Made by a program: the position numbers and the translations under genes. Shown here piece by piece: positions 1 to 54,282 of a DNA stretch of 54,282 nt. Source of the stretch: a virus; the IMG/VR virus record IMGVR_UViG_3300034418_013100, positions 1-54,282 of that record; one strand, given 5' to 3'. Position 1 is the stretch's first letter, and each line of letters starts with the position of its first letter. A model generated the notes under the pieces. The model was not told where the DNA came from, did not search any database, and was given only the letters and a program-made list of their open reading frames with translations.

Positions 1-134
1 AAGGGCAGCAGCAAAAGCAGCAAGGTTAGCAGCATGGGCAGTAGCAGATTCAGCAGCAGGGTCAGCAGCAGGGTTAGCAGCAGGGTCAGCAGAGCTAGAG
101 TGGCAAATTAATAAAGTATTGGAAGTATTGGAGG
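1..134 (+). repeat. 134-bp inverted repeat, left arm
   Basis: These bases are the exact reverse complement of 19387-19520; every base was compared block by block and the first difference is at position 135. The arm covers the 3' part of an Ala-rich gene and the GGAGGA Shine-Dalgarno site (130-135) of the next gene. Homology may continue to the left of the window edge. The partner lies on the opposite strand about 19 kb away, so recombination between the arms would invert the intervening segment. Confidence 0.97.
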
Positions 135-139
135 ATTAA
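2..139 (+). CDS. Ala-rich small protein, C-terminal part (truncated by window edge)
   Basis: The frame is open from the window edge to TAA at 137-139, three bases before the next ATG. The 45 visible residues are dominated by Ala (GCA codons) with scattered Arg, Lys and Gly, then end in EWQINKVLEVLED. Apart from the last residue (Asp for Gly) it is identical to the C-terminal 45 residues of the 56-residue protein on the minus strand at 19382-19552. Function is unknown; Ala-rich low-complexity proteins of this kind occur in many phage genomes without assigned role. The start codon lies outside the window. Confidence 0.75.
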   Translation, partial: RAAAKAARLAAWAVADSAAGSAAGLAAGSAELEWQINKVLEVLED

Positions 140-141
140 AA

Positions 142-498
142 ATGAACGAAAAACAATTTCAAAAACGAAGAGAAATTATGGAAGCTGAGTCACTTATTTA
201 TGAAGCTCATGAATATAAAAAGTGGATTGAAGAGATTCCTTATTTTGAACTACCTGATGGAATTAGCATTAAACCTATTCCAAACTTTTGCGGAAGTATT
301 GTAAGATTTAAGGCTAAAGCCAACAACAGGTCTGTAAGTGTTTATTTAGATTGTTATTCAAGGTTAGGGGTTGAAAAAGAACCTTATTGGGAAGTTTATC
401 CGTGTGTACATGGATATCCTGAGAGATGTGGAATGAATGAAACCGATGAATTGATAGAAATTATTAGGTCATCTTTATTTGATGACTATCAAGAATAA
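142..498 (+). CDS. hypothetical protein, 118 aa
   Basis: ATG preceded by GGAGGA at 130-135, a good Shine-Dalgarno site. The soluble 118-residue protein has no signal peptide or membrane segment. Its N-terminal third is charged and helical-looking (KQFQKRREIMEAESLIYEAH), the middle is beta-like with aromatic residues (VSVYLDCYSRLG, YWEVYPCVHGYPERCG). No family recognised. It opens a run of small plus-strand genes with short spacings, so it is probably co-transcribed with the following genes. Confidence 0.75.
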   Translation: MNEKQFQKRREIMEAESLIYEAHEYKKWIEEIPYFELPDGISIKPIPNFCGSIVRFKAKANNRSVSVYLDCYSRLGVEKEPYWEVYPCVHGYPERCGMNETDELIEIIRSSLFDDYQE

Positions 499-514
499 GA
501 CAAAGGGATAGCAC

Positions 515-712
515 TTGACTGAATTACAAATGGCAGAAGCTAAATATGAACTGGCACAAAATTTTTTAAGAAATTTACTTAAAGATTGTCAAAAGAAAAA
601 TAATTATTGTGACCACCCAAATAAATATTGTAGTGGTTGCAATGTTTACAGAATAGCTAAAGGTCAAGAAAAAGAAATAGAAGCTTATTTAGCTAAAAGG
701 AATGGGCAATGA
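515..712 (+). CDS. small Cys-containing hypothetical protein, 65 aa
   Basis: The chosen start is TTG at 515, about 7 nt after AAGGGAT (502-508); the alternative ATG at 530 lacks a comparable ribosome site. The C-terminal half has CDHPNKYCSGC plus an earlier Cys (DCQKKN), which may bind a metal. The rest is a charged helix. Stop TGA overlaps the ATG of the next gene (ATGA, 709-712), indicating translational coupling. Function unknown. Confidence 0.6.
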   Translation: MTELQMAEAKYELAQNFLRNLLKDCQKKNNYCDHPNKYCSGCNVYRIAKGQEKEIEAYLAKRNGQ

Positions 713-870
713 AAGATATTAAATTATATCCGTGGCAAAAAGAAATAATTAAAATAATGAAAGTTTATAGCAAAGGTAAAGTTACATATAAATTCCCCAG
801 AAATTTTGGCAAGGCTACACTAGCTAAAAAAATTGCTAAACTATTAAAGGAAAATAATGAAAAAAAATAA
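709..870 (+). CDS. 53-aa protein resembling the N-terminus of a P-loop helicase or terminase
   Basis: The ORF starts at ATG 709, overlapping the previous stop, and ends with TAA 868-870 inside the next gene. It begins KLYPWQKEIIKIM and contains FPRNFGKATLAKKIAKLL. This order, a Q-motif-like PWQ followed by an RNxGK(A/S/T)T P-loop-like stretch, resembles the start of phage terminases and SF2 helicases, but the protein ends right there. The P-loop has GKAT rather than GKT or GKS, so ATP binding is doubtful. It could be a remnant of a larger ATPase gene or an unrelated small protein. Confidence 0.5.
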   Translation: MKDIKLYPWQKEIIKIMKVYSKGKVTYKFPRNFGKATLAKKIAKLLKENNEKK

Positions 871-1045
871 AGAGTATGTAGAAACCAGAATCAGACTACG
901 TTGCACTAATAAAAAATGTGAGATGTCAAAAGGTTTCTGGACAGCCCCAAAGTTTAAAAAAGACTATTTAGAAAAGCTAACGTGCTTATTGTGTGGCAAG
1001 AAACACGCTGAAGAACTGAAGGTGATTAAGAATCTAACTCGTTAA
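857..1045 (+). CDS. small zinc-ribbon-like protein, 62 aa
   Basis: The protein has RCTNKKC in the first third and CLLCGK in the last third, a C-x4-C ... C-x2-C arrangement that suggests a zinc ribbon of about 35 residues. The start ATG overlaps the end of the preceding gene by 14 nt, so the three genes from 515 to 1045 look translationally coupled. The 3' end overlaps the 3' end of the convergent gene at 1026-1280 by 20 nt. Partner and function unknown. Confidence 0.65.
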   Translation: MKKNKEYVETRIRLRCTNKKCEMSKGFWTAPKFKKDYLEKLTCLLCGKKHAEELKVIKNLTR

Positions 1046-1280
1046 TCAGATCAATATCGCTAAATCTTAAATATTTTTTATCAACACCACATCTTTTTTT
1101 ATTTTTTAAAATTACATTTGGTCTAAATTTTTTTTGTTTAATATTTATGTTATTACTTTTGTTTTTAAAATCAATATTTTTATTAACTTTAAATTTTTTT
1201 GTTTTTTCTTTCCATTTACCAATTCTTTTACGTTGAAGCTCTTCAATTATTAAATCAATTCCATCATCACTCATTTTCAT
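1026..1280 (-). CDS. basic hypothetical protein, 84 aa
   Basis: Last gene of a minus-strand run 3252-1026. It starts with ATG at 1280, inside the 3' end of the preceding gene (14-nt overlap). The sequence is very rich in Lys and Asn with a helical N-terminus (IDLIIEELQRKRIGKWKEK) and an acidic end (LINELDS). No family recognised. Confidence 0.6.
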   Translation of the reverse strand: MKMSDDGIDLIIEELQRKRIGKWKEKTKKFKVNKNIDFKNKSNNINIKQKKFRPNVILKNKKRCGVDKKYLRFSDIDLINELDS

Positions 1281-1710
1281 TTCCCATTTCTTTTTCTAAA
1301 TGCTCAAACGATGTGGATTCCATTACAATGTCAGGTTCTTCTGTACGTGGATTTTGCCTTATTGTTTGTTGAGCTTTTCTTTCTTCTACTTTTTTCTTGT
1401 GCGCTTGTCTTTTAAGTTCTTCTTCAGTTTCAATTTCTTTAATACGTCTTTGCAATGCTTCTTCTTCATTTTCTTTAATTTCTGGATAGCAAATATCAAT
1501 GGCAAGATCATAAATTTCTTTTTTTCCATTGTTTACTTCTATAATGTGCTCCAGATAATTTGTAAAAACAAAAGGCCACGGCAATTTGTAAACCTCAATT
1601 AAAGGCGTGTGAAATTTTTCACTATAATATCTGCACACTTTGCGTTGAAAATATTCTGGGTCTCTTAAAGCCACAGCTTTTAATGCCAGTATTTCTAATT
1701 GGTCAATCAT
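1267..1710 (-). CDS. hypothetical protein, 147 aa, tail-assembly-chaperone-like context
   Basis: ATG at 1710 overlaps the stop of the upstream gene (ATGA), so the two are translationally coupled. The N-terminal half is mixed (RDPEYFQRKVCRYYSEKFHTPL, KLPWPFVFTNYLEHI) and the C-terminal half is a charged helix with many Glu, Lys and Arg. A short gene following directly on the 162-aa gene is the arrangement of paired tail assembly chaperones upstream of the tape measure, but no tape measure gene is nearby, so this is a weak inference. Confidence 0.65.
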   Translation of the reverse strand: MIDQLEILALKAVALRDPEYFQRKVCRYYSEKFHTPLIEVYKLPWPFVFTNYLEHIIEVNNGKKEIYDLAIDICYPEIKENEEEALQRRIKEIETEEELKRQAHKKKVEERKAQQTIRQNPRTEEPDIVMESTSFEHLEKEMGNENE

Positions 1711-2195
1711 TCGTCGAGATCATCCTCTAGCTCTTCACCATCTTCTTTTTGTTTCTCTGCTCCATCGTTTAACGAGCCATCATCAATAGCTTTTCTAACA
1801 GCTTCTCTAGCCTTCTCATAGCGTTCCTCAACTCCTTTGCGGTAATCAGCCTCAGCCTCCACGCATTTGTCCAATACATATAAAAGAATATTGTCGTCAA
1901 TACCACTGCCATTAATTCCAGTTTCAGCATTTTTAAACCAAGCCGGTGATTGAATAATTCTATATTTTAACTGGCTTAATGCATAACATAACTGGCTAAC
2001 ATATTCACTGGCATATTGTGGATTGGTTTTTCCCAGCAACTCACGGTACATGGAATCAGCATTAATGTATTCAAGTGGACTAAGTACACATTTAATTTTA
2101 AAAGTGCCTTTTAAAGTTTCTTTATTGCTATTAGCCTCCATGTTAATGTAAAAACTAGCCGTTCCCATCATATAATCAATTTGTGTTTTATCCAT
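1707..2195 (-). CDS. hypothetical protein, 162 aa, possibly a tail assembly chaperone
   Basis: The core runs GTFKIKCVLSPLEYINADSMYRELLG, then a helical segment (SQLCYALSQLKYRIIQSP) and a helical, strongly acidic tail (EEELDDDLDE-like). This layout, an LTPLEYI-type core followed by a long helical tail, resembles small tail assembly proteins of myoviruses as I recall them; I cannot verify it. It overlaps the upstream gene by 8 nt (ATG at 2195) and the downstream gene by 4 nt. Second gene of the minus-strand operon. Confidence 0.65.
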   Translation of the reverse strand: MDKTQIDYMMGTASFYINMEANSNKETLKGTFKIKCVLSPLEYINADSMYRELLGKTNPQYASEYVSQLCYALSQLKYRIIQSPAWFKNAETGINGSGIDDNILLYVLDKCVEAEADYRKGVEERYEKAREAVRKAIDDGSLNDGAEKQKEDGEELEDDLDE

Positions 2196-3252
2196 TTGCT
2201 ACACTCTCCCAATAATTTAATTGACACTCAAGCTGTTGTTTAATTCGAGGGTTTTCTTCGTTTTTAATTTTGCGTTTTAACACATCAATAGTTTCTTTGT
2301 TTTGAAAATTTTTAGCCGCATTTATTGTGTTAGCTTGAGCAACGTCAGCATCGTCATAATTTTTAAGAACCGGATTGTTAATAATTGGAGTTGGATTTTT
2401 TAACTCAATTTTACCGATATTTTTTAAGCTTACAACCCTGTTAATTTCATGCTCAAATCTTTTTGCTAATTTTTTTATATGTTTTACACGTTCTGCGGTG
2501 GGTTTTTTGACATTTTCCATGTGTTTTATAAATTTGTTTTTGTTAAAATTGTCAAATTCAAATTCCGGTATGTAATCTAACACAAGTGCTGCAAAAAAAT
2601 CTAATTCTTTAAATTTTGGATAATCTTCTTCATATTGTTTAAAAAGTAAATCTTCAAAAGTAATTACCGGCTCTTCTTTTTCAACAAAAGGCTTTGCCTT
2701 AACCGACTGACTTTCTGCCTTTCTTTCTTTCTGCCTTTCTACGTCTGATTTCCCGTCTGATTTCCCGTCTAAGCTATTATTTCCAATAAAATCAATAACT
2801 TGATTTAATTGTTCTTCCGGTGAATCAACTTTTATCATTTCTAAAACTTCAGGGTGAATTACACGATAAATTTTCATTTTTTTGGTGCCATCGTACAATT
2901 CAATTATACCCTTTTCAACAAGCTGTTGTCTAAGAAAACTATATTTATTGTTGTCTAATGTAAGCTTTTCTTTTTTCCAGTTTGTATCGGTTGATAATAA
3001 TACCCTCATATTGTTTCGCTCAAAACAAAAGAAAATTCTTTGTTGATAAACAATAGAGTTTAAAATTGAGTGCATTGCTTTATCTTCCCATTCAGCATTA
3101 GGGTCGATATCCATTTCTTCATAACCTTCTTTAAGAAGCTCCCAGCAAACGTGAATGTTAACATCATCCTCTGTTATGTGGCGAGTTTTAGAAAGCACAA
3201 CTAGCCGTGGGGCTTTATCTTTCTTAAGTCGCATAATCAATGATTTAGCCAT
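2188..3252 (-). CDS. hypothetical protein, 354 aa, possible winged-helix DNA-binding domain
   Basis: First gene of the minus-strand operon. Residues about 90-145 (NKYSFLRQQLVEKGIIELYD then KIYRVIHPEVLEM) look like a winged-helix domain with a beta wing. After a charged linker (residues 160-200, rich in Lys, Ser and Asp with a repeated DGKSD) comes a helical C-terminal part (FLFKQYEEDYPKFKELDFF, ERVKHIKKLAKRFEHEINRV). Such an architecture would suit a replication or regulatory protein but no family was recognised. The extended -10 element at 3275-3290 (minus) lies just upstream. Confidence 0.65.
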   Translation of the reverse strand: MAKSLIMRLKKDKAPRLVVLSKTRHITEDDVNIHVCWELLKEGYEEMDIDPNAEWEDKAMHSILNSIVYQQRIFFCFERNNMRVLLSTDTNWKKEKLTLDNNKYSFLRQQLVEKGIIELYDGTKKMKIYRVIHPEVLEMIKVDSPEEQLNQVIDFIGNNSLDGKSDGKSDVERQKERKAESQSVKAKPFVEKEEPVITFEDLLFKQYEEDYPKFKELDFFAALVLDYIPEFEFDNFNKNKFIKHMENVKKPTAERVKHIKKLAKRFEHEINRVVSLKNIGKIELKNPTPIINNPVLKNYDDADVAQANTINAAKNFQNKETIDVLKRKIKNEENPRIKQQLECQLNYWESVANG

Positions 3253-3274
3253 ATAATTCCTTTGATAAAGTTGT

Positions 3275-3290
3275 TATCAATATAATATCA
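3275..3290 (-). promoter_or_regulatory. extended -10 promoter of the minus-strand operon
   Basis: On the minus strand the sequence reads TGATATTATATTGATA, that is TG-A-TATTAT, matching the extended -10 element found before several other genes. A ribosome site (AAAGGAA) and ATG follow within 30 nt. Confidence 0.7.
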
Positions 3291-3297
3291 TAGGTTT

Positions 3298-3362
3298 TTT
3301 TGTTGACTTTACACCTACATCTGGTATTATAGTAACAGAACTTAGTAGTTAAGTCAACAAAA
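3298..3362. repeat. 12-bp inverted repeat around the plus-strand promoter
   Basis: TTTTGTTGACTT at 3298-3309 and its exact reverse complement AAGTCAACAAAA at 3351-3362 flank the promoter at 3303-3330. One arm contains the -35 hexamer. The spacing of 41 nt and position suggest paired operator half-sites or DNA looping, but a coincidental hairpin cannot be excluded. Confidence 0.45.
3303..3330 (+). promoter_or_regulatory. sigma70-type promoter, divergent from the operon promoter
   Basis: TTGACT (3303-3308), 16-nt spacer, TATTAT (3325-3330) preceded by TGG, so an extended -10. It lies back to back with the promoter at 3275-3290 and would transcribe the small membrane protein genes from 3375. 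Confidence 0.7.
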
Positions 3363-3374
3363 GGATGTCGTTAA

Positions 3375-3569
3375 ATGCTTAAATATATTTATCCAATAGG
3401 TACAGTTTTTAGTTTGCTGACTTTTATAGTGGGATGGAATCATATGCTTCAAAATGGCCTTGAGACCTTCAATATAGGCTTCATGGCTATGACCCCTATA
3501 ACCTCGTTCATTTTGGTCTGTGTGTGGCTAAAAACACGCTCAGAAGACGATTTTGAAGACGACTTGTGA
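3375..3569 (+). CDS. small membrane protein, 64 aa
   Basis: Two hydrophobic segments, residues about 3-20 (YIYPIGTVFSLLTFIVGW) and 33-52 (IGFMAMTPITSFILVCVWL), followed by an acidic tail (TRSEDDFEDDL). AAGGA lies 10 nt before the ATG. A two-helix protein with charged tail is compatible with a holin or an inner-membrane accessory protein, but nothing more specific can be said. Confidence 0.65.
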   Translation: MLKYIYPIGTVFSLLTFIVGWNHMLQNGLETFNIGFMAMTPITSFILVCVWLKTRSEDDFEDDL

Positions 3570-3580
3570 TATTATATAAT
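3567..3580 (+). promoter_or_regulatory. extended -10 promoter TGATATTATATAAT
   Basis: The element overlaps the stop codon of the preceding gene and lies 11 nt before the ATG at 3592. It matches the TGATATTAT motif recurring across the window. No good -35 is visible. Confidence 0.6.
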
Positions 3581-3591
3581 AGGTGAAAAAT

Positions 3592-3744
3592 ATGCTTAAA
3601 GAACATTTGTTTGTAAACATTATGATTTTATTGCAAATTGGTGCAATCGGTAGTTATGTGTCTCAAAAAAATTGGGTACTGGCATTGTACTGGTTTGCTT
3701 GTATGTTAATAAATATTGTTGTAACCTATGGGTTAAATAAATAA
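3592..3744 (+). CDS. small membrane protein, 50 aa
   Basis: ATG at 3592 follows AGGTG; TAA at 3742-3744. Two hydrophobic stretches, residues about 5-24 (HLFVNIMILLQIGAIGSYV) and 28-46 (WVLALYWFACMLINIVVTY), fill almost the whole protein. It sits between another small membrane gene and a soluble gene. Function unknown. Confidence 0.6.
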   Translation: MLKEHLFVNIMILLQIGAIGSYVSQKNWVLALYWFACMLINIVVTYGLNK

Positions 3745-3754
3745 GGAGATTTAA

Positions 3755-3961
3755 ATGGATAATTTTGATTTGGACAAAACAAAAGAGTATTTAGCTATGA
3801 TGCAAGATGATTATGAAGTCCCTATTCAGTTGTGCAGTTACAAAGACGGGGATTTTAATGGCGTGGCTGTTCTTACCAATCGTGGTGAAATTTATGTTTA
3901 TTCTGATAGATTTAATACATGGAGTAAATTGCCAAGTTTAAAAAAACAAAATGTGTTGTAA
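3755..3961 (+). CDS. hypothetical protein, 68 aa
   Basis: AAGGAG at 3743-3748 precedes the ATG. The protein starts with an acidic helix (FDLDKTKEYLAMMQDDYEV) and continues as beta-like sequence (GVAVLTNRGEIYVYSDRFNTW). No membrane segment. Not recognised. Confidence 0.6.
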   Translation: MDNFDLDKTKEYLAMMQDDYEVPIQLCSYKDGDFNGVAVLTNRGEIYVYSDRFNTWSKLPSLKKQNVL

Positions 3962-3976
3962 TTAGTGGGTGATGAG

Positions 3977-4213
3977 ATGAATTTAAATAAAATACTAATA
4001 AAAGATTCGGGAGGTAAACCATCAGTAACCATGACGGCATTTGTCTTAGGTTTTGCTGTGGTTAATCTAAAGTTAATTCTTTCAGGTATGGAGATTGCAA
4101 GTTACAAAATGGCAGCGTTTACTGGAGGGGAATATGCAGCAGCAATTTCGGCTTTAGGTGGTGTGTATGTGTTAAGACGTAACATTGGTAATCCTGATGG
4201 AAAAGAAAAATAA
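3977..4213 (+). CDS. small membrane protein, holin-like, 78 aa
   Basis: The ATG at 3977 is preferred over GTG 3965 because GGGTG lies 5 nt before it. Residues about 15-40 (VTMTAFVLGFAVVNLKLILSG) and 48-70 (AFTGGEYAAAISALGGVYVL) are hydrophobic and are followed by RRN. The DSGGKPSVT...FVLGFxVVNLKL and GGEYAAA-x-ALGGVYxLRRN pattern recalls small phage membrane proteins sometimes annotated as holin-like. The downstream gene begins inside its 3' end. Confidence 0.55.
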   Translation: MNLNKILIKDSGGKPSVTMTAFVLGFAVVNLKLILSGMEIASYKMAAFTGGEYAAAISALGGVYVLRRNIGNPDGKEK

Positions 4214-4553
4214 AGTTAAACAAACCAAAAAAACTGTAAAAGCAATTGATGATCTATATGATTTAACAAGTCAGTTGGAATATTTTTATCAAAACAATGA
4301 TAAATTTAAAAAAAATGTGCTAAACAAAGCAATAAATATAGAAAAAGAATTGTATAAATTATCTGTTGATAAAAAGGTTTTTAGCAGCAATTTAAAAGAA
4401 ATTTTTAATAAAGAAAACAGAGAATTAAAAGAAAAAGTTGCTGAACTAACCGAAGAATTAAAACAACGTGGAAAAATTATTGGCGAGTTAGTTGAAGAAA
4501 ACAAAGAGCTTGTGGAAATTGTAGTAATGAATAAGGACGAGGATGTCGAATAA
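4197..4553 (+). CDS. coiled-coil protein, 118 aa
   Basis: ATG at 4197 overlaps the end of the preceding gene; TTG at 4185 is a possible alternative. The protein is Lys/Glu-rich and helical throughout, with a clear coiled coil in the last 60 residues (NRELKEKVAELTEELKQRGK then ELVEENKELVEI). No catalytic motif. The next gene starts inside its final codons. Confidence 0.6.
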   Translation: MEKKNKVKQTKKTVKAIDDLYDLTSQLEYFYQNNDKFKKNVLNKAINIEKELYKLSVDKKVFSSNLKEIFNKENRELKEKVAELTEELKQRGKIIGELVEENKELVEIVVMNKDEDVE

Positions 4554-5193
4554 AAATAGAAAAAGAATTTTTTTTACAAGTGACCTACATATTGGTCATG
4601 CTAATGTAATCAAATTTTCAAATAGACCATTTAGAGATGTAGAGCATATGCACCAATCGCTTATCAAGCGATTCAACGCTGTGCTTACTGACCATACTGT
4701 ACTATATGTACTTGGTGATGTTGGTATATGTGGCAGCGAAATGATGGCTGATGTCATTGGTCAGATAAAAGGAACTAAAGTGCTTATTCTTGGTAATCAT
4801 GATAAGAAAAGCAATGCTATGTACAATATCGGTTTTGATGTAGTGCTTAATAATGCTATGATGATGATTGCCGGTGAAATAGTTACTATGAGTCATTGTC
4901 CTCTTCTTGGTGTATATAGGGAAAATACAGAAGGTATGAGGAATCACGATGGAACTGAAAATTGGCATGGTGAACTAAGAAAAAAAGCCAGACCTTTTAC
5001 TATGAAAGATAACGGGCAGTTTCACCTACATGGCCATATTCATTCACCCAATGGTGGTAAGTCACAAAAAATTCTAGGACGGCAATTTGACGTAGGTGTT
5101 GATGCCAATAACTACAGGCCAGTTTCTATTTCTGAAATTGAAAGCTGGATTGCTAAATACAAACAGGAGAAAAAATGGAAATCAAAAAACTAG
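4543..5193 (+). CDS. calcineurin-like metallophosphoesterase
   Basis: Contains the full set of metallophosphoesterase motifs: SDLHIGH (Asp14, His16), LGDVG (Asp59), LGNHD (residues 84-87), a later SHCP His, and HGHIHS near residue 165. About 216 residues is the usual size of single-domain enzymes of this family in phages, which hydrolyse phosphodiester or phosphomonoester bonds with two metal ions. Substrate cannot be inferred. A ribosome site (AAGGACGAGG) precedes the ATG, which overlaps the upstream stop. A second, different member is at 42195-42926. Confidence 0.9.
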   Translation: MSNKNRKRIFFTSDLHIGHANVIKFSNRPFRDVEHMHQSLIKRFNAVLTDHTVLYVLGDVGICGSEMMADVIGQIKGTKVLILGNHDKKSNAMYNIGFDVVLNNAMMMIAGEIVTMSHCPLLGVYRENTEGMRNHDGTENWHGELRKKARPFTMKDNGQFHLHGHIHSPNGGKSQKILGRQFDVGVDANNYRPVSISEIESWIAKYKQEKKWKSKN

Positions 5194-5423
5194 GTACGTT
5201 TAAAGAAAACATGGAATGGATGGATAAAATTCAAGAGTTTAACAAAAAATCTACACTCATCAAAGGGTTGGGTTGGTTTGAAGACCCGGTTCTTGGTAAA
5301 TGTAATATTCAAAAAACCTTAAAACAAAGAAGAGAAGCGGAGATAAATGAATATGAAGCATTTGATCGTATGTATGACATTGATGGTCTTAATGGTGAAT
5401 CAAAGCGTTTTCGCAAGCTGTAA
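5175..5423 (+). CDS. hypothetical protein, 82 aa
   Basis: Starts inside the 3' end of the metallophosphoesterase gene, with CAGGAG 10 nt upstream. The protein is charged and helical (FKENMEWMDKIQEFNKKS, KTLKQRREAEINEYEAFDRM) with no signal or membrane segment. Its last 77 nt overlap the next gene in another frame, an arrangement seen in phage lysis cassettes, but the protein itself is not a recognisable spanin. Confidence 0.6.
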   Translation: MEIKKLGTFKENMEWMDKIQEFNKKSTLIKGLGWFEDPVLGKCNIQKTLKQRREAEINEYEAFDRMYDIDGLNGESKRFRKL

Positions 5424-5739
5424 CCCAAAAGACATTAAAGAACAAGCCAATGGTACGTTTATCTATCCTGCAAATTGCCATGTAGATTACGGAAGACTTA
5501 GGCAAAATGAAGATTCTCGTAAAAAACAAGTTGAGCATTTGAAAGAGTCTATTAAACTAAAAGACTTAGCTCTTGATTATTCTAATAAAAGGATTGAGAC
5601 TTGGCAAAATGCCACGTATAAAATGGAAGACCGGCTAATAAAACTAGAAAGAAACAATAACAAATTAAATTGGTTTTATTTTGGGTTGGGAATAGCTGTT
5701 ATGGGCGGTGCTGTTTGGGGAGCCGGAAAATTAAGGTAA
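5347..5739 (+). CDS. exported or membrane-bound coiled-coil protein, spanin-like
   Basis: The N-terminus is a signal sequence (MNMKHLIVCMTLMVLMVNQS, then VFAS) with a likely signal peptidase I site after VFA. A mature segment with two Cys follows, then a coiled coil (residues about 55-100, RKKQVEHLKESIKLKDLALD) and a C-terminal membrane helix (FYFGLGIAVMGGAVWGAG). A periplasmic coiled coil bounded by membrane segments is compatible with a spanin or other lysis accessory protein. The 77-nt overlap with the upstream gene fits a compact lysis module. Role inferred, not shown. Confidence 0.6.
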   Translation: MNMKHLIVCMTLMVLMVNQSVFASCNPKDIKEQANGTFIYPANCHVDYGRLRQNEDSRKKQVEHLKESIKLKDLALDYSNKRIETWQNATYKMEDRLIKLERNNNKLNWFYFGLGIAVMGGAVWGAGKLR

Positions 5740-5745
5740 TAATTT

Positions 5746-6015
5746 ATGAAAATTAAAAAAATAATGTTTGCTGTACCATTTTTAATATCTCCGGGCTTAG
5801 AACCAAAAACTATGATGGCAATGTTTGAAGCTTTTCCAAAAGATTTTAAAATTGTAGGGTGGGGAATCTGCTACGAAAAATATGCGTCATATTGGATTGT
5901 AAAATCTGAAGAATTTGAGAATGTTCTTGACGGACAAATGGTGCCGGAACTTATTTTGCAATTTACAAAAGATGGTGATTATTTAAGGTGCTCAATAGAA
6001 AAAGGGGATGAGTAA
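5746..6015 (+). CDS. hypothetical protein, 89 aa
   Basis: ATG at 5746 lies 6 nt after the preceding stop. The protein is a mixed alpha/beta sequence (KKIMFAVPFLISPGLEPKTM, IVGWGICYEKYASYWIVK) ending in an acidic tail. The mild hydrophobic start is too weak for a clear signal peptide. Last plus-strand gene before the convergent fibre genes. Confidence 0.55.
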   Translation: MKIKKIMFAVPFLISPGLEPKTMMAMFEAFPKDFKIVGWGICYEKYASYWIVKSEEFENVLDGQMVPELILQFTKDGDYLRCSIEKGDE

Positions 6016-6084
6016 AACCCATCCCCCGTATATAAACTACCTATAGGCAGGCTAAAAAGAGGTAGCGAACCTCTCAGTTTATAT
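6004..6084. terminator. tandem hairpins between convergent genes, probable bidirectional terminator
   Basis: Three complementary pairs are visible: GGGGATG (6004-6010) with CATCCCC (6020-6026), an outer stem ATATAAACT (6030-6038) with AGTTTATAT (6076-6084), and an inner AGAGGT (6058-6063) with ACCTCT (6069-6074). The location between the plus-strand gene ending at 6015 and the minus-strand gene ending at 6100 fits termination from both sides. There is no strong U tract next to the plus-strand hairpins, so a structured RNA of another kind is possible. Confidence 0.45.
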
Positions 6085-6099
6085 TTAAGCTTTTTTAAT

Positions 6100-6927
6100 C
6101 TAAGGTAATGGTTCCCAAGTCATCGTCATTGGATTGTAAGACCATTCTCCCCAAACAGTACCGTCATAAACCATTGTGGAATTATTTTCTAAACCATCTG
6201 GACCTGAATAAAGTGGAGAATTTGTTGCAACAAATTCTCCATTACTGTAAACAAACTGCCCAAAATCATAGTTCCAAAAAACTTCAAGACCTGTTTCGTC
6301 GTAAAGTCCAAAAGAATGTTTAGAACCCGGATGGTCATACTCAATCACTAAGTTTGAACTTATAAACGATTTACTTAATTTACTAGGTTCTGTTTCGCCA
6401 TTTTCATCATAAACAACATTTCCAGAACTATCACGAATAGCATTGTTATAACTAAATCCTCTATTATCGTCAGGTTTTCTTGCAATCATTCTATAAATAG
6501 GATCGCTGTTTTGTAAATTAGTGTAATCAACATACAAACGCCAACCGTAGCTATTAAAGAAATTTGTTTTCACATAAAGACCCCAATCATTTGTTGCCCA
6601 ATACCATTCTTCTCCATTTGGACGATAGTATGTGCCATTCTCATAGCTTAGCTGATAAACTTGATCATTTCCAGAAAGTCCTGAACTTGAAGTCCCATCA
6701 GTATAAAAGATAATAGCACTATCTGTTTCTGGACCCCACGTTAGCGAACCATCTCCTGAGTCACCACCTGTGCTTCCTGAGTCACCACCTGTGCTTCCTG
6801 AGTCACCACCTGTGCTTCCTGAGTCACCACCTGTGCTTCCTGAGTCACCACCTGTGCTTCCTGAGTCACCACCTGTGCTTCCTGAGTCACCACCTGTGCT
6901 TCCTGAGTCACCACCTGTGCTTGCTAT
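6100..6927 (-). CDS. C-terminal extension of the fibre gene, in frame after its TGA (probable readthrough)
   Basis: The 275 codons after the TGA at 6928-6930 stay open, in the same frame as the fibre gene, to TAA at 6100. The segment begins IAS, then eight GSTGGDS-type heptads, then a domain rich in Trp, Tyr and Gly (residues TWGPETDSAIIFYTDGT, RPNGEEWYWATNDWGLYV, TVWGEWSYNPMTMTWEPLP). There is no in-frame ATG, GTG or TTG before GTG at 6573, so most of this ORF can only be translated by reading through TGA. Readthrough would give a 981-residue protein. Alternative readings are internal initiation at GTG 6573 (GGGG lies upstream), a recent nonsense mutation, or a sequence error. The repeated Gly-rich linker followed by an aromatic domain suggests an exposed adhesive tip. 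Confidence 0.7.
   Translation of the reverse strand: MASTGGDSGSTGGDSGSTGGDSGSTGGDSGSTGGDSGSTGGDSGSTGGDSGSTGGDSGDGSLTWGPETDSAIIFYTDGTSSSGLSGNDQVYQLSYENGTYYRPNGEEWYWATNDWGLYVKTNFFNSYGWRLYVDYTNLQNSDPIYRMIARKPDDNRGFSYNNAIRDSSGNVVYDENGETEPSKLSKSFISSNLVIEYDHPGSKHSFGLYDETGLEVFWNYDFGQFVYSNGEFVATNSPLYSGPDGLENNSTMVYDGTVWGEWSYNPMTMTWEPLP
6757..6924 (-). repeat. eight tandem 21-bp repeats encoding GSTGGDS
   Basis: Eight copies of a 21-bp unit (plus strand TGAGTCACCACCTGTGCTTCC) run without gaps; only the last copy differs, by one base at its end. The unit is in frame with both the upstream fibre gene and the downstream C-terminal domain. Near-perfect identity shows recent expansion. Confidence 0.95.
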
Positions 6928-9045
6928 TCACTTATAGTATTGAAAGTAAATATTTTCTCCAGCTTCCATTTTTTCGCCTTCTACACCTCCAACGGGAGCA
7001 AGATCACCAAACATAGTAACTATTTTTCCAACTACATCGTAGTCTACACCTTCTATAAGAGCAAGTCTACCTACAAAAACAGACAAAGAGTTAGCCTTTG
7101 GCTCATTTAAAAGTTCAAAATCATTACTAGCAGCAACTACAGCACTTTCTTTGTGAAAAGCAAGACCTTCAATTGCTGTTAGTCTACCTTCAGCAGCATC
7201 CATTTCAGTTTTAAGAGTAGCAATTTTAGCTGTTTCTAGCGCAAATTCAGCTTCAGTAACAAATCCAGTATCTAGAGCATCAATTCTATCTCTTTCAACA
7301 GCGATAGCATTTTCAAGTGCGCTAAATTCAGTATGCAAATCACCTCGACCACTACTATCATATAGTCCACTATTGTCATCTTTTAAACTACCAAAAGCTT
7401 CGGTTACAGCAGCAGTAATAGCTGCATCGCCAGCTTCTCTATCAGAAATTTCTTGAGCTAATGCAGCGTCATTGCTAAGAACATAAGCAGAAAAAACATT
7501 GTCGCTTTCAGTATCTACTGAATTGATTAGTGATACAATTTCAGCAAATGAATCTTTATCAGCTTCAGAAGCATCCAAAATTGCATCAATTCTAGCTTTT
7601 TCAGCATCAATTTTAACTTGCAGTTCAGTATCAGCATCAGCAAATTCACTTCTGATAGCAGCTTCTTGACCTTCAGCTCTCAGTTTTTCTACCAATACAT
7701 CAGCATCAATTTTAGCTTGTAAACTTGAAACAGCATCTTCTAACTCTTGATCTGTTGCAAAATTTCCATCCAAAGCCGCTATAGCAGCAGTATTTTGCTC
7801 AATTTGAAATTGATTTGATAGAACAGAATCTTTAATTCCACTCAAAGAAAAATTATCTCTAATTTGCAAAGAATACTCTTTGTTGTAAACACTTGAATTA
7901 AATCCAAGAGCGTTTACTAATAACTCAATACTACCAGCCTGAGAAACGCTATTGGTGCTGAAAGCAACATATAACATAGATTCAGAATTAGCAAAAGCTC
8001 CAGCTTGTTGACCAGCAACAACTGATTCTACCATTTGCATTCTAGGCAATTCTGGATGAACAAAAGCGTCTGGCTCTTGTCCAACGTAAAAAAGCATCTT
8101 AACTTCTCTATCAAAAGGCTCAGAAGGAACGTACACTCTTCTCGATCTGTACCAATTAGCATCGTTACCATCTCCTTCAGGAGTTGTGTAAAGAGCCATG
8201 TGAAAAGTATCGCCTTCAGGTCCAGCTTTAACACTGTTTACTGAGTAAACTCCTTGGAATTCTTCTACAGTTACAGGGTTTACTACATTTCCCTCTCCAT
8301 CTACTGAACTAAAAAAATACCAAAAAGCTTTTTCTCCACTTCCTGCATTTTTGTAGTACCAGCCATCTCTTCCTTCAGGGTCTACAGTAGCATTTCCTGA
8401 AGAGTTTACACCAGAGTCTTCAAAAAGGATGTCATCAAGACCTTGAATTGCATCAATGGTTGTTTGTAGTGCATCATCAGCAGCTTCTCTATTAGAAACT
8501 TCATTACTGATAGAAGTAGCGTTTTCTTGAATTTTGTCTTCAAGTTTACCTAGAGTATCATAATCCGCACTAGCATCGCCTTTTAAGGCAGTATCAGCAG
8601 CAGCAAATTCACTTCTGATCAATGCTCTGTCAGCAGCAGCAGCAGTACTTAAGTTAGTAATACTAGTTTCTAAATTACTATCAGCATCTACAAAAGCAGT
8701 AACAACTTCTGTAAAAGAATCTATAGCAGCAGAGTCTAAATTTTCAAGAACATTGTCAATTCTAACGCCAAGAGCAGCTTCAGCAGCTTCAGCTCTCAGT
8801 TTTTCTACTTCAACATCACCATCAATTTCAGCAGAAATAGTAGTGTGTAAAGCAGTATCAGCAGCAGCAATTTCAGCAGAAATAGTAGTGTGTAAAGCAG
8901 TATCAGCAGCAGCAAATTCACTTCTGATAGCAGCTTCTTGACCTTCAGCTCTAGTTTCTTCAGCAGCGACAGCATTAGCAATGTCAGTATCAATTTCTGT
9001 GAAAATTTCAGGTACTAAGTATTTCTTTTTAATTTGGTTAGCCAT
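6928..9045 (-). CDS. fibre or whisker-like virion protein, 705 aa (ends at a TGA that may be leaky)
   Basis: Strong ribosome site (AGGGGG) before ATG. Residues 1-215 and 400-640 are Ala/Glu/Asp-rich trimeric-coiled-coil-like sequence with repeats such as AAADTALHTTISAEI (twice) and LRAEGQEAAIRSEFA. Residues about 218-398 form a separate domain (DGWYYKN, NDANWYRSRRVYVP, FYVGQEPDAFVHPEL) that is also inserted in the tail sheath. The C-terminus (residues 650-705) is a small beta domain ending in YYK. Coiled-coil shafts with inserted globular domains are typical of phage fibres and fibritin-like whiskers. The stop TGA is followed by A and by an open frame. Confidence 0.75.
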   Translation of the reverse strand: MANQIKKKYLVPEIFTEIDTDIANAVAAEETRAEGQEAAIRSEFAAADTALHTTISAEIAAADTALHTTISAEIDGDVEVEKLRAEAAEAALGVRIDNVLENLDSAAIDSFTEVVTAFVDADSNLETSITNLSTAAAADRALIRSEFAAADTALKGDASADYDTLGKLEDKIQENATSISNEVSNREAADDALQTTIDAIQGLDDILFEDSGVNSSGNATVDPEGRDGWYYKNAGSGEKAFWYFFSSVDGEGNVVNPVTVEEFQGVYSVNSVKAGPEGDTFHMALYTTPEGDGNDANWYRSRRVYVPSEPFDREVKMLFYVGQEPDAFVHPELPRMQMVESVVAGQQAGAFANSESMLYVAFSTNSVSQAGSIELLVNALGFNSSVYNKEYSLQIRDNFSLSGIKDSVLSNQFQIEQNTAAIAALDGNFATDQELEDAVSSLQAKIDADVLVEKLRAEGQEAAIRSEFADADTELQVKIDAEKARIDAILDASEADKDSFAEIVSLINSVDTESDNVFSAYVLSNDAALAQEISDREAGDAAITAAVTEAFGSLKDDNSGLYDSSGRGDLHTEFSALENAIAVERDRIDALDTGFVTEAEFALETAKIATLKTEMDAAEGRLTAIEGLAFHKESAVVAASNDFELLNEPKANSLSVFVGRLALIEGVDYDVVGKIVTMFGDLAPVGGVEGEKMEAGENIYFQYYK
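8831..8920 (-). repeat. two tandem 45-bp repeats in the fibre gene
   Basis: Units 8831-8875 and 8876-8920 differ by one base and encode AAADTALHTTISAEI twice. The 15-residue period fits insertion of whole coiled-coil turns into the fibre shaft. Confidence 0.9.
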
Positions 9046-9137
9046 TAGTTTCCCCCTTTTGGCTTGAAATATAGCGTTGTGCTATATTTTTTTACAATAT
9101 TTTTTTGTATAAAAAAAGTTCGCAGAATTACGAACCA

Positions 9138-9152
9138 TATTTATAAAGATTA
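9138..9152 (-). promoter_or_regulatory. putative late promoter TAATCTTTATAAATA
   Basis: On the minus strand TAATCTTTATAAATA lies about 93 nt before the fibre ATG at 9045. It shares TAATCTTTA with six other sites upstream of mostly structural genes and includes TATAAATA, the core of T4 late promoters. Confidence 0.6.
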
Positions 9153-9275
9153 ATACAATGAAAAAATAATTAATTTTTTCAAAAATATAAGTATTTGTTT
9201 ATTCATTTTTTAATTTTTTTTTTTTTAATTTAACTTTTTGTTTTTATTTTATTTTTTAATTTTTTTAATTTAAAT

Positions 9276-11135
9276 TTATCTGCCCGATAAATTCCAAACA
9301 ATAGATTGACAAATTACGTTATCGCTTGACCCTTTGTTTTCTATATAAAGCTCTATAATATCACCTGATGATATGTTTTGTATATCTTGAACAGTAACTT
9401 GCAAAGGTATGCCAATGTCAAGTTCAATAAAAGCTGCTGTTTCAAGATCGGGCACACCATTTAAATAAGGAATTATAGAAAAAAGATCAGCACCATTTTG
9501 CTGTTTTTGTAAAGACATGGTAGCAACAAATCTTATGGATATATCTTTGTTTCCATAATATTTAAAACTTCCATCAACACCATTATATGTCGCACTTGCG
9601 GTTGTGCTAGATAAAGATTCTCCAACAGTAAAATACTGATTATTACCTATTGCGTCAACAACATATTCAACATACAAATAATTATTTGCCAAATCAATCG
9701 ACTGTATTCTGGCAGTATAACCAGACGTTCCTCCCGTTATAATTTGATTTTCTTCAAAACCAGTAGTTGAATTTACCAAAATCCTAGAAGAAAACAATAA
9801 ATTTTGAGAAGTTTTTATTGTATTATTAAAATTTAATTTTACCGGAGTGTTAACTGCATTTATAACAGTTGTTACACTTGTGAAGTTATCAATAGTAGCC
9901 TGAATTGTTGGAACATTGTCTTGAATACCTTGGTTTCCTTGAATATTATATTCAGGCAAATCATTATACTTTAAACTATTAGGATTAAAAACTCCACCAG
10001 TAGTTGTTTCCGTGGTAATAAAAATGTTACCAGATACGTTACCTTCTCTAGTAGAATGACCTTTTTCTATAAAAACAGCATAATCGGCAGTTCTAGGGTG
10101 CAATACGTTACCATTAAAATTTAAAGCATTAAATCCAGTAGGTATATAACTTCCAGCTCCACCTGTTTGATTAGACCAATTATTGTCTCTTAAGATAATC
10201 ATTGAGTTACCTTGACCATTCCATAAAACTGACTTGTTATTTAACGATTGAAATGACAATCCGTTTGAAACTTGAAAACCATCGTCCCAACTAGTAATTA
10301 AATTACCATTAAAATTTATTGTAGCAAAACCTTCGCACTCACCTAGAGTGCTTCCATTGCCAGCAGAACCACCTATTAAATTGCAAAAAGTTATAGTAAA
10401 TCTTTTATTTCTTCCTTGAAAAGAATCTACCGCAGGATTAATTGAGTAATTTATGTTTGTTGCATTTACAAAAGTTCCTTGATTACATTCTATTCCAATT
10501 CTATTTAAAACAAAATCATTATTTAAAACAGTAAACATTGTATCTGTTCCTGTATAAATTAATTTGTCAAATTCAGGATTTTTACCGTTTATTGAATTTT
10601 TTTCGTTAAAAACTATTCTATTGTTCCCAATATTAATGTTCCCACCAATAACATAATTTTTGTTAGGTTCTAAAGTTATAACGCCAGCAACAGGTGTTGG
10701 AAAATCGTCAACACTATTTATTACAACATCGCTATTTAATCCGTTACTAGAAAATAAAGATAAAATATCAATACCGTTTATTAAGTTAACATCAACAATA
10801 TTGTTACTGCCCATATTAAGGTCAGCATTCATACTATTATTTCCGTCAATAGACAGTTTTTTATCATCCAAATCATCAATTGCAGTGTCAACACTATCGC
10901 TTATAATTTGAACGTCTGTTTTTTCCAAATCATTTCTTTCGTAATCAACCTCTGATGCATCGTGTTTGCTAGGTGCTCCATCTAAATGTTCATTTAAGTC
11001 TTGTTTAACATAATTCTTTAATGTAGATAGTTTTATTTTTTTGCCACCATTAACACCTTCAGAATCGTCTACTGTATAAAGTAAATCAGTATCTTCTGGC
11101 GTGGTTTGTTCAGGTAAATCTCTAACTTTACTCAT
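9276..11135 (-). CDS. tail fibre or tailspike protein, 619 aa
   Basis: The start (MSKVRDLPEQTTPEDTDLLY and DDSEG...KKIKLSTLKNYV) is the typical opening of tail fibre adaptors that attach to the baseplate. Residues about 150-410 are rich in Asn and Gly with regularly spaced N-G-N motifs (ATINFNGNLIT, ALNFNGNVLH), as in right-handed beta-helix tailspikes. The last 130 residues look like a beta-sandwich (ISIRFVATMSLQ, DIIELYIENKGSSDNVICQS). Likely a receptor-binding or depolymerase-type fibre; catalytic residues cannot be assigned. It starts 2 nt after the upstream gene's stop. Confidence 0.7.
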   Translation of the reverse strand: MSKVRDLPEQTTPEDTDLLYTVDDSEGVNGGKKIKLSTLKNYVKQDLNEHLDGAPSKHDASEVDYERNDLEKTDVQIISDSVDTAIDDLDDKKLSIDGNNSMNADLNMGSNNIVDVNLINGIDILSLFSSNGLNSDVVINSVDDFPTPVAGVITLEPNKNYVIGGNINIGNNRIVFNEKNSINGKNPEFDKLIYTGTDTMFTVLNNDFVLNRIGIECNQGTFVNATNINYSINPAVDSFQGRNKRFTITFCNLIGGSAGNGSTLGECEGFATINFNGNLITSWDDGFQVSNGLSFQSLNNKSVLWNGQGNSMIILRDNNWSNQTGGAGSYIPTGFNALNFNGNVLHPRTADYAVFIEKGHSTREGNVSGNIFITTETTTGGVFNPNSLKYNDLPEYNIQGNQGIQDNVPTIQATIDNFTSVTTVINAVNTPVKLNFNNTIKTSQNLLFSSRILVNSTTGFEENQIITGGTSGYTARIQSIDLANNYLYVEYVVDAIGNNQYFTVGESLSSTTASATYNGVDGSFKYYGNKDISIRFVATMSLQKQQNGADLFSIIPYLNGVPDLETAAFIELDIGIPLQVTVQDIQNISSGDIIELYIENKGSSDNVICQSIVWNLSGR

Positions 11136-11137
11136 AG

Positions 11138-12142
11138 TTACTCCAAAATTAGTGGGCTTTCGTCATCGTCCAATAATATATCACCGTTTGTATCATTTAT
11201 AAAAGACTCTAGGTTCATATCCCAATCTAGTTCATGCACATATCTTACAGTTATCCTAGCTATATTAGCTCCACTTTCAAAATAATTAATAGTAGCAATA
11301 TTTCCTGAAAAACTAGGCACTACCGCATCAAAATTTCCTAGTTTTAAAAAATTAGCATTGTTTAATATAGGAAGAATTTTTTCCCATTTTCTATCAAAAA
11401 AATCAATTGGTGTTGCAGGAGAAAATAATGTAGCCCTATCGTTCCATACTTGGTCGTAACTAGTATCGCCAACAATTGAAGTTATTAAATCGCCATTAGG
11501 TTGCTTTATTGTTCTTGTAATTCGCCATTTTGCTTCGCTAGGTAAAGAACCTTGGTCAGCCAAACCTTCGTATGTAATGTTATTTATTTTTTCAAATCTT
11601 TTAATTAAAAAATTATCAACAACATTAACAGCATCTCTAACATCTCCAGCATCGGGAAAATTATCTTTATGAGATAGCCGAACTTCTAATTCAGCATTAA
11701 CTGTTCCAATATTAATTTCACCATCTGTTAATTGTGCATACAAAGGATTGTCAGGTGAATTTAATTCTCCATACCTGTTTACTGGTATGACTCTTTTTGC
11801 GACAACTGGTTCTTCTTCGTATGTAGCCCGTTCATAATCGGCTGGAGGTATTTTTGGTCTTTCTTGTTCAGGTGCTTCAATTGTAGAATTTAATGCTACG
11901 GTGTAAATAGAAATATTAGACCTTTTTTGAATAGGTTCTTTTTCGGGACCTAAAATTAATTGAGAATTACTCAAAACTCTTTTAATTTCGTATCTTTTAG
12001 GTTCGATTCCATCAGCTTTTAAAACAACTGCCATTTTTACTTTAAAATGCTTTGTGTCCTCAACGGTTACAATACCGCCTTCTGTTCCGTCAGCCACAAA
12101 AGGAATCGCCTTGATTTGTTTCCAAACCCTTTCGATTGCCAT
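11138..12142 (-). CDS. virion structural protein, 334 aa
   Basis: Starts MAIERVWKQIKAIPFVADGT and continues with small beta modules (HFKVKMAVVLKADGIEPKRY). Residues 150-190 include ELEVRLSHKDNFPDAGDVRD, a pattern I associate with structural proteins of large myoviruses. Placement directly upstream of the tailspike gene, in the same minus-strand unit, suggests a baseplate-proximal or fibre-attachment role. Exact function unknown. Confidence 0.6.
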   Translation of the reverse strand: MAIERVWKQIKAIPFVADGTEGGIVTVEDTKHFKVKMAVVLKADGIEPKRYEIKRVLSNSQLILGPEKEPIQKRSNISIYTVALNSTIEAPEQERPKIPPADYERATYEEEPVVAKRVIPVNRYGELNSPDNPLYAQLTDGEINIGTVNAELEVRLSHKDNFPDAGDVRDAVNVVDNFLIKRFEKINNITYEGLADQGSLPSEAKWRITRTIKQPNGDLITSIVGDTSYDQVWNDRATLFSPATPIDFFDRKWEKILPILNNANFLKLGNFDAVVPSFSGNIATINYFESGANIARITVRYVHELDWDMNLESFINDTNGDILLDDDESPLILE

Positions 12143-12180
12143 ACCTTAACCTCTTAAAATTACCCGTGTAATTTCGCTTA

Positions 12181-12192
12181 CTATAAAGATTA
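12181..12192 (-). promoter_or_regulatory. putative late promoter TAATCTTTATAG
   Basis: Minus-strand TAATCTTTATAG lies about 40 nt upstream of the ATG at 12142. It matches the TAATCTTTA motif found before other structural units. Confidence 0.55.
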
Positions 12193-12470
12193 CTACAGAT
12201 AAATTGCCCATCTTTTCTTTCCGCAATCCCATATTCTACATAAATTAAGAGATTTAGCTAATTCTTTCTCTGTATTTTTCAATGTGCCTTTACAACTTCT
12301 TTTATTTTGTTTAAATTTGCTTCAGTAATATTGGAAATATCATTGTTTGTAAAATTTCTTTTTTTATAATATTTTATGCTTTCAATATTTTTTTGTGTAT
12401 TTTATTTTTGATTTTGATATTTCTTGTCACTCTATCAGACTTGGTTTCAATCGGACAATTCTCTTCAAAG
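12193..12470 (-). pseudogene. decayed endonuclease-like remnant
   Basis: No intact gene lies between 12143 and 12623. On the minus strand, broken frames encode fragments such as FEENCPIETKSDRVTRNIK, then NDISNITEANLNKIKEVV, and in a shifted frame KELAKSLNLCRIWDCGKKRW ending at TAG (12193-12195). The ending RIWDCGKKRW resembles the YKIYDYGHRKW end of the endonuclease at 46193-47947 and similar homing endonuclease C-termini. Several stops and frameshifts separate the pieces. Identification rests on short motifs only. Confidence 0.4.
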
Positions 12471-12476
12471 ATATAT

Positions 12477-12531
12477 TAATGTTTATAATTATATACAAAA
12501 TGTACGATATTGTCTATAATTATAAACATTA
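12477..12531. repeat. 17-bp perfect inverted repeat, AT-rich
   Basis: TAATGTTTATAATTATA at 12477-12493 is the reverse complement of 12515-12531, with a 21-nt loop. It lies in the gene-free region between the capsid terminator and the endonuclease remnant. It may be an operator, a processing hairpin, or a relic of an element boundary. Confidence 0.7.
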
Positions 12532-12570
12532 TGAAAACTAAAAAGAACCCTAAAATAATTTTTTAACAAA

Positions 12571-12598
12571 AAAAAGACCCCTAAAAAGGGGTCTTTTT
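12571..12598. terminator. rho-independent terminator after the major capsid gene
   Basis: AAAAAGACCCCT and AGGGGTCTTTTT form a perfect 12-bp stem with an AAAA loop. Flanking A and T runs make it functional in both directions. It lies 25 nt beyond the minus-strand stop of the capsid gene at 12624. Confidence 0.92.
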
Positions 12599-12623
12599 AA
12601 TAATCTCAATAAGTTATGTCTTA

Positions 12624-14018
12624 TTAAAGTTGTCCTGTAATATTATCGACGAGAACATTTTTTCTTGGCTGATAACCAGCTAGACATAGGAACCTAAAAT
12701 GAGCTTCAGGTAAACTTAGGTCATTGATAGCCATTTTCAATCTTGAGTAAGGAGAAAGTTGATGCATTCCCCAAGTGTTTGATTGAATTAGGAATCCTGT
12801 TACAGAACCCGGACTTTTGAAACCAAGATCAGTAAAAACTGTAGGGGCACCACCAGAATTTTTTACTTTACCAATAAATTTTGCAGAGGCAGATGAACCA
12901 CCAGCTTCACTTCTGTAAACATTGTAATATTTAGCAGTATCGTTAGCAATAGTAAGAGTTACTGAGTCACCAGCAGCAACATTAGTTACCGGTTCATCAT
13001 CAGACTTGATAGACTCACCTCTTTCGTTTACCGCAGTAACGTAGTAAACATAATCACCAGCTTTCAATACTGAATCAGCATTAACTGGAGAAGCAGAACT
13101 AGAAATTGATGGAGCAGCTAGAGAACCAGCTCTTGCTCTTGCAGGCTTAGTTTTACCAGAAAGAAATCTTGAAGGCTCCATAGTAACAAGAGCAGAAGAT
13201 GTCCACTGTTGTCTTAATTCAGCACCAGTTTTTGAAGTAGCTGAACCAGCTAGAACAATTCTTTCTTTTGCATGAGCAATTTTGTTGTATGCTGAAAGAG
13301 AAATTGGGTCAAGACAAAGCTTGTCAGCAGAACCGTGATTCATTGCTGATCTAACAGCAGCATCTTCAATGATAGACTGAGTAAGAGTACCATCAGCAGA
13401 AAGAACTACAGTTTGATCAGAGCCATATTCAGCAAACATCAAGTCTTGAGTATTTGACATAGTGTCTGACATTCTAATTTGAGCATCAATACCTACCATA
13501 TTAGGTACTTCAGCAATTGACGATGGGTTTCCAGAGAAAAAACCAGCTTCAGAAAAGTCAGCTTGACCTCTAAAACAGTCAAATTCAACGTCACCAGCAA
13601 GTTTCATGGCAGCATCAGAAGCAGCTCTATCTTCGGCTTTTACACCATCAAAAGCTCCAATCATATTAGCAGCTACAGAAACTCTTCTTGTTGTTGAGTA
13701 ATATGCCATTGGCACAACTGCACGTACATAGTTAGAAGTATCTTCTTCACCGATACCACCTTCATACTGTGCAGAGCCACCAAAGATACCGTAATCAAGT
13801 TGTCTGTTGAACTGAATCAATTGAGACTTAGCATCTTTAATGTCAAGCATTTTTTGAAGTTTGATGTGTGAATCATCAAAAGTTACGTTTTGCATTACAG
13901 GTGAAAGGTCTTCAACCTGAAGTGCGGCACCTTGAGTTAAGCTGTCAGGAGTTGCATTATAACTGCCAACCTCTAACGCTTTAACGAGTTGTTCCAATTG
14001 TTCTACTGTGCTAGACAT
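12624..14018 (-). CDS. major capsid protein
   Basis: 464 residues with an HK97-fold-type start: ALEVGSYNATPDSLTQGAAL, then QVEDLSPVMQNVTFDDSHIK and KLQKMLDIKDAKSQLIQFNR, characteristic of major capsid proteins of large myoviruses. Residues about 300-400 (AAPSISSSASPVNADS, DYVYYVTAVNERGESI, YYNVYRSEAGG) look like an inserted Ig/fibronectin-type domain displayed on the capsid surface, after which the conserved C-terminal part resumes (WGMHQLSPYSRLKMAINDLS). It is followed by a strong terminator and preceded by scaffold-like and small virion genes, the usual head-gene context. The N-terminal TPDSLTxGAAL motif recurs in the prohead protease gene. Confidence 0.88.
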   Translation of the reverse strand: MSSTVEQLEQLVKALEVGSYNATPDSLTQGAALQVEDLSPVMQNVTFDDSHIKLQKMLDIKDAKSQLIQFNRQLDYGIFGGSAQYEGGIGEEDTSNYVRAVVPMAYYSTTRRVSVAANMIGAFDGVKAEDRAASDAAMKLAGDVEFDCFRGQADFSEAGFFSGNPSSIAEVPNMVGIDAQIRMSDTMSNTQDLMFAEYGSDQTVVLSADGTLTQSIIEDAAVRSAMNHGSADKLCLDPISLSAYNKIAHAKERIVLAGSATSKTGAELRQQWTSSALVTMEPSRFLSGKTKPARARAGSLAAPSISSSASPVNADSVLKAGDYVYYVTAVNERGESIKSDDEPVTNVAAGDSVTLTIANDTAKYYNVYRSEAGGSSASAKFIGKVKNSGGAPTVFTDLGFKSPGSVTGFLIQSNTWGMHQLSPYSRLKMAINDLSLPEAHFRFLCLAGYQPRKNVLVDNITGQL

Positions 14019-14027
14019 TTAGTCCTC

Positions 14028-14666
14028 CTATTCCTTAATTAAGTGTTTAATTTTATTTACACTTGCATTATTTAAACAATATTCGTTAATTGCTTCTCTA
14101 TCTGATTTTTCAAGACTAGAATAGTCAAGGTTTTTCAGTTTAGAAGTAATTTCACTTTTGGTCATTTTAGAAAAATCAACTTGATTATCTTCTTCTTCAG
14201 ATTTAGCTATATAGTTTGTAGCAGTAATAGCTTTCTGAGAAGGAGCTTTTTTAGTATTAAACATTTTGTTAATTAAACCTTCGATATTTTCTAAGCTTTT
14301 CTTTAGTTCCTCATTTTCTTCTTTGAGGTTTTCATTTTCAGATTTAACCATTTGAATTTCTTCAACTTCTTCAGTTTCAGCTTTCTCTATAGAATCTTCT
14401 TCGATTTCTTCACAATCTCCAAACATGACTTTTTTCAAGGACTCATAGTGAGCTTCAATTTCATTTTTTTCCATTGAAGCATATAGTTCATCAATAGTTT
14501 GGTAATCTTCAGTTTCTTCAATTTCTACTTCAGCTTTTTCAAACTCTTCAGTTTCCATTTCAGATTCTACTTCTGTTTCTTCGTTTTTTGCAATGCTTCC
14601 CAAGGCGTTATTGAATTCTTGTTCAACTTGGGAGAGCATTTCATCAACTTGTTTTTTTGTGTACAT
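14028..14666 (-). CDS. scaffold-like (prohead core) protein, 212 aa
   Basis: Strongly acidic, Glu-rich and helical (KNEETEVESEMETEEFEKAE) with a coiled coil at about residues 105-135 (SENENLKEENEELKKSLENI) and a more structured C-terminal end (MTKSEITSKLKNLDYSSLE). Composition, size and position directly upstream of the major capsid gene fit a scaffolding protein. It contains several xKSE tripeptides, also seen in other virion proteins here. It has a good ribosome site (AAGGAGA). Confidence 0.65.
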   Translation of the reverse strand: MYTKKQVDEMLSQVEQEFNNALGSIAKNEETEVESEMETEEFEKAEVEIEETEDYQTIDELYASMEKNEIEAHYESLKKVMFGDCEEIEEDSIEKAETEEVEEIQMVKSENENLKEENEELKKSLENIEGLINKMFNTKKAPSQKAITATNYIAKSEEEDNQVDFSKMTKSEITSKLKNLDYSSLEKSDREAINEYCLNNASVNKIKHLIKE

Positions 14667-14701
14667 GATGTGTCTCCTTATACATTAAAGTTAAACTAGA
14701 A

Positions 14702-15094
14702 TTAAGCCCCTTTAGTTGGCCAGTGTACATTGTGAGCCAATTCTTCAGCAGCATCGGCAGCAGCTTCAGCAGCAACTTTTCCTGTACCTTCACCAATTTT
14801 AAGAGCAAACCCTTGTTTTCCAAGGTCCATCATAACTTTAGCCACTTCACTAAGGCTTGCTTGTGCATCGTCAATGGCAAGTTTTACTTCGTGCGGTGTA
14901 AATGCGTCATTATCATTTCCAAAAATATCTTTAGAAACTGCATCTTTAGCATCCATTCTAATTGTCATCTTATCAGAATCAATAGATAATGCTCTTCCTT
15001 TTGCTGTCTTAGATTCAACAACTGAAAACCCTCTTTTTTCGAGAGCTTCTTTTAGATTTCTGGCTACTGCTTCGGCTTTTGCTGTACTTAACAT
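14702..15094 (-). CDS. small virion-cluster protein, 130 aa
   Basis: Begins with an Ala-rich helix (MLSTAKAEAVARNLKEALEK) and a beta-like segment (RALSIDSDKMTIRMDAKDAV), and ends in another Ala-rich helix (VAAEAAADAAEELAHNVHW). AGGAGG precedes the start. Position at the head of the scaffold/capsid unit suggests a head-associated protein; no family recognised. Confidence 0.55.
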   Translation of the reverse strand: MLSTAKAEAVARNLKEALEKRGFSVVESKTAKGRALSIDSDKMTIRMDAKDAVSKDIFGNDNDAFTPHEVKLAIDDAQASLSEVAKVMMDLGKQGFALKIGEGTGKVAAEAAADAAEELAHNVHWPTKGA

Positions 15095-15228
15095 AAATTT
15101 CCTCCTATTAATAGAAAGTTATAAAAAACACTTTTATAGTGATTTCAAAGCTTTATTTTAATGTTTACATCTTATAATAAAAAAATTAATAAAAAAATTT
15201 GTAATATATTGTTTTTGTTAATTTTTTA

Positions 15229-15242
15229 TGATATTATATAAT
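15229..15242 (+). promoter_or_regulatory. extended -10 promoter before an HNH endonuclease gene
   Basis: TGATATTATATAAT lies 31 nt before the ATG at 15274. TTGTTT sits at 15209-15214, a 17-nt spacing from TATTAT, giving a plausible full promoter. Confidence 0.7.
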
Positions 15243-15273
15243 AAAAAACAACTTTTAAATTAAGGAAATTACA

Positions 15274-15849
15274 ATGCCAAAAGAATATGATTACAGTCAA
15301 AAATATGTAGAAAAAGACCCTAATGTAAAATTTAGGAAATGCAAAGGTTGCGACCAAATAAAAAATGTTGAGGAATTTGAAGTAAAATATATGTGCTCAC
15401 CTTGTTATACACATTTAAAAGGTAAAAAAAGATGTAATAGATGTTACTTAAGAAGACCTGTAGAATATTTTGTAAAAGGAATAAAAAAAATAGCTACCAA
15501 AGATGGTTATATTAATCAGTGTAAATTTTGTATTTCAAATTATAAAAAAGAAAATAAACAAAAAATAAAAAAACAACAAAAAGAATATGTAAAAAAAAAT
15601 TCTCACAAATTTAGACAGTATGCAAATAAAAAAAGAGCTTTAAAAAAACAAGCCACTATATTTCAAGAACTTAAAGGTGAAATAGAAGAATTTTACAAAA
15701 ATTGTCCTAAAGGATATGAAGTAAACCATATTTTTCCTTTAAAACATGAAAAACTATGTGGTCTTCATGTTCCTTGGAATCTTCAATACTTAACAAAATC
15801 TGAAAATAGAAAAAAAAAGAATAAGTTACCTGAAATTGAATCTTTATAG
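15274..15849 (+). CDS. HNH homing endonuclease
   Basis: Two Cys-pair zinc modules at the start (CKGCDQ, CSPC, then CNRCYLRRPVEYF and CKFC) are followed by a very basic helical linker (residues 85-130). The HNH core is at the end: GYEVNHIFPLKHEKLCGLHV, then PWNLQYLTKSENRKKKNK. Free-standing HNH enzymes of this design are common selfish genes in phages. It has its own early-type promoter and ends inside the start region of the prohead protease gene, so it appears to have been inserted just upstream of it. Confidence 0.88.
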   Translation: MPKEYDYSQKYVEKDPNVKFRKCKGCDQIKNVEEFEVKYMCSPCYTHLKGKKRCNRCYLRRPVEYFVKGIKKIATKDGYINQCKFCISNYKKENKQKIKKQQKEYVKKNSHKFRQYANKKRALKKQATIFQELKGEIEEFYKNCPKGYEVNHIFPLKHEKLCGLHVPWNLQYLTKSENRKKKNKLPEIESL

Positions 15850-15850
15850 T

Positions 15851-18235
15851 ATGGCTAAGAATACAATCATTGATGGCATAGCTGCCAGTGAACATTTAGA
15901 CTCTTCTGGTGAATCTCTGAGTATTGAAGGGATGGATATTTCTAGTCTTGGTGGGCCTGATTCAATTCTTAATTGGGAGCATGGATCAAAAGACAGACCT
16001 TCGCAAGTAGTTGGAAAAGTTACGTTTGCACGTAAAATTATGAAAAAAGATGACGCTAAAAATAAGCGTGAAGCATACTTCTGGAGTAAAATTAAAAAAC
16101 CTTTTGTTTATATTAAAGCAGAATTGTTTGACGGTTTAGGTCATTCTGGTGCGCAAGATGTGGCGGCTATGTTAAAATACAAAAATAAAGATAAGGGTAA
16201 AAACAGCCGTCTTGTCGTAGGTTTTTCTATCGAGGGTGGAAAAATCGAAAAAAAAGGTATGCAAGTCACAAAATCTATTGCCCGTGACGTTGCAATTACC
16301 GTAAAGCCTTGTAACAAAGTGTGTGATGCTGAACTTATTGAAGGTAATTTTGACGATGATTTTTTATACAAAAATCAAAATTGGGATTGTGAAATATTAT
16401 CTAAAGGCGAGATTTTAACAAAATCAATAAGTTATAGAAATTTAATTGTTAAAGATATTAAAAAAAATGGTGATGCAGTTGAGGCGTATCAAAAAAAATA
16501 CAATCAAATTCGCAGAGAAGGCGGCTTAAAAGAAAACAAAAAAAGAAATAGTAAGAAAAAAGAAATTGAAAAATTAGCAAATAAAAAAATCAACATATCT
16601 ACCACAGAAAACACTTGGAATTCTAGTGAAAAAAATAACATGAGAAAAGCTTTGATTGCTGGTGTAATGAGTGGTACTCCAGACTCTTTAACTGGTGGAG
16701 CAGCTCTTGCTGCGGAATGCTTAGAGGGCAAAATTCAAAACACATCAAAACCAAAAAAAAATAAAAAAAAAATTGATAAAAATTTAATTAATTATACCCA
16801 TAAAAGAATGTTTAAATCTGAATTAGGTTTATCTACACCAAAAGTTAAGTTAAATTCTGAGCATGGGTCAGCTATAGCACAGGCCTATGATCAAATGGTT
16901 CATGACCCAAACCATCCTGAAGTTCAGGAGTCTTATAGCGCATTAATAAACGAAACATTGCAACAATATAACGACATAATGAATAGTGGGCTAAAGATAT
17001 CAAGAATTGAGCCGGGAATGCAAAACCCTTATAAAAATTCAAAAGAGTTACACAATGATATTATAAACAACAATCATTTGTGGTATTTTCCAACCGAACA
17101 AGGTTTTGGTACAGAAAATGAATCCGGCCTAGACCATCCAATGTTAAAGCCTACCGGCATCATGCATGGCAAAAACGAACTTTTAGCTAATGATATATTC
17201 AGAATAGTGCATGATATAAATGGCCATCATAAAGGAGGGCTTTCAGGTTTTGGTCCTGTTGGGGAGCACAAAGCATATCTTACACATAAAAAAATGTATT
17301 CTCCTTTAGCATCAAAAGCTTTAGCAACAGAAACCATGGGGCAAAATAATTGGGTAAATTTTGGTCCTTATGGAGAGCAAAACAGAAAAAATCCTGCAAA
17401 TACAGTTTATGCAGATCAAAAAGCTGGTTTATTGCCTGATGAAATAATCAATGGAGATTGGCATTTAGAAAATGAGATTGATAACTCAATAAAAAAAGGC
17501 CAAGCCCCTATACAATTTACACAACTAGCAGGAAAAAGTAAACCACAATCAGAAGTCCCTATTTTAAGCAACCCCATGCAAGCTGCAAGGTTTCAAAAAG
17601 AATTAGGTGATGATGTACCGTCTAGTTCAGAAGGTATGGCTATGGTTACAGGGCAAGGTAAAAGAAGAGCTATAAGCATGGAGCCTAGTCAAACCAAAAA
17701 AGAAATGGCACAAACTAAAGGAAGAGGTAATTTTCCAACAACTCAATATCACGAAGGTTTTCACGATCATATAAATAAAATTGATCAAAAATATCCAAAA
17801 TTAAAAAATCACACACAAAGTTTAATGAGATATGCGCTAGATAATTTTTTTCACCCTCAAGACAGGGGAAGCATGTTAAAATATTTAAAAGACACTCAGG
17901 GTTACAAGGAAAATGTTAACGAAGAAGCCTTGGCACATTTTTCTGATTTCAGAACCAGCCCTTCTTTAAGAAATAATTTTAATACTTTTCATGATTTAGG
18001 TAAAAAAGGAAATTTTGAAAGACAAACCAGAATAAAAAATTCTATGAAAAAATTAAACAATTGGGCAAATACTGTTAGTTTAGACGATATGAAAAAAATA
18101 CATGCAAATTATCAAAAAAAAGATGCAATTACTAAATTGCCTATAGAAAAACAAAAAGAAATGGTAAAACCAGAAAGATTTAAACCCGGAGAATCAGGTC
18201 TAAATCCTAAAAAAATTGCCGCTTCAGAAAAGTAA
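15851..18235 (+). CDS. multi-domain prohead protease with HDxxGH domain and zincin-like domain
   Basis: ATG 15851 is preferred to TTG 15836 because homologous proteases start near MAKNTIIDGIAASE. Residues 1-165 are a phage prohead serine protease (S78/U9-like): NWEHGS (His44), VVGFSIEGG (Ser126), then ARDVAITVKPCNKVC. Residues about 276-294 (TPDSLTGGAALAAECLEG) match the N-terminus of the major capsid protein. Residues about 330-560 form a second conserved phage domain with RIVHDINGH (His454-His459) and YSPLASKALATETMGQNNWV. Residues 634-638 are HEGFH, with NEEALAHF at 690-697, the HExxH plus Glu pattern of gluzincin metalloproteases. The protein ends KKIAASEK. At 794 residues it is much longer than a plain prohead protease; the extra domains may be packaged into the head. 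Functions of the two C-terminal domains are inferred from motifs. Confidence 0.8.
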   Translation: MAKNTIIDGIAASEHLDSSGESLSIEGMDISSLGGPDSILNWEHGSKDRPSQVVGKVTFARKIMKKDDAKNKREAYFWSKIKKPFVYIKAELFDGLGHSGAQDVAAMLKYKNKDKGKNSRLVVGFSIEGGKIEKKGMQVTKSIARDVAITVKPCNKVCDAELIEGNFDDDFLYKNQNWDCEILSKGEILTKSISYRNLIVKDIKKNGDAVEAYQKKYNQIRREGGLKENKKRNSKKKEIEKLANKKINISTTENTWNSSEKNNMRKALIAGVMSGTPDSLTGGAALAAECLEGKIQNTSKPKKNKKKIDKNLINYTHKRMFKSELGLSTPKVKLNSEHGSAIAQAYDQMVHDPNHPEVQESYSALINETLQQYNDIMNSGLKISRIEPGMQNPYKNSKELHNDIINNNHLWYFPTEQGFGTENESGLDHPMLKPTGIMHGKNELLANDIFRIVHDINGHHKGGLSGFGPVGEHKAYLTHKKMYSPLASKALATETMGQNNWVNFGPYGEQNRKNPANTVYADQKAGLLPDEIINGDWHLENEIDNSIKKGQAPIQFTQLAGKSKPQSEVPILSNPMQAARFQKELGDDVPSSSEGMAMVTGQGKRRAISMEPSQTKKEMAQTKGRGNFPTTQYHEGFHDHINKIDQKYPKLKNHTQSLMRYALDNFFHPQDRGSMLKYLKDTQGYKENVNEEALAHFSDFRTSPSLRNNFNTFHDLGKKGNFERQTRIKNSMKKLNNWANTVSLDDMKKIHANYQKKDAITKLPIEKQKEMVKPERFKPGESGLNPKKIAASEK

Positions 18236-18252
18236 AAAATAATCTTATAATT

Positions 18253-18648
18253 ATGGTTGGTGAAAAAACAAAAAGAGTTGCCGTTGGCCTATTGGTTGAT
18301 GATAATGACAGAGTTTTAATGGGGAAGAGAAACGACACCGACAAATGGACGGTTCCGGCTGGTCATATAGAAAAGGGCGAATGTCCGTTTCTTGGTATGG
18401 TCAGAGAGCTTAAAGAAGAGACCGGTCTTGATGCTAAAAAGATAAAACTAGTTCAAGTTGGTATGCAGAATAGTATCTTGATATATCTATTTAAAGTTGA
18501 AGTTGACTGTGATCAAAAAGTTGATGCTAGTAATGACCCAGATAATGAATGTGATGATTGGACATACGAAGACCCTTTTGATCACATTGAAGAACTTCAC
18601 GTTCCAGCATCAAAAAATTGGGCCTTAAAATTTTGGGCAAATAATTAG
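18253..18648 (+). CDS. Nudix hydrolase
   Basis: The Nudix box is complete: GHIEKGECPFLGMVRELKEE followed by TGLD, matching GX5EX7REUXEEXGU, and it is preceded by TDKWTVPAG. Such enzymes cleave nucleoside diphosphates linked to another group. The substrate is unknown; in phages they may clean nucleotide pools or act on capped RNA. No clear ribosome site precedes the ATG; AATCTTATAATT directly upstream resembles a -10. Confidence 0.92.
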   Translation: MVGEKTKRVAVGLLVDDNDRVLMGKRNDTDKWTVPAGHIEKGECPFLGMVRELKEETGLDAKKIKLVQVGMQNSILIYLFKVEVDCDQKVDASNDPDNECDDWTYEDPFDHIEELHVPASKNWALKFWANN

Positions 18649-18657
18649 GATAGAATT

Positions 18658-18972
18658 ATGAATTATGAAATTTTAGGTATGGTATCAGGTGCTTTATTTT
18701 TAATTGCTGGTGGTATTGCTACGTTATATAAAATGTTAAGTAGTATTCGCAAAGAACGTGAACAAGAAAATGAAAAAGTTTTAAAACTATCACATGAATA
18801 CACAGATCAAAAATGTAAAGTTCTTGAGCAAGAACTTGCTCACCAAAAAGATATATACGAAGGAAAAATTACAGAATTATCTGAAAAAATTGAGCAGCTT
18901 AGAGAAGAAATGAGAAGGCATCACGGTCAATTGGTAGACCTTCTTAGTAAAGTCTGGGTTGAAAAAAAATAA
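18658..18972 (+). CDS. membrane-anchored coiled-coil protein, 104 aa
   Basis: One N-terminal membrane helix (residues 5-25, ILGMVSGALFLIAGGIATLY) is followed by a continuous charged coiled coil (residues 30-90) and ends in WVEKK. This type II-like topology is that of inner-membrane spanins or small membrane-bound virion accessory proteins. The gene lies 10 nt after the Nudix gene and before a hairpin. Confidence 0.6.
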   Translation: MNYEILGMVSGALFLIAGGIATLYKMLSSIRKEREQENEKVLKLSHEYTDQKCKVLEQELAHQKDIYEGKITELSEKIEQLREEMRRHHGQLVDLLSKVWVEKK

Positions 18973-19015
18973 TTCATATATTTTATTCTCCACACAAAAT
19001 TTATCAAATACATAA

Positions 19016-19045
19016 ATTAGCAGTATCGTAATTGATACTGCTAAT
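19016..19045. terminator. hairpin between convergent genes
   Basis: ATTAGCAGTATC (19016-19027) and GATACTGCTAAT (19034-19045) form a perfect 12-bp stem with a 6-nt loop. It lies between the 3' ends of genes at 18972 (plus) and 19061 (minus). A U tract is lacking, so it may act as an RNA 3'-end stabiliser or bidirectional terminator. Confidence 0.65.
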
Positions 19046-19060
19046 AGTCTAATCAATATT

Positions 19061-19348
19061 TCAGATTTCGTATCCAAGCTCTTTTGCCTTTTTCATACTT
19101 AGGGTTCCGGCTTTTTCACCTTCACGTTTAGTACGGTTGTAACCGATAATATCAAATGAAATAAAAGTTCCAGTTGGAACAATTACCTCAAATACAGTAC
19201 CATCAGATGGGTCTTGGAAATGGGTTCCAACACCAGTTTCAGCTAGAAGAGTATTTAGCTCTTCTTTACTTTCTTTAAGACGCTCTTTAAGAGCTTCACG
19301 TTCTTTGGTTAGTTCTACAATTCGTTGCTGTTGGTCAGTTAGCATCAT
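19061..19348 (-). CDS. hypothetical protein, 95 aa
   Basis: AGGAGG precedes the start codons ATG ATG. Residues 1-40 are a coiled coil (QQQRIVELTKEREALKERLK) and the rest a small beta domain (GTHFQDPSDGTVFEVIVPTG, then FISFDIIGYNRTKR). The shape, coiled coil plus beta domain, is seen in conserved phage proteins of unknown function. It precedes the Ala-rich gene's stop by one short spacer on the same strand. Confidence 0.65.
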   Translation of the reverse strand: MMLTDQQQRIVELTKEREALKERLKESKEELNTLLAETGVGTHFQDPSDGTVFEVIVPTGTFISFDIIGYNRTKREGEKAGTLSMKKAKELGYEI

Positions 19349-19381
19349 TACCTCCTATGCTAGATGTCGGGGTAAAAAAAT

Positions 19382-19552
19382 TTAACCCTCCAATACTTCC
19401 AATACTTTATTAATTTGCCACTCTAGCTCTGCTGACCCTGCTGCTAACCCTGCTGCTGACCCTGCTGCTGAATCTGCTACTGCCCATGCTGCTAACCTTG
19501 CTGCTTTTGCTGCTGCCCTTGCTGCTTTTAATTCTTTATCGTATTTATTCAT
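19382..19552 (-). CDS. Ala-rich small protein, 56 aa
   Basis: ATG at 19552 follows AAAGGAAA; TAA is at 19382-19384. The protein starts MNKYDKELKAARAAAKAARL, continues with Ala/Gly/Ser repeats, and ends in EWQINKVLEVLEG. The last 45 residues match the gene fragment at 2-139 except for the final residue. The repetitive GCA codons could be prone to slippage. Function unknown. Confidence 0.7.
   Translation of the reverse strand: MNKYDKELKAARAAAKAARLAAWAVADSAAGSAAGLAAGSAELEWQINKVLEVLEG
19387..19520 (-). repeat. 134-bp inverted repeat, right arm
   Basis: Exact reverse complement of 1-134. Here the arm covers codons 12-55 of the Ala-rich gene; the surrounding sequence is unrelated to the left copy on the downstream side. 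Perfect identity over low-constraint codons indicates a recent copying event or ongoing gene conversion. Confidence 0.97.
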
Positions 19553-19719
19553 TTTTTCCTTTAAAATTATTAATTAACTTAAGCTATTGGCTTTCTTACA
19601 TTTCACAGATATATTATCACAACCTTATTTAATTGCAATTAAAAAATTTACAATAATTAAATATTTGCCTAATTTCAAAGGTTTATTAATTTTTGGCAGT
19701 AATTAAGAGTAATTAGTAA

Positions 19720-19733
19720 TAATCTTTAAATTA
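19720..19733 (+). promoter_or_regulatory. putative late promoter TAATCTTTAAATTA
   Basis: The motif TAATCTTTA lies about 50 nt upstream of the ATG at 19772. A second partial copy, TTAATCTTGATTATA, lies closer at about 19747-19760. The intervening region holds no gene. Confidence 0.5.
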
Positions 19734-19771
19734 AAATCGTAGTATTTAATCTTGATTATATGGAGGAAAAA

Positions 19772-20239
19772 ATGCTAAGTAAAGATACTGAATTTAGATT
19801 AGACCTTGCCATGACTGATGACAAAGTTGGTGGCGAAATTGCGGCCCGTGTAGAGGTTACATCCGCTCCTGTAGATGCTGCTGCTGCTCAAGCAATTTTG
19901 GATATTCTTGACCGTGACAAAGAAGCTTCTATTGAAGAAAGGTTGTTTGTTGGTCTTGCTGGTGACGGAAATGGTTCTAGTGGAAAAGAGCTTTCAAAGA
20001 AAATTGTAAAAATGGCTGATGTTCTTGAGAAATTTATTGCTCTTGATTCCCTTCCTCCTCTTGATCCCGGTATTCCGGCAGCTCAAGCTGCTTTAGATAA
20101 AGCTAAAACCGATATGGGTGCTGAAGAAATGAGCGAGTCAGCAAGGTATAGTCTAGAACATTCTCTTACTAGCAAAGATGCTGCTGACGAATTTAAAACA
20201 TCTTACGATGCTATGGTAGCTGCTATTCAATCACTGTAA
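19772..20239 (+). CDS. hypothetical virion-cluster protein, 155 aa
   Basis: The ATG at 19772 is chosen because GGAGG (19762-19766) lies 5 nt before it; an earlier ATG at 19760 overlaps that ribosome site. The protein is Ala/Asp-rich and helical with a beta-like start (FRLDLAMTDDKVGGEIAARV). Codon use is enriched in GCT and GGT, as in the capsid and sheath genes, which suggests high expression. Possibly a minor head or decoration protein; unproven. Confidence 0.6.
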   Translation: MLSKDTEFRLDLAMTDDKVGGEIAARVEVTSAPVDAAAAQAILDILDRDKEASIEERLFVGLAGDGNGSSGKELSKKIVKMADVLEKFIALDSLPPLDPGIPAAQAALDKAKTDMGAEEMSESARYSLEHSLTSKDAADEFKTSYDAMVAAIQSL

Positions 20240-20249
20240 GTAGGTGTAA

Positions 20250-20408
20250 ATGAAAAAATCTGAAAAAATTCGACAGCTTATTGCCAATATGAGCAAGAAA
20301 AAAGATAAAAAAACTGATGTTGATGCCAACAAAGATAATAAAAAAGACTTAGGTTTTATTAAAAATACTATAAAAACAATTGAAAAAAAAATTGTTAGAA
20401 AAAAATAA
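20250..20408 (+). CDS. small basic protein, 52 aa
   Basis: ATG at 20250 follows TAGGTG by 4 nt and lies 10 nt after the preceding stop; TAA is at 20406-20408. The protein is highly Lys-rich (residues 14-33 nearly all Lys, Asp and Asn) with helical ends. No family recognised; DNA or RNA binding is possible from charge only. Confidence 0.6.
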   Translation: MKKSEKIRQLIANMSKKKDKKTDVDANKDNKKDLGFIKNTIKTIEKKIVRKK

Positions 20409-20410
20409 GA

Positions 20411-20956
20411 TTAAATTTCATAATTATTTTTTAATAATTTTAATATTTTATCTCTAACATCGTATATTTTATCGTGCTCATTAAAGAATATCAACCTAAT
20501 ATCAAGACCTTGTGTCAAGGTATATAGATTGATATTCTTGTAAAAATTTAGTATATTCATTATGTAATGAGGTTTTTTTTCTTTAAAAACTCTGTCTAAA
20601 GCAAATTCATCTTCAGGAATTAAGAAAAAATGTGCGGCACCAAAATTGTGATTAATTTCTTTTTCTTTTCTGACAAGTGAACTAAAATCTTTTTCAAGGG
20701 TAGAAGGGCCAAAATCACGCTTTACATAATCGTAAAAAACTTGCATAAGGGAACCCTCTTTTAAAACAAAAGAGTTATTGTTATCATTTAAAATTTTATC
20801 TTGCATATTAAGATGGTCTTGGTAGTGTTTAATACCATAAATTTCACAAAGGTCTTTGTTTTTTTCTTTTAAAAATTTGCGTATTTCTCTTGTAACAGAG
20901 GTTTTACCACTTTTTTCAATTCCATCAATATATATACATCTTATTTTTCTTTTCAC
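20411..20956 (-). CDS. dNMP (thymidylate-like) kinase
   Basis: The start IYIDGIEKSGKTSVTREIRK has a P-loop of the thymidylate/nucleoside-monophosphate kinase type (GIEKSGKT, residues 12-19). Later segments (GSLMQVFYDYVKRDFGPST, HNFGAAHFFLIPEDEF) are compatible with the LID and substrate region but diverged. It would phosphorylate a deoxynucleotide for phage DNA synthesis; the substrate cannot be read. The GTG start at 20956 lies exactly 6 nt after the element TGATACTAT, so its mRNA may be leaderless. It is divergent from the structural gene at 21010. Confidence 0.7.
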   Translation of the reverse strand: MKRKIRCIYIDGIEKSGKTSVTREIRKFLKEKNKDLCEIYGIKHYQDHLNMQDKILNDNNNSFVLKEGSLMQVFYDYVKRDFGPSTLEKDFSSLVRKEKEINHNFGAAHFFLIPEDEFALDRVFKEKKPHYIMNILNFYKNINLYTLTQGLDIRLIFFNEHDKIYDVRDKILKLLKNNYEI

Positions 20957-20962
20957 ACATAT

Positions 20963-20971
20963 ATAGTATCA
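20963..20971 (-). promoter_or_regulatory. extended -10 element TGATACTAT, leaderless geometry
   Basis: On the minus strand TGATACTAT is followed by six bases (ATATGT) and the GTG start at 20956. A transcription start about 7 nt after the -10 would fall on the start codon. No Shine-Dalgarno site is present. Confidence 0.6.
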
Positions 20972-20982
20972 TATAATCGTCA

Positions 20983-20998
20983 TAATCTTTAGTATGAT
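20983..20998 (+). promoter_or_regulatory. putative late promoter TAATCTTTAGTATGAT
   Basis: The motif precedes the TAGGAG ribosome site and ATG of the gene at 21010. It lies back to back with the early-type promoter of the kinase gene. Confidence 0.55.
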
Positions 20999-21009
20999 AG
21001 GAGTTTTTT

Positions 21010-21399
21010 ATGAAGTTATCAGCTAAGTTATTAAAAAATGTAGCAAATGTCAATTGTTTTCAATATATATCACAATGGGATATTGCGGAAGGCTCTGCTC
21101 AACGCTTGTATTTTCAAATAGTTGACAAACTCAAAGATGATTTAAGGTATTTAAGCCAAGCTACCTTAATTGACTCAGTAACAGTAACATTTTTAAGCAT
21201 TGATGAAACTACAGAAATTGTAAAGTCTGCAACTCAAGCATGGGCAGATGACAAATCAGTGTGGTATATTGACCTTACAGCTAACGAAGTTCCAAATTCT
21301 GGAGCTGTTAAATTTTCTATCACAGAAGACGGTGTTGAAAGCAAATTCAAAGTAGACCAAGCAATTGTAGTTGATCTCTTGGAGAGTGGTGGATGTTAA
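21010..21399 (+). CDS. virion structural protein, 129 aa
   Basis: The soluble protein has a helical start and beta-rich core (LYFQIVDKLKDDLRYLSQAT, then VTVTFLSIDETTEIVK and SVWYIDLTANEVPNSGAV). This looks like a small beta-sandwich head-to-tail or tail protein. Its last codons GGA TGT TAA overlap the start of the inserted GIY-YIG gene. Position before the 276-aa connector-like gene supports a neck or head-completion role. Confidence 0.6.
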   Translation: MKLSAKLLKNVANVNCFQYISQWDIAEGSAQRLYFQIVDKLKDDLRYLSQATLIDSVTVTFLSIDETTEIVKSATQAWADDKSVWYIDLTANEVPNSGAVKFSITEDGVESKFKVDQAIVVDLLESGGC

Positions 21400-22085
21400 T
21401 TTATAAAATAACAAATAAAATTAATGAAAAGGTTTACATAGGACAAACTATACAATGTCTAAAAAAAAGATGGTCACAACATAAATCAGATTCTAAAAAA
21501 TCAAATATGACTATACATAAAGCCATGAGAAAATACGGGATTGAAAATTTTACTATTGAAGAAATAGGTGGTGCCAATAATATCACAGAGTTAAACTACC
21601 AAGAATGGTTATTAATACATAAATACAATAGTTTAGACAGAAATATCGGTTACAATAATAGGTTTGGAGGTTTAAACTCTAAATTAACCGACAAAACTAA
21701 GCAAAAACTAAGTAAGATAGCCAAGAAAAGGAAAGAAAACCCTAACCAAAAAAAAGTTATTAATATAAAAACTGGAAAACAATGGAGTTCTGCAAAAGAA
21801 TGTGCTTTGGAATGCGGCATGAATTATAAAAGCTTAACTAACAAGTTATCAGGTAGAGATAGAAATAATACAAATTTTAGATGGACTAAAGAGCCAAATA
21901 AAAGCAAACCTTGGATTGGTAATCATCATAAAAAAATTATAAATAAAAAAACTGGCAAAATATTTAACTCTATTAGCGAGGCTGCCAAAAAAAATAACAT
22001 AAAAAGAGTTACTTTAAGTTGGAAACTTTCAAATCCAAGTAAAAACAATACTAATTTTGACTATTTCAAAAAAGGGGGTTGTTAA
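21393..22085 (+). CDS. GIY-YIG homing endonuclease
   Basis: Starts LIYKITNKINEKVYIGQTI, the GIY-YIG signature, with CLKKRWSQHKSDSK (Arg) and Glu in the following helix. The C-terminal half carries repeated DNA-binding modules (KKVINIKTGKQWSSAKECAL and KKIINKKTGKIFNSISEAAK, NUMOD1-like). It is inserted between two structural genes. Its start overlaps the stop of the upstream gene, and its own last codons (GGT TGT TAA TG) mimic that junction and overlap the start of the downstream gene. Confidence 0.92.
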   Translation: MLIYKITNKINEKVYIGQTIQCLKKRWSQHKSDSKKSNMTIHKAMRKYGIENFTIEEIGGANNITELNYQEWLLIHKYNSLDRNIGYNNRFGGLNSKLTDKTKQKLSKIAKKRKENPNQKKVINIKTGKQWSSAKECALECGMNYKSLTNKLSGRDRNNTNFRWTKEPNKSKPWIGNHHKKIINKKTGKIFNSISEAAKKNNIKRVTLSWKLSNPSKNNTNFDYFKKGGC

Positions 22086-22915
22086 TGGCATTTATATCTG
22101 AACAAGATTACCCCAAAGGGTATGGGAATAAGACATATCCGGTCTTAGCCAATAAAATTAGTAATTTAATTAAAAGAGTTGAGCCAATTTTAACACCTGA
22201 AAAATTGACTTCAAGATATTTAAAAGGTATTGATCTTTCTCAATATAATGACGATGATTTAAAAGACAAAATCAACTTAGCCATGAGTGAAGCTGAAATT
22301 TTAATTGATGTTCCACTTACACCCATAAAAATTAAAGAAAAACATCCGTTTGATAGAGAGTTATATAGAAGTTTTATCCATATTATGACAAATAAAGGTC
22401 CTATTATTCAAATTGACAAACTCTCGATTCAAAGTTCTAATAACAAAAATATTTTTGAAATACCGCCAGATTGGATTGAGGCAGCTCGTTTTTTTCAAAA
22501 ACAAGTAAATGTAATTCCATTAACAGTTGTTGGGGCAACTGGAGTTTCTTCAGGTCAGCCTACAGGGGCGGCTGGATTGGCTTTTATTGCTGCTATGAAT
22601 GGGGGGATTAATTGGGTCCCTTCTTATTGGGAAGTAGAATATACTATTGGTGTATGTGCCGAAGAAGGTCAGATTCCAATGGTTGTAAATGAACTTGTTG
22701 GCGTAATTGCTGCAATTGAAATTTTAGGTAATTTAGGTGCTCAAAATATTAATACGAGTGTATCAGTATCACACGATGGTATTTCTCAATCTAGTTCAAA
22801 TCCGGGTCCGGCTGTCTACCAAACTAGAATTGGGGAACTTACGGCTAAAAAAGAAGAGCATGTAAAAAAAATCAAAAAAATATTTTATAACAAATATTTT
22901 GTAAGCAATATTTAA
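22085..22915 (+). CDS. head-tail connector or neck structural protein, 276 aa
   Basis: ATG at 22085 overlaps the GIY-YIG stop (TAATG), with GGGGG 7 nt upstream. Features include PIKIKEKHPFDRELYRSF, FEIPPDWIEAARFFQKQVNV and a Gly/Ala-rich stretch (GATGVSSGQPTGAAGLAF), then WVPSYWEVEYTIG. The beta-rich domain followed by IPPDWIEA is a pattern I associate with head-completion proteins of large myoviruses. The exact position in the particle is not known. Confidence 0.6.
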   Translation: MAFISEQDYPKGYGNKTYPVLANKISNLIKRVEPILTPEKLTSRYLKGIDLSQYNDDDLKDKINLAMSEAEILIDVPLTPIKIKEKHPFDRELYRSFIHIMTNKGPIIQIDKLSIQSSNNKNIFEIPPDWIEAARFFQKQVNVIPLTVVGATGVSSGQPTGAAGLAFIAAMNGGINWVPSYWEVEYTIGVCAEEGQIPMVVNELVGVIAAIEILGNLGAQNINTSVSVSHDGISQSSSNPGPAVYQTRIGELTAKKEEHVKKIKKIFYNKYFVSNI

Positions 22916-22930
22916 TGATATTATATTACT
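22916..22930 (+). promoter_or_regulatory. extended -10 element TGATATTAT, leaderless geometry
   Basis: TGATATTAT (22916-22924) starts right after the preceding stop and is followed by ATTACT and the ATG at 22931. The 6-nt gap to the start codon is the same as at three other genes. Confidence 0.6.
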
Positions 22931-24772
22931 ATGTACAAATCACTTTTGGAACAAATTGAGAAGTTAGAAAAAGGTTCTCGTCAGAGAAAGATGTCTTTTA
23001 ATCCTGAAACTGATGTTCTACCAGAAGAAAGAAAAGATGTAGAAGATTGGTCTACTACTCAAATTTCTTCTGCTAAAGATACTATGCCCGAAATGAACCC
23101 AAATGCTAGGTCAAGACAACTGGCAAAATGGGCTTCCCTTACACAAACCAAAAAACACCCTGAAACCGGCGAAATGATGTATCTTATGCACCGTGGTATG
23201 AGTGGTGAAGAGTTTAATAAGCTACAAGATTCTGGTTTTAACAAAGACTATTTATCAGGTTGGACACCTGATTATGATGTGGCTGCATCTTTTCAAAATG
23301 TAAATGTTGGTAGTGATGCTGAACTTGATGAAGATGATAAAGAAGAATTTGAACAAAAAGGTTATGCTGATGATTGGACCGGCATGAGATATTATGGCGA
23401 AGAAAAATTGCCTAGAAAAACACTTTCTGCTTGGATACCAGAATCTCAAATCCATCACATTCCTCAATCTATTGGTTCAAAAAGAGATTATGATTTTGAT
23501 TCTTTTGACAACCCTTTTAAAGAAGAAGAAGAGCAAGGAAGAAAGGAAAGATTTGAAAGAACAGTCGTCCCTAAAAAAAGCGAAGAATTTGATAAAAAAA
23601 ATAAAGAAAATTTTTTACTTGAAAATACAGACCATCATTACTACTATTCAATACAGCAAGCGGCTGAAGCTGAAAGTGAAGCTCAGGGTAGAACTATAGA
23701 ACCTGAAGAATTTGAATCTAGTTTATCTGATGAAGAAAAAGAAGATTATAGGCAAGAAGCCTTGCAATATGCTAATGAAGATTATGAAGATTGGAAAACT
23801 GGTAAATTCGATAGTGAATACCAAGAGCCGGATAGCCCTATTGCTCCTAGTGCTTTTAAAGACCAAAAAGAGGTTATGGTTAAACCACATCAGCTTATGA
23901 TTGAAAGTGATGAAGAAAGAAACCAAAGACTTGCACCAAAAACACCAATTCAAAAAATTAATGAAAAAATTAATGCCAAAGGTGGTTTGACTGATAAGCT
24001 TGGCGTTCCTAAACTCGCAGCTTCAGAAAAACAAATTTCACATGAAGAGGCAAAAGATATGCTTAAAGAATTAGTTATAAAAAAATGTCAAGAATTTCAA
24101 AATGTTAATCCTGAACTTCTTGAAAAAAACATTACTAGAGCATTTAAAAATGGAATTAGTCTCCTAAGCCTAATTACCGGCTCCCATTACATGAGTCCAC
24201 AAGAGTTAACTCAAGAGCAACTTAACCCTCCAACTCAAGAACGGTCAATTGCTTCTAAGCAAATAAAAAAGCCTAAAATACAATCTTCTTCAAACACAAG
24301 TTTTCGTGCAAATCAAATTAGAAATTTTTTAAAAGCTATTTCTATGAATGAAAGTTCTGGTGGCATTAATACTGACCATGAGACAATAAAACACGGTATC
24401 CATGCTGGCGATGCAGCTATTGGAAAATATGGTTTAATGCCAAATACAATTAAGGAAATGGCTGGTAGAATGGGCAAAGACAGTCCTTATTATCGTTATT
24501 CAAAAATGAAAAATAATGAAATTGTAGAAAAAATAAATAAAAACCCAGAACACGAAGAACAAATTGCAAATTATATGGCAAATCATCTTTACGATAAGCA
24601 CGGTGGAAATGAAACACGAATGGCATATTCTTGGAATCAAGGTCATAATTTGACAGATAAACATTTTAACACAACTCATAAAAATTACAAAGACCACGAT
24701 TATACCCAAAAATTTATTAAAAACCGTAAAAATCTTGAAAAAACTCCTTATGTTGCCCAATCTCCAGAATAG
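22931..24772 (+). CDS. ADP-ribosyltransferase-like / lytic transglycosylase fusion, 613 aa
   Basis: Residues 80-200 resemble phage-type ADP-ribosyltransferases: YLMHRGMSGEEF (Arg88), SGWTPDYDVAASF (Ser109 region), and TLSAWIPESQIHHIP. A long acidic linker follows (residues 190-370) with KLAASEK at about 360. Residues 456-600 are a lysozyme-like (SLT) domain: AISMNESSGG with catalytic Glu474, AAIGKYGLMPNT, and RMAYSWNQGHN. The combination suggests a protein carried in the particle that both opens peptidoglycan and modifies a host target on entry. The ART assignment is weaker than the transglycosylase one. A leaderless start at ATG 22931 is predicted. Confidence 0.75.
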   Translation: MYKSLLEQIEKLEKGSRQRKMSFNPETDVLPEERKDVEDWSTTQISSAKDTMPEMNPNARSRQLAKWASLTQTKKHPETGEMMYLMHRGMSGEEFNKLQDSGFNKDYLSGWTPDYDVAASFQNVNVGSDAELDEDDKEEFEQKGYADDWTGMRYYGEEKLPRKTLSAWIPESQIHHIPQSIGSKRDYDFDSFDNPFKEEEEQGRKERFERTVVPKKSEEFDKKNKENFLLENTDHHYYYSIQQAAEAESEAQGRTIEPEEFESSLSDEEKEDYRQEALQYANEDYEDWKTGKFDSEYQEPDSPIAPSAFKDQKEVMVKPHQLMIESDEERNQRLAPKTPIQKINEKINAKGGLTDKLGVPKLAASEKQISHEEAKDMLKELVIKKCQEFQNVNPELLEKNITRAFKNGISLLSLITGSHYMSPQELTQEQLNPPTQERSIASKQIKKPKIQSSSNTSFRANQIRNFLKAISMNESSGGINTDHETIKHGIHAGDAAIGKYGLMPNTIKEMAGRMGKDSPYYRYSKMKNNEIVEKINKNPEHEEQIANYMANHLYDKHGGNETRMAYSWNQGHNLTDKHFNTTHKNYKDHDYTQKFIKNRKNLEKTPYVAQSPE

Positions 24773-24786
24773 TGATATTATATATA
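24773..24786 (+). promoter_or_regulatory. extended -10 promoter TGATATTATATATA
   Basis: Overlaps the end of the upstream gene. TTGCCC at 24753-24758 lies 17 nt from TATTAT. A ribosome site (AAAAGGAG) and the MazG-like gene follow. Confidence 0.7.
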
Positions 24787-24798
24787 AAAGGAGATTCT

Positions 24799-25230
24799 AT
24801 GGACAACAAAACTTATCAAAAATCAGCACTTAGAACTAATGGACCAGACCGAAAAGGTGTTTTTGCAAGAGTCAATGGCCATCATCCAAAAGAAATTGTA
24901 ACATTTAACGAAAATCCACCAAGAGATAAAATGCAAGACCTTCTTCACGCCTCTATGGGTCTTGTTACTGAATCCGGCGAATTCCAAGATGCACTCAAAA
25001 AACATATTTTCTATGGCAGAGAGTTAGATACGACCAATCTTAAAGAAGAGATTGGAGACTTGCTCTGGTATTGTGCTATTGCTCTTGAGGCTTTAGGTAC
25101 GGATTTTGAATCGGTTATGGAAACTAATATCAATAAGTTACAAGCTCGTTATCCAGAAAAATTCACCGAAAAAAAAGCTGAGAATCGAGATTTGAACAAG
25201 GAAAGAGAAATTTTGGAAAATGGACAGTAA
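24799..25230 (+). CDS. MazG-like nucleotide pyrophosphohydrolase
   Basis: ATG 24799 follows AAAAGGAG. The fold signature is clear: LLHASMGLVTESGEFQDALK (Glu58, Glu61) and LKEEIGDLLWYCAIALEALG (Glu83, Glu84, Asp87), the metal-binding EExxE...ExxD pattern of MazG enzymes. These cleave nucleoside triphosphates to monophosphates and in phages may affect host (p)ppGpp or nucleotide pools. The 143-residue length matches single-domain phage MazG-like proteins. Confidence 0.88.
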   Translation: MDNKTYQKSALRTNGPDRKGVFARVNGHHPKEIVTFNENPPRDKMQDLLHASMGLVTESGEFQDALKKHIFYGRELDTTNLKEEIGDLLWYCAIALEALGTDFESVMETNINKLQARYPEKFTEKKAENRDLNKEREILENGQ

Positions 25231-25477
25231 AGCTAAAAAACTATTATTAAAAGAATACACCAAAGAAGCTAAAGATAGTGAATGGTGTGATTTAGCTTTT
25301 TCTATTATAGTTTTGGAAAGCTCAATGAGATCAGAAAAAAACTCTAAATGTTTGAAAATATTAAAGTTAAAATTAAAAATATTTGAAGCAGAAAAGTCAT
25401 CTAGAGTTTTTGAGGCTTTTGACATGCAGCGTTTTATAAGCAAACAATTTCAAGATGTTGACGAGTTTTACATTTGA
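25220..25477 (+). CDS. hypothetical protein, 85 aa
   Basis: Starts inside the last codons of the MazG gene (ATG at 25220, AAAGAGAAA upstream). Helical, charged protein (KAKKLLLKEYTKEAKDSEWC, then LAFSIIVLESSMRSEK) with no membrane segment. Translational coupling suggests co-expression with MazG. Not recognised. Confidence 0.6.
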   Translation: MDSKAKKLLLKEYTKEAKDSEWCDLAFSIIVLESSMRSEKNSKCLKILKLKLKIFEAEKSSRVFEAFDMQRFISKQFQDVDEFYI

Positions 25478-25510
25478 ATAATCAAATGTTTATTTAGAAA
25501 ATATCTGAAA

Positions 25511-25526
25511 TAATCTTTATATTGTA
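25511..25526 (+). promoter_or_regulatory. putative late promoter TAATCTTTATATTGTA
   Basis: Shares TAATCTTTA with six other sites; followed by AAAGGAG and the GTG start at 25539. Marks the start of a run of structural genes. Confidence 0.6.
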
Positions 25527-25538
25527 AAGGAGAACGCT

Positions 25539-26075
25539 GTGGAAATTAAAAAAGACGAAATCAAAGAAGTTAAAAAACTTGGTACTTTGAATGGTTCTGA
25601 GGTCAAGCTTGTCACCCTAAAGGGCGGTTTTCACATTGGTTTGGGTAAAAAAGCTAAAAATAGCAAAAGTTCAGATATTTTAGCTGTCGGATCACATCCA
25701 GCCTTAGTTTCCCATCAAATTTCTAAAAAATTTAATGACAAATTTGAGCAAACCATGAGTAAAAATGAAGGTGAACCAATTCCTTTTGTTAAAGAATACT
25801 CTCACAACCTAAGCTCGGCTGACAAAGTTGTTCTAGGGCTTAATATTTTTGCAATTAAAAAAAATGAAGAAATTGAGTTTAAAATTACCAAACATAATTT
25901 TGAAATTTTTTCAATTCAAGCAAGTGAAAATGGTGGTGAAATTACTCTTAAAAAAACTGAGAAAAATGCCGCTAGACTTAAAAACTTAAACAAAAAAGAA
26001 ATTAGTAAAAGTCTTGAAAAAACAATTAAAGAATATGCCAAAGAAAATAGCTTAATAATTAAAGAAAATTTTTAG
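25539..26075 (+). CDS. hypothetical virion-cluster protein, 178 aa
   Basis: GTG start with AAAGGAG 7 nt upstream. The N-terminal part is beta-like (KKLGTLNGSEVKLVTLKGGF), the rest helical with many Lys and Glu (KNAARLKNLNKKEISKSLEK). First gene of the late unit 25539-31216. No family recognised. Confidence 0.6.
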   Translation: MEIKKDEIKEVKKLGTLNGSEVKLVTLKGGFHIGLGKKAKNSKSSDILAVGSHPALVSHQISKKFNDKFEQTMSKNEGEPIPFVKEYSHNLSSADKVVLGLNIFAIKKNEEIEFKITKHNFEIFSIQASENGGEITLKKTEKNAARLKNLNKKEISKSLEKTIKEYAKENSLIIKENF

Positions 26076-26082
26076 GTTTAAA

Positions 26083-26952
26083 ATGGTTAAAAAAACAAAA
26101 ATACCATTTCCATTACAAGAAGTTGGGATAAACTTAGATTCTCAAGATCAGTTTATTAAAAGCCATGGTGTTGAGTTTGAACATTGGGTAGCAATACCTT
26201 CGCCAGTTGGTTTAAAAGATAGAGGTGACTACAGAAGAAGTGATGATTACGATATAATTACTTCAAACGGTATGATTTACAAACTGGCTGGGTGTTTTAC
26301 TGCTGCAATAGTATCAAATTCTAAAAGTAAAAGACCAAGTGCTGGAGGTGTTGTAGATTATTCTACTGCTAGACTGTTAATACCAAGATTTTATACTAAA
26401 AAAAATATTGATGATAAAGAAGAAATTCATTTGGCACCGGGAGATAGGGTTTTTATAAAAGGAAAAAAAACTCTTGTTTCAAACTACCAAAGAATGCAGT
26501 ATAACCCCGGTGGATTAGACAGAGCACAATTTCCTGTTGAATCAGTGCAGCATTTAATTGATAGCCAAAAAAAAGAATATAAATTTGGGTATCATTTTAA
26601 AATTCAAGATGGCCATATAAAATGGATTGATGGAAAAGATAATCCGGGCATAGATGTTGAAACTGGCAAGGGAAGAATTTATTCTATGAGATATAAATAT
26701 AATGCACATTGGTACATTACAGAAATACCAAATGAAGTAAGGGTTACTCAGGGAGTTGATGAAAATGGCAAAACATTTCCTGAGCGTATGCAGTACAGTG
26801 CAATTATTCAAAGAGAGTATGTTTATTATAATCAAAACAATGATGTTGCCGAAGATCAGGGGTCAAGAAAAAGAGTTAGGGATATTGAAGAACCAAAACA
26901 AGCAATACCTGTGCCAAATGAATATAAAATTAAAATAGATAAAGATAGTTAA
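26083..26952 (+). CDS. neck-type structural protein, 289 aa
   Basis: Contains VEFEHWVAIPSPVGLKDRGD and an aromatic beta-rich body (FGYHFKIQDGHIKWIDG, GRIYSMRYKYNAHWYITEIP, YSAIIQREYVYYNQNND). EHW...PSPxG(L) with D.R is a pattern I associate with neck/head-completion proteins near the portal in SPO1-like and related myoviruses. It sits between two other structural genes on the late unit. Confidence 0.6.
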   Translation: MVKKTKIPFPLQEVGINLDSQDQFIKSHGVEFEHWVAIPSPVGLKDRGDYRRSDDYDIITSNGMIYKLAGCFTAAIVSNSKSKRPSAGGVVDYSTARLLIPRFYTKKNIDDKEEIHLAPGDRVFIKGKKTLVSNYQRMQYNPGGLDRAQFPVESVQHLIDSQKKEYKFGYHFKIQDGHIKWIDGKDNPGIDVETGKGRIYSMRYKYNAHWYITEIPNEVRVTQGVDENGKTFPERMQYSAIIQREYVYYNQNNDVAEDQGSRKRVRDIEEPKQAIPVPNEYKIKIDKDS

Positions 26953-26965
26953 TATAGAGGTTTTT

Positions 26966-27358
26966 ATGCTTAATAAAATTTTTAGAAGAAGATTAGACGG
27001 AAGAAATGTTGAAGATAGCCATACTATTGATAACATTGAATATAACGAATTTGCTGGTGCCCAAAAAAACTTTGAAGTTGGTCCTGCTTTAGAATATGTT
27101 AGCGCAACTACTGTAGCCACAAAAATATGCCCCGGCGATCAGCTTTTTCTTTTTAAAGCAACCACAGGTCTTGGGTATGCAACTCTTGGCGATGACAACA
27201 CTATCACTACAGGCAGTGCACCATCAACAAATACTTTTCCAGTTTTTGGACAGGTTTATACAAAAATTTCCGCAGCAGATTATAAATACATTATTGGAAC
27301 TGCTGATATTCATCTTTATGTTCTTAGAGATGATACACAAAAAAGAACAAATTCATAG
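26966..27358 (+). CDS. small structural protein, 130 aa
   Basis: Starts MLNKIFRRRLDGRNVED and continues as a beta-rich protein with Gly/Thr loops (GLGYATLGDDNTITTGSAPS). Its size and location suggest a decoration or connector component. Function unknown. Confidence 0.6.
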   Translation: MLNKIFRRRLDGRNVEDSHTIDNIEYNEFAGAQKNFEVGPALEYVSATTVATKICPGDQLFLFKATTGLGYATLGDDNTITTGSAPSTNTFPVFGQVYTKISAADYKYIIGTADIHLYVLRDDTQKRTNS

Positions 27359-27367
27359 AGATAAAAA

Positions 27368-28252
27368 ATGAACAAACCAGATGAATTAGTTAAAACTATG
27401 TTGGGAAAAGATTTTTTTGAAGTTCTTCAGAAATCTGATGTGTACAAAATGTACAACAGAAATGCTACTAGCATAAACGAATTTTCTACTGGATTAAAAA
27501 TAGTTCCAAGAACAGTAATGTCATTTTTAATTCAAAATTTAACAAATTTAATGGTTGATGAAAATAAAAATTTAGAATTACCTTTTGCTTCTGATTGCTA
27601 TATGCAGGTAACAAAAAAAGATCAAGATACATTTCAAGGATATATTTATTCAAAAGGTCAAAAAATAAATGAATTTAAAAACAGATCAATACCGGGTATT
27701 GGCCTTGTGTTAATGACAACATTTGAATTATATGATGTTGAAGATTTAAAAAATACAAAAAAAGAAGAAGAAAAAACATTTGACGTAAGTAAATTGCAAC
27801 AAATTATTGATGATAGATTAATGTTACACTCTTTAATTTCAAAAGTTGTTGACCAAAAACTTAGCCACAGAGATGCTGTTGAAATTTTGGTTAAAGAAAA
27901 AATTGCTCAAGCTCTTGCTACGGCTAAAACAGAAGAAACTGAAGAAAAATATTTAAAAAAAGAGACAAAATCAGAAAAACTTAAAAATTTTCTAAACAAA
28001 CAAAAAGCTAAAGAAGTACAAAGAGAAGCTGAAATTGAAAAAAGAGAAACAATTGGGTGTCCTGATTGTGGAACTAGTTTATACGATGGCGGCAAAAATT
28101 TAACGCTTTGTATATGTTATGGCGAAGATTGGAATAAAAATATTAAGATTAAAAAAACTGAATCTAATATAAAAATGAAATTTCCAAAAAATATAGATAA
28201 AGAAAATGTTGAAATGCTATTAAATACATTGAAATATATTAATAAGGAATAA
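27368..28252 (+). CDS. virion-associated protein with a zinc-ribbon-like end, 294 aa
   Basis: The N-terminal 135 residues look globular (LVKTMLGKDFFEVLQKSDVY, YIYSKGQKINEFKNRSIPG). A helical middle contains KSEKLKNFLNKQKAKEVQ, a motif that recurs in two other large virion proteins here. Near residues 235-260 GCPDCGTSLYDGGKNLTLCI followed by C gives a C-x2-C ... C-x-C zinc ribbon. No enzyme motif. Confidence 0.6.
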   Translation: MNKPDELVKTMLGKDFFEVLQKSDVYKMYNRNATSINEFSTGLKIVPRTVMSFLIQNLTNLMVDENKNLELPFASDCYMQVTKKDQDTFQGYIYSKGQKINEFKNRSIPGIGLVLMTTFELYDVEDLKNTKKEEEKTFDVSKLQQIIDDRLMLHSLISKVVDQKLSHRDAVEILVKEKIAQALATAKTEETEEKYLKKETKSEKLKNFLNKQKAKEVQREAEIEKRETIGCPDCGTSLYDGGKNLTLCICYGEDWNKNIKIKKTESNIKMKFPKNIDKENVEMLLNTLKYINKE

Positions 28253-28254
28253 AT

Positions 28255-30414
28255 ATGAAAGAGCTTATGACTTATGTAGCTGTAGATACAGATGACGTAG
28301 GTGAAAGCATTGGTAATGCCGTGCTTTCTAATGACGTTAATTCTTTATCATCAATTTCAGAAAATATCAACTCCGGTGTTAAAGTATTTTCTCAATGGGC
28401 TGAGTACAATGGTGGTGAAGTTATTAGTAGTGGCTCCGATGAGGCAATTTTTCAAGTCCCACAATCAAGCATTAAAGATTTAGAAGAGCTTAAAGATACC
28501 TACACCAAACAAACTGGTTTTACTATTTCTATTGGTATTGGTGAAAATGTATCTGACGCTGCAAAAGCTCTTATTTACGCCAAAATGAACGGTAAAGACC
28601 AAATCATGGATTACTCACCAGAAATGGAAAGAGCCATGAAAGAATCTCTTACCGGAGATGTTCAAAGACTAGAAGGTGGTGTTGGTGACGAAACTGAACC
28701 AGAAGATTTGCCTCAAGATGAGCTTGAAGAAGGCACTGAACATGAGTTAGAACATACTGATGATGAAGAAATTGCAGAAGAAATTGCTACTGACCATTTA
28801 GAAGAGTCTGATGATTATTATTCAGATTTAGAAGAAATGGAAGAAAAAGATGCTGCCGAAGAAGCTGATCAAGAAACTGAAGAAATTGAAGTTCCAGCCG
28901 ATGAAGTTGATGGTGACTATGGTTCTGAAGAAATGGCCGAAGGCCAACCAGAGCATGAATTAAATATGGATGAAGATGAAGAGTTTATCCATGATGCCCA
29001 AGAAAACAGAGAAGATGAAGCTGATGAAGATATAATTGAAGCTGATGAAGAAAGTGTGTTTGAAGATGAAGCCATGGAAGATATGGCTGATTCTGATAAT
29101 CCGGCTAAAGAAGATATTGACCTTGATGGCCAACCTGATTTAGAAGAAGAGCATGGTGAAATTACACCTGACGAAGATTTGGACGATGATGGTGATGTTG
29201 AACATGAAGAGGCTATGGCGGCTGAGTCTGGCGAAACAGAAAAGTATAGTGATACCGGTGATTTTAGCGATGAAGCTCAAGAAGATGAAGGGCTTTCTAA
29301 TGCTATAGAAGAACAAATGGGTGAACCTGAAGAAGTCATGGGTGAAGCTATGGCCATTGAAGAAGAGATGGAAGGTGATGACTTTTCTAATGTTGAAGGT
29401 GAAGAAAATTTAGACCATGAAGCTATTAAAGATGTAATTTTTGAAAGTCTTCAAAATTTTAAACAAAATAGAGATTATCTTGAATCAATTGCTCAAGAAA
29501 ATCCAGAACTATATCAGTCACTTATTTTTACACTTCAAGCTATGATTGAAATGGCTAAAGAATTTGGCTATGGTGAGGTTGAAGAAGATATGGCTGGAGC
29601 TGATGAAGAAGCTATGATGGTTGAAGGCAAAGGTGAAGAAGAGCTTAATCCTGATGATTTTGCAGTAATGGAAGAAGGTGAAAGTGAAGAAGAACTTAAT
29701 CCTGATGAGTTTGCAGTAGAAGAAGAGGAAGAAGAGGATATTGAAAAAAATGAAAACTTTTTAAAGCTTATGTATAAAATGCACAGAGTTTCAGAAATGC
29801 TTAATGAATTAAAAAAAGCTGATGAAGAAAAAAGCATTGAAGAAATGAAAGAAGAAACTAAAAAAAAACTTAAAGCTAAAACAAAAGGAAAAAGTTCTAA
29901 AAAAAGAAAGATTTCTATAAAAAAACCTATAGTTCCCGGCAAAAAAGAAAAGAAAAAACCTAAAAAAACAAGTAATGACGGTTCCTTTTGCGCTAGATCA
30001 CATCAAAAAATGAGGGCTTCTGGAAAAGACTGTCGTTCCAATGAGGACAAACATTCTCCACTATGTTCAGCTAGAAAAAAGTTTAATTGCAGAGGTAAAA
30101 ACGAAGAAAAAAATAAAAAAATTGAAAAAGCCGAAAAACTCAAAGAGTTTTTAAAAAAAAAATATCAAAATGAAGAACTGGAAAAAAGCAGATTAGGTAC
30201 TGCAACAAAAGAAACAACTAAAAAAATACGCACACATCGTCATTTGCCGGGAACTATAAAAAATAATTATATAAAAGGTACTGACGAAAATGGAAATACT
30301 AAATGGACAAACGCTTCTTCTGGAAAGGTTAAAAATCAAATTACAGGAGAAATGGAGGGGGCAGGAGGTCCCGGCCTTAGAGTTAGAAAAGATGTAAAAC
30401 CTCAGAAGGTTTAG
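28255..30414 (+). CDS. acidic protein with N-terminal GGDEF/mCpol-like cyclase domain, 719 aa
   Basis: Residues 6-120 resemble the palm-type nucleotide cyclase/polymerase fold of GGDEF and minimal CRISPR polymerase (mCpol) domains: YVAVDTDDVGESIGNAVLSN with metal-ligand-like Asp11/13/14, NGGEVISSGSDEAIFQVP with GSDEA in the GGDEF position (Asp62, Glu63), and TGFTISIGIGENVSDAAKAL. Residues about 125-520 are extremely acidic with one DIDLDGQPDLEEE calcium-site-like segment. The C-terminal part is very basic, with SFCARSHQKM and two further Cys, and KAEKLKEFLKKKY. AAGGAA precedes the ATG. Whether it makes a (cyclic) nucleotide signal is inference; the degenerate motif could also be only structural. 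Confidence 0.65.
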   Translation: MKELMTYVAVDTDDVGESIGNAVLSNDVNSLSSISENINSGVKVFSQWAEYNGGEVISSGSDEAIFQVPQSSIKDLEELKDTYTKQTGFTISIGIGENVSDAAKALIYAKMNGKDQIMDYSPEMERAMKESLTGDVQRLEGGVGDETEPEDLPQDELEEGTEHELEHTDDEEIAEEIATDHLEESDDYYSDLEEMEEKDAAEEADQETEEIEVPADEVDGDYGSEEMAEGQPEHELNMDEDEEFIHDAQENREDEADEDIIEADEESVFEDEAMEDMADSDNPAKEDIDLDGQPDLEEEHGEITPDEDLDDDGDVEHEEAMAAESGETEKYSDTGDFSDEAQEDEGLSNAIEEQMGEPEEVMGEAMAIEEEMEGDDFSNVEGEENLDHEAIKDVIFESLQNFKQNRDYLESIAQENPELYQSLIFTLQAMIEMAKEFGYGEVEEDMAGADEEAMMVEGKGEEELNPDDFAVMEEGESEEELNPDEFAVEEEEEEDIEKNENFLKLMYKMHRVSEMLNELKKADEEKSIEEMKEETKKKLKAKTKGKSSKKRKISIKKPIVPGKKEKKKPKKTSNDGSFCARSHQKMRASGKDCRSNEDKHSPLCSARKKFNCRGKNEEKNKKIEKAEKLKEFLKKKYQNEELEKSRLGTATKETTKKIRTHRHLPGTIKNNYIKGTDENGNTKWTNASSGKVKNQITGEMEGAGGPGLRVRKDVKPQKV

Positions 30415-30415
30415 T

Positions 30416-31216
30416 GTGAAACTTGAAATTGAAATAAAGACAGAGGGAGATATAAGTAATCAAGCTAAAAAGGTTATTGAAAATATTAAAAAAGACCTTC
30501 AAGCAGCAACACAAGCAATTGGCCAAGGGGCTTACCAGCAAGCTCACAATATTGCCGATCAAAAAATGTCTACTGAATTAAGTGGTATTTATAAGAAAAA
30601 TTTGTATATAAAAAAATTATCAGAGAATGCGGTTGAAATTGGTATAAAAGAAGAAGCTTTTTGGATTGAAAACGGAAAAAAAGGTGGTTTTATGGAAGAA
30701 CTGCTTAATCATAAAAGCGGCTCACCTCCAAAAGTTAGTAAGGAAGGCCATAAATATAGAGTTATTCCGTTTGAAAAATCAACTACTAAAAAAAGTACCT
30801 CAAGTTCTGGTGAAGCTGCAATAAATGAGCTTAAAACTTTTTTAAGAAAAGAAAACATAAGGTATAGCAAAACAAGAGCTTTAGCTTTAGATGAAAAAGG
30901 AAGCCCCAGAATTGGTAGAATACATAGTTTTGACATAAAAAAAATGAGAGAAAATGGTAAAAAAAGTGTTGAAGGACTTTCTCGTAATCTTCAGGGGTTA
31001 AGTATTTATCAAAATTTTAACCCACAAACTAAAAGAGTTGAAAGAAATATTATGACTTTTAGAGTAATATCAGAAAAACATAGAAATTCTGGTAAATGGC
31101 AGTACCCAGCTAATAAACCCAAAAAAGAAGTCATGAAAGATGTGTTTAGGTGGGTTGAGCAAACTTGGCAATCAAAAATTTTGCCAGAACTAAAAGCAAA
31201 ATATGAAAAAAAATAA
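30416..31216 (+). CDS. neck or tail-completion structural protein, 266 aa
   Basis: GTG start at 30416, one base after the preceding stop. Residues 50-115 contain YIKKLSENAVEIGIKEEAFW, then IENGKKGGFMEELLN and KEGHKYRVIPFEKS, a pattern resembling HK97-gp10-like and T4-type neck/completion proteins. The C-terminal end has NIMTFRVISEKHRNSGKWQY and an aromatic helix. Last gene before an early-type promoter. Confidence 0.6.
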   Translation: MKLEIEIKTEGDISNQAKKVIENIKKDLQAATQAIGQGAYQQAHNIADQKMSTELSGIYKKNLYIKKLSENAVEIGIKEEAFWIENGKKGGFMEELLNHKSGSPPKVSKEGHKYRVIPFEKSTTKKSTSSSGEAAINELKTFLRKENIRYSKTRALALDEKGSPRIGRIHSFDIKKMRENGKKSVEGLSRNLQGLSIYQNFNPQTKRVERNIMTFRVISEKHRNSGKWQYPANKPKKEVMKDVFRWVEQTWQSKILPELKAKYEKK

Positions 31217-31230
31217 TGATATTATATAAG
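31217..31230 (+). promoter_or_regulatory. extended -10 promoter TGATATTATATAAG
   Basis: Directly follows the stop of the upstream gene and lies about 30 nt before the AGGGGG ribosome site of the next gene. No convincing -35. Confidence 0.55.
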
Positions 31231-31261
31231 ATAGACATAATTAGATTGCAGGGGGTAATTT

Positions 31262-32263
31262 ATTTCTATATGGCAAGGTGATGTTTTCTTTAGAAGAATC
31301 ATTGAACTTATATTAAACGATATTAGAGAAGAGTCTTGGTTACTTGATGATATTTTGTCTGATTTTGTAAATGACCCTATGCTATCGGGTATCTACGGTC
31401 AAAAAGAAATTGAAAATGCCAGAAAATGGATACAAGAAAACGAAATATCTATATTTTTACCTCACAGAATGGATATGGAAAAAATGCCATGTATAACAAT
31501 TTCAATAGGCTCCAATGCTGAGGATAAAAGTTTGTCACGTTTATCAGACCAAACACCTTTTGTTCAAGAATATCAACCAAATGAAGTTGGTGATGTTGTT
31601 CAATATATAATTCCCCCATTTGCTTTTACATCTTACAATCAAGCCACAGGTTTTTTTCAAACTCCTTCCGAAGTTGATTTAACAATTATTCAGCCGGGAA
31701 TGGTAGCTTTTGATGAGGGTACAGCGCAAGGGTGGGCTATAGCCAAAAAATCAAATGATGGTTTTTTTATTGCTGAAGGAACTGAAATTTCTGCATCTCA
31801 AATTGGCATACTTCCAAACTATAGAATTTTTAGAGCAAGAAGAGAGGTTGCTACTTTTCAGGAAAGGATTACGATAGGATGTCATGTGCATGGCGATCCA
31901 AATGCCTTGTTGTGGTTATATTCAATTATGATGTACGGCTTTTTAAGGTATAGAGAGGGCGGCTTGGAAAGTAGAAATTTTCAATTATCTAATATTGAAA
32001 CTAGTGATATGGTTAGAAACGATGCTTTTCAAAATATTGGTGAAAATGTATATAGTAGATTTATTACTATGACAGGTCAAGTTGAGAATACATGGGTAAA
32101 AGCACCTAAAGAAATTATAGAAGTGATTAATATTGTTGATTTTGAAAACATAGAAGGGGTTGGACTAGTTATTTCTGATGAAGAGGGTGGCCAAGTTCCT
32201 GAAATTATTGATACGGAATGTGAGTTTTGGGCTTCAACTACACCTATAAAAAGTGAAGACTAA
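31262..32263 (+). CDS. virion structural protein with a probable ATT start, 333 aa
   Basis: An in-frame TAA lies at 31256-31258 and no ATG, GTG or TTG occurs between it and TTG 31355. Yet the sequence from ATT 31262 reads as a sensible N-terminus (SIWQGDVFFRRIIELILNDI, then REESWLLDDILSDF) and is preceded by GCAGGGGG (31248-31255) at ideal distance. I therefore place the start at ATT, a rare start codon; ATA 31268 is less well spaced. The body (YGQKEIENARKWIQENEISI, MPCITISIGSNAEDKSLSRL) resembles tail or neck structural proteins. Part of the late structural region. Confidence 0.6.
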   Translation: MSIWQGDVFFRRIIELILNDIREESWLLDDILSDFVNDPMLSGIYGQKEIENARKWIQENEISIFLPHRMDMEKMPCITISIGSNAEDKSLSRLSDQTPFVQEYQPNEVGDVVQYIIPPFAFTSYNQATGFFQTPSEVDLTIIQPGMVAFDEGTAQGWAIAKKSNDGFFIAEGTEISASQIGILPNYRIFRARREVATFQERITIGCHVHGDPNALLWLYSIMMYGFLRYREGGLESRNFQLSNIETSDMVRNDAFQNIGENVYSRFITMTGQVENTWVKAPKEIIEVINIVDFENIEGVGLVISDEEGGQVPEIIDTECEFWASTTPIKSED

Positions 32264-32284
32264 ATCTTTAAATAGAGGTATGTT

Positions 32285-33394
32285 ATGGACGATTTTTTAA
32301 AAAATAGAGTTGATAAATTGGTTAAATCTATGAAATCTAAAGTTCAGCATGAAAATGCTGTCAAAGATGTTTTAGATTCTGATAGCACTGCGGAAATGAG
32401 TTTAGATTTAATTGCTACAGATAAAACTTCTGCAATGAAAAAAAAAGATGATGAGTGCAATTGTAAAGATAAAGACAATTGCGAATGTGATGAAATAGCT
32501 CCTTGCGATGATGAAATTGAAAAAGCTGAAAAATTTGTAAAATCAGTATTGAATAATTTTAAAATAATTTCAGATGCTTATCTTAAAAAAATGGAGGAAT
32601 TTCCGTATAAAGAAGCCAGAGATAGGGCTATGGCAGCTTCAAAAGCCAAAAAAGCAATGAAAGATTCTAGAAAAGAAAAAAACCCTAAATATCCATCTAA
32701 AAAAGATTTGGAACATCCAACATCAGAAGATATTGAAAGAGCCAAAAAACAAAAAGTTCCAAAAACAAAAAAAGGTCCTGAACAACGTAAAAAGACTCGT
32801 AGGAACGATGATAGCCATAAACATCCTACCGATGTAAAAAACCCTAAATATCCATCTAAAAAAGATTTGGAACATCCGTTCACAGAAGAAAAAATGGCGG
32901 CTTCTGAAATGGCCAAAAAACAAGGGGTTCCAAAAGGAGCTGATCCAAAAACACATGAAAGATGTGTGAAAAAAGTTAAGAAAAAGGGACATGATAAACC
33001 ATCGGCATATGCTATCTGTAATGAAGCTGGTGCTGGAATGGATAAAAAAGAAGGTAGATGTTGGGAAGGATATGAACCTACGCCCGGTAAAAAACCTTAT
33101 TCAGAGGGGTCTTGCCAGAAAAAAAGTGAAGGCTCAGAAAAACCATTTCACGGATATAATAAAAAAAGACACTCAAAAGAAGGCGGTTTGAGTGAAAAAG
33201 AGAGAAATAAAATTAATAGAGAAACTGGTTCAAATTTAAAAGCTCCTGTTTCTTCTAAAGAGGCTAAGAAATCACCTAAAAAAGCGGCAAGAAGAAAATC
33301 TTTTTGTGCTAGAATGTCAGGGAATAAAGGGCCTACCAGTAAAGATGGCAAGCTAACACCAAAGGGTGCTGCCCTTAAACGGTGGGATTGCTAA
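32285..33394 (+). CDS. mosaic of short Cys-containing modules, virion-cluster protein, 369 aa
   Basis: Charged helical N-terminus with a Cys-rich acidic segment (DDECNCKDKDNCECDEIAPC). Two copies of NPKYPSKKDLEHP follow. Then three short modules: THERCVKKVKKKGHDKPSAY with AIC, GRCWEGYEPTPGKKPYSEGS with C, and KSFCARMSGNKGPTSKDGKL ending in RWDC. Each module is known to me from phage and large DNA virus proteins of unknown role (CWxGYxxxPGKxPYxxGSC and SFCARMxG types). Very basic C-terminal half. Possibly an internal DNA-associated head protein. Confidence 0.6.
   Translation: MDDFLKNRVDKLVKSMKSKVQHENAVKDVLDSDSTAEMSLDLIATDKTSAMKKKDDECNCKDKDNCECDEIAPCDDEIEKAEKFVKSVLNNFKIISDAYLKKMEEFPYKEARDRAMAASKAKKAMKDSRKEKNPKYPSKKDLEHPTSEDIERAKKQKVPKTKKGPEQRKKTRRNDDSHKHPTDVKNPKYPSKKDLEHPFTEEKMAASEMAKKQGVPKGADPKTHERCVKKVKKKGHDKPSAYAICNEAGAGMDKKEGRCWEGYEPTPGKKPYSEGSCQKKSEGSEKPFHGYNKKRHSKEGGLSEKERNKINRETGSNLKAPVSSKEAKKSPKKAARRKSFCARMSGNKGPTSKDGKLTPKGAALKRWDC
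32677..32877 (+). repeat. 42-bp direct repeat pair within the Cys-module gene
   Basis: Identical 42-bp copies at 32677-32718 and 32836-32877, 159 nt (53 codons) apart, encode the repeated NPKYPSKKDLEHP segment. Exact nucleotide identity indicates recent internal duplication. Confidence 0.9.
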
Positions 33395-33443
33395 TAAGTT
33401 ATTGATTTTATTAATTTTTTGTTTTAAAATATTGTAATTGTAT

Positions 33444-33459
33444 TAATCTTTATAATATA
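33444..33459 (+). promoter_or_regulatory. putative late promoter TAATCTTTATAATATA
   Basis: TAATCTTTA plus TAATATA, followed by TTAGGGGATT ribosome site and ATG at 33476. It opens the unit containing the large acidic protein, sheath and tube. Confidence 0.65.
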
Positions 33460-33475
33460 AAATTAGGGGATTAGA

Positions 33476-35593
33476 ATGTCTAATAAAAACGAATATTCAC
33501 CGGTAGAAGTGGCGCAAATTCTTCTCGAAAGACTAAAAAAGAATATTGAAAATAATCAAGAAGTATATGAAATTCTTGAAAAAGCTAAAAATACAGCTCA
33601 TGAAATTGAAGCTGGTTCTGAGCCAAATAATGATGAAGCTGAATGTCCTGAATCGCTATGCGCTGAAGGTTCTTCTTCTGAAAAGTCAGAAATGTCTGAA
33701 GACCATATTATGGAAGATACACCTCTACAGGGTGATGATGATTCAGATTATGATGAAGAAGATGAAGAAGATGAAGAAGATGATGAAAAAGATGATGAAG
33801 AAGATGAGTATGAATTTGCAAAGTCTGAAGATGGTATGTTTTCAGTAGAATATAAAAGACTTGCTAAAGCCAAATCTGACGAAGGTTTTAGTGATTCTGG
33901 CAAAAAGGAAAAAAGAAAAAAAAGAGGTAATTACAAAGGAAATGTACCTAAAGAAAAAGGTGTTCACTTAAAAGAAGGTGATTACACTGGTGATAAAAAA
34001 AGAGCTGAAAAAAAATTTTGGCAAAGAAAGAAAGAAAGAAAAGATATTGCAACCCAAAAAGAAAAAGGTAGGGAAAAATATTACGGTGATAAGTCAAGAG
34101 AATTAACTGAAGCTCAAAAACAAACTGGATGGGGGCAGCATCAAAAAGACCCTTCAAAAACTTCTTCGGAAGGTCAAAGAAAGGGTATTAAAGCGGCCAC
34201 TGGAAAAGATGTTAATGTAGAGCCAGAAAAAAGAACTTCTATTAACAGAGAATCTCAAGCTAACAAACAAGATAAACCACCTATTTCAGATGTGTCAAAT
34301 TTTCCTAAAAGCGAAGGTTTAATGGATAAATGTGGCGAAATGAGAGTTTATAAGTCTGAAGATGGTATGTTTTCAGTAGAATATAAAAGATTGGCAAAAG
34401 AAGAAACACGACCACTTTTTTCAGGTTCAGGTGCTCAACAGGCTAAAGGATTTGGTTCTATTTTAGGAACACCTCCAACCCCAACTCCAACACCGACACC
34501 AACACCAACTGTTGGCAAAGGTGAAATTAAAGAAAAAAAACTAAAAGATTCTGACAACAAAGTAAAAGAAATTGAAGGCATTGATTTTGATGATGAAAAG
34601 AAAAATTCACCAAAATCTGAAATGGAAAAATGTGGCAAAATGAAAGTTATGAAGTCTGAAAAACTTTCTAACTTTCTTAAAAAAAAAGAGTCTAAGCTAG
34701 AAAAGTTTTTCTCGCCAAGTGCTTTAAGTGCAGGGCTAAAAGCAGGGAGAGGGTCAAGGCAAGGTAATGCACAACCAGCTCCGTCACAAGGTTTGGGTGG
34801 TTTACAGTCTTTTGAGCAACAACAGGCTCAGGCTCAAAAACCTCAAACTCAGATGACCGATAAAGGTATGATGTTAAGAGGTACTCCACAGCAACGTCAA
34901 GAATCTTTTGGAAATGAGTTTGGTTTTGGTGCTAGAGGAAATCAAACAGTTATGCAAAGTGGGGCTGGAAAAGGTACGGTAACACCATTTCTTTCAAATA
35001 AAGGAAAGCAAGATGTTAAAAGTTTCCAAGAGCAAAGAAATAAAGAGTGGAACCAAGCTGGAACAGATGCTACTTTAAAACCTTTTTTAGATAGATTAAC
35101 TGGCCAAGAAAGACAGGCTCCACCTCCGGGTGTAAAAGTACCAGCCCAAAGGCCAGAATTGCCAGCCGGTGCTAAAAAAATAGAATCGGACATCCCACAG
35201 CCTAAATTTAAAAATTTTGGAGAAGCTTTTAGGCATTACAGAAACCAAAGATTAGCTGGTACAGGTGGGGATGAATTTTCATGGGGCGGTAAAAAATATC
35301 ACTCTTACTCAAAAGGCGACTTTAACGATATGGCGGCATCAGGTAAAACAAACAAATATTACGATGCTTACAATAGAAAAGCTGTTGCTTCAAGCCCAGC
35401 AACCCCTAGTACTGAGGCTCCAAAAACAAAGCCGGGAATGGGAAATAAGCAAGATTTTGGTGCTACAATGTTAAAACCATCACAGCCTTCTTTTCAAGAA
35501 CAGCAAAGAATGATGAGAAGTGAAGATAGCAGTATTGAAAAACTAAAAAAACATATGGAAAAACAAAAAACCTCAAAAAAAGAAGGGGTGTAA
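33476..35593 (+). CDS. large low-complexity virion protein, 705 aa
   Basis: Helical N-terminus (YSPVEVAQILLERLKKNIEN), a Glu/Asp run (residues 85-120), then long basic, Gln/Pro-rich regions. KSEDGMFSVEYKRLAK occurs twice (residues about 116 and 293) and (M)(D/E)KCG(E/K)M precedes KSE twice. A Pro-Thr run (PTPTPTPTPTPT) lies near residue 340 and KSEKLSNFLKKKESKLEKFF near 400. No enzymatic motif. Its position upstream of sheath and tube, and its disorder, suggest an internal head protein or a tail accessory protein; unproven. Confidence 0.6.
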   Translation: MSNKNEYSPVEVAQILLERLKKNIENNQEVYEILEKAKNTAHEIEAGSEPNNDEAECPESLCAEGSSSEKSEMSEDHIMEDTPLQGDDDSDYDEEDEEDEEDDEKDDEEDEYEFAKSEDGMFSVEYKRLAKAKSDEGFSDSGKKEKRKKRGNYKGNVPKEKGVHLKEGDYTGDKKRAEKKFWQRKKERKDIATQKEKGREKYYGDKSRELTEAQKQTGWGQHQKDPSKTSSEGQRKGIKAATGKDVNVEPEKRTSINRESQANKQDKPPISDVSNFPKSEGLMDKCGEMRVYKSEDGMFSVEYKRLAKEETRPLFSGSGAQQAKGFGSILGTPPTPTPTPTPTPTVGKGEIKEKKLKDSDNKVKEIEGIDFDDEKKNSPKSEMEKCGKMKVMKSEKLSNFLKKKESKLEKFFSPSALSAGLKAGRGSRQGNAQPAPSQGLGGLQSFEQQQAQAQKPQTQMTDKGMMLRGTPQQRQESFGNEFGFGARGNQTVMQSGAGKGTVTPFLSNKGKQDVKSFQEQRNKEWNQAGTDATLKPFLDRLTGQERQAPPPGVKVPAQRPELPAGAKKIESDIPQPKFKNFGEAFRHYRNQRLAGTGGDEFSWGGKKYHSYSKGDFNDMAASGKTNKYYDAYNRKAVASSPATPSTEAPKTKPGMGNKQDFGATMLKPSQPSFQEQQRMMRSEDSSIEKLKKHMEKQKTSKKEGV
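33821..34390 (+). repeat. 39-bp direct repeat pair
   Basis: Identical 39-bp copies at 33821-33859 and 34352-34390, 531 nt apart and in frame, encode KSEDGMFSVEYKR. Confidence 0.9.
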
Positions 35594-35595
35594 AA

Positions 35596-35871
35596 ATGGC
35601 AGAAAGAAAAAAAAGCAAAAAAAACGAAACTGAAGCTGAAAAAATTGAAAAAGCTAGAAAAAAAAGAATTGCTCTAGCTAAAGAAATGAAAAAAGCTGAA
35701 GAAAAAACTGATGAAAGAGAAAATTTTAGAAAATATTTTTTAAAACTTAGTAAAAAATTAAGCCTAAATAAATCTTTAGAAGAAGTGGTTTGGATTCATT
35801 TGAAAACAATTAAACACGATAAAAAAGAATTATTTGATAAAGGCATTAAACATTTTGGATATAAGATTTAA
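35596..35871 (+). CDS. small basic helical protein, 91 aa
   Basis: ATG lies 3 nt after the preceding stop. Lys-rich helical N-terminal half (EAEKIEKARKKRIALAKEMK) and a more compact end (SLNKSLEEVVWIHLKTIKHD). Sits directly before the sheath gene. Function unknown. Confidence 0.6.
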   Translation: MAERKKSKKNETEAEKIEKARKKRIALAKEMKKAEEKTDERENFRKYFLKLSKKLSLNKSLEEVVWIHLKTIKHDKKELFDKGIKHFGYKI

Positions 35872-35888
35872 TTATAAAGGAGAAAAAA

Positions 35889-38621
35889 ATGGCTCAAAGA
35901 CTTTCGACAAGTTTTGTCAATACAAACATTCCCGGTGCCTATCCAGAAGTAACAGTTAAGTCTACGCCAGTTGGGATTACCAGTACTGGAGATATTGTTA
36001 TTATTGGTGAAGCAGAGGGTGGTGCAGACTACACTCAAGAAACATTAAAGGACAACTTTTTTACACCCACTCAGCTTGACAGGGTTTCTGCTAAGTATCT
36101 TAGAGGACCAATTGTTGACGCTATGAGAGCTTTGGTTTCTCCTAGTAACGATACAGAAATTACCGGTTCGGTAGGGAAAGTTTATGTTGTTAAAACCAAT
36201 AGTGGTACTAAAGCTAAATCTGAATTACAAGTATATCCATCTTCTGTTAGTGGTTATTTTTTTGAAGATGACGTAACAGTATATGCTGATGCAGCTCCTC
36301 CAAAAAAAGACCCTCAAGGTGATGAAGGGTGGTATTATAAAAATGATGGAGATGGCGGTTTTAATAAAATTAATTGGTATTTTTATGCCGATAGTGATGC
36401 TATAGCTGTAACAGTTGGTGATTTGAGCAGTTTATATGCTGTAGCAGAAGTTAGATCAGATTCTACAGATAATTTTCATTTAGCATATTATACAATTAAA
36501 CAAAATGATGGAAATGATGCAGGAAGTTGGTATAGGTCTAGACAAGTTTACACTCCAATAGAGCCGTTTGATAGGAATAAAAAACATTTATTCTATGTTG
36601 GAACTGAACCAGATGCAAATATTCACCCTGAACTAGATAGAGTTGAATGTCAATTAAGTTTAATATCAAGCGTTGGACCTAATGATCCATCTGAAGAAAT
36701 TTTAACAACCGTAATAGGAACTAATTCAGCAGCAATTGTTGATTCGGTTGAAATTTTAGTTCAAAAATTAGGTATTATTGCCTCAAATTATCAAGATGAA
36801 AAAACATTATTAGTAAGAGAAAGTTACGGATTGTTAGAAAGTTCAAATTATGGTGTTGATGGTAATAAATATTATTATCAAGTAACACAAGTTGAAAATG
36901 AAGTAGGGCCTTTTAAAGAAAGTTCTTCTCTTTCTTTTAGTGACCCATCCATTTACGATGGTTTAACTTTTGCAATTAGAGAAAATGGTAAAGCTGCCCA
37001 AACAATTCAATTAGGAATTGGTGGACATTCAAATATATCTGAAATTGCTAGTGAAATTAATAGTTTACTACCTACTGGTTTAAAATGTGAAGCTAATTTA
37101 GATTTAAATTCTTTAATAATAAGTTCAAAAATAGATTTATTAGCAAACAAAAAAGGTTTTGGAAAAAGTTTTGAATTAATTGATGCAGTTGCAGGAGACC
37201 TTTCTGTAATTGGTTTTTCAGAAGAGCTTGTTGTATCATCTCAAGAGCCAGAAATTGAATTAAGTGTAAAAAGACAAGATACAAATACCAACGAATCTTT
37301 TGCAGTAGAAGCTGAGGTTGCTATTACTGTTGGTTATGATGGGACAAGTGCAACACTTGATATTTCTAGTGGCGTTCTTTCTACTACTGTAGTTGGTGGC
37401 TCTGGTTCTAATTTATCAATTAATCTTAGTGAATACACTACAATGTCTGACCTTGCTTCTTTTATTAGTTCGCAAACTGGATATTCTGCAAGTTCTATTG
37501 CAGCTTCTAACAATCTAAGCCCACTTAGGCTTGATGAAGTTTCTGCTGTAGGAATTGCTTCTTCAGAAGGAAGTGAGCCGGGAAGAGTTAAAAAAGCTGC
37601 TTACAATTTTGCCCTTAAACTTTCTGAAAGTTCTGTAGTTGACTTTGAATTTGCTGTAGGTGCTGGGCTTCCTGCTGAAACAGCTCAAGCTAAGTATCTC
37701 GCAGGCGGTACTAAGGGTGCTACTACTGCTGCTGACATTGTAAATGCAATACCAGCTCTTGAAGGTATTAAAGTAAATTTTGTACTACCTCTTTTTTCAA
37801 GAGATGCTGCCGATGATATTGCTGACGGTCTTACCGACAGTAGTTCAACATACACAATTGATGCTGTTAACTTTGCTGTTAAGTCTCATGTACTTGCTAT
37901 GTCAACAGTTAAACTAAAAAGAAACAGAATTGCAATGCTTAGTAAAGATGCTAGTTATGCTGATGTTAAAGCTCACTCGCAAAGCCTGTCTTCTTTTAGA
38001 TCAATTGTTTGTTTTCAAAAAACAAGTCAAGTTGATGCACTTGGAAATGTTGTAGAATTTCAACCATGGCATACTGCGGCTATTGCAACAGGTATGCAAT
38101 CGGCTGGTTTTTACAAGTCTTTAACTAATAAGTTTGCTAATGTAATTAGTTTTAAAGACCCTGCTGGGTTTGATTCTGGTAATCCGGGTTCTGTTGAGGA
38201 TGCGATTGATGCTGGTTTAATGTTTTTGCAAGCTGAAACTGCTGGTAACAAATTTGTTGTAGATCAAACCACTTATGGATTTGATACTAATTTTGTTTAC
38301 AATTCACTTCAAGCGGTTTATATGTCTGATGTTCTTGCCATTCAACTTGCTGAATCTCTTGAAAGATTTGCAGTTGGTAAATCACTTGCTGATATTACTG
38401 CTGCTAGTATGGCTGGGCATATTTCTAAAGTAATGGAAGTGTATAAAAGACTTAAAATTACTGGTGCTTCTGACGATGCCCCACTTGGATTTAAAAATCT
38501 TAAAATTAATATTAATGGCCCAATTGCTGAGGTTAAACTTGAGGCTAAACTTGCTACTGCAATCTTGTTTATCCCAATTCAACTTGAACTTAGCCAGATT
38601 CAATCAAGTGCAAGTGCATAA
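35889..38621 (+). CDS. tail sheath protein with an inserted domain, 910 aa
   Basis: AAAGGAG precedes the ATG. N-terminus STSFVNTNIPGAYPEVTVKS and a C-terminal region with FVVDQTTYGFDTNFVYNSLQ and IEFNINGPIAEVKLEAKL-like sequence are characteristic of contractile sheath subunits. Residues about 138-317 hold an extra domain (DPQGDEGWYYKND, AGSWYRSRQVYTP, FYVGTEPDANIHPEL) that also occurs in the fibre at 6928-9045. A second beta-rich insertion spans about 330-560. The protein is longer than typical sheaths, consistent with domains exposed on the outer surface. Confidence 0.9.
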   Translation: MAQRLSTSFVNTNIPGAYPEVTVKSTPVGITSTGDIVIIGEAEGGADYTQETLKDNFFTPTQLDRVSAKYLRGPIVDAMRALVSPSNDTEITGSVGKVYVVKTNSGTKAKSELQVYPSSVSGYFFEDDVTVYADAAPPKKDPQGDEGWYYKNDGDGGFNKINWYFYADSDAIAVTVGDLSSLYAVAEVRSDSTDNFHLAYYTIKQNDGNDAGSWYRSRQVYTPIEPFDRNKKHLFYVGTEPDANIHPELDRVECQLSLISSVGPNDPSEEILTTVIGTNSAAIVDSVEILVQKLGIIASNYQDEKTLLVRESYGLLESSNYGVDGNKYYYQVTQVENEVGPFKESSSLSFSDPSIYDGLTFAIRENGKAAQTIQLGIGGHSNISEIASEINSLLPTGLKCEANLDLNSLIISSKIDLLANKKGFGKSFELIDAVAGDLSVIGFSEELVVSSQEPEIELSVKRQDTNTNESFAVEAEVAITVGYDGTSATLDISSGVLSTTVVGGSGSNLSINLSEYTTMSDLASFISSQTGYSASSIAASNNLSPLRLDEVSAVGIASSEGSEPGRVKKAAYNFALKLSESSVVDFEFAVGAGLPAETAQAKYLAGGTKGATTAADIVNAIPALEGIKVNFVLPLFSRDAADDIADGLTDSSSTYTIDAVNFAVKSHVLAMSTVKLKRNRIAMLSKDASYADVKAHSQSLSSFRSIVCFQKTSQVDALGNVVEFQPWHTAAIATGMQSAGFYKSLTNKFANVISFKDPAGFDSGNPGSVEDAIDAGLMFLQAETAGNKFVVDQTTYGFDTNFVYNSLQAVYMSDVLAIQLAESLERFAVGKSLADITAASMAGHISKVMEVYKRLKITGASDDAPLGFKNLKININGPIAEVKLEAKLATAILFIPIQLELSQIQSSASA

Positions 38622-38644
38622 TTAAAAAATAAGGAGAAAATAAT

Positions 38645-39094
38645 ATGAGTAGAACAATGAACGGAGCAAGAGCAAAAGTTAGAGTTGGCGGTCAGATCGT
38701 TGGTCTTTTTGATTCTTGCCAGTATGGTGCTAATATTGGAACTGAGCCTATCCATTTGTTAGGTAGATATTCACCAGATGAAATTTCAATCACTAGTTAT
38801 GAAGCTGTTCAAGTGTCTTGTTCTGGGTTTAGAATTGTTGACCAAGGTGTTCATGTTCTTCCAGCAGCTCCAAAACTTCAAGACCTTTTAAATTTTGAAA
38901 ATGTTCAGCTTGAAGTTGAAGATAGGCAAACTGGTGCTAATATTATGATTGTTAAAAACTGTGTACCTTCAAATTGGGGTGAAGCTCAACAGGCAAAAGG
39001 CACTACAAGATTCAACATATCGTATATTGGAACTGTTTTGAGTGATGAGTCTGGAGATCAAGATGAAAGTGATGGGGCAACTTCACTTCCATAA
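38645..39094 (+). CDS. tail tube protein
   Basis: 149-residue beta-rich protein (ARAKVRVGGQIVGLFDSCQY, EPIHLLGRYSPDEISITSYE, ANIMIVKNCVPSNWGEAQQA) directly after the sheath, as in most myoviruses. AAGGAG precedes the ATG. Polymerises into the inner tube through which DNA passes. A strong terminator follows. Confidence 0.85.
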   Translation: MSRTMNGARAKVRVGGQIVGLFDSCQYGANIGTEPIHLLGRYSPDEISITSYEAVQVSCSGFRIVDQGVHVLPAAPKLQDLLNFENVQLEVEDRQTGANIMIVKNCVPSNWGEAQQAKGTTRFNISYIGTVLSDESGDQDESDGATSLP

Positions 39095-39118
39095 TTTCAA
39101 TACTTTACATATTTTTTT

Positions 39119-39149
39119 AAAAAAAGGGAACTTTTTGTTCCCTTTTTTT
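39119..39149. terminator. rho-independent terminator after the tail tube gene
   Basis: AAAAAAAGGGAAC (39119-39131), loop TTTTT, GTTCCCTTTTTTT (39137-39149). Perfect 13-bp stem ending in a T run. Confidence 0.92.
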
Positions 39150-39151
39150 GT

Positions 39152-39298
39152 TTTAAATGTCGCAGAATAAATAGCCCGGAAGTGATTGTAAAATATCCAA
39201 CGGAAAAAGCGCAAGCAGAAGGCGGTGTATTTAGCGAAAAATTCTTGGGGCATTCTAGGCCTTTATATAAAATATATGATTATGGACATAGAAAGTAA
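39152..39298 (+). pseudogene. C-terminal remnant of an EDxHD-type homing endonuclease
   Basis: The frame FKCRRINSPEVIVKYPTEKA, then QAEGGVFSEKFLGHSRPLYK and IYDYGHRK ending at TAA 39296-39298, matches the end of the endonuclease in the split terminase gene (FKCRKINDPDILNKYPTEKA, QAEGGVFSRKFLGHSRALYK, IYDYGHRKW). Only this C-terminal tail remains; the rest is absent. It sits between the tail tube terminator and the next promoter, so a related element once lay here or a fragment was copied from the terminase locus. Confidence 0.9.
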
Positions 39299-39327
39299 GA
39301 ACTTTAACTTGTTTTTTTTTATACATA

Positions 39328-39342
39328 TGATATTATGTACAT
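39328..39342 (+). promoter_or_regulatory. extended -10 element TGATATTAT, leaderless geometry
   Basis: TGATATTAT (39328-39336), six bases, then ATG 39343. TTGTTT at 39309-39314 is 16 nt upstream of TATTAT. No ribosome site. Confidence 0.65.
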
Positions 39343-39951
39343 ATGAAAAGAAACTGTATATTCACAAACAAACCAGCAAATTCAAAATTCACCATAGGTT
39401 CAGATAAGCAAAATTGGGCAAAATCAGTGCCTTGCACTAAAGAATATCTGGCAGATAGGGGTGATAAACCGCCCACAGAGCTTGAAATTAGACTTGTAGA
39501 GCTGTTTTATGAGCAGGAGCTATGTCGCCTTCGTATTGATGAGTACGATGCTCAAATGGATGAAATTAGGTCTATAATGAGTAATAAATTACCCAAAAAA
39601 GAAAGAAGGAAGATAAATGAACAAAAGCCAAATTGGGAAGATATTGGACCGGTAGAGCTTACAGAAGAAGACAAAGAATGGTTAAACGCTCCAATGGGGC
39701 CAATTGAAGGAAAAGGTGAAAGCTACATAAAGGAACCCGAAACAAAGTATGAACCAGAAGAATGTCCAAATCCTGACTGTCCTTCAATGTTGCAAAATGC
39801 ACCCGGAATTGGGCCATTTTGCCCTAACAAAGAATGTGATGTAAGTGATGGTCCTAATGTTTGGAGAGCTAAAGAATTGACAAAAGTAGAAAAGCCTGTT
39901 AAAGTAGAGAAGAAAGTGGTGAAGAAAAAAACTAACAACCTATGGGACTAA
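39343..39951 (+). CDS. hypothetical protein with C-terminal zinc ribbon, 202 aa
   Basis: Starts MKRNCIFTNKPANSKFTIGS and has helical acidic middle (ELEIRLVELFYEQELCRLRI). Residues about 145-170 contain ECPNPDCPSML and PFCPNKECDV, a C-x4-C ... C-x4-C zinc site. Basic tail. The N-terminal CxFTxxPANSK also resembles a small zinc or nucleic acid-binding start. Predicted leaderless. First gene of the unit 39343-42184. Confidence 0.65.
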   Translation: MKRNCIFTNKPANSKFTIGSDKQNWAKSVPCTKEYLADRGDKPPTELEIRLVELFYEQELCRLRIDEYDAQMDEIRSIMSNKLPKKERRKINEQKPNWEDIGPVELTEEDKEWLNAPMGPIEGKGESYIKEPETKYEPEECPNPDCPSMLQNAPGIGPFCPNKECDVSDGPNVWRAKELTKVEKPVKVEKKVVKKKTNNLWD

Positions 39952-39952
39952 T

Positions 39953-40183
39953 ATGGCTAACTATTTGAAAAAAGAAGAAAAAAGAGAAGACGTAGAAGTA
40001 TTTTATGCTTATGGTGAAGACGATGATTTTAATTTTGCAGGTGAGCAATCTTTTAGAATTTCCAAGCAAAGTGATTGTTTTTCTTGGAAAAATGCCGAAA
40101 TTGACGGAGAATATCGTGATGGAAAGATGTTTTCTAAAAGAAAAGGCATACATAAAAAAAAATACAAATTTGAAGAATATTAG
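39953..40183 (+). CDS. hypothetical protein, 76 aa
   Basis: ATG follows the preceding stop by 2 nt. Charged N-terminus (YLKKEEKREDVEVFYAYGED) and basic C-terminus (KMFSKRKGIHKKKYKFEEY). Co-transcribed with its neighbours; role unknown. Confidence 0.6.
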   Translation: MANYLKKEEKREDVEVFYAYGEDDDFNFAGEQSFRISKQSDCFSWKNAEIDGEYRDGKMFSKRKGIHKKKYKFEEY

Positions 40184-40192
40184 GAGAAATTA

Positions 40193-42184
40193 ATGTCAGA
40201 AGAAGGAAAGTTTAAATTATTACAAAGAACGAAACTTGAAGACCTAAATGACGGTACTGTCAAAGAACTTCCTGAGTCTGACCTTTGTATTCAAACAGAA
40301 ACTCATATTGTTCAATTTGAATATGCTGAAGAAGAGCAAGATAAAGAAAAATTTACTATTAAACCGGGCGTTTGGACTTTGGTAAATACTTCAGTTGGTT
40401 TAAGAACTAAAAAATTGGAACTTAAAACCCATGACCTTCTTGAGTCGGCCAGTAATACTCAACTTATTAAAAAAGAGTCTAAACTTTTCTTTGATAAATT
40501 AGATATTTACAAAAAATACAATAAAGACCCTAAACGGTCAATTTTACTCTACTCACAACCGGGCATGGGTAAATGTCTAGGTCCAAATCAAGGTGTATTA
40601 ATGTACGATGGCTCAGTTAAAAAAGCTAAAAATGTAAAAGTTGGTGATTTGTTAATGGGGCCAGATTCAAAACCTCGCAAGGTTTTAATGTTACATTCTG
40701 GTAAGGATAAAATGTATAGAGTAGTTAATACAAAAGGAGATTGCTATACGGTCAACAGTAACCATGTAATTTCTTTAAAAAATACAGATACAAAAGAAAT
40801 AGTAAATATTTCAGTAAAAGAATACTTAAAAAAATCTGAAAGTTTTAAAATAAGAAACAAAGGATATAAAACAAAAGCTGTAGATTTTAAGCATAATCAT
40901 AAAGAGCTGATTGTAGACCCTTATATTTTAGGTCTTTGGCTTGGAGATGGAAGCTCCCACTCTATATCTTTAACAACCATGGATGATGAATTGGCAAAAA
41001 AATGGTCTGATTATGGGGAAAAATTTGGTTTAAAAACTAACAAATGGACAAAACCATTAAACAAAGCCTCTACTTACAATTTGTCTAGCGGTAAAAAACA
41101 CGGCAAAAAAGATAGAAATATTTTGTTAAATTTTTTTCAAGAATTAGGTGTAATTAATAACAAAAAAATACCACAAGAATATAAAACATCTTCTCAAGAA
41201 AATAGACTTAAAATATTGGCAGGGTTAATTGATTCTGACGGCTATTTAACATCCAATACTTATGAAATAGTACAAAAAAATGAAACGCTTGCAAATGATA
41301 TTGTTTTTGTAGCAAGATCACTTGGTTTAGCTTGCACAGTTACGGATAAAAAAATTGACGAATCAACATATAAAAGAGTAAGAATTTTTGGGGATATAGA
41401 TAAAATACCAGTTTTATTGAAAAGAAAAAAAGCCGAGCCAAGGAAGCAAATAAAAGATGCTCTTGTAAACGCTATAAAAATAGAGCCAATAGGGTTTGGT
41501 GATTACAATGGGTTTACAGTTGATTCAGATAATTTATTTGTGCTAGATAATTTTGTTGTAACCCATAACAGCTCAACAATTGCTAAAATTAGCCAAGAAT
41601 TTACCGAAGAAGACAAGGGAACAGTTGTTTTATTTTGGGATACATCTGATATACGAAGTAGTACAGTTTCTAAGTTTCTTTCAACTGGTTCAAAATTTTC
41701 AAAAGATTGCACAAGAATGTTGTTTGTAATGGAAGATATTGGCGGTGGAAATACCGAAGGTTATCACGGCCCAAAAGGAGCGGATGCCAGCTTGTTAGAG
41801 CTTCTTGATGGTGCATCGGTAAGTTTTAGGCTACCAACTTTTATTATTGCAACAACCAATACACCAGAAAACCTATTGAAATCATTAGCTGATAGACCCG
41901 GACGTTTTGACCAAATGTTTGAGCTTGAAGGGCCAAATGCCGAAGAAAGATTTAAGCTTGGTACTTATATTGCTAAAAGAGAGTTGTCTGGTGACGAAGC
42001 AATGGCACTTAAAAGTAAAGATGCTGATGGCCTAAGTATCGCTCATATTTCTGAGATTGTGATTAGAGCCGAACTGCATGATAAAACATTTGCTGAAGTT
42101 ATTACTGAAATGAAAGAGCATAAAGCAAGAATTGAAAGGGCATTTGAAAAAGCTAAAAAGAAACAAGTAGGACTGATGGGATAA
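40193..42184 (+). CDS. AAA-type ATPase interrupted by an intein, 663 aa (331 aa after splicing)
   Basis: Extein: N-terminal 110 residues unknown, then ILLYSQPGMGK (Walker A start, to Lys127), interrupted by a 332-residue intein, resuming SSTIAKISQEF. Walker B-like MLFVMEDIGGG, sensor IIATTNTPENLL and RPGRFDQMF (arginine-finger region) follow, an AAA/BCS1-like layout. The mature enzyme would use ATP to remodel a partner, perhaps in replication or assembly. Splicing is required because the intein separates Lys of GKS from its Ser. RBS AGGAGA precedes the ATG. Confidence 0.88.
   Translation: MSEEGKFKLLQRTKLEDLNDGTVKELPESDLCIQTETHIVQFEYAEEEQDKEKFTIKPGVWTLVNTSVGLRTKKLELKTHDLLESASNTQLIKKESKLFFDKLDIYKKYNKDPKRSILLYSQPGMGKCLGPNQGVLMYDGSVKKAKNVKVGDLLMGPDSKPRKVLMLHSGKDKMYRVVNTKGDCYTVNSNHVISLKNTDTKEIVNISVKEYLKKSESFKIRNKGYKTKAVDFKHNHKELIVDPYILGLWLGDGSSHSISLTTMDDELAKKWSDYGEKFGLKTNKWTKPLNKASTYNLSSGKKHGKKDRNILLNFFQELGVINNKKIPQEYKTSSQENRLKILAGLIDSDGYLTSNTYEIVQKNETLANDIVFVARSLGLACTVTDKKIDESTYKRVRIFGDIDKIPVLLKRKKAEPRKQIKDALVNAIKIEPIGFGDYNGFTVDSDNLFVLDNFVVTHNSSTIAKISQEFTEEDKGTVVLFWDTSDIRSSTVSKFLSTGSKFSKDCTRMLFVMEDIGGGNTEGYHGPKGADASLLELLDGASVSFRLPTFIIATTNTPENLLKSLADRPGRFDQMFELEGPNAEERFKLGTYIAKRELSGDEAMALKSKDADGLSIAHISEIVIRAELHDKTFAEVITEMKEHKARIERAFEKAKKKQVGLMG
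40574..41569 (+). mobile_element. intein with LAGLIDADG homing endonuclease, 332 aa
   Basis: Begins with Cys (CLGPNQGVLMYDG, block A) and ends VVTHN before Ser, all splice residues present. Block B DCYTVNSNHVISL, endonuclease motifs ILGLWLGDGSS and LAGLIDSDGYL, and C-terminal block FTVDSDNLFVLDNFVVTHN are seen. Inserted exactly in the P-loop of the ATPase, a conserved site typical of inteins. Both LAGLIDADG motifs keep an Asp, so endonuclease activity is plausible. Confidence 0.93.
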
Positions 42185-42194
42185 TGGAAAAAAA

Positions 42195-42926
42195 ATGAAA
42201 ATAGTTTGCATATCAGACACACACAATCGTCATAAAGAAATTGACTGTGGAAAGGGTGATATTATCCTTCATGCTGGTGACGCTACTGGCCGTGGTCAAT
42301 CTGGTGAAATTGAGCCGTTTTTGAAATGGTATGGTTCACTTGATTTTAATTGGAAAATCATGATTGCCGGAAATCATGATTGGGGCTTTGAAAAAGAACC
42401 TGAAAGATTTGAAGAAATGTGCCGTAAATATGGTGTAATTTATCTTAATGATTCTGGTGTTACAATTAAATGTCCGTGGACCAAAGAAGAAATTAAAATT
42501 TGGGGAAGTCCAGTACAACCAACTTTCTGTAATTGGGCTTTTAATAGAGATATTGAACATTTACCAAATGGCGACCCATATCATGGGTTTAAAAAACATC
42601 CATTAATTAAGCCACATTGGGATATGATACCTAATGATACTGATATTTTAATTACTCATGGCCCACCATATGGAATTAGAGATACAGTTCCACGTTGGCA
42701 TGGTATTAGTGGTGATGTTGAGCACGTTGGATGTCCACATTTGATGGATACCATTGAAAATAGAGTTAAACCAATGATGCACGTTTTTGGACATATTCAT
42801 GAAGAATATGGGGTTTCTTATAAAAAAAATACTATGTTTGTAAACGCATCATCGTTAGATGATAGATATATTTACAGTCACAAACCAGTGGAGATTATAT
42901 GGGAAGACGGACCAAAGCACAAATAG
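42195..42926 (+). CDS. calcineurin-like metallophosphoesterase, 243 aa
   Basis: Motifs: CISDTHNRH (Asp8, His10), LHAGDATG (Asp29), IAGNHDWG (residues about 57-63), ITHGPPYG, and FGHIHEEYG. The closest style is the MPPED2-like or cyclic-nucleotide-type group of the superfamily, from the THGPPxGIRD motif. The 3' end overlaps the next gene by 28 nt. Different from the enzyme at 4543-5193. Confidence 0.9.
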   Translation: MKIVCISDTHNRHKEIDCGKGDIILHAGDATGRGQSGEIEPFLKWYGSLDFNWKIMIAGNHDWGFEKEPERFEEMCRKYGVIYLNDSGVTIKCPWTKEEIKIWGSPVQPTFCNWAFNRDIEHLPNGDPYHGFKKHPLIKPHWDMIPNDTDILITHGPPYGIRDTVPRWHGISGDVEHVGCPHLMDTIENRVKPMMHVFGHIHEEYGVSYKKNTMFVNASSLDDRYIYSHKPVEIIWEDGPKHK

Positions 42927-43090
42927 AAGAAGATGAACAAATGACCTGTTCTAAACGAGGGTGTAATGATGTACATGAAAAAATCTTCATGTTTTCATCT
43001 TATCATAAAACAGCAGTAATGAAAGATTTAGAAGAACTTCCATTTTGCGAAAAGCATTTTAGGGAACTGGAAGCCAAGTTAGAAAAATGA
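42899..43090 (+). CDS. small Cys-containing hypothetical protein, 63 aa
   Basis: ATG at 42899 lies inside the metallophosphoesterase end. Contains MTCSKRGCNDVHEKIFMFSS and LPFCEKHFRELE, four possible metal ligands (Cys, Cys, Cys, His). The TGA at 43088-43090 overlaps the ATG of the HNH gene. Function unknown. Confidence 0.6.
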   Translation: MGRRTKAQIEEDEQMTCSKRGCNDVHEKIFMFSSYHKTAVMKDLEELPFCEKHFRELEAKLEK

Positions 43091-43878
43091 AAGAGTGTAG
43101 TAAGTGTAAAGAAAAAAAAGATTTATCTTTTTTTACAAAATTAAAAAAATCAAAGGATGGCCTTTCATATTGGTGTAAAGAGTGCAGAAAAAAAGGTCAA
43201 GATAAATGGGTTAAAAAAAATAAAGAAAAAATAAAATCATATCATAAAAAAAATAAAGAAAAAATAAAATTATATCATAAAAAATATTATGAAAAAAATA
43301 AAGAAAAAATGAAAGAAAATGCTGCAAGATGGCACAAAAATAACCCTGAAAAAGTTAAAGAAAAAAATAGAAAAGGTGTAAAAAAATGGAATGAAAAACA
43401 CTCTTTTAAATCAAGAATTATAAATCTTATTAAACAAAGTTTATATAGAAAAGGTTTTCCATCAAATTTAAAATGGGATAAAATAGAGTCTGATATATTA
43501 GGTTGTAATTATGACTTTTTACAAAATTACCTAAATAAAACATTTAAAAAAAATTACAATATAGATATTAAAGATGCAATTGAAAAAATACATATAGACC
43601 ACATAAAGCCTATATCTTCAGCGAAAACAATGGGTGAAATTTTAAAGTTAAATCACTATACCAATTTGCAATATTTATACGCTTTTGATAATGTATCAAA
43701 AAGCAATAAAAAAACATTTAAGTTAAAGGAAAAAATTGAGGTTAAACTTAAAAATAATATATATGTAGAAATGAAAACTTTAATTTCTATAGAAGAAGAA
43801 GCTAAAAAAATCAAAAATCAAAAAATATTAAATTTAATTCAAGAAGCTAAAAAAAATGTAAATTGGAAATTGCTGTAA
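43087..43878 (+). CDS. HNH homing endonuclease, 263 aa
   Basis: Zinc module at the N-terminus (CSKCKEKKDLSFF, WCKECRKKGQDKW), a long Lys-rich helix with repeated KNKEKIK, and a C-terminal HNH core: IHIDHIKPISSAKTMGEILK, NHYTNLQYLY, and DNVSKSNKK. Its ATG overlaps the stop of the upstream gene. Inserted between accessory genes and the chaperonin gene. Confidence 0.88.
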   Translation: MKECSKCKEKKDLSFFTKLKKSKDGLSYWCKECRKKGQDKWVKKNKEKIKSYHKKNKEKIKLYHKKYYEKNKEKMKENAARWHKNNPEKVKEKNRKGVKKWNEKHSFKSRIINLIKQSLYRKGFPSNLKWDKIESDILGCNYDFLQNYLNKTFKKNYNIDIKDAIEKIHIDHIKPISSAKTMGEILKLNHYTNLQYLYAFDNVSKSNKKTFKLKEKIEVKLKNNIYVEMKTLISIEEEAKKIKNQKILNLIQEAKKNVNWKLL

Positions 43879-43885
43879 AAAGTTA

Positions 43886-43899
43886 TGATATTATATAGT
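43886..43899 (+). promoter_or_regulatory. extended -10 promoter TGATATTATATAGT
   Basis: Follows the HNH gene and lies 14 nt before the AAAGGAG site of the chaperonin gene. Matches the recurring element. It would drive the chaperonin-terminase unit. Confidence 0.7.
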
Positions 43900-43913
43900 T
43901 AAAGGAGACTTTA

Positions 43914-45698
43914 ATGACTGTTAAAAAAGTAAAAACCCCAGCTAAAATGTATTGCTCAAGCCCAAATAGGCTTAAACAAATTACCTCTCAAACTATGGAT
44001 GAAATTGCCGAAATTGTAGGGTCTAGCTATGGGCCGGGTGGTAAAACAACACTTATTGAAAGCGAATATCCCGGTATTCCAAACAAGAATACCAAGGATG
44101 GCGTTACTATTTTCAGTTCTTTAGGTAGTGCTGATCCTTATAAGCACTTGATTATTGAACAAACTAGAGATGCTGCTAAAAGGACCGCCAACGAAGCTGG
44201 TGACGGTACAACTGCGACTACAATTATCTCTGCCACTATGGTAAAGTCTCTATTTAGATATTGTGAGGCTAATCCCAAAGAGTCACCTCAACGTGCCACT
44301 AGGGTTATGAATAAAATTGTTAAAAATCAACTTATTCCCAAGGTAAAAGATCAGTCAATTGAAATTAGTATAGACAATCAAGGCTTGCTAAAAAAAGTAG
44401 CTCAAGTATCTGCTAATGGTGATGAAGAAATGGCTGACGCTGTAATGGAAGCATTTGACAAAGTAGGTTTTGGAGAGTCTTCTCACGTTACTATTCAAGA
44501 ACTTTCAGGGCCAAGCGGTTATGAAGTAGAGCTTATTGAAGGACTGCCAATTGCTATTGGCTTTGAAGAGTCAATTGGCAAATTTCATACAGCATTTATT
44601 AACGACAAGGCCAATCAACGCTGTAAACTAGATAAACCGTTGTTTCTTTTGTTTGATGGTATTGTAAACGATCTTGTTTCTTTTTTGCCAATTATTGAAG
44701 AACTTGGACATAAGTTTGTAAATGAAGGAAACTCTGAGTTTAGCAATCTTGTTCTTGTTTCACACGGCTTTTCAGAAAATGTTTTGACAAATCTTGCGTT
44801 TAATTTTAGTAATCCTACAACATTAAATGTTGTACCAATGGCTACGCCAATGACTAATATTAAAAACTCTAGATTAGAATTTTTATACGACCTATCGGCC
44901 TTTACCGGAGCTAAAATATTTGACATGACTAATCAAGTAGCTAAAGCTACTATTGACGACCTTGGTAACGGAATGGATACGTTTGAGTATTATAGATTTA
45001 GAAGTACTGTAGTTGGTGAGCCAAGCGAACTGGATATCGAAGAAAGAGCAGATGAGCTTGAAACTCAACTTAAAAATGCTGCAAGTATTGCTGAAAAGCT
45101 TGATCTTGAAGAAAGACTTGGTAAGCTAACTAATGGTATTGCCAAACTTAAAATATACGGTGCATCTAACGGTGAGCTTAAAGAAAGACATGATAGATGT
45201 GAAGACGCTGTGTGTGCGGTAAGAAGTGCAATTGCTCACGGTGCGTTGCCGGGTGGTTGTAGAGTATTAACAAATTTAGTATTGTTTTTGGAAACTAGTT
45301 ACTCTGAAGATGATAGAGACTACAATCTTGTTCAACAGGTCTTAATTCCAAGTCTTATGGAACCACTAAGAAAACTTCTTGAAAATGCTGGGTACAATAA
45401 TGAAGAAATTGAAAAAACTATCATTGATTATTTTCAAAATCAAAAATATGTATATGATATTGAAAACATGGAGTTTGGCGACCCTGAAAAACTAGGAATT
45501 TTTGATGCTACTATGGCAGTAGTGCAAGCACTTGAAAACAGCGTATCTATTGCTAGTGTTATGGGTAATCTTGGTGGTATTGTTGCCAGCCCAAGAGATA
45601 GTCAGCTTGAACTTCAGGCATGGAAAGAGGAACAAGATTTTAGAAGGGCAACTGATCATGCTGATGAATTTATTAATGAAGCTAATTTGAGAGCGTAA
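43914..45698 (+). CDS. groEL-like: GroEL-like chaperonin
   Basis: Group I chaperonin equatorial motifs: SSYGPGGKTTLIE, NTKDGVTIF, NEAGDGTTATTII (residues 94-105) and, late in the chain, SAIAHGALPGGCRVL. The apical part is diverged and the total length (594) is somewhat longer than bacterial GroEL; the C-terminal GGM tail is absent. Phage-encoded GroEL proteins are known from some large phages and can fold virion proteins without a co-chaperonin. It starts a unit with the terminase and portal genes; its TAA overlaps the ATG of the terminase gene (TAATG). Confidence 0.88.
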   Translation: MTVKKVKTPAKMYCSSPNRLKQITSQTMDEIAEIVGSSYGPGGKTTLIESEYPGIPNKNTKDGVTIFSSLGSADPYKHLIIEQTRDAAKRTANEAGDGTTATTIISATMVKSLFRYCEANPKESPQRATRVMNKIVKNQLIPKVKDQSIEISIDNQGLLKKVAQVSANGDEEMADAVMEAFDKVGFGESSHVTIQELSGPSGYEVELIEGLPIAIGFEESIGKFHTAFINDKANQRCKLDKPLFLLFDGIVNDLVSFLPIIEELGHKFVNEGNSEFSNLVLVSHGFSENVLTNLAFNFSNPTTLNVVPMATPMTNIKNSRLEFLYDLSAFTGAKIFDMTNQVAKATIDDLGNGMDTFEYYRFRSTVVGEPSELDIEERADELETQLKNAASIAEKLDLEERLGKLTNGIAKLKIYGASNGELKERHDRCEDAVCAVRSAIAHGALPGGCRVLTNLVLFLETSYSEDDRDYNLVQQVLIPSLMEPLRKLLENAGYNNEEIEKTIIDYFQNQKYVYDIENMEFGDPEKLGIFDATMAVVQALENSVSIASVMGNLGGIVASPRDSQLELQAWKEEQDFRRATDHADEFINEANLRA

Positions 45699-47947
45699 TG
45701 TCAGAAGAAATAGAAAAGCTAAAAAACGAACTAGTTTTAAAGCCTTTGAATGGGCCAGAGGAACTTAGAAATTGGATGCATATCTTTTTAGATATTAAGT
45801 TTCCAATGGGTACTGTATATCCCGGCTCCACACATGGCCCGGTTGATGCCATGTGGCGCATCTATGAGTTGATGAAAACAGGTGATAGCAGGGATGTTCC
45901 ACAGGTATGTATGCTTGCATCCCGTGATTCTTATAAAACCTTATCTGCTGCGGCCATTGAAGTATTGTGTATGCTTCATTTTGAAATCTCTGTTGCTCAT
46001 GGTGCAGCGATTAAATCACAATCAGAAAAAGCAATCCAATACGTTAACTCGTTTTTTAGAAAACTATCGCCATATCTTGAAGCAAATGGCTGGCGAAAGC
46101 TGTCTGATAGTAAGGCAAAAATTGAATGGCTCACCAGCAAAGGTGATGCTATTTATTTAAGAATTGTTGTTGCTACGGTAGCCGGGATGAACTGTGTAAA
46201 AGGCAATACAAGTATAAAAACTAACAAAGGTAATTTATCTGCTAGTACAATATATAAAAGACTAAAAAATGGTGAAGATTTTCTGTTCTGGTCCCATAAT
46301 CACAATAAAAAATATGAAGAATATAAACCTGTTATCTGTACGCAAAAAAATAAACATAAAAAAATTATAAAAATTACTACATCTAACGGTATATTGGAGT
46401 GTTCTCTTGATCACAAAATATATATTAAAGGCAGGGGATATGTAAAAGCTAAAGATATAAAAGTTGGAGAAAAAGCTTTTCGTAAAAATAGAGATGCTAG
46501 TAGTGCGCTTGGTTTTGAAAAAGCCAAAGAGTTTATAGAAAAAAAAGGGTATAAACTAAAAACAACAAAAGACAAGTATAAAAACACTAATACTATACTA
46601 GAGATGACCTGCAAGGATGGTCATTTAAAAAAGTGTTCGTTTAACGAGTTTAAAAACAAAAAAAGAAGAGGGTGTTTAGCCTGTAAGTCTATCTCTTTTG
46701 AAAAAATCAAGGCTTTTTTTGAGTCTAAGAAATATAGGGTTAATATCGAAAAAGAGAGCTATAAAAATACCAAGCAAAAAATACAAACAATATGCGATAA
46801 CGGTCATGAGTATAGTGTTAGCTATCATGATTTTAAACATAAAAATGCTAGGTGTAGCCAAGGTGATTGCCACAAAAAAAGACATGATACAAATTTTGTT
46901 GTAAAATATATTCAAGAACAAGGTTATAAAACAGATTTAAAACAATACAAAAACCAATATGAGCCAATAAGCGTAATATGTCCAAATGACCACAAAACAA
47001 TGATTATGTTTAGTAATTTTTACAACCATGGAAAAAGATGCAAACATTGTTATAGACCTTATTCAAAAGCACACCAAGAAATTGTTGGGTATATAAAAAC
47101 TATTTATAAGGGAAAAATAGAAATTAACAATAGAGATATTATTCATCCATTAGAGATTGATATTTATATTCCAGAGTTTAAATTTGGAGTAGAATTCGAC
47201 GGTCTTTATTGGCACAGTGAAAAAGTAAAGAAAAATGCTAAAAAAATAAATATAGAAAAGGCTTGTAAAATAAATCAAAAAAACATAAATATACTAGCTA
47301 TATTTGAAGATGAGTGGAGTGATCCTTTAAAACAAGAACTGGTCAAATCTATGATCAAAAGTAGACTGGGTATTTATGATAAAAAAATGAGGGCATCAAA
47401 GTTAGAAATAAAAAAAATTAACAAGAATATAGGGTTTAAATCTTTTTTTGATAAATACCATCTAGACGGCCATGTACAAGCAAGTTTCGCATATGGCCTA
47501 TTTGATGGGGATGAACTTGTTTCATGTATGTCTTTTAGGGTTCCCTTCAATAACAAAAACTACTGGGAAATAGCAAGATTTGCGACTAAATCAGGCCTTA
47601 AAATATATGGAAATGCTAGTAAAATAATCAAGTGTTTTATAAAAGAATATAATAAAAAATTGATCACATACAGCAATAACAGATTGAGCCTTGGAAATAC
47701 TTATCAAAAATTAGGGTTTAAAGAAATTACTCAAACAACAGAGCCTAGCTATTATTATACCGATTTCCAAAAAAGATTGTGGCGATTTAAGTGTAGAAAA
47801 ATAAATGACCCGGATATACTAAACAAATATCCTACAGAAAAAGCACAAGCAGAAGGAGGCGTGTTTAGTAGAAAGTTTCTGGGGCATTCAAGAGCTTTGT
47901 ATAAAATATATGATTACGGACACCGGAAGTGGAGTTTGGAATGTTAG
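45698..47947 (+). CDS. large terminase N-terminal part fused to split-intein N half and EDxHD endonuclease, 749 aa
   Basis: Residues 1-165: terminase ATPase start, with SRDSYKT (residues 75-81) as an atypical Walker A. Cys166 begins the intein N half (CVKGNTSIKTNKGN, block B GILECSLDHKIYI). From about residue 270 come three related zinc-type repeats (CLACKS, CSQGDC, CKHCYR), then a Vsr-like nuclease: PLEIDIYIPEFKFGVEFDG with YWH (Glu486, Asp488, Glu499, Asp501, His506). It ends GHSRALYKIYDYGHRKWSLEC at TAG. The N part of terminase must be joined in trans to the product of the next gene. Confidence 0.85.
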   Translation: MSEEIEKLKNELVLKPLNGPEELRNWMHIFLDIKFPMGTVYPGSTHGPVDAMWRIYELMKTGDSRDVPQVCMLASRDSYKTLSAAAIEVLCMLHFEISVAHGAAIKSQSEKAIQYVNSFFRKLSPYLEANGWRKLSDSKAKIEWLTSKGDAIYLRIVVATVAGMNCVKGNTSIKTNKGNLSASTIYKRLKNGEDFLFWSHNHNKKYEEYKPVICTQKNKHKKIIKITTSNGILECSLDHKIYIKGRGYVKAKDIKVGEKAFRKNRDASSALGFEKAKEFIEKKGYKLKTTKDKYKNTNTILEMTCKDGHLKKCSFNEFKNKKRRGCLACKSISFEKIKAFFESKKYRVNIEKESYKNTKQKIQTICDNGHEYSVSYHDFKHKNARCSQGDCHKKRHDTNFVVKYIQEQGYKTDLKQYKNQYEPISVICPNDHKTMIMFSNFYNHGKRCKHCYRPYSKAHQEIVGYIKTIYKGKIEINNRDIIHPLEIDIYIPEFKFGVEFDGLYWHSEKVKKNAKKINIEKACKINQKNINILAIFEDEWSDPLKQELVKSMIKSRLGIYDKKMRASKLEIKKINKNIGFKSFFDKYHLDGHVQASFAYGLFDGDELVSCMSFRVPFNNKNYWEIARFATKSGLKIYGNASKIIKCFIKEYNKKLITYSNNRLSLGNTYQKLGFKEITQTTEPSYYYTDFQKRLWRFKCRKINDPDILNKYPTEKAQAEGGVFSRKFLGHSRALYKIYDYGHRKWSLEC

Positions 47948-48063
47948 AAGAAATAGAGATTTTAAAAATAGAAGAAATAGAAACTTCTCAGTCTTTTACT
48001 ACTTATGACTTTGAAGTTGAAGGAAATCACAATTATTTTGCTAATGGTATATTAACCCATAAT
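46193..48063 (+). mobile_element. split intein spanning two genes, with internal Vsr-like homing endonuclease
   Basis: Intein N half starts at Cys (46193); intein C half is residues 1-41 of the next ORF, ending FANGILTHN before Ser. The reading frames of the two genes differ; the stop (47945-47947) overlaps the ATG (47941) of the C part, which has GGAG 6 nt upstream. This is the split site typical of natural split inteins with canonical lengths (about 100 and 41 residues). The endonuclease belongs to the EDxHD family first linked to fractured genes with split inteins. Confidence 0.85.
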
Positions 48064-49404
48064 TCGGAACATGTTCCAATGCTGTTTATGGATGAGATAG
48101 ATGTTGTTCAAGACCCAAGAGCATTGGAAGAAGCAAAAATGATTCCGTGTGTTTATAAAGGGTATTTTCCGCTAACCGTCTATCTTTCCACTCGTAAGTA
48201 TGCCGGTGGATTAATGGAGAAAACACTTAAAGATACAGAACGATCTGGTGGAGAAATTTTACGTTGGAACATTATTGATGTGACTGAACGTATTCCAGAA
48301 TCAGAGGCCAAAAAAAATAAAGAAAAAGTAACAAGATATGTTGGTAGGGAGCTTCCATTAAGAAATTTATCTCCTGAAGAGTTTGAAGAACTTAATGAAG
48401 AATCAAGACATAAATATGAAGCGGTAAAAGTTTATTCGGGAATTGCTGACCATCCGATGTTATCGGTTATGAAAAACTCTCTTGTAGACCGACCGCAAGA
48501 TGATGTAGGCGATCTTTATAAACCTATCTATGCGGTTCACAATAACTTTAAACAAACCTCGCCTGAAATGGGTGAGGCACAGTTATTGTGTAACAAGCCA
48601 AGCTCTAGCGGTCTTGTTTACCCTAGATTTGATATTGTTGATAATGCTATTAGTATTGATGAAGCTTGGAAATATTTGTCAGGTGAAAAAGTTGAGGGCA
48701 AGACCCTAGATGAATTAGTTCAATTTATGCACAATCTTGGAATTGAATTTTATGGTGCTGCCGATTGGGGAAATACTGACGAAACTTCTTTGGGTGTATT
48801 TGCCAAAATAGCTGGTGGAAAATCATGGCTTGTTGATATTACTTCAGCTCCAGACATGGAAATACCTGAAATTGTTCAAAAAGTAAAAGAGCTTACGGAA
48901 ATATATAGGGTTAACAAATGGTTTTGTGACTCGAACTATCCAGCATATATTAAAATGCTTAGAAAAACAAAAACATCCCAAGGTAAAATTCCGGCAATAG
49001 GCGTTAAAAAAGGTGTGGAATCTGTTGTGGATGGTATTACTGTTGTTCAATCTAAAATTGTAGATGCAAACAATAATAGACATTTTAAGGTACTAAAAAC
49101 ACGTAATAATGAACGTGTTTTTGATGCTTTTGAGACTTATAAATGGAAACTTGATGGTAAGGGAAATCCTATTGATGGTAAGCCAGAGCATGGTAAAGAT
49201 GGAACTGCTGATATTATGGATATGATTAGATACTTTTTTTATAGTATGTTTGGTAAAGGCTCTAAAGTTTTGTTCAGTTATGATCTTGAAAATATTAAAG
49301 GAAGACCTAGAGATTTGCAAAACAAAATCAATGACTTAACAGGCGGTCAAAAACATAAGTCAAGGAAATCACAGGAAAAAAAGAGTATTTTTTTTGATGT
49401 ATAA
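47941..49404 (+). CDS. split-intein C half plus large terminase C-terminal part, 487 aa
   Basis: Residues 1-41 (MLEEIEILKIEEIETSQSFT, then EGNHNYFANGILTHN) form the intein C half. From Ser42 the terminase resumes with Walker B VPMLFMDEIDVV (Asp51, Glu52). The nuclease domain contains FYGAADWGNTDETSLG (Asp275), KWFCDSNYPAY and GTADIMDMIRYFF. Trans-splicing would give a 611-residue large terminase, the packaging motor and headful nuclease. GTG 47929 is an alternative start; ATG 47941 has the better ribosome site. Confidence 0.87.
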   Translation: MLEEIEILKIEEIETSQSFTTYDFEVEGNHNYFANGILTHNSEHVPMLFMDEIDVVQDPRALEEAKMIPCVYKGYFPLTVYLSTRKYAGGLMEKTLKDTERSGGEILRWNIIDVTERIPESEAKKNKEKVTRYVGRELPLRNLSPEEFEELNEESRHKYEAVKVYSGIADHPMLSVMKNSLVDRPQDDVGDLYKPIYAVHNNFKQTSPEMGEAQLLCNKPSSSGLVYPRFDIVDNAISIDEAWKYLSGEKVEGKTLDELVQFMHNLGIEFYGAADWGNTDETSLGVFAKIAGGKSWLVDITSAPDMEIPEIVQKVKELTEIYRVNKWFCDSNYPAYIKMLRKTKTSQGKIPAIGVKKGVESVVDGITVVQSKIVDANNNRHFKVLKTRNNERVFDAFETYKWKLDGKGNPIDGKPEHGKDGTADIMDMIRYFFYSMFGKGSKVLFSYDLENIKGRPRDLQNKINDLTGGQKHKSRKSQEKKSIFFDV

Positions 49405-49407
49405 TAA

Positions 49408-49423
49408 TAATCTTTAATAATAT
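49408..49423 (+). promoter_or_regulatory. putative late promoter TAATCTTTAATAATAT
   Basis: TAATCTTTA directly after the terminase stop, followed by AAAGGTAG and ATG at 49441. It would give separate late expression of the portal unit. Confidence 0.6.
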
Positions 49424-49440
49424 ACAAAGGTAGATTAATA

Positions 49441-50181
49441 ATGTCCAGAATGAATTTATTGCTAGATTTAAGAGGTTATGATGGTGAAAATACAAACACC
49501 GCCAACACAACTTTTAATAGAAACCTTCAATATATTGGGGTAAATTTAGATGATGAATTAATACAAGAAGCAACAATAAAAGCTAACTCTAGAAGACTTT
49601 TGCTGTCCTCTTCTTTAGTTAGCGGATTTCAAAACAGTGCCGAATATCCTGCGACCCCAATTCCTGCTCAAGAAACGCTGACTTTAACCACTAACGATGA
49701 TCTTGATTATATTTATATACCAAAAAAAATAGTGCCAAATACTTTAATGTTGTCCATTGGAAGATTAATGGCTTTTGCAGGGCAAGATTTTGATGTTCAA
49801 GTAGAAGATAATAGAACAAAAATTACTTGGAAAAACTCTTTGGCTCAAGGCGGTGTTGAAAGCCTTGAGCACGGTGATATTATAAATTTTTCTTATAATT
49901 ACATAAATTCAGCTTCTTCTGATTCTGTAGATTTTTTAAATTCAGGGCTTTTTATTCCATCAGAAGAAAGCAATATAGATTTTTTTAAATTTGTTTATAT
50001 TGAAGCAGATAAAAAATGCGATGTTGCAATTAATGGTATTGTGCAAACTACAATTAATCCATTTTTAATTAATGGAGTAATGAAAAATGGTTTTTTTCTA
50101 AAAACCACCCAAATAAACGATGTTATAATTATAAATAAAAATGATGATCCTGTAAATGTTTATTTTATTGCAGGGAAATAG
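49441..50181 (+). CDS. virion structural protein, 246 aa
   Basis: Beta-rich protein (LTLTTNDDLDYIYIPKKIVP, TKITWKNSLAQGGVESLEHG, FFLKTTQINDVIIINKND) with a helical start. Located between the terminase and portal genes. It may be a head protein; no family recognised. Confidence 0.6.
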   Translation: MSRMNLLLDLRGYDGENTNTANTTFNRNLQYIGVNLDDELIQEATIKANSRRLLLSSSLVSGFQNSAEYPATPIPAQETLTLTTNDDLDYIYIPKKIVPNTLMLSIGRLMAFAGQDFDVQVEDNRTKITWKNSLAQGGVESLEHGDIINFSYNYINSASSDSVDFLNSGLFIPSEESNIDFFKFVYIEADKKCDVAINGIVQTTINPFLINGVMKNGFFLKTTQINDVIIINKNDDPVNVYFIAGK

Positions 50182-50192
50182 TAGAGTAAATT

Positions 50193-52031
50193 ATGTTTGA
50201 TAACAAAGAAGATTTAGAAAAACTTGCAAAACGTATCGCAAAAAATCGGGATTCTACACCCAAAAAGAAAACTTTATTTGCTTTATCAAATGAAATTAAT
50301 GAACAACTTCAAAAATCTTATGATACAAATTTTAGCTCAGAAAAATCACTTTCTGATTTAGTTGGGTTCTCATCAGGCTCGCTAAAAAAAGTAAATAAAA
50401 CTAGTGTGCCTAGAATTGCGTTTACCGAAGACCCGGTAACTAAAGACAATTATTTTGGTCTTTTTAAAAATAAAAAACGCCTACTTCCAGATTGGACTAT
50501 TAAAAGAATTAGACAAGAAGACCATCTTATAGCTTCTATTTTAAGAGCTAGAGGTAATACAATGTCTATGTTTGGGCGTGTAAGAAAAGATAGGTTTGAC
50601 ATTGGTGTTGAGTGTAATATAAAACAAGATTACGAACAAATTCTAAAACCAGATCAAAGAATTAAAATTCACGAAAGAATTAATCGTGTATTAAATATTT
50701 TAATGAACTGTGGAAGTAATGAAGGTGTTTCTTCAGAAGATAAAATGTCAATTTCAGAATGGTTTTATGTTCAAACTATAAATGGATTATCTTTTGGCAG
50801 GTTTTGTACAGAAGCAATATATGAAGAAGATGATTTTGGAAATAAATTTTTTCATAGATTTAGGCCGGTTGATGCTGGTACAATTTATAAAGCAGTTAAG
50901 CAAGGTGAGTATGCTGATGATGTAAGGCGTTCATCTATTAAACTTCTTGAGGAAATGACCGGTCACAAAATTGACCCTGAATCAGCTCTTGCTGGAAGTT
51001 ATTCTTGGATACAGGTTTTAGAAGGTACTCCAAGGCAAGCTTTTACTCAAGAAGAAATGTTTGTTTGCAACCTGTATCCTTCAACCGATATTGAGCATAA
51101 CGGATATCCGGTAACACCGCTTGATACTATCATGCAAGCTGTTACAACACATATTTCAATTGAAACCTATAACAGGCTTTATTTTGCAAATGGTAGAGCT
51201 ACAAAAGGTATTCTTGTGGTTCAATCCGATGAAATTGACCACGCCACTATTGAAGGTATTAAACAACAGTTTAATGCGTCAATTAACAGTGTTGGTAATT
51301 CGTTTAGAACACCTATTTTTGGTGTATCTTCTGAGGATAATGTGCAATGGGTTCCAATGAATCAACAAAAGAAAGATGGCGAATTTCAATTTCTTTACGA
51401 TTCTGTTGCTAGAAATATCTTATCTGCTTTTGGTATGTCTCCTGATGAACTACCGGGTTATGGTCATCTTTCAAAAGGTACTAATCAACAATCTCTATCA
51501 GAAGCAAATAATGAATATAAACTTACTGCGGCCCGTGATACTGGTATTAGACCATTAATTTTAAAGTTTCAAGACTTTATTAATGAAAAACTATTCCCAC
51601 TTATTGATCCAGAACTAGCTCAAATTTGCACTATAACTCTTTCTGGCCTTGACGCTGACACTAGGCAGGATGAGGCATTGAGATTGCAGCAAGATGCGCC
51701 TATTCACATGAATATGGATGAAATTCTTGAGTATGTTGACAAAAAAAGTGTTGGAAAACATTTAGCTGGTAAAGTTGATTTTAATGAAAGATATCAGGTA
51801 GTTGTAGATAAATATCTTGAAACTTCTAATTATATGGGACATAAAATTGACCCTGCTTATATGGTCGATCCAATACTTAAATATAGAAGAGATGGTTTTT
51901 GGTTTCAGCAAATTGAAATGATGATGCAATTAAACCCTCAAGCTGTTCAGGCATATTTTGCGTACAGGCCTGATGCTGTTGAGATGTTAAAAATGCTTCA
52001 ACAAGATATGTTAGATGAAGATATGGAATAG
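50193..52031 (+). CDS. portal protein
   Basis: 612 residues with portal-type segments: RQEDHLIASILRARGNTMSM, YVQTINGLSFGRFCTEAIYE, WIQVLEGTPRQAFTQEEMFV, THISIETYNRLYFANGRATK and a helical crown (ILSAFGMSPDELPGYGHLSK). The dodecameric portal forms the DNA gate at one vertex and binds the terminase. Position downstream of the terminase supports the call. Confidence 0.88.
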   Translation: MFDNKEDLEKLAKRIAKNRDSTPKKKTLFALSNEINEQLQKSYDTNFSSEKSLSDLVGFSSGSLKKVNKTSVPRIAFTEDPVTKDNYFGLFKNKKRLLPDWTIKRIRQEDHLIASILRARGNTMSMFGRVRKDRFDIGVECNIKQDYEQILKPDQRIKIHERINRVLNILMNCGSNEGVSSEDKMSISEWFYVQTINGLSFGRFCTEAIYEEDDFGNKFFHRFRPVDAGTIYKAVKQGEYADDVRRSSIKLLEEMTGHKIDPESALAGSYSWIQVLEGTPRQAFTQEEMFVCNLYPSTDIEHNGYPVTPLDTIMQAVTTHISIETYNRLYFANGRATKGILVVQSDEIDHATIEGIKQQFNASINSVGNSFRTPIFGVSSEDNVQWVPMNQQKKDGEFQFLYDSVARNILSAFGMSPDELPGYGHLSKGTNQQSLSEANNEYKLTAARDTGIRPLILKFQDFINEKLFPLIDPELAQICTITLSGLDADTRQDEALRLQQDAPIHMNMDEILEYVDKKSVGKHLAGKVDFNERYQVVVDKYLETSNYMGHKIDPAYMVDPILKYRRDGFWFQQIEMMMQLNPQAVQAYFAYRPDAVEMLKMLQQDMLDEDME

Positions 52032-52043
52032 GAGATATAAAAA

Positions 52044-52580
52044 ATGGCCGCAAAAACCGATTGGAAACAAAAATATTTTGAATTACGTTCTAAATATATG
52101 AACGCTGTAGATGTTGCTTTTAGACTTGGAATGCAAGAAGGGCAAAGAGAGTCCGAAATGCAAATGTTACAACAGCAACTTCAAGAAGCTCAAATGGCAG
52201 CAGAACAAGCAGCTATGGGTGGTATGCCGGGTGAAGAACTTCCACCAGAAGAAATGCCACCTGAAGAGGCTGCGATGGAAGAAGAGCTTCCACCAGAAGA
52301 GATGCCGCCAGAGGAAATGGCTGAAGGCGATGCTCTTGGTGAAAGCATTGATGAGCTTGAAGGTTTAGTTGCTAAAAATGAAAAAGAATTTGATTTTACT
52401 AGCATACTTAAAAAATTGCACCAATATAGCGCAAACAATTCTCTACAAAAAGATGAAGAAAAAGATAAAAAAAGCAAGAAAATAAATAAAATTCTTAAAA
52501 AATGGGATGATGAAGATCAAGAAATTGATGAAGATGGTTCTGAAGAAACCGATGAAGAAGATGTGATTGGGCAAGCATAA
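52044..52580 (+). CDS. acidic portal-adjacent protein, 178 aa
   Basis: Helical N-terminus (DWKQKYFELRSKYMNAVDVA, FRLGMQEGQRESEMQMLQQQ), then a Pro-Glu repeat (LPPEEMPPEE twice) and an acidic C-terminus with a Lys-rich patch. Composition fits a scaffold-type or internal head protein. GGAG lies 11 nt before ATG. No family recognised. Confidence 0.6.
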   Translation: MAAKTDWKQKYFELRSKYMNAVDVAFRLGMQEGQRESEMQMLQQQLQEAQMAAEQAAMGGMPGEELPPEEMPPEEAAMEEELPPEEMPPEEMAEGDALGESIDELEGLVAKNEKEFDFTSILKKLHQYSANNSLQKDEEKDKKSKKINKILKKWDDEDQEIDEDGSEETDEEDVIGQA

Positions 52581-52588
52581 CTTTTTCT

Positions 52589-52616
52589 TGACTTAATGTG
52601 CAATGCATGATACCAT
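52589..52616 (+). promoter_or_regulatory. sigma70-type promoter with extended -10, leaderless geometry
   Basis: TTGACT (52589-52594), 17-nt spacer, TACCAT (52611-52616) preceded by TGA. Six bases then ATG 52623. This copy has the best -35 of the series. Confidence 0.75.
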
Positions 52617-52622
52617 ATGTAC

Positions 52623-53684
52623 ATGAGTGATTATGGCTATCAAACATATTCAGCAAACAAACTTCTGGCAGATTGCCAAAAAACCGGTGTCGAAGCAGCA
52701 GTTCTAGCTGCCTCGCCGGGTTCTGGTAAAACCACGATATCACATATTGTGATATCAAAATATCTTAAACAACATCCAAACGCTAAAGTTTTAGTCCTAA
52801 CTCACGGGCAAAACCTACTTAAAAATCAATATATTGAAAGTTTACAAAACCCCCATGTTGAGATCGGCTATACTTTTGGTGAGTTTGGCCAAGATGTCCA
52901 AGTACAGATTGGTCTACCGCAAGCTATCAAAAAATACCCATATAATTTTGTTGATTTACTTATTGTTGATGAATGCCATGAATTTTACCTAAAAAAAATG
53001 GTTCAAAATATTGTTAAAAAATTAAAGCCTAAACATCAATTGTTGATGACCGGCTCTCCATCTGAATTCAATAGACTTAAAAATTTTGGTAAAAAATATG
53101 AGTTTACATATATTTCTGGCGAACAACTTATTAAAAAAAATGTTTTTGCTACAGTTGATATGGATGTGGTAGAGGTAAAATCCAAAAAACAAATTAAAAA
53201 TGTAATTGATCAAATGTATAAACAAGCTAAAAGAAAAGGTTTTGATTTGTCAAAACTTATGATAGCTTGCAAAAGAATTTCTGAAGCCAATGTCATAGCC
53301 GATTACTTAAAATCAATTGGTAGAAAAGTAGCCGTTTCTAATTGTAAAAATGATCGGAAAAGCGAAATGGTTAAAGATTTCAAAAATGGTGATTATGATA
53401 CTTTAATTGTAATTCAACGTGGTATTCTAGGGTTTTCAGATGGCAATATTACGGGCCTTTTTGACATGAGATGCAGTAGCGATGTTGATATTTCTAATCA
53501 ATTATATGCTAGAGTACTAAGAAAGCACCCAAAAAATATCCGTAAATTTTATTTTAGATGTGCTGAAGGAAGTCCAAAAGTATTCAATAAAGAAGTAATT
53601 ATGCTTCACAAAATCAAAGCTATGATGCGTACTGATATGCTTAAAAGATATGATGGTACAAATATGGAAGTGAGGATTAATTAA
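52623..53684 (+). CDS. SF2 DNA/RNA helicase (UvsW-like)
   Basis: ATG 52623 is chosen from promoter geometry; ATG 52617 is also in frame. Walker A ASPGSGKTT (residues 30-38), motif II VDECHEF (Asp116-His119), motif III MTGSPSEF, and motif VI-like QLYARVLRKHP. The C-terminal RecA domain keeps CKRISEANVIADYLKSIGRK. At 353 residues it is a compact two-domain enzyme like phage UvsW-type helicases used in recombination and replication fork repair. Confidence 0.85.
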   Translation: MSDYGYQTYSANKLLADCQKTGVEAAVLAASPGSGKTTISHIVISKYLKQHPNAKVLVLTHGQNLLKNQYIESLQNPHVEIGYTFGEFGQDVQVQIGLPQAIKKYPYNFVDLLIVDECHEFYLKKMVQNIVKKLKPKHQLLMTGSPSEFNRLKNFGKKYEFTYISGEQLIKKNVFATVDMDVVEVKSKKQIKNVIDQMYKQAKRKGFDLSKLMIACKRISEANVIADYLKSIGRKVAVSNCKNDRKSEMVKDFKNGDYDTLIVIQRGILGFSDGNITGLFDMRCSSDVDISNQLYARVLRKHPKNIRKFYFRCAEGSPKVFNKEVIMLHKIKAMMRTDMLKRYDGTNMEVRIN

Positions 53685-53902
53685 TGCTATTTAAAGTAAG
53701 GGGTCTTGTAGAAGAAGACGGAAATTGGTTTTGGGACGCTAACCATCAACAAGAAAGACTAGGTAAGATTGAGTATAAAAAAACTTTTTACATTGAAAGC
53801 CCAAGTATTCAAAAAGCTCTAACTAAAGGAAAAAAGATTTTTAAACATATTCACTCAGTTACACAAGTAGAGGGTGAGGTGTATAAGGAAGGAGAAGAAT
53901 AA
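53684..53902 (+). CDS. hypothetical protein, 72 aa
   Basis: ATG overlaps the helicase stop (TAATG) and its TAA overlaps the next ATG. Beta-like protein (LFKVRGLVEEDGNWFWDANH, KTFYIESPSIQKALTKGKKI) with no signal. Coupled to the cytochrome gene; function unknown. Confidence 0.6.
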   Translation: MLFKVRGLVEEDGNWFWDANHQQERLGKIEYKKTFYIESPSIQKALTKGKKIFKHIHSVTQVEGEVYKEGEE

Positions 53903-54189
53903 TGAGATATTTACTTTTAATTTTAATGAGTTTTTCGCTAACAGCTAGTGCCAATTCACTTTATAAAAGAAAATGTATGTCGTGTCACGGAAAAAAAGCC
54001 GAAGGGAAAAAATCACAAAAAGCCCCTAGACTTGCCGGGCAACACGCATGGTACATTGAAGATCAGGTTAAATTGATTCGAGATAAAAAACGTACAAGTG
54101 GTCATTCAAAAAGAATGTATCCGTTTGTGAAAAAACTAACCGACAAAGAAATTAAAGAACTAGCTAAATATCTTGAGGAATTGAAATGA
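53902..54189 (+). CDS. exported c-type cytochrome (c553/c4-like)
   Basis: Signal peptide MRYLLLILMSFSLTASA with a likely cleavage after Ala17 (A-S-A). The mature 78 residues have CMSCHG (Cys25, Cys28, His29) for covalent heme, KAPRLAGQHAWYIEDQV, and RMYPFVKKLTDKEIKELAKY with Met72 as the probable sixth ligand. This matches small class I cytochromes of the c553/c4 type, about 80 residues. It would be exported by Sec and matured by host cytochrome c machinery to carry electrons in the periplasm. GGAGAAG precedes the ATG, and both neighbours overlap it, so it is integral to the phage operon. Such a gene is unusual in a phage. Confidence 0.9.
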   Translation: MRYLLLILMSFSLTASANSLYKRKCMSCHGKKAEGKKSQKAPRLAGQHAWYIEDQVKLIRDKKRTSGHSKRMYPFVKKLTDKEIKELAKYLEELK

Positions 54190-54282
54190 GTTATGATGTG
54201 CAAATTACTGTAAATACTGGTTTTGAAGATGTTTGCGTTGAAGAATGTGGTAATTACACTTATAATGTATCAGAAATGTATT
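54186..54282 (+). CDS. phage hypothetical protein, N-terminal part (cut by window edge)
   Basis: ATG 54186 overlaps the TGA of the cytochrome gene. The visible 32 residues read MSYDVQITVNTGFEDVCVEE and CGNYTYNVSEMY. The NYTYNxSxM(Y/F) ending resembles a small conserved phage protein family of unknown function. The frame runs on beyond the window. Confidence 0.65.
   Translation, partial: MSYDVQITVNTGFEDVCVEECGNYTYNVSEMY

What the first reader, a model, noticed from the sequence alone, without database searches (positions are those of the whole stretch)
45698..49404. Large terminase gene broken in two by a split intein carrying a Vsr-like endonuclease
Seen: terminase Walker A part (165 aa) leads into an intein N half starting at Cys166; the same ORF continues into a Vsr/EDxHD-type nuclease and stops. 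The next ORF begins with a 41-aa intein C half ending in THN, then Ser and terminase Walker B. The two ORFs are in different frames and the second has its own ribosome site and overlapping ATG. Known: natural split inteins in phage genes and the EDxHD endonuclease family associated with them. Inference: the terminase is only made by trans-splicing, and the endonuclease is translated as a fusion to the N half rather than as a free-standing gene, which may make the precursor a homing enzyme until splicing.
Basis: partly seen in the sequence, partly recalled or inferred. Interest (0 to 1): 0.9.

Follow-up and report, generated by a model that had tools for sequence, protein, structure and literature searches.

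The report
Split intein with fused homing endonuclease
In a group of uncultured phages the DNA-packaging motor gene is cut in two by a self-splicing protein element whose first half carries a DNA-cutting 'homing' enzyme as one fused protein, an arrangement kept in diverged relatives and found in none of 35 other split elements examined.

Summary
ORF1 (45698-47947) is terminase residues 1-165, a 100-aa intein N-half (Cys1) and a complete 484-aa Hef/EDxHD (Vsr-like) endonuclease in one frame. ORF2 (47941-49404) starts in another frame with its own GGAG/ATG inside the last codons of ORF1: a 41-aa intein C-half ending THN, then Ser and the rest of the terminase.

The break is not an assembly error. 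Three other contigs carry the same arrangement. Two diverged phages each show part of it: L275 (endonuclease 63% identical) has the fused ORF and an out-of-frame IntC start; L283 (56%) has the out-of-frame IntC-terminase junction. A 99% identical sibling (L005) has the empty site and a 611-aa terminase. L006 has an ordinary one-ORF LAGLIDADG intein at the same site. Near-identical inserts in diverged flanks point to recent homing.

Split phage inteins with EDxHD endonucleases are known, in terminases too. New is the endonuclease fused to the N-half: in 35 other split loci the N-half ORF ends 2-29 aa after the intein, and none is fused. 'Homing enzyme until splicing' does not follow: excised IntN stays joined to the endonuclease. 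Splicing and cutting are inferred, not tested.

The parts
45698..46192 (+). N-extein: terminase large subunit residues 1-165 (Walker A region)
   Evidence: 98.8% aa identical to the first 165 residues of the continuous 611-aa terminase of L005
46193..46492 (+). Intein N-half (IntN), 100 aa, Cys1, block B SLDH
   Evidence: Similar to NrdJ-1 split intein in PDB; 64% aa identical to IntN of L275
46493..47944 (+). Hef/EDxHD endonuclease fused in frame to IntN: Cys-rich CapR-like repeats, then EDxHD nuclease, then a domain modelled as GNAT/Mom-like
   Evidence: PHROG 559/3339, PDB 3r3p, alignment with free-standing Hefs, fold model
47931..47934 (+). Shine-Dalgarno-like GGAG, 6 nt before the ORF2 ATG
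   Evidence: Sequence
47941..47947 (+). ATGTTAG overlap: ORF2 start codon and ORF1 stop codon in different frames
   Evidence: Sequence; overlapping out-of-frame junctions also in L275 and L283
47941..48063 (+). Intein C-half (IntC), 41 aa, ends His-Asn
   Evidence: Pfam Intein_splicing match, alignment with IntC of Aes508 and CP21 split DNA polymerases
48064..49404 (+). C-extein: terminase residues 166-611 starting with Ser (Walker B, nuclease domain) and stop
   Evidence: 99.3% aa identical to L005 terminase; Terminase_6C weak match and PHROG terminases
48064..48084 (+). Likely co-converted 3' flank: 7 synonymous differences from the empty allele, shared by all near-identical carriers
   Evidence: 7/21 nt against 6/1317 nt downstream, Fisher p 1e-10
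39143..39304 (+). Relic of a second Hef of the same clade (C-terminal 54 aa)
   Evidence: 76% identity to ORF1 residues 694-747; related phages L279-L281 have whole free-standing Hefs next to a homolog of the neighbouring gene

Best explanation
A mobile split intein sits in the phage terminase gene between Walker A and Walker B. ORF1 makes TerL-N + IntN + endonuclease as one protein. Ribosomes start ORF2 (IntC + TerL-C) at the overlapping ATG, by re-initiation or from its own GGAG. The intein halves associate and trans-splice, giving the 611-aa terminase and leaving IntN-endonuclease bound to IntC. The endonuclease, as precursor or as excised IntN-HEN, cuts intein-less terL genes of co-infecting phages, and repair copies the insert with short flanks. 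Shown here: anatomy, conservation of the arrangement, the empty site, the signature of recent spread. Inferred: splicing, cutting, and which form cuts.
For: All class-1 splicing residues are in place: Cys1, block B His, His-Asn, Ser+1. Extein lengths 165+446 equal the 611-aa terminase of the empty-site sibling L005. No continuous frame and no slippery site. Three near-identical contigs share the break. L275 (fused ORF plus IntC start) and L283 (Hef end plus IntC-TerL) show an out-of-frame overlapping junction at high divergence, and pN/pS between window and L275 is 0.30-0.47 in all ORF1 parts. Endonuclease family and catalytic residues intact. Insert differs at 5/1871 nt but terL flanks at 60/1833 nt between window and L015 (p 1e-13); 21-nt changed 3' flank.
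Against: No biochemical evidence. L275 and L283 are contig-end fragments, so neither shows both halves complete. The charge pattern of the halves (+10/-6) fits electrostatic association, but charge did not separate split from contiguous inteins in my sample. Homology between carriers could partly reflect ordinary recombination between phages rather than endonuclease-driven homing.
Confidence: 0.8

Rival explanations
1. A standard fractured gene: the endonuclease acts as a free-standing enzyme made by internal initiation or by proteolysis, and its fusion to IntN is incidental.
For: Known split loci (Aes508, CP21, L103) have a separate endonuclease ORF between the halves. L275 keeps an in-frame ATG at the endonuclease N-terminus (residue 274).
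Against: In the window that codon is CTT; the next in-frame ATG (residue 303) lies inside the first Cys repeat with no useful Shine-Dalgarno. The L275 ATG has no clear Shine-Dalgarno either.
Confidence: 0.12
2. A contiguous full-length intein whose two frames are joined by programmed frameshifting, so splicing is in cis.
For: IntN, endonuclease and IntC lie in the order of a full-length intein; a relative (L006) has a contiguous intein at the same site.
Against: No slippery heptamer in the 34-nt overlap; ORF1 ends at the natural end of Hef proteins; ORF2 has its own GGAG/ATG; the frame relation differs in L283 from that in the window and L275.
Confidence: 0.03
3. A dead element: the frame break is a recent inactivating mutation in the insert, or an assembly error.
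For: Metagenomic contigs only; no cultured phage.
Against: Same break in several contigs, out-of-frame junctions in diverged relatives, pN/pS well below 1, and terminase is an essential gene with all splicing residues intact.
Confidence: 0.03

Closest known systems
Fractured genes with split inteins (Dassa et al. 2009; for example DNA polymerase of Aeromonas phage Aes508 and Campylobacter phage CP21)
   Same: [quoted passage not shown] overlapping ORFs
   Different: There the endonuclease is a separate ORF and IntN ends with its own stop; here it is fused in frame to IntN. The 2009 paper is not held; its content is from my knowledge and from citing papers
AceL-TerL and GOS-TerL split inteins
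   Same: Naturally split inteins of phage terminase large subunits (PMC11766414)
   Different: Those are atypically split with a 25-37 aa IntN; here IntN is about 100 aa and IntC 41 aa. The AceL-like locus L105 has a separate Hef ORF
Hef homing endonucleases and the EDxHD enzyme I-Bth0305I (PDB 3r3p)
   Same: Nuclease and C-terminal domains 30-63% identical to Hefs, shared invariant E, D, E, W, H residues; 3r3p match E 1.7e-7
   Different: Those are free-standing or intron-borne, not attached to an intein half
Full-length inteins with an embedded LAGLIDADG endonuclease (L006 terL, Gordonia phage Clown terL region)
   Same: Same insertion site in terL (L006), same order IntN-endonuclease-IntC
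   Different: One continuous ORF (cis-splicing) and, in L006, a different endonuclease family

Membership tests
Class 1 intein | N-terminal Cys/Ser nucleophile, block B Thr/Ser-x-x-His, C-terminal His-Asn, Cys/Ser/Thr +1 | tested here: met
   Cys166, SLDH, THN, Ser+1
Natural split intein | The two halves are encoded by separate ORFs, split at the endonuclease position | tested here: met
   ORFs 45698-47947 and 47941-49404 in different frames; IntN 100 aa, IntC 41 aa
Natural split intein | Halves trans-splice | not testable with these tools
   Needs expression of both proteins
Fractured gene (Dassa type) | Free-standing endonuclease ORF between the intein halves | tested here: not met
   Endonuclease is in frame with IntN and has no start of its own
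EDxHD / Hef homing endonuclease | EDxHD nuclease core related to Vsr and I-Bth0305I, with catalytic residues | tested here: met
   Profile match to 3r3p E 1.7e-7; invariant residues
EDxHD / Hef homing endonuclease | Cleaves the intein-less allele and promotes its own copying | not testable with these tools
   Only indirect: empty allele L005, near-identical inserts in diverged flanks, changed 3' flank
AceL-TerL type atypical split intein | Very short IntN (about 25-37 aa) | tested here: not met
   IntN is 100 aa
Group I intron with endonuclease gene | Group I intron RNA around the endonuclease gene | tested here: not met
   No Rfam intron match at E<=1 in 45000-50000; protein splicing motifs at both ends

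The most novel reading that the evidence does not exclude
IntN-endonuclease / IntC is a stable fourth intein configuration besides full-length, mini and classic split: a split intein whose homing enzyme is obligately the tail of the N-precursor. The supply of IntC from a coupled ORF would then set how much endonuclease exists as precursor or as excised complex, linking homing to terminase maturation.
Probability: 0.35. Interest if true: 0.72.

Novelty: new variant of a known kind. Interest (0 to 1): 0.6.

Why it matters
How contiguous inteins become split is an open question; a common view is that invasion by an endonuclease gene fragments the intein. At this one terL site related phages show several states: empty (L005 and others), contiguous LAGLIDADG intein (L006), split intein with a fused Hef (window, L275; L283 in part), and a relative of the same Hef free-standing just upstream of an empty terL (L032/L278). 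That makes the order of events testable. A split intein carrying 484 residues of nuclease on IntN would also show whether endonuclease activity and trans-splicing influence each other.

Tried and rejected
Assembly or frameshift error: rejected. Programmed -1 frameshift: no slippery site. Group I intron: no Rfam match. Campylobacter Hef15 seemed to align into IntN, but its N-terminus is only Cys repeats, with no intein. TerL relatives in bacterial and archaeal genomes: none found, so no clue to the host. Fused IntN-Hef among 79 genome loci: none. Charge of the halves as a sign of being split: not discriminating, p 0.10. An IntN tail of 523 aa flagged in L129 belongs to an ORF with a second IntN further on and was not counted as a fusion. 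The Dassa 2009 paper and another review on splitting inteins are not held, so I could not check whether a fused form was described there.

Full report
WHAT IS THERE. ORF1 (45698-47947, 749 aa) is the first 165 residues of a phage terminase large subunit, a 100-aa intein N-half starting at Cys166, and 484 further residues of endonuclease, all in one frame. ORF2 begins at 47941 in another frame, with GGAG 6 nt upstream and an ATG that overlaps the ORF1 stop (ATGTTAG). It encodes a 41-aa intein C-half ending THN, then Ser and the rest of the terminase (446 residues in all). ORF2's frame is closed by a TGA at 47911, and no slippery heptamer lies in the 34 nt open in both frames. No group I intron is present.

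IT IS NOT AN ERROR. Three other IMG/VR contigs carry the same arrangement (L003/L013, L004/L015, L011/L014); one of them is almost identical to the window over its shared length, so it may be the same population. A profile of the endonuclease clade then brought in two diverged phages. L275 has TerL-N, IntN and Hef in one 752-aa ORF, with an out-of-frame IntC start overlapping its end; its contig ends 70 nt later. L283 begins inside the Hef and shows the Hef C-terminus overlapping an IntC-TerL ORF in another frame; its upstream part is missing. So each shows part of the arrangement. Between window and L275 synonymous sites are saturated (pS about 0.77), yet pN/pS is 0.33 in TerN, 0.32 in IntN, 0.47 in the Cys-repeat region and 0.30 in the nuclease region. 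The frame relation between Hef and IntC in L283 differs from that in the window and L275, but they are out of frame in all three. The break looks kept, not decayed.

THE ENDONUCLEASE. It belongs to the Hef/EDxHD family: PHROG 559 and 3339, the solved EDxHD enzyme 3r3p at E 1.7e-7, invariant E, D, E, W and H residues in the aligned homologs, and CapR-like repeats in front, as described for EDxHD relatives in PMC12350094. It ends where free-standing Hefs end, so ORF1's stop is the enzyme's own stop. Upstream there is no usable start: between residues 233 and 303 no ATG, GTG or TTG is in frame. L275 has an ATG exactly at the enzyme's N-terminus, where the window has CTT. This suggests a former free-standing start, lost in the window; the fusion is obligate in the window but perhaps not in L275.

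IS THE FUSION UNUSUAL? I collected loci through IntC (80 viral) and through the endonuclease (80 viral, 79 genomic) and classified them with HMMs. In 35 split loci outside this lineage the IntN ORF ends 2-29 aa after the intein, and none has a Hef fused to it. Aeromonas phage Aes508, Campylobacter phage CP21 and contigs L103 and L033 show the classic three-ORF form. L105 is an AceL-TerL-like terminase locus with a separate Hef. A review lists three natural configurations: full-length, mini and split (PMC7765530); this one mixes the first and third. The sample is limited to best hits and the 2009 paper was not available, so I claim 'rare and not found described', not 'unique'.

MOBILITY. L005 is a 99% identical sibling with the site empty and a continuous 611-aa terminase, exactly 165 + 446. 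Between window and L015 the insert differs at 5 of 1871 nt but the terL flanks at 60 of 1833 (p 1e-13), and the flanks next to the insert are identical. All near-identical carriers share 7 differences from L005 in the first 21 nt after the insert, against 6 in the next 1317 nt (p 1e-10). This is the pattern expected from homing with short co-conversion, although ordinary phage recombination could contribute. L006, about 82-85% identical in terminase protein, has at the same site a contiguous LAGLIDADG intein only distantly related to this one, so the site has probably been invaded more than once.

HISTORY OF THE ENDONUCLEASE. The same Hef clade is free-standing in related phages at three places: immediately upstream of an empty terL (L032/L278), after the portal gene (L276), and downstream of a homolog of window gene 38645-39094 (L279-L281). 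At that last place the window keeps a 54-aa relic (39143-39304). A plausible but unproven route is a Hef next to terL, entry into an intein of terL, then loss of the Hef start and fusion to IntN.

MECHANISM. Most likely the halves trans-splice to make terminase, leaving IntN-Hef bound to IntC, and either the precursor or this complex cuts intein-less terL. The phrase 'homing enzyme until splicing' is not required by the anatomy, because splicing does not separate IntN from Hef. Splicing and cutting are inferred, not shown.

VERDICT. Real, conserved and apparently mobile; a new variant of the known phage split-intein/EDxHD combination. Interest about 0.6: the parts are known, the IntN-endonuclease fusion and the several-state terL site are the new points.

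Noticed in passing
window 39143-39304 (+): Decayed 54-aa C-terminal relic of a second Hef endonuclease just after a terminator-like hairpin; related phages L279-L281 carry whole free-standing Hefs beside a homolog of the neighbouring gene.
   Followed up: partly
window 47360-47944 (ORF1 C-terminal region): The C-terminal domain of the Hef is modelled as a GNAT-like fold; the best Foldseek hit is phage Mu Mom, a DNA-modification enzyme (8bv8, E 4e-5). A profile comparison with Mom is weak (hhalign probability 23%). No paper joining Hef, GNAT and Vsr or Mom was found.
   Followed up: partly
L006 3705-6446 (+): In the relative with the contiguous terL intein, the phage chaperonin (GroEL-like) gene also carries an intein, inserted at GDG/TTATT; it starts with Pro and has W, C and T at the positions of class 3 inteins.
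   Followed up: no
window 43914-45698 (+): The phage encodes a divergent GroEL-like chaperonin (Cpn60_TCP1 E 8.5e-37) directly upstream of terL.
   Followed up: no
L105 2442-7427: AceL-TerL-like atypical split intein in another terminase (about 30-aa IntN, long IntC) with a separate Hef ORF and a further ORF between the halves.
   Followed up: partly
window 45684-45730 and 47927-47973: The start regions of ORF1 and ORF2 are 72% alike over 47 nt in register with the ATG (MSEEIEKLKNE / MLEEIEILKIEE); perhaps chance, perhaps a copied translation start.
   Followed up: no
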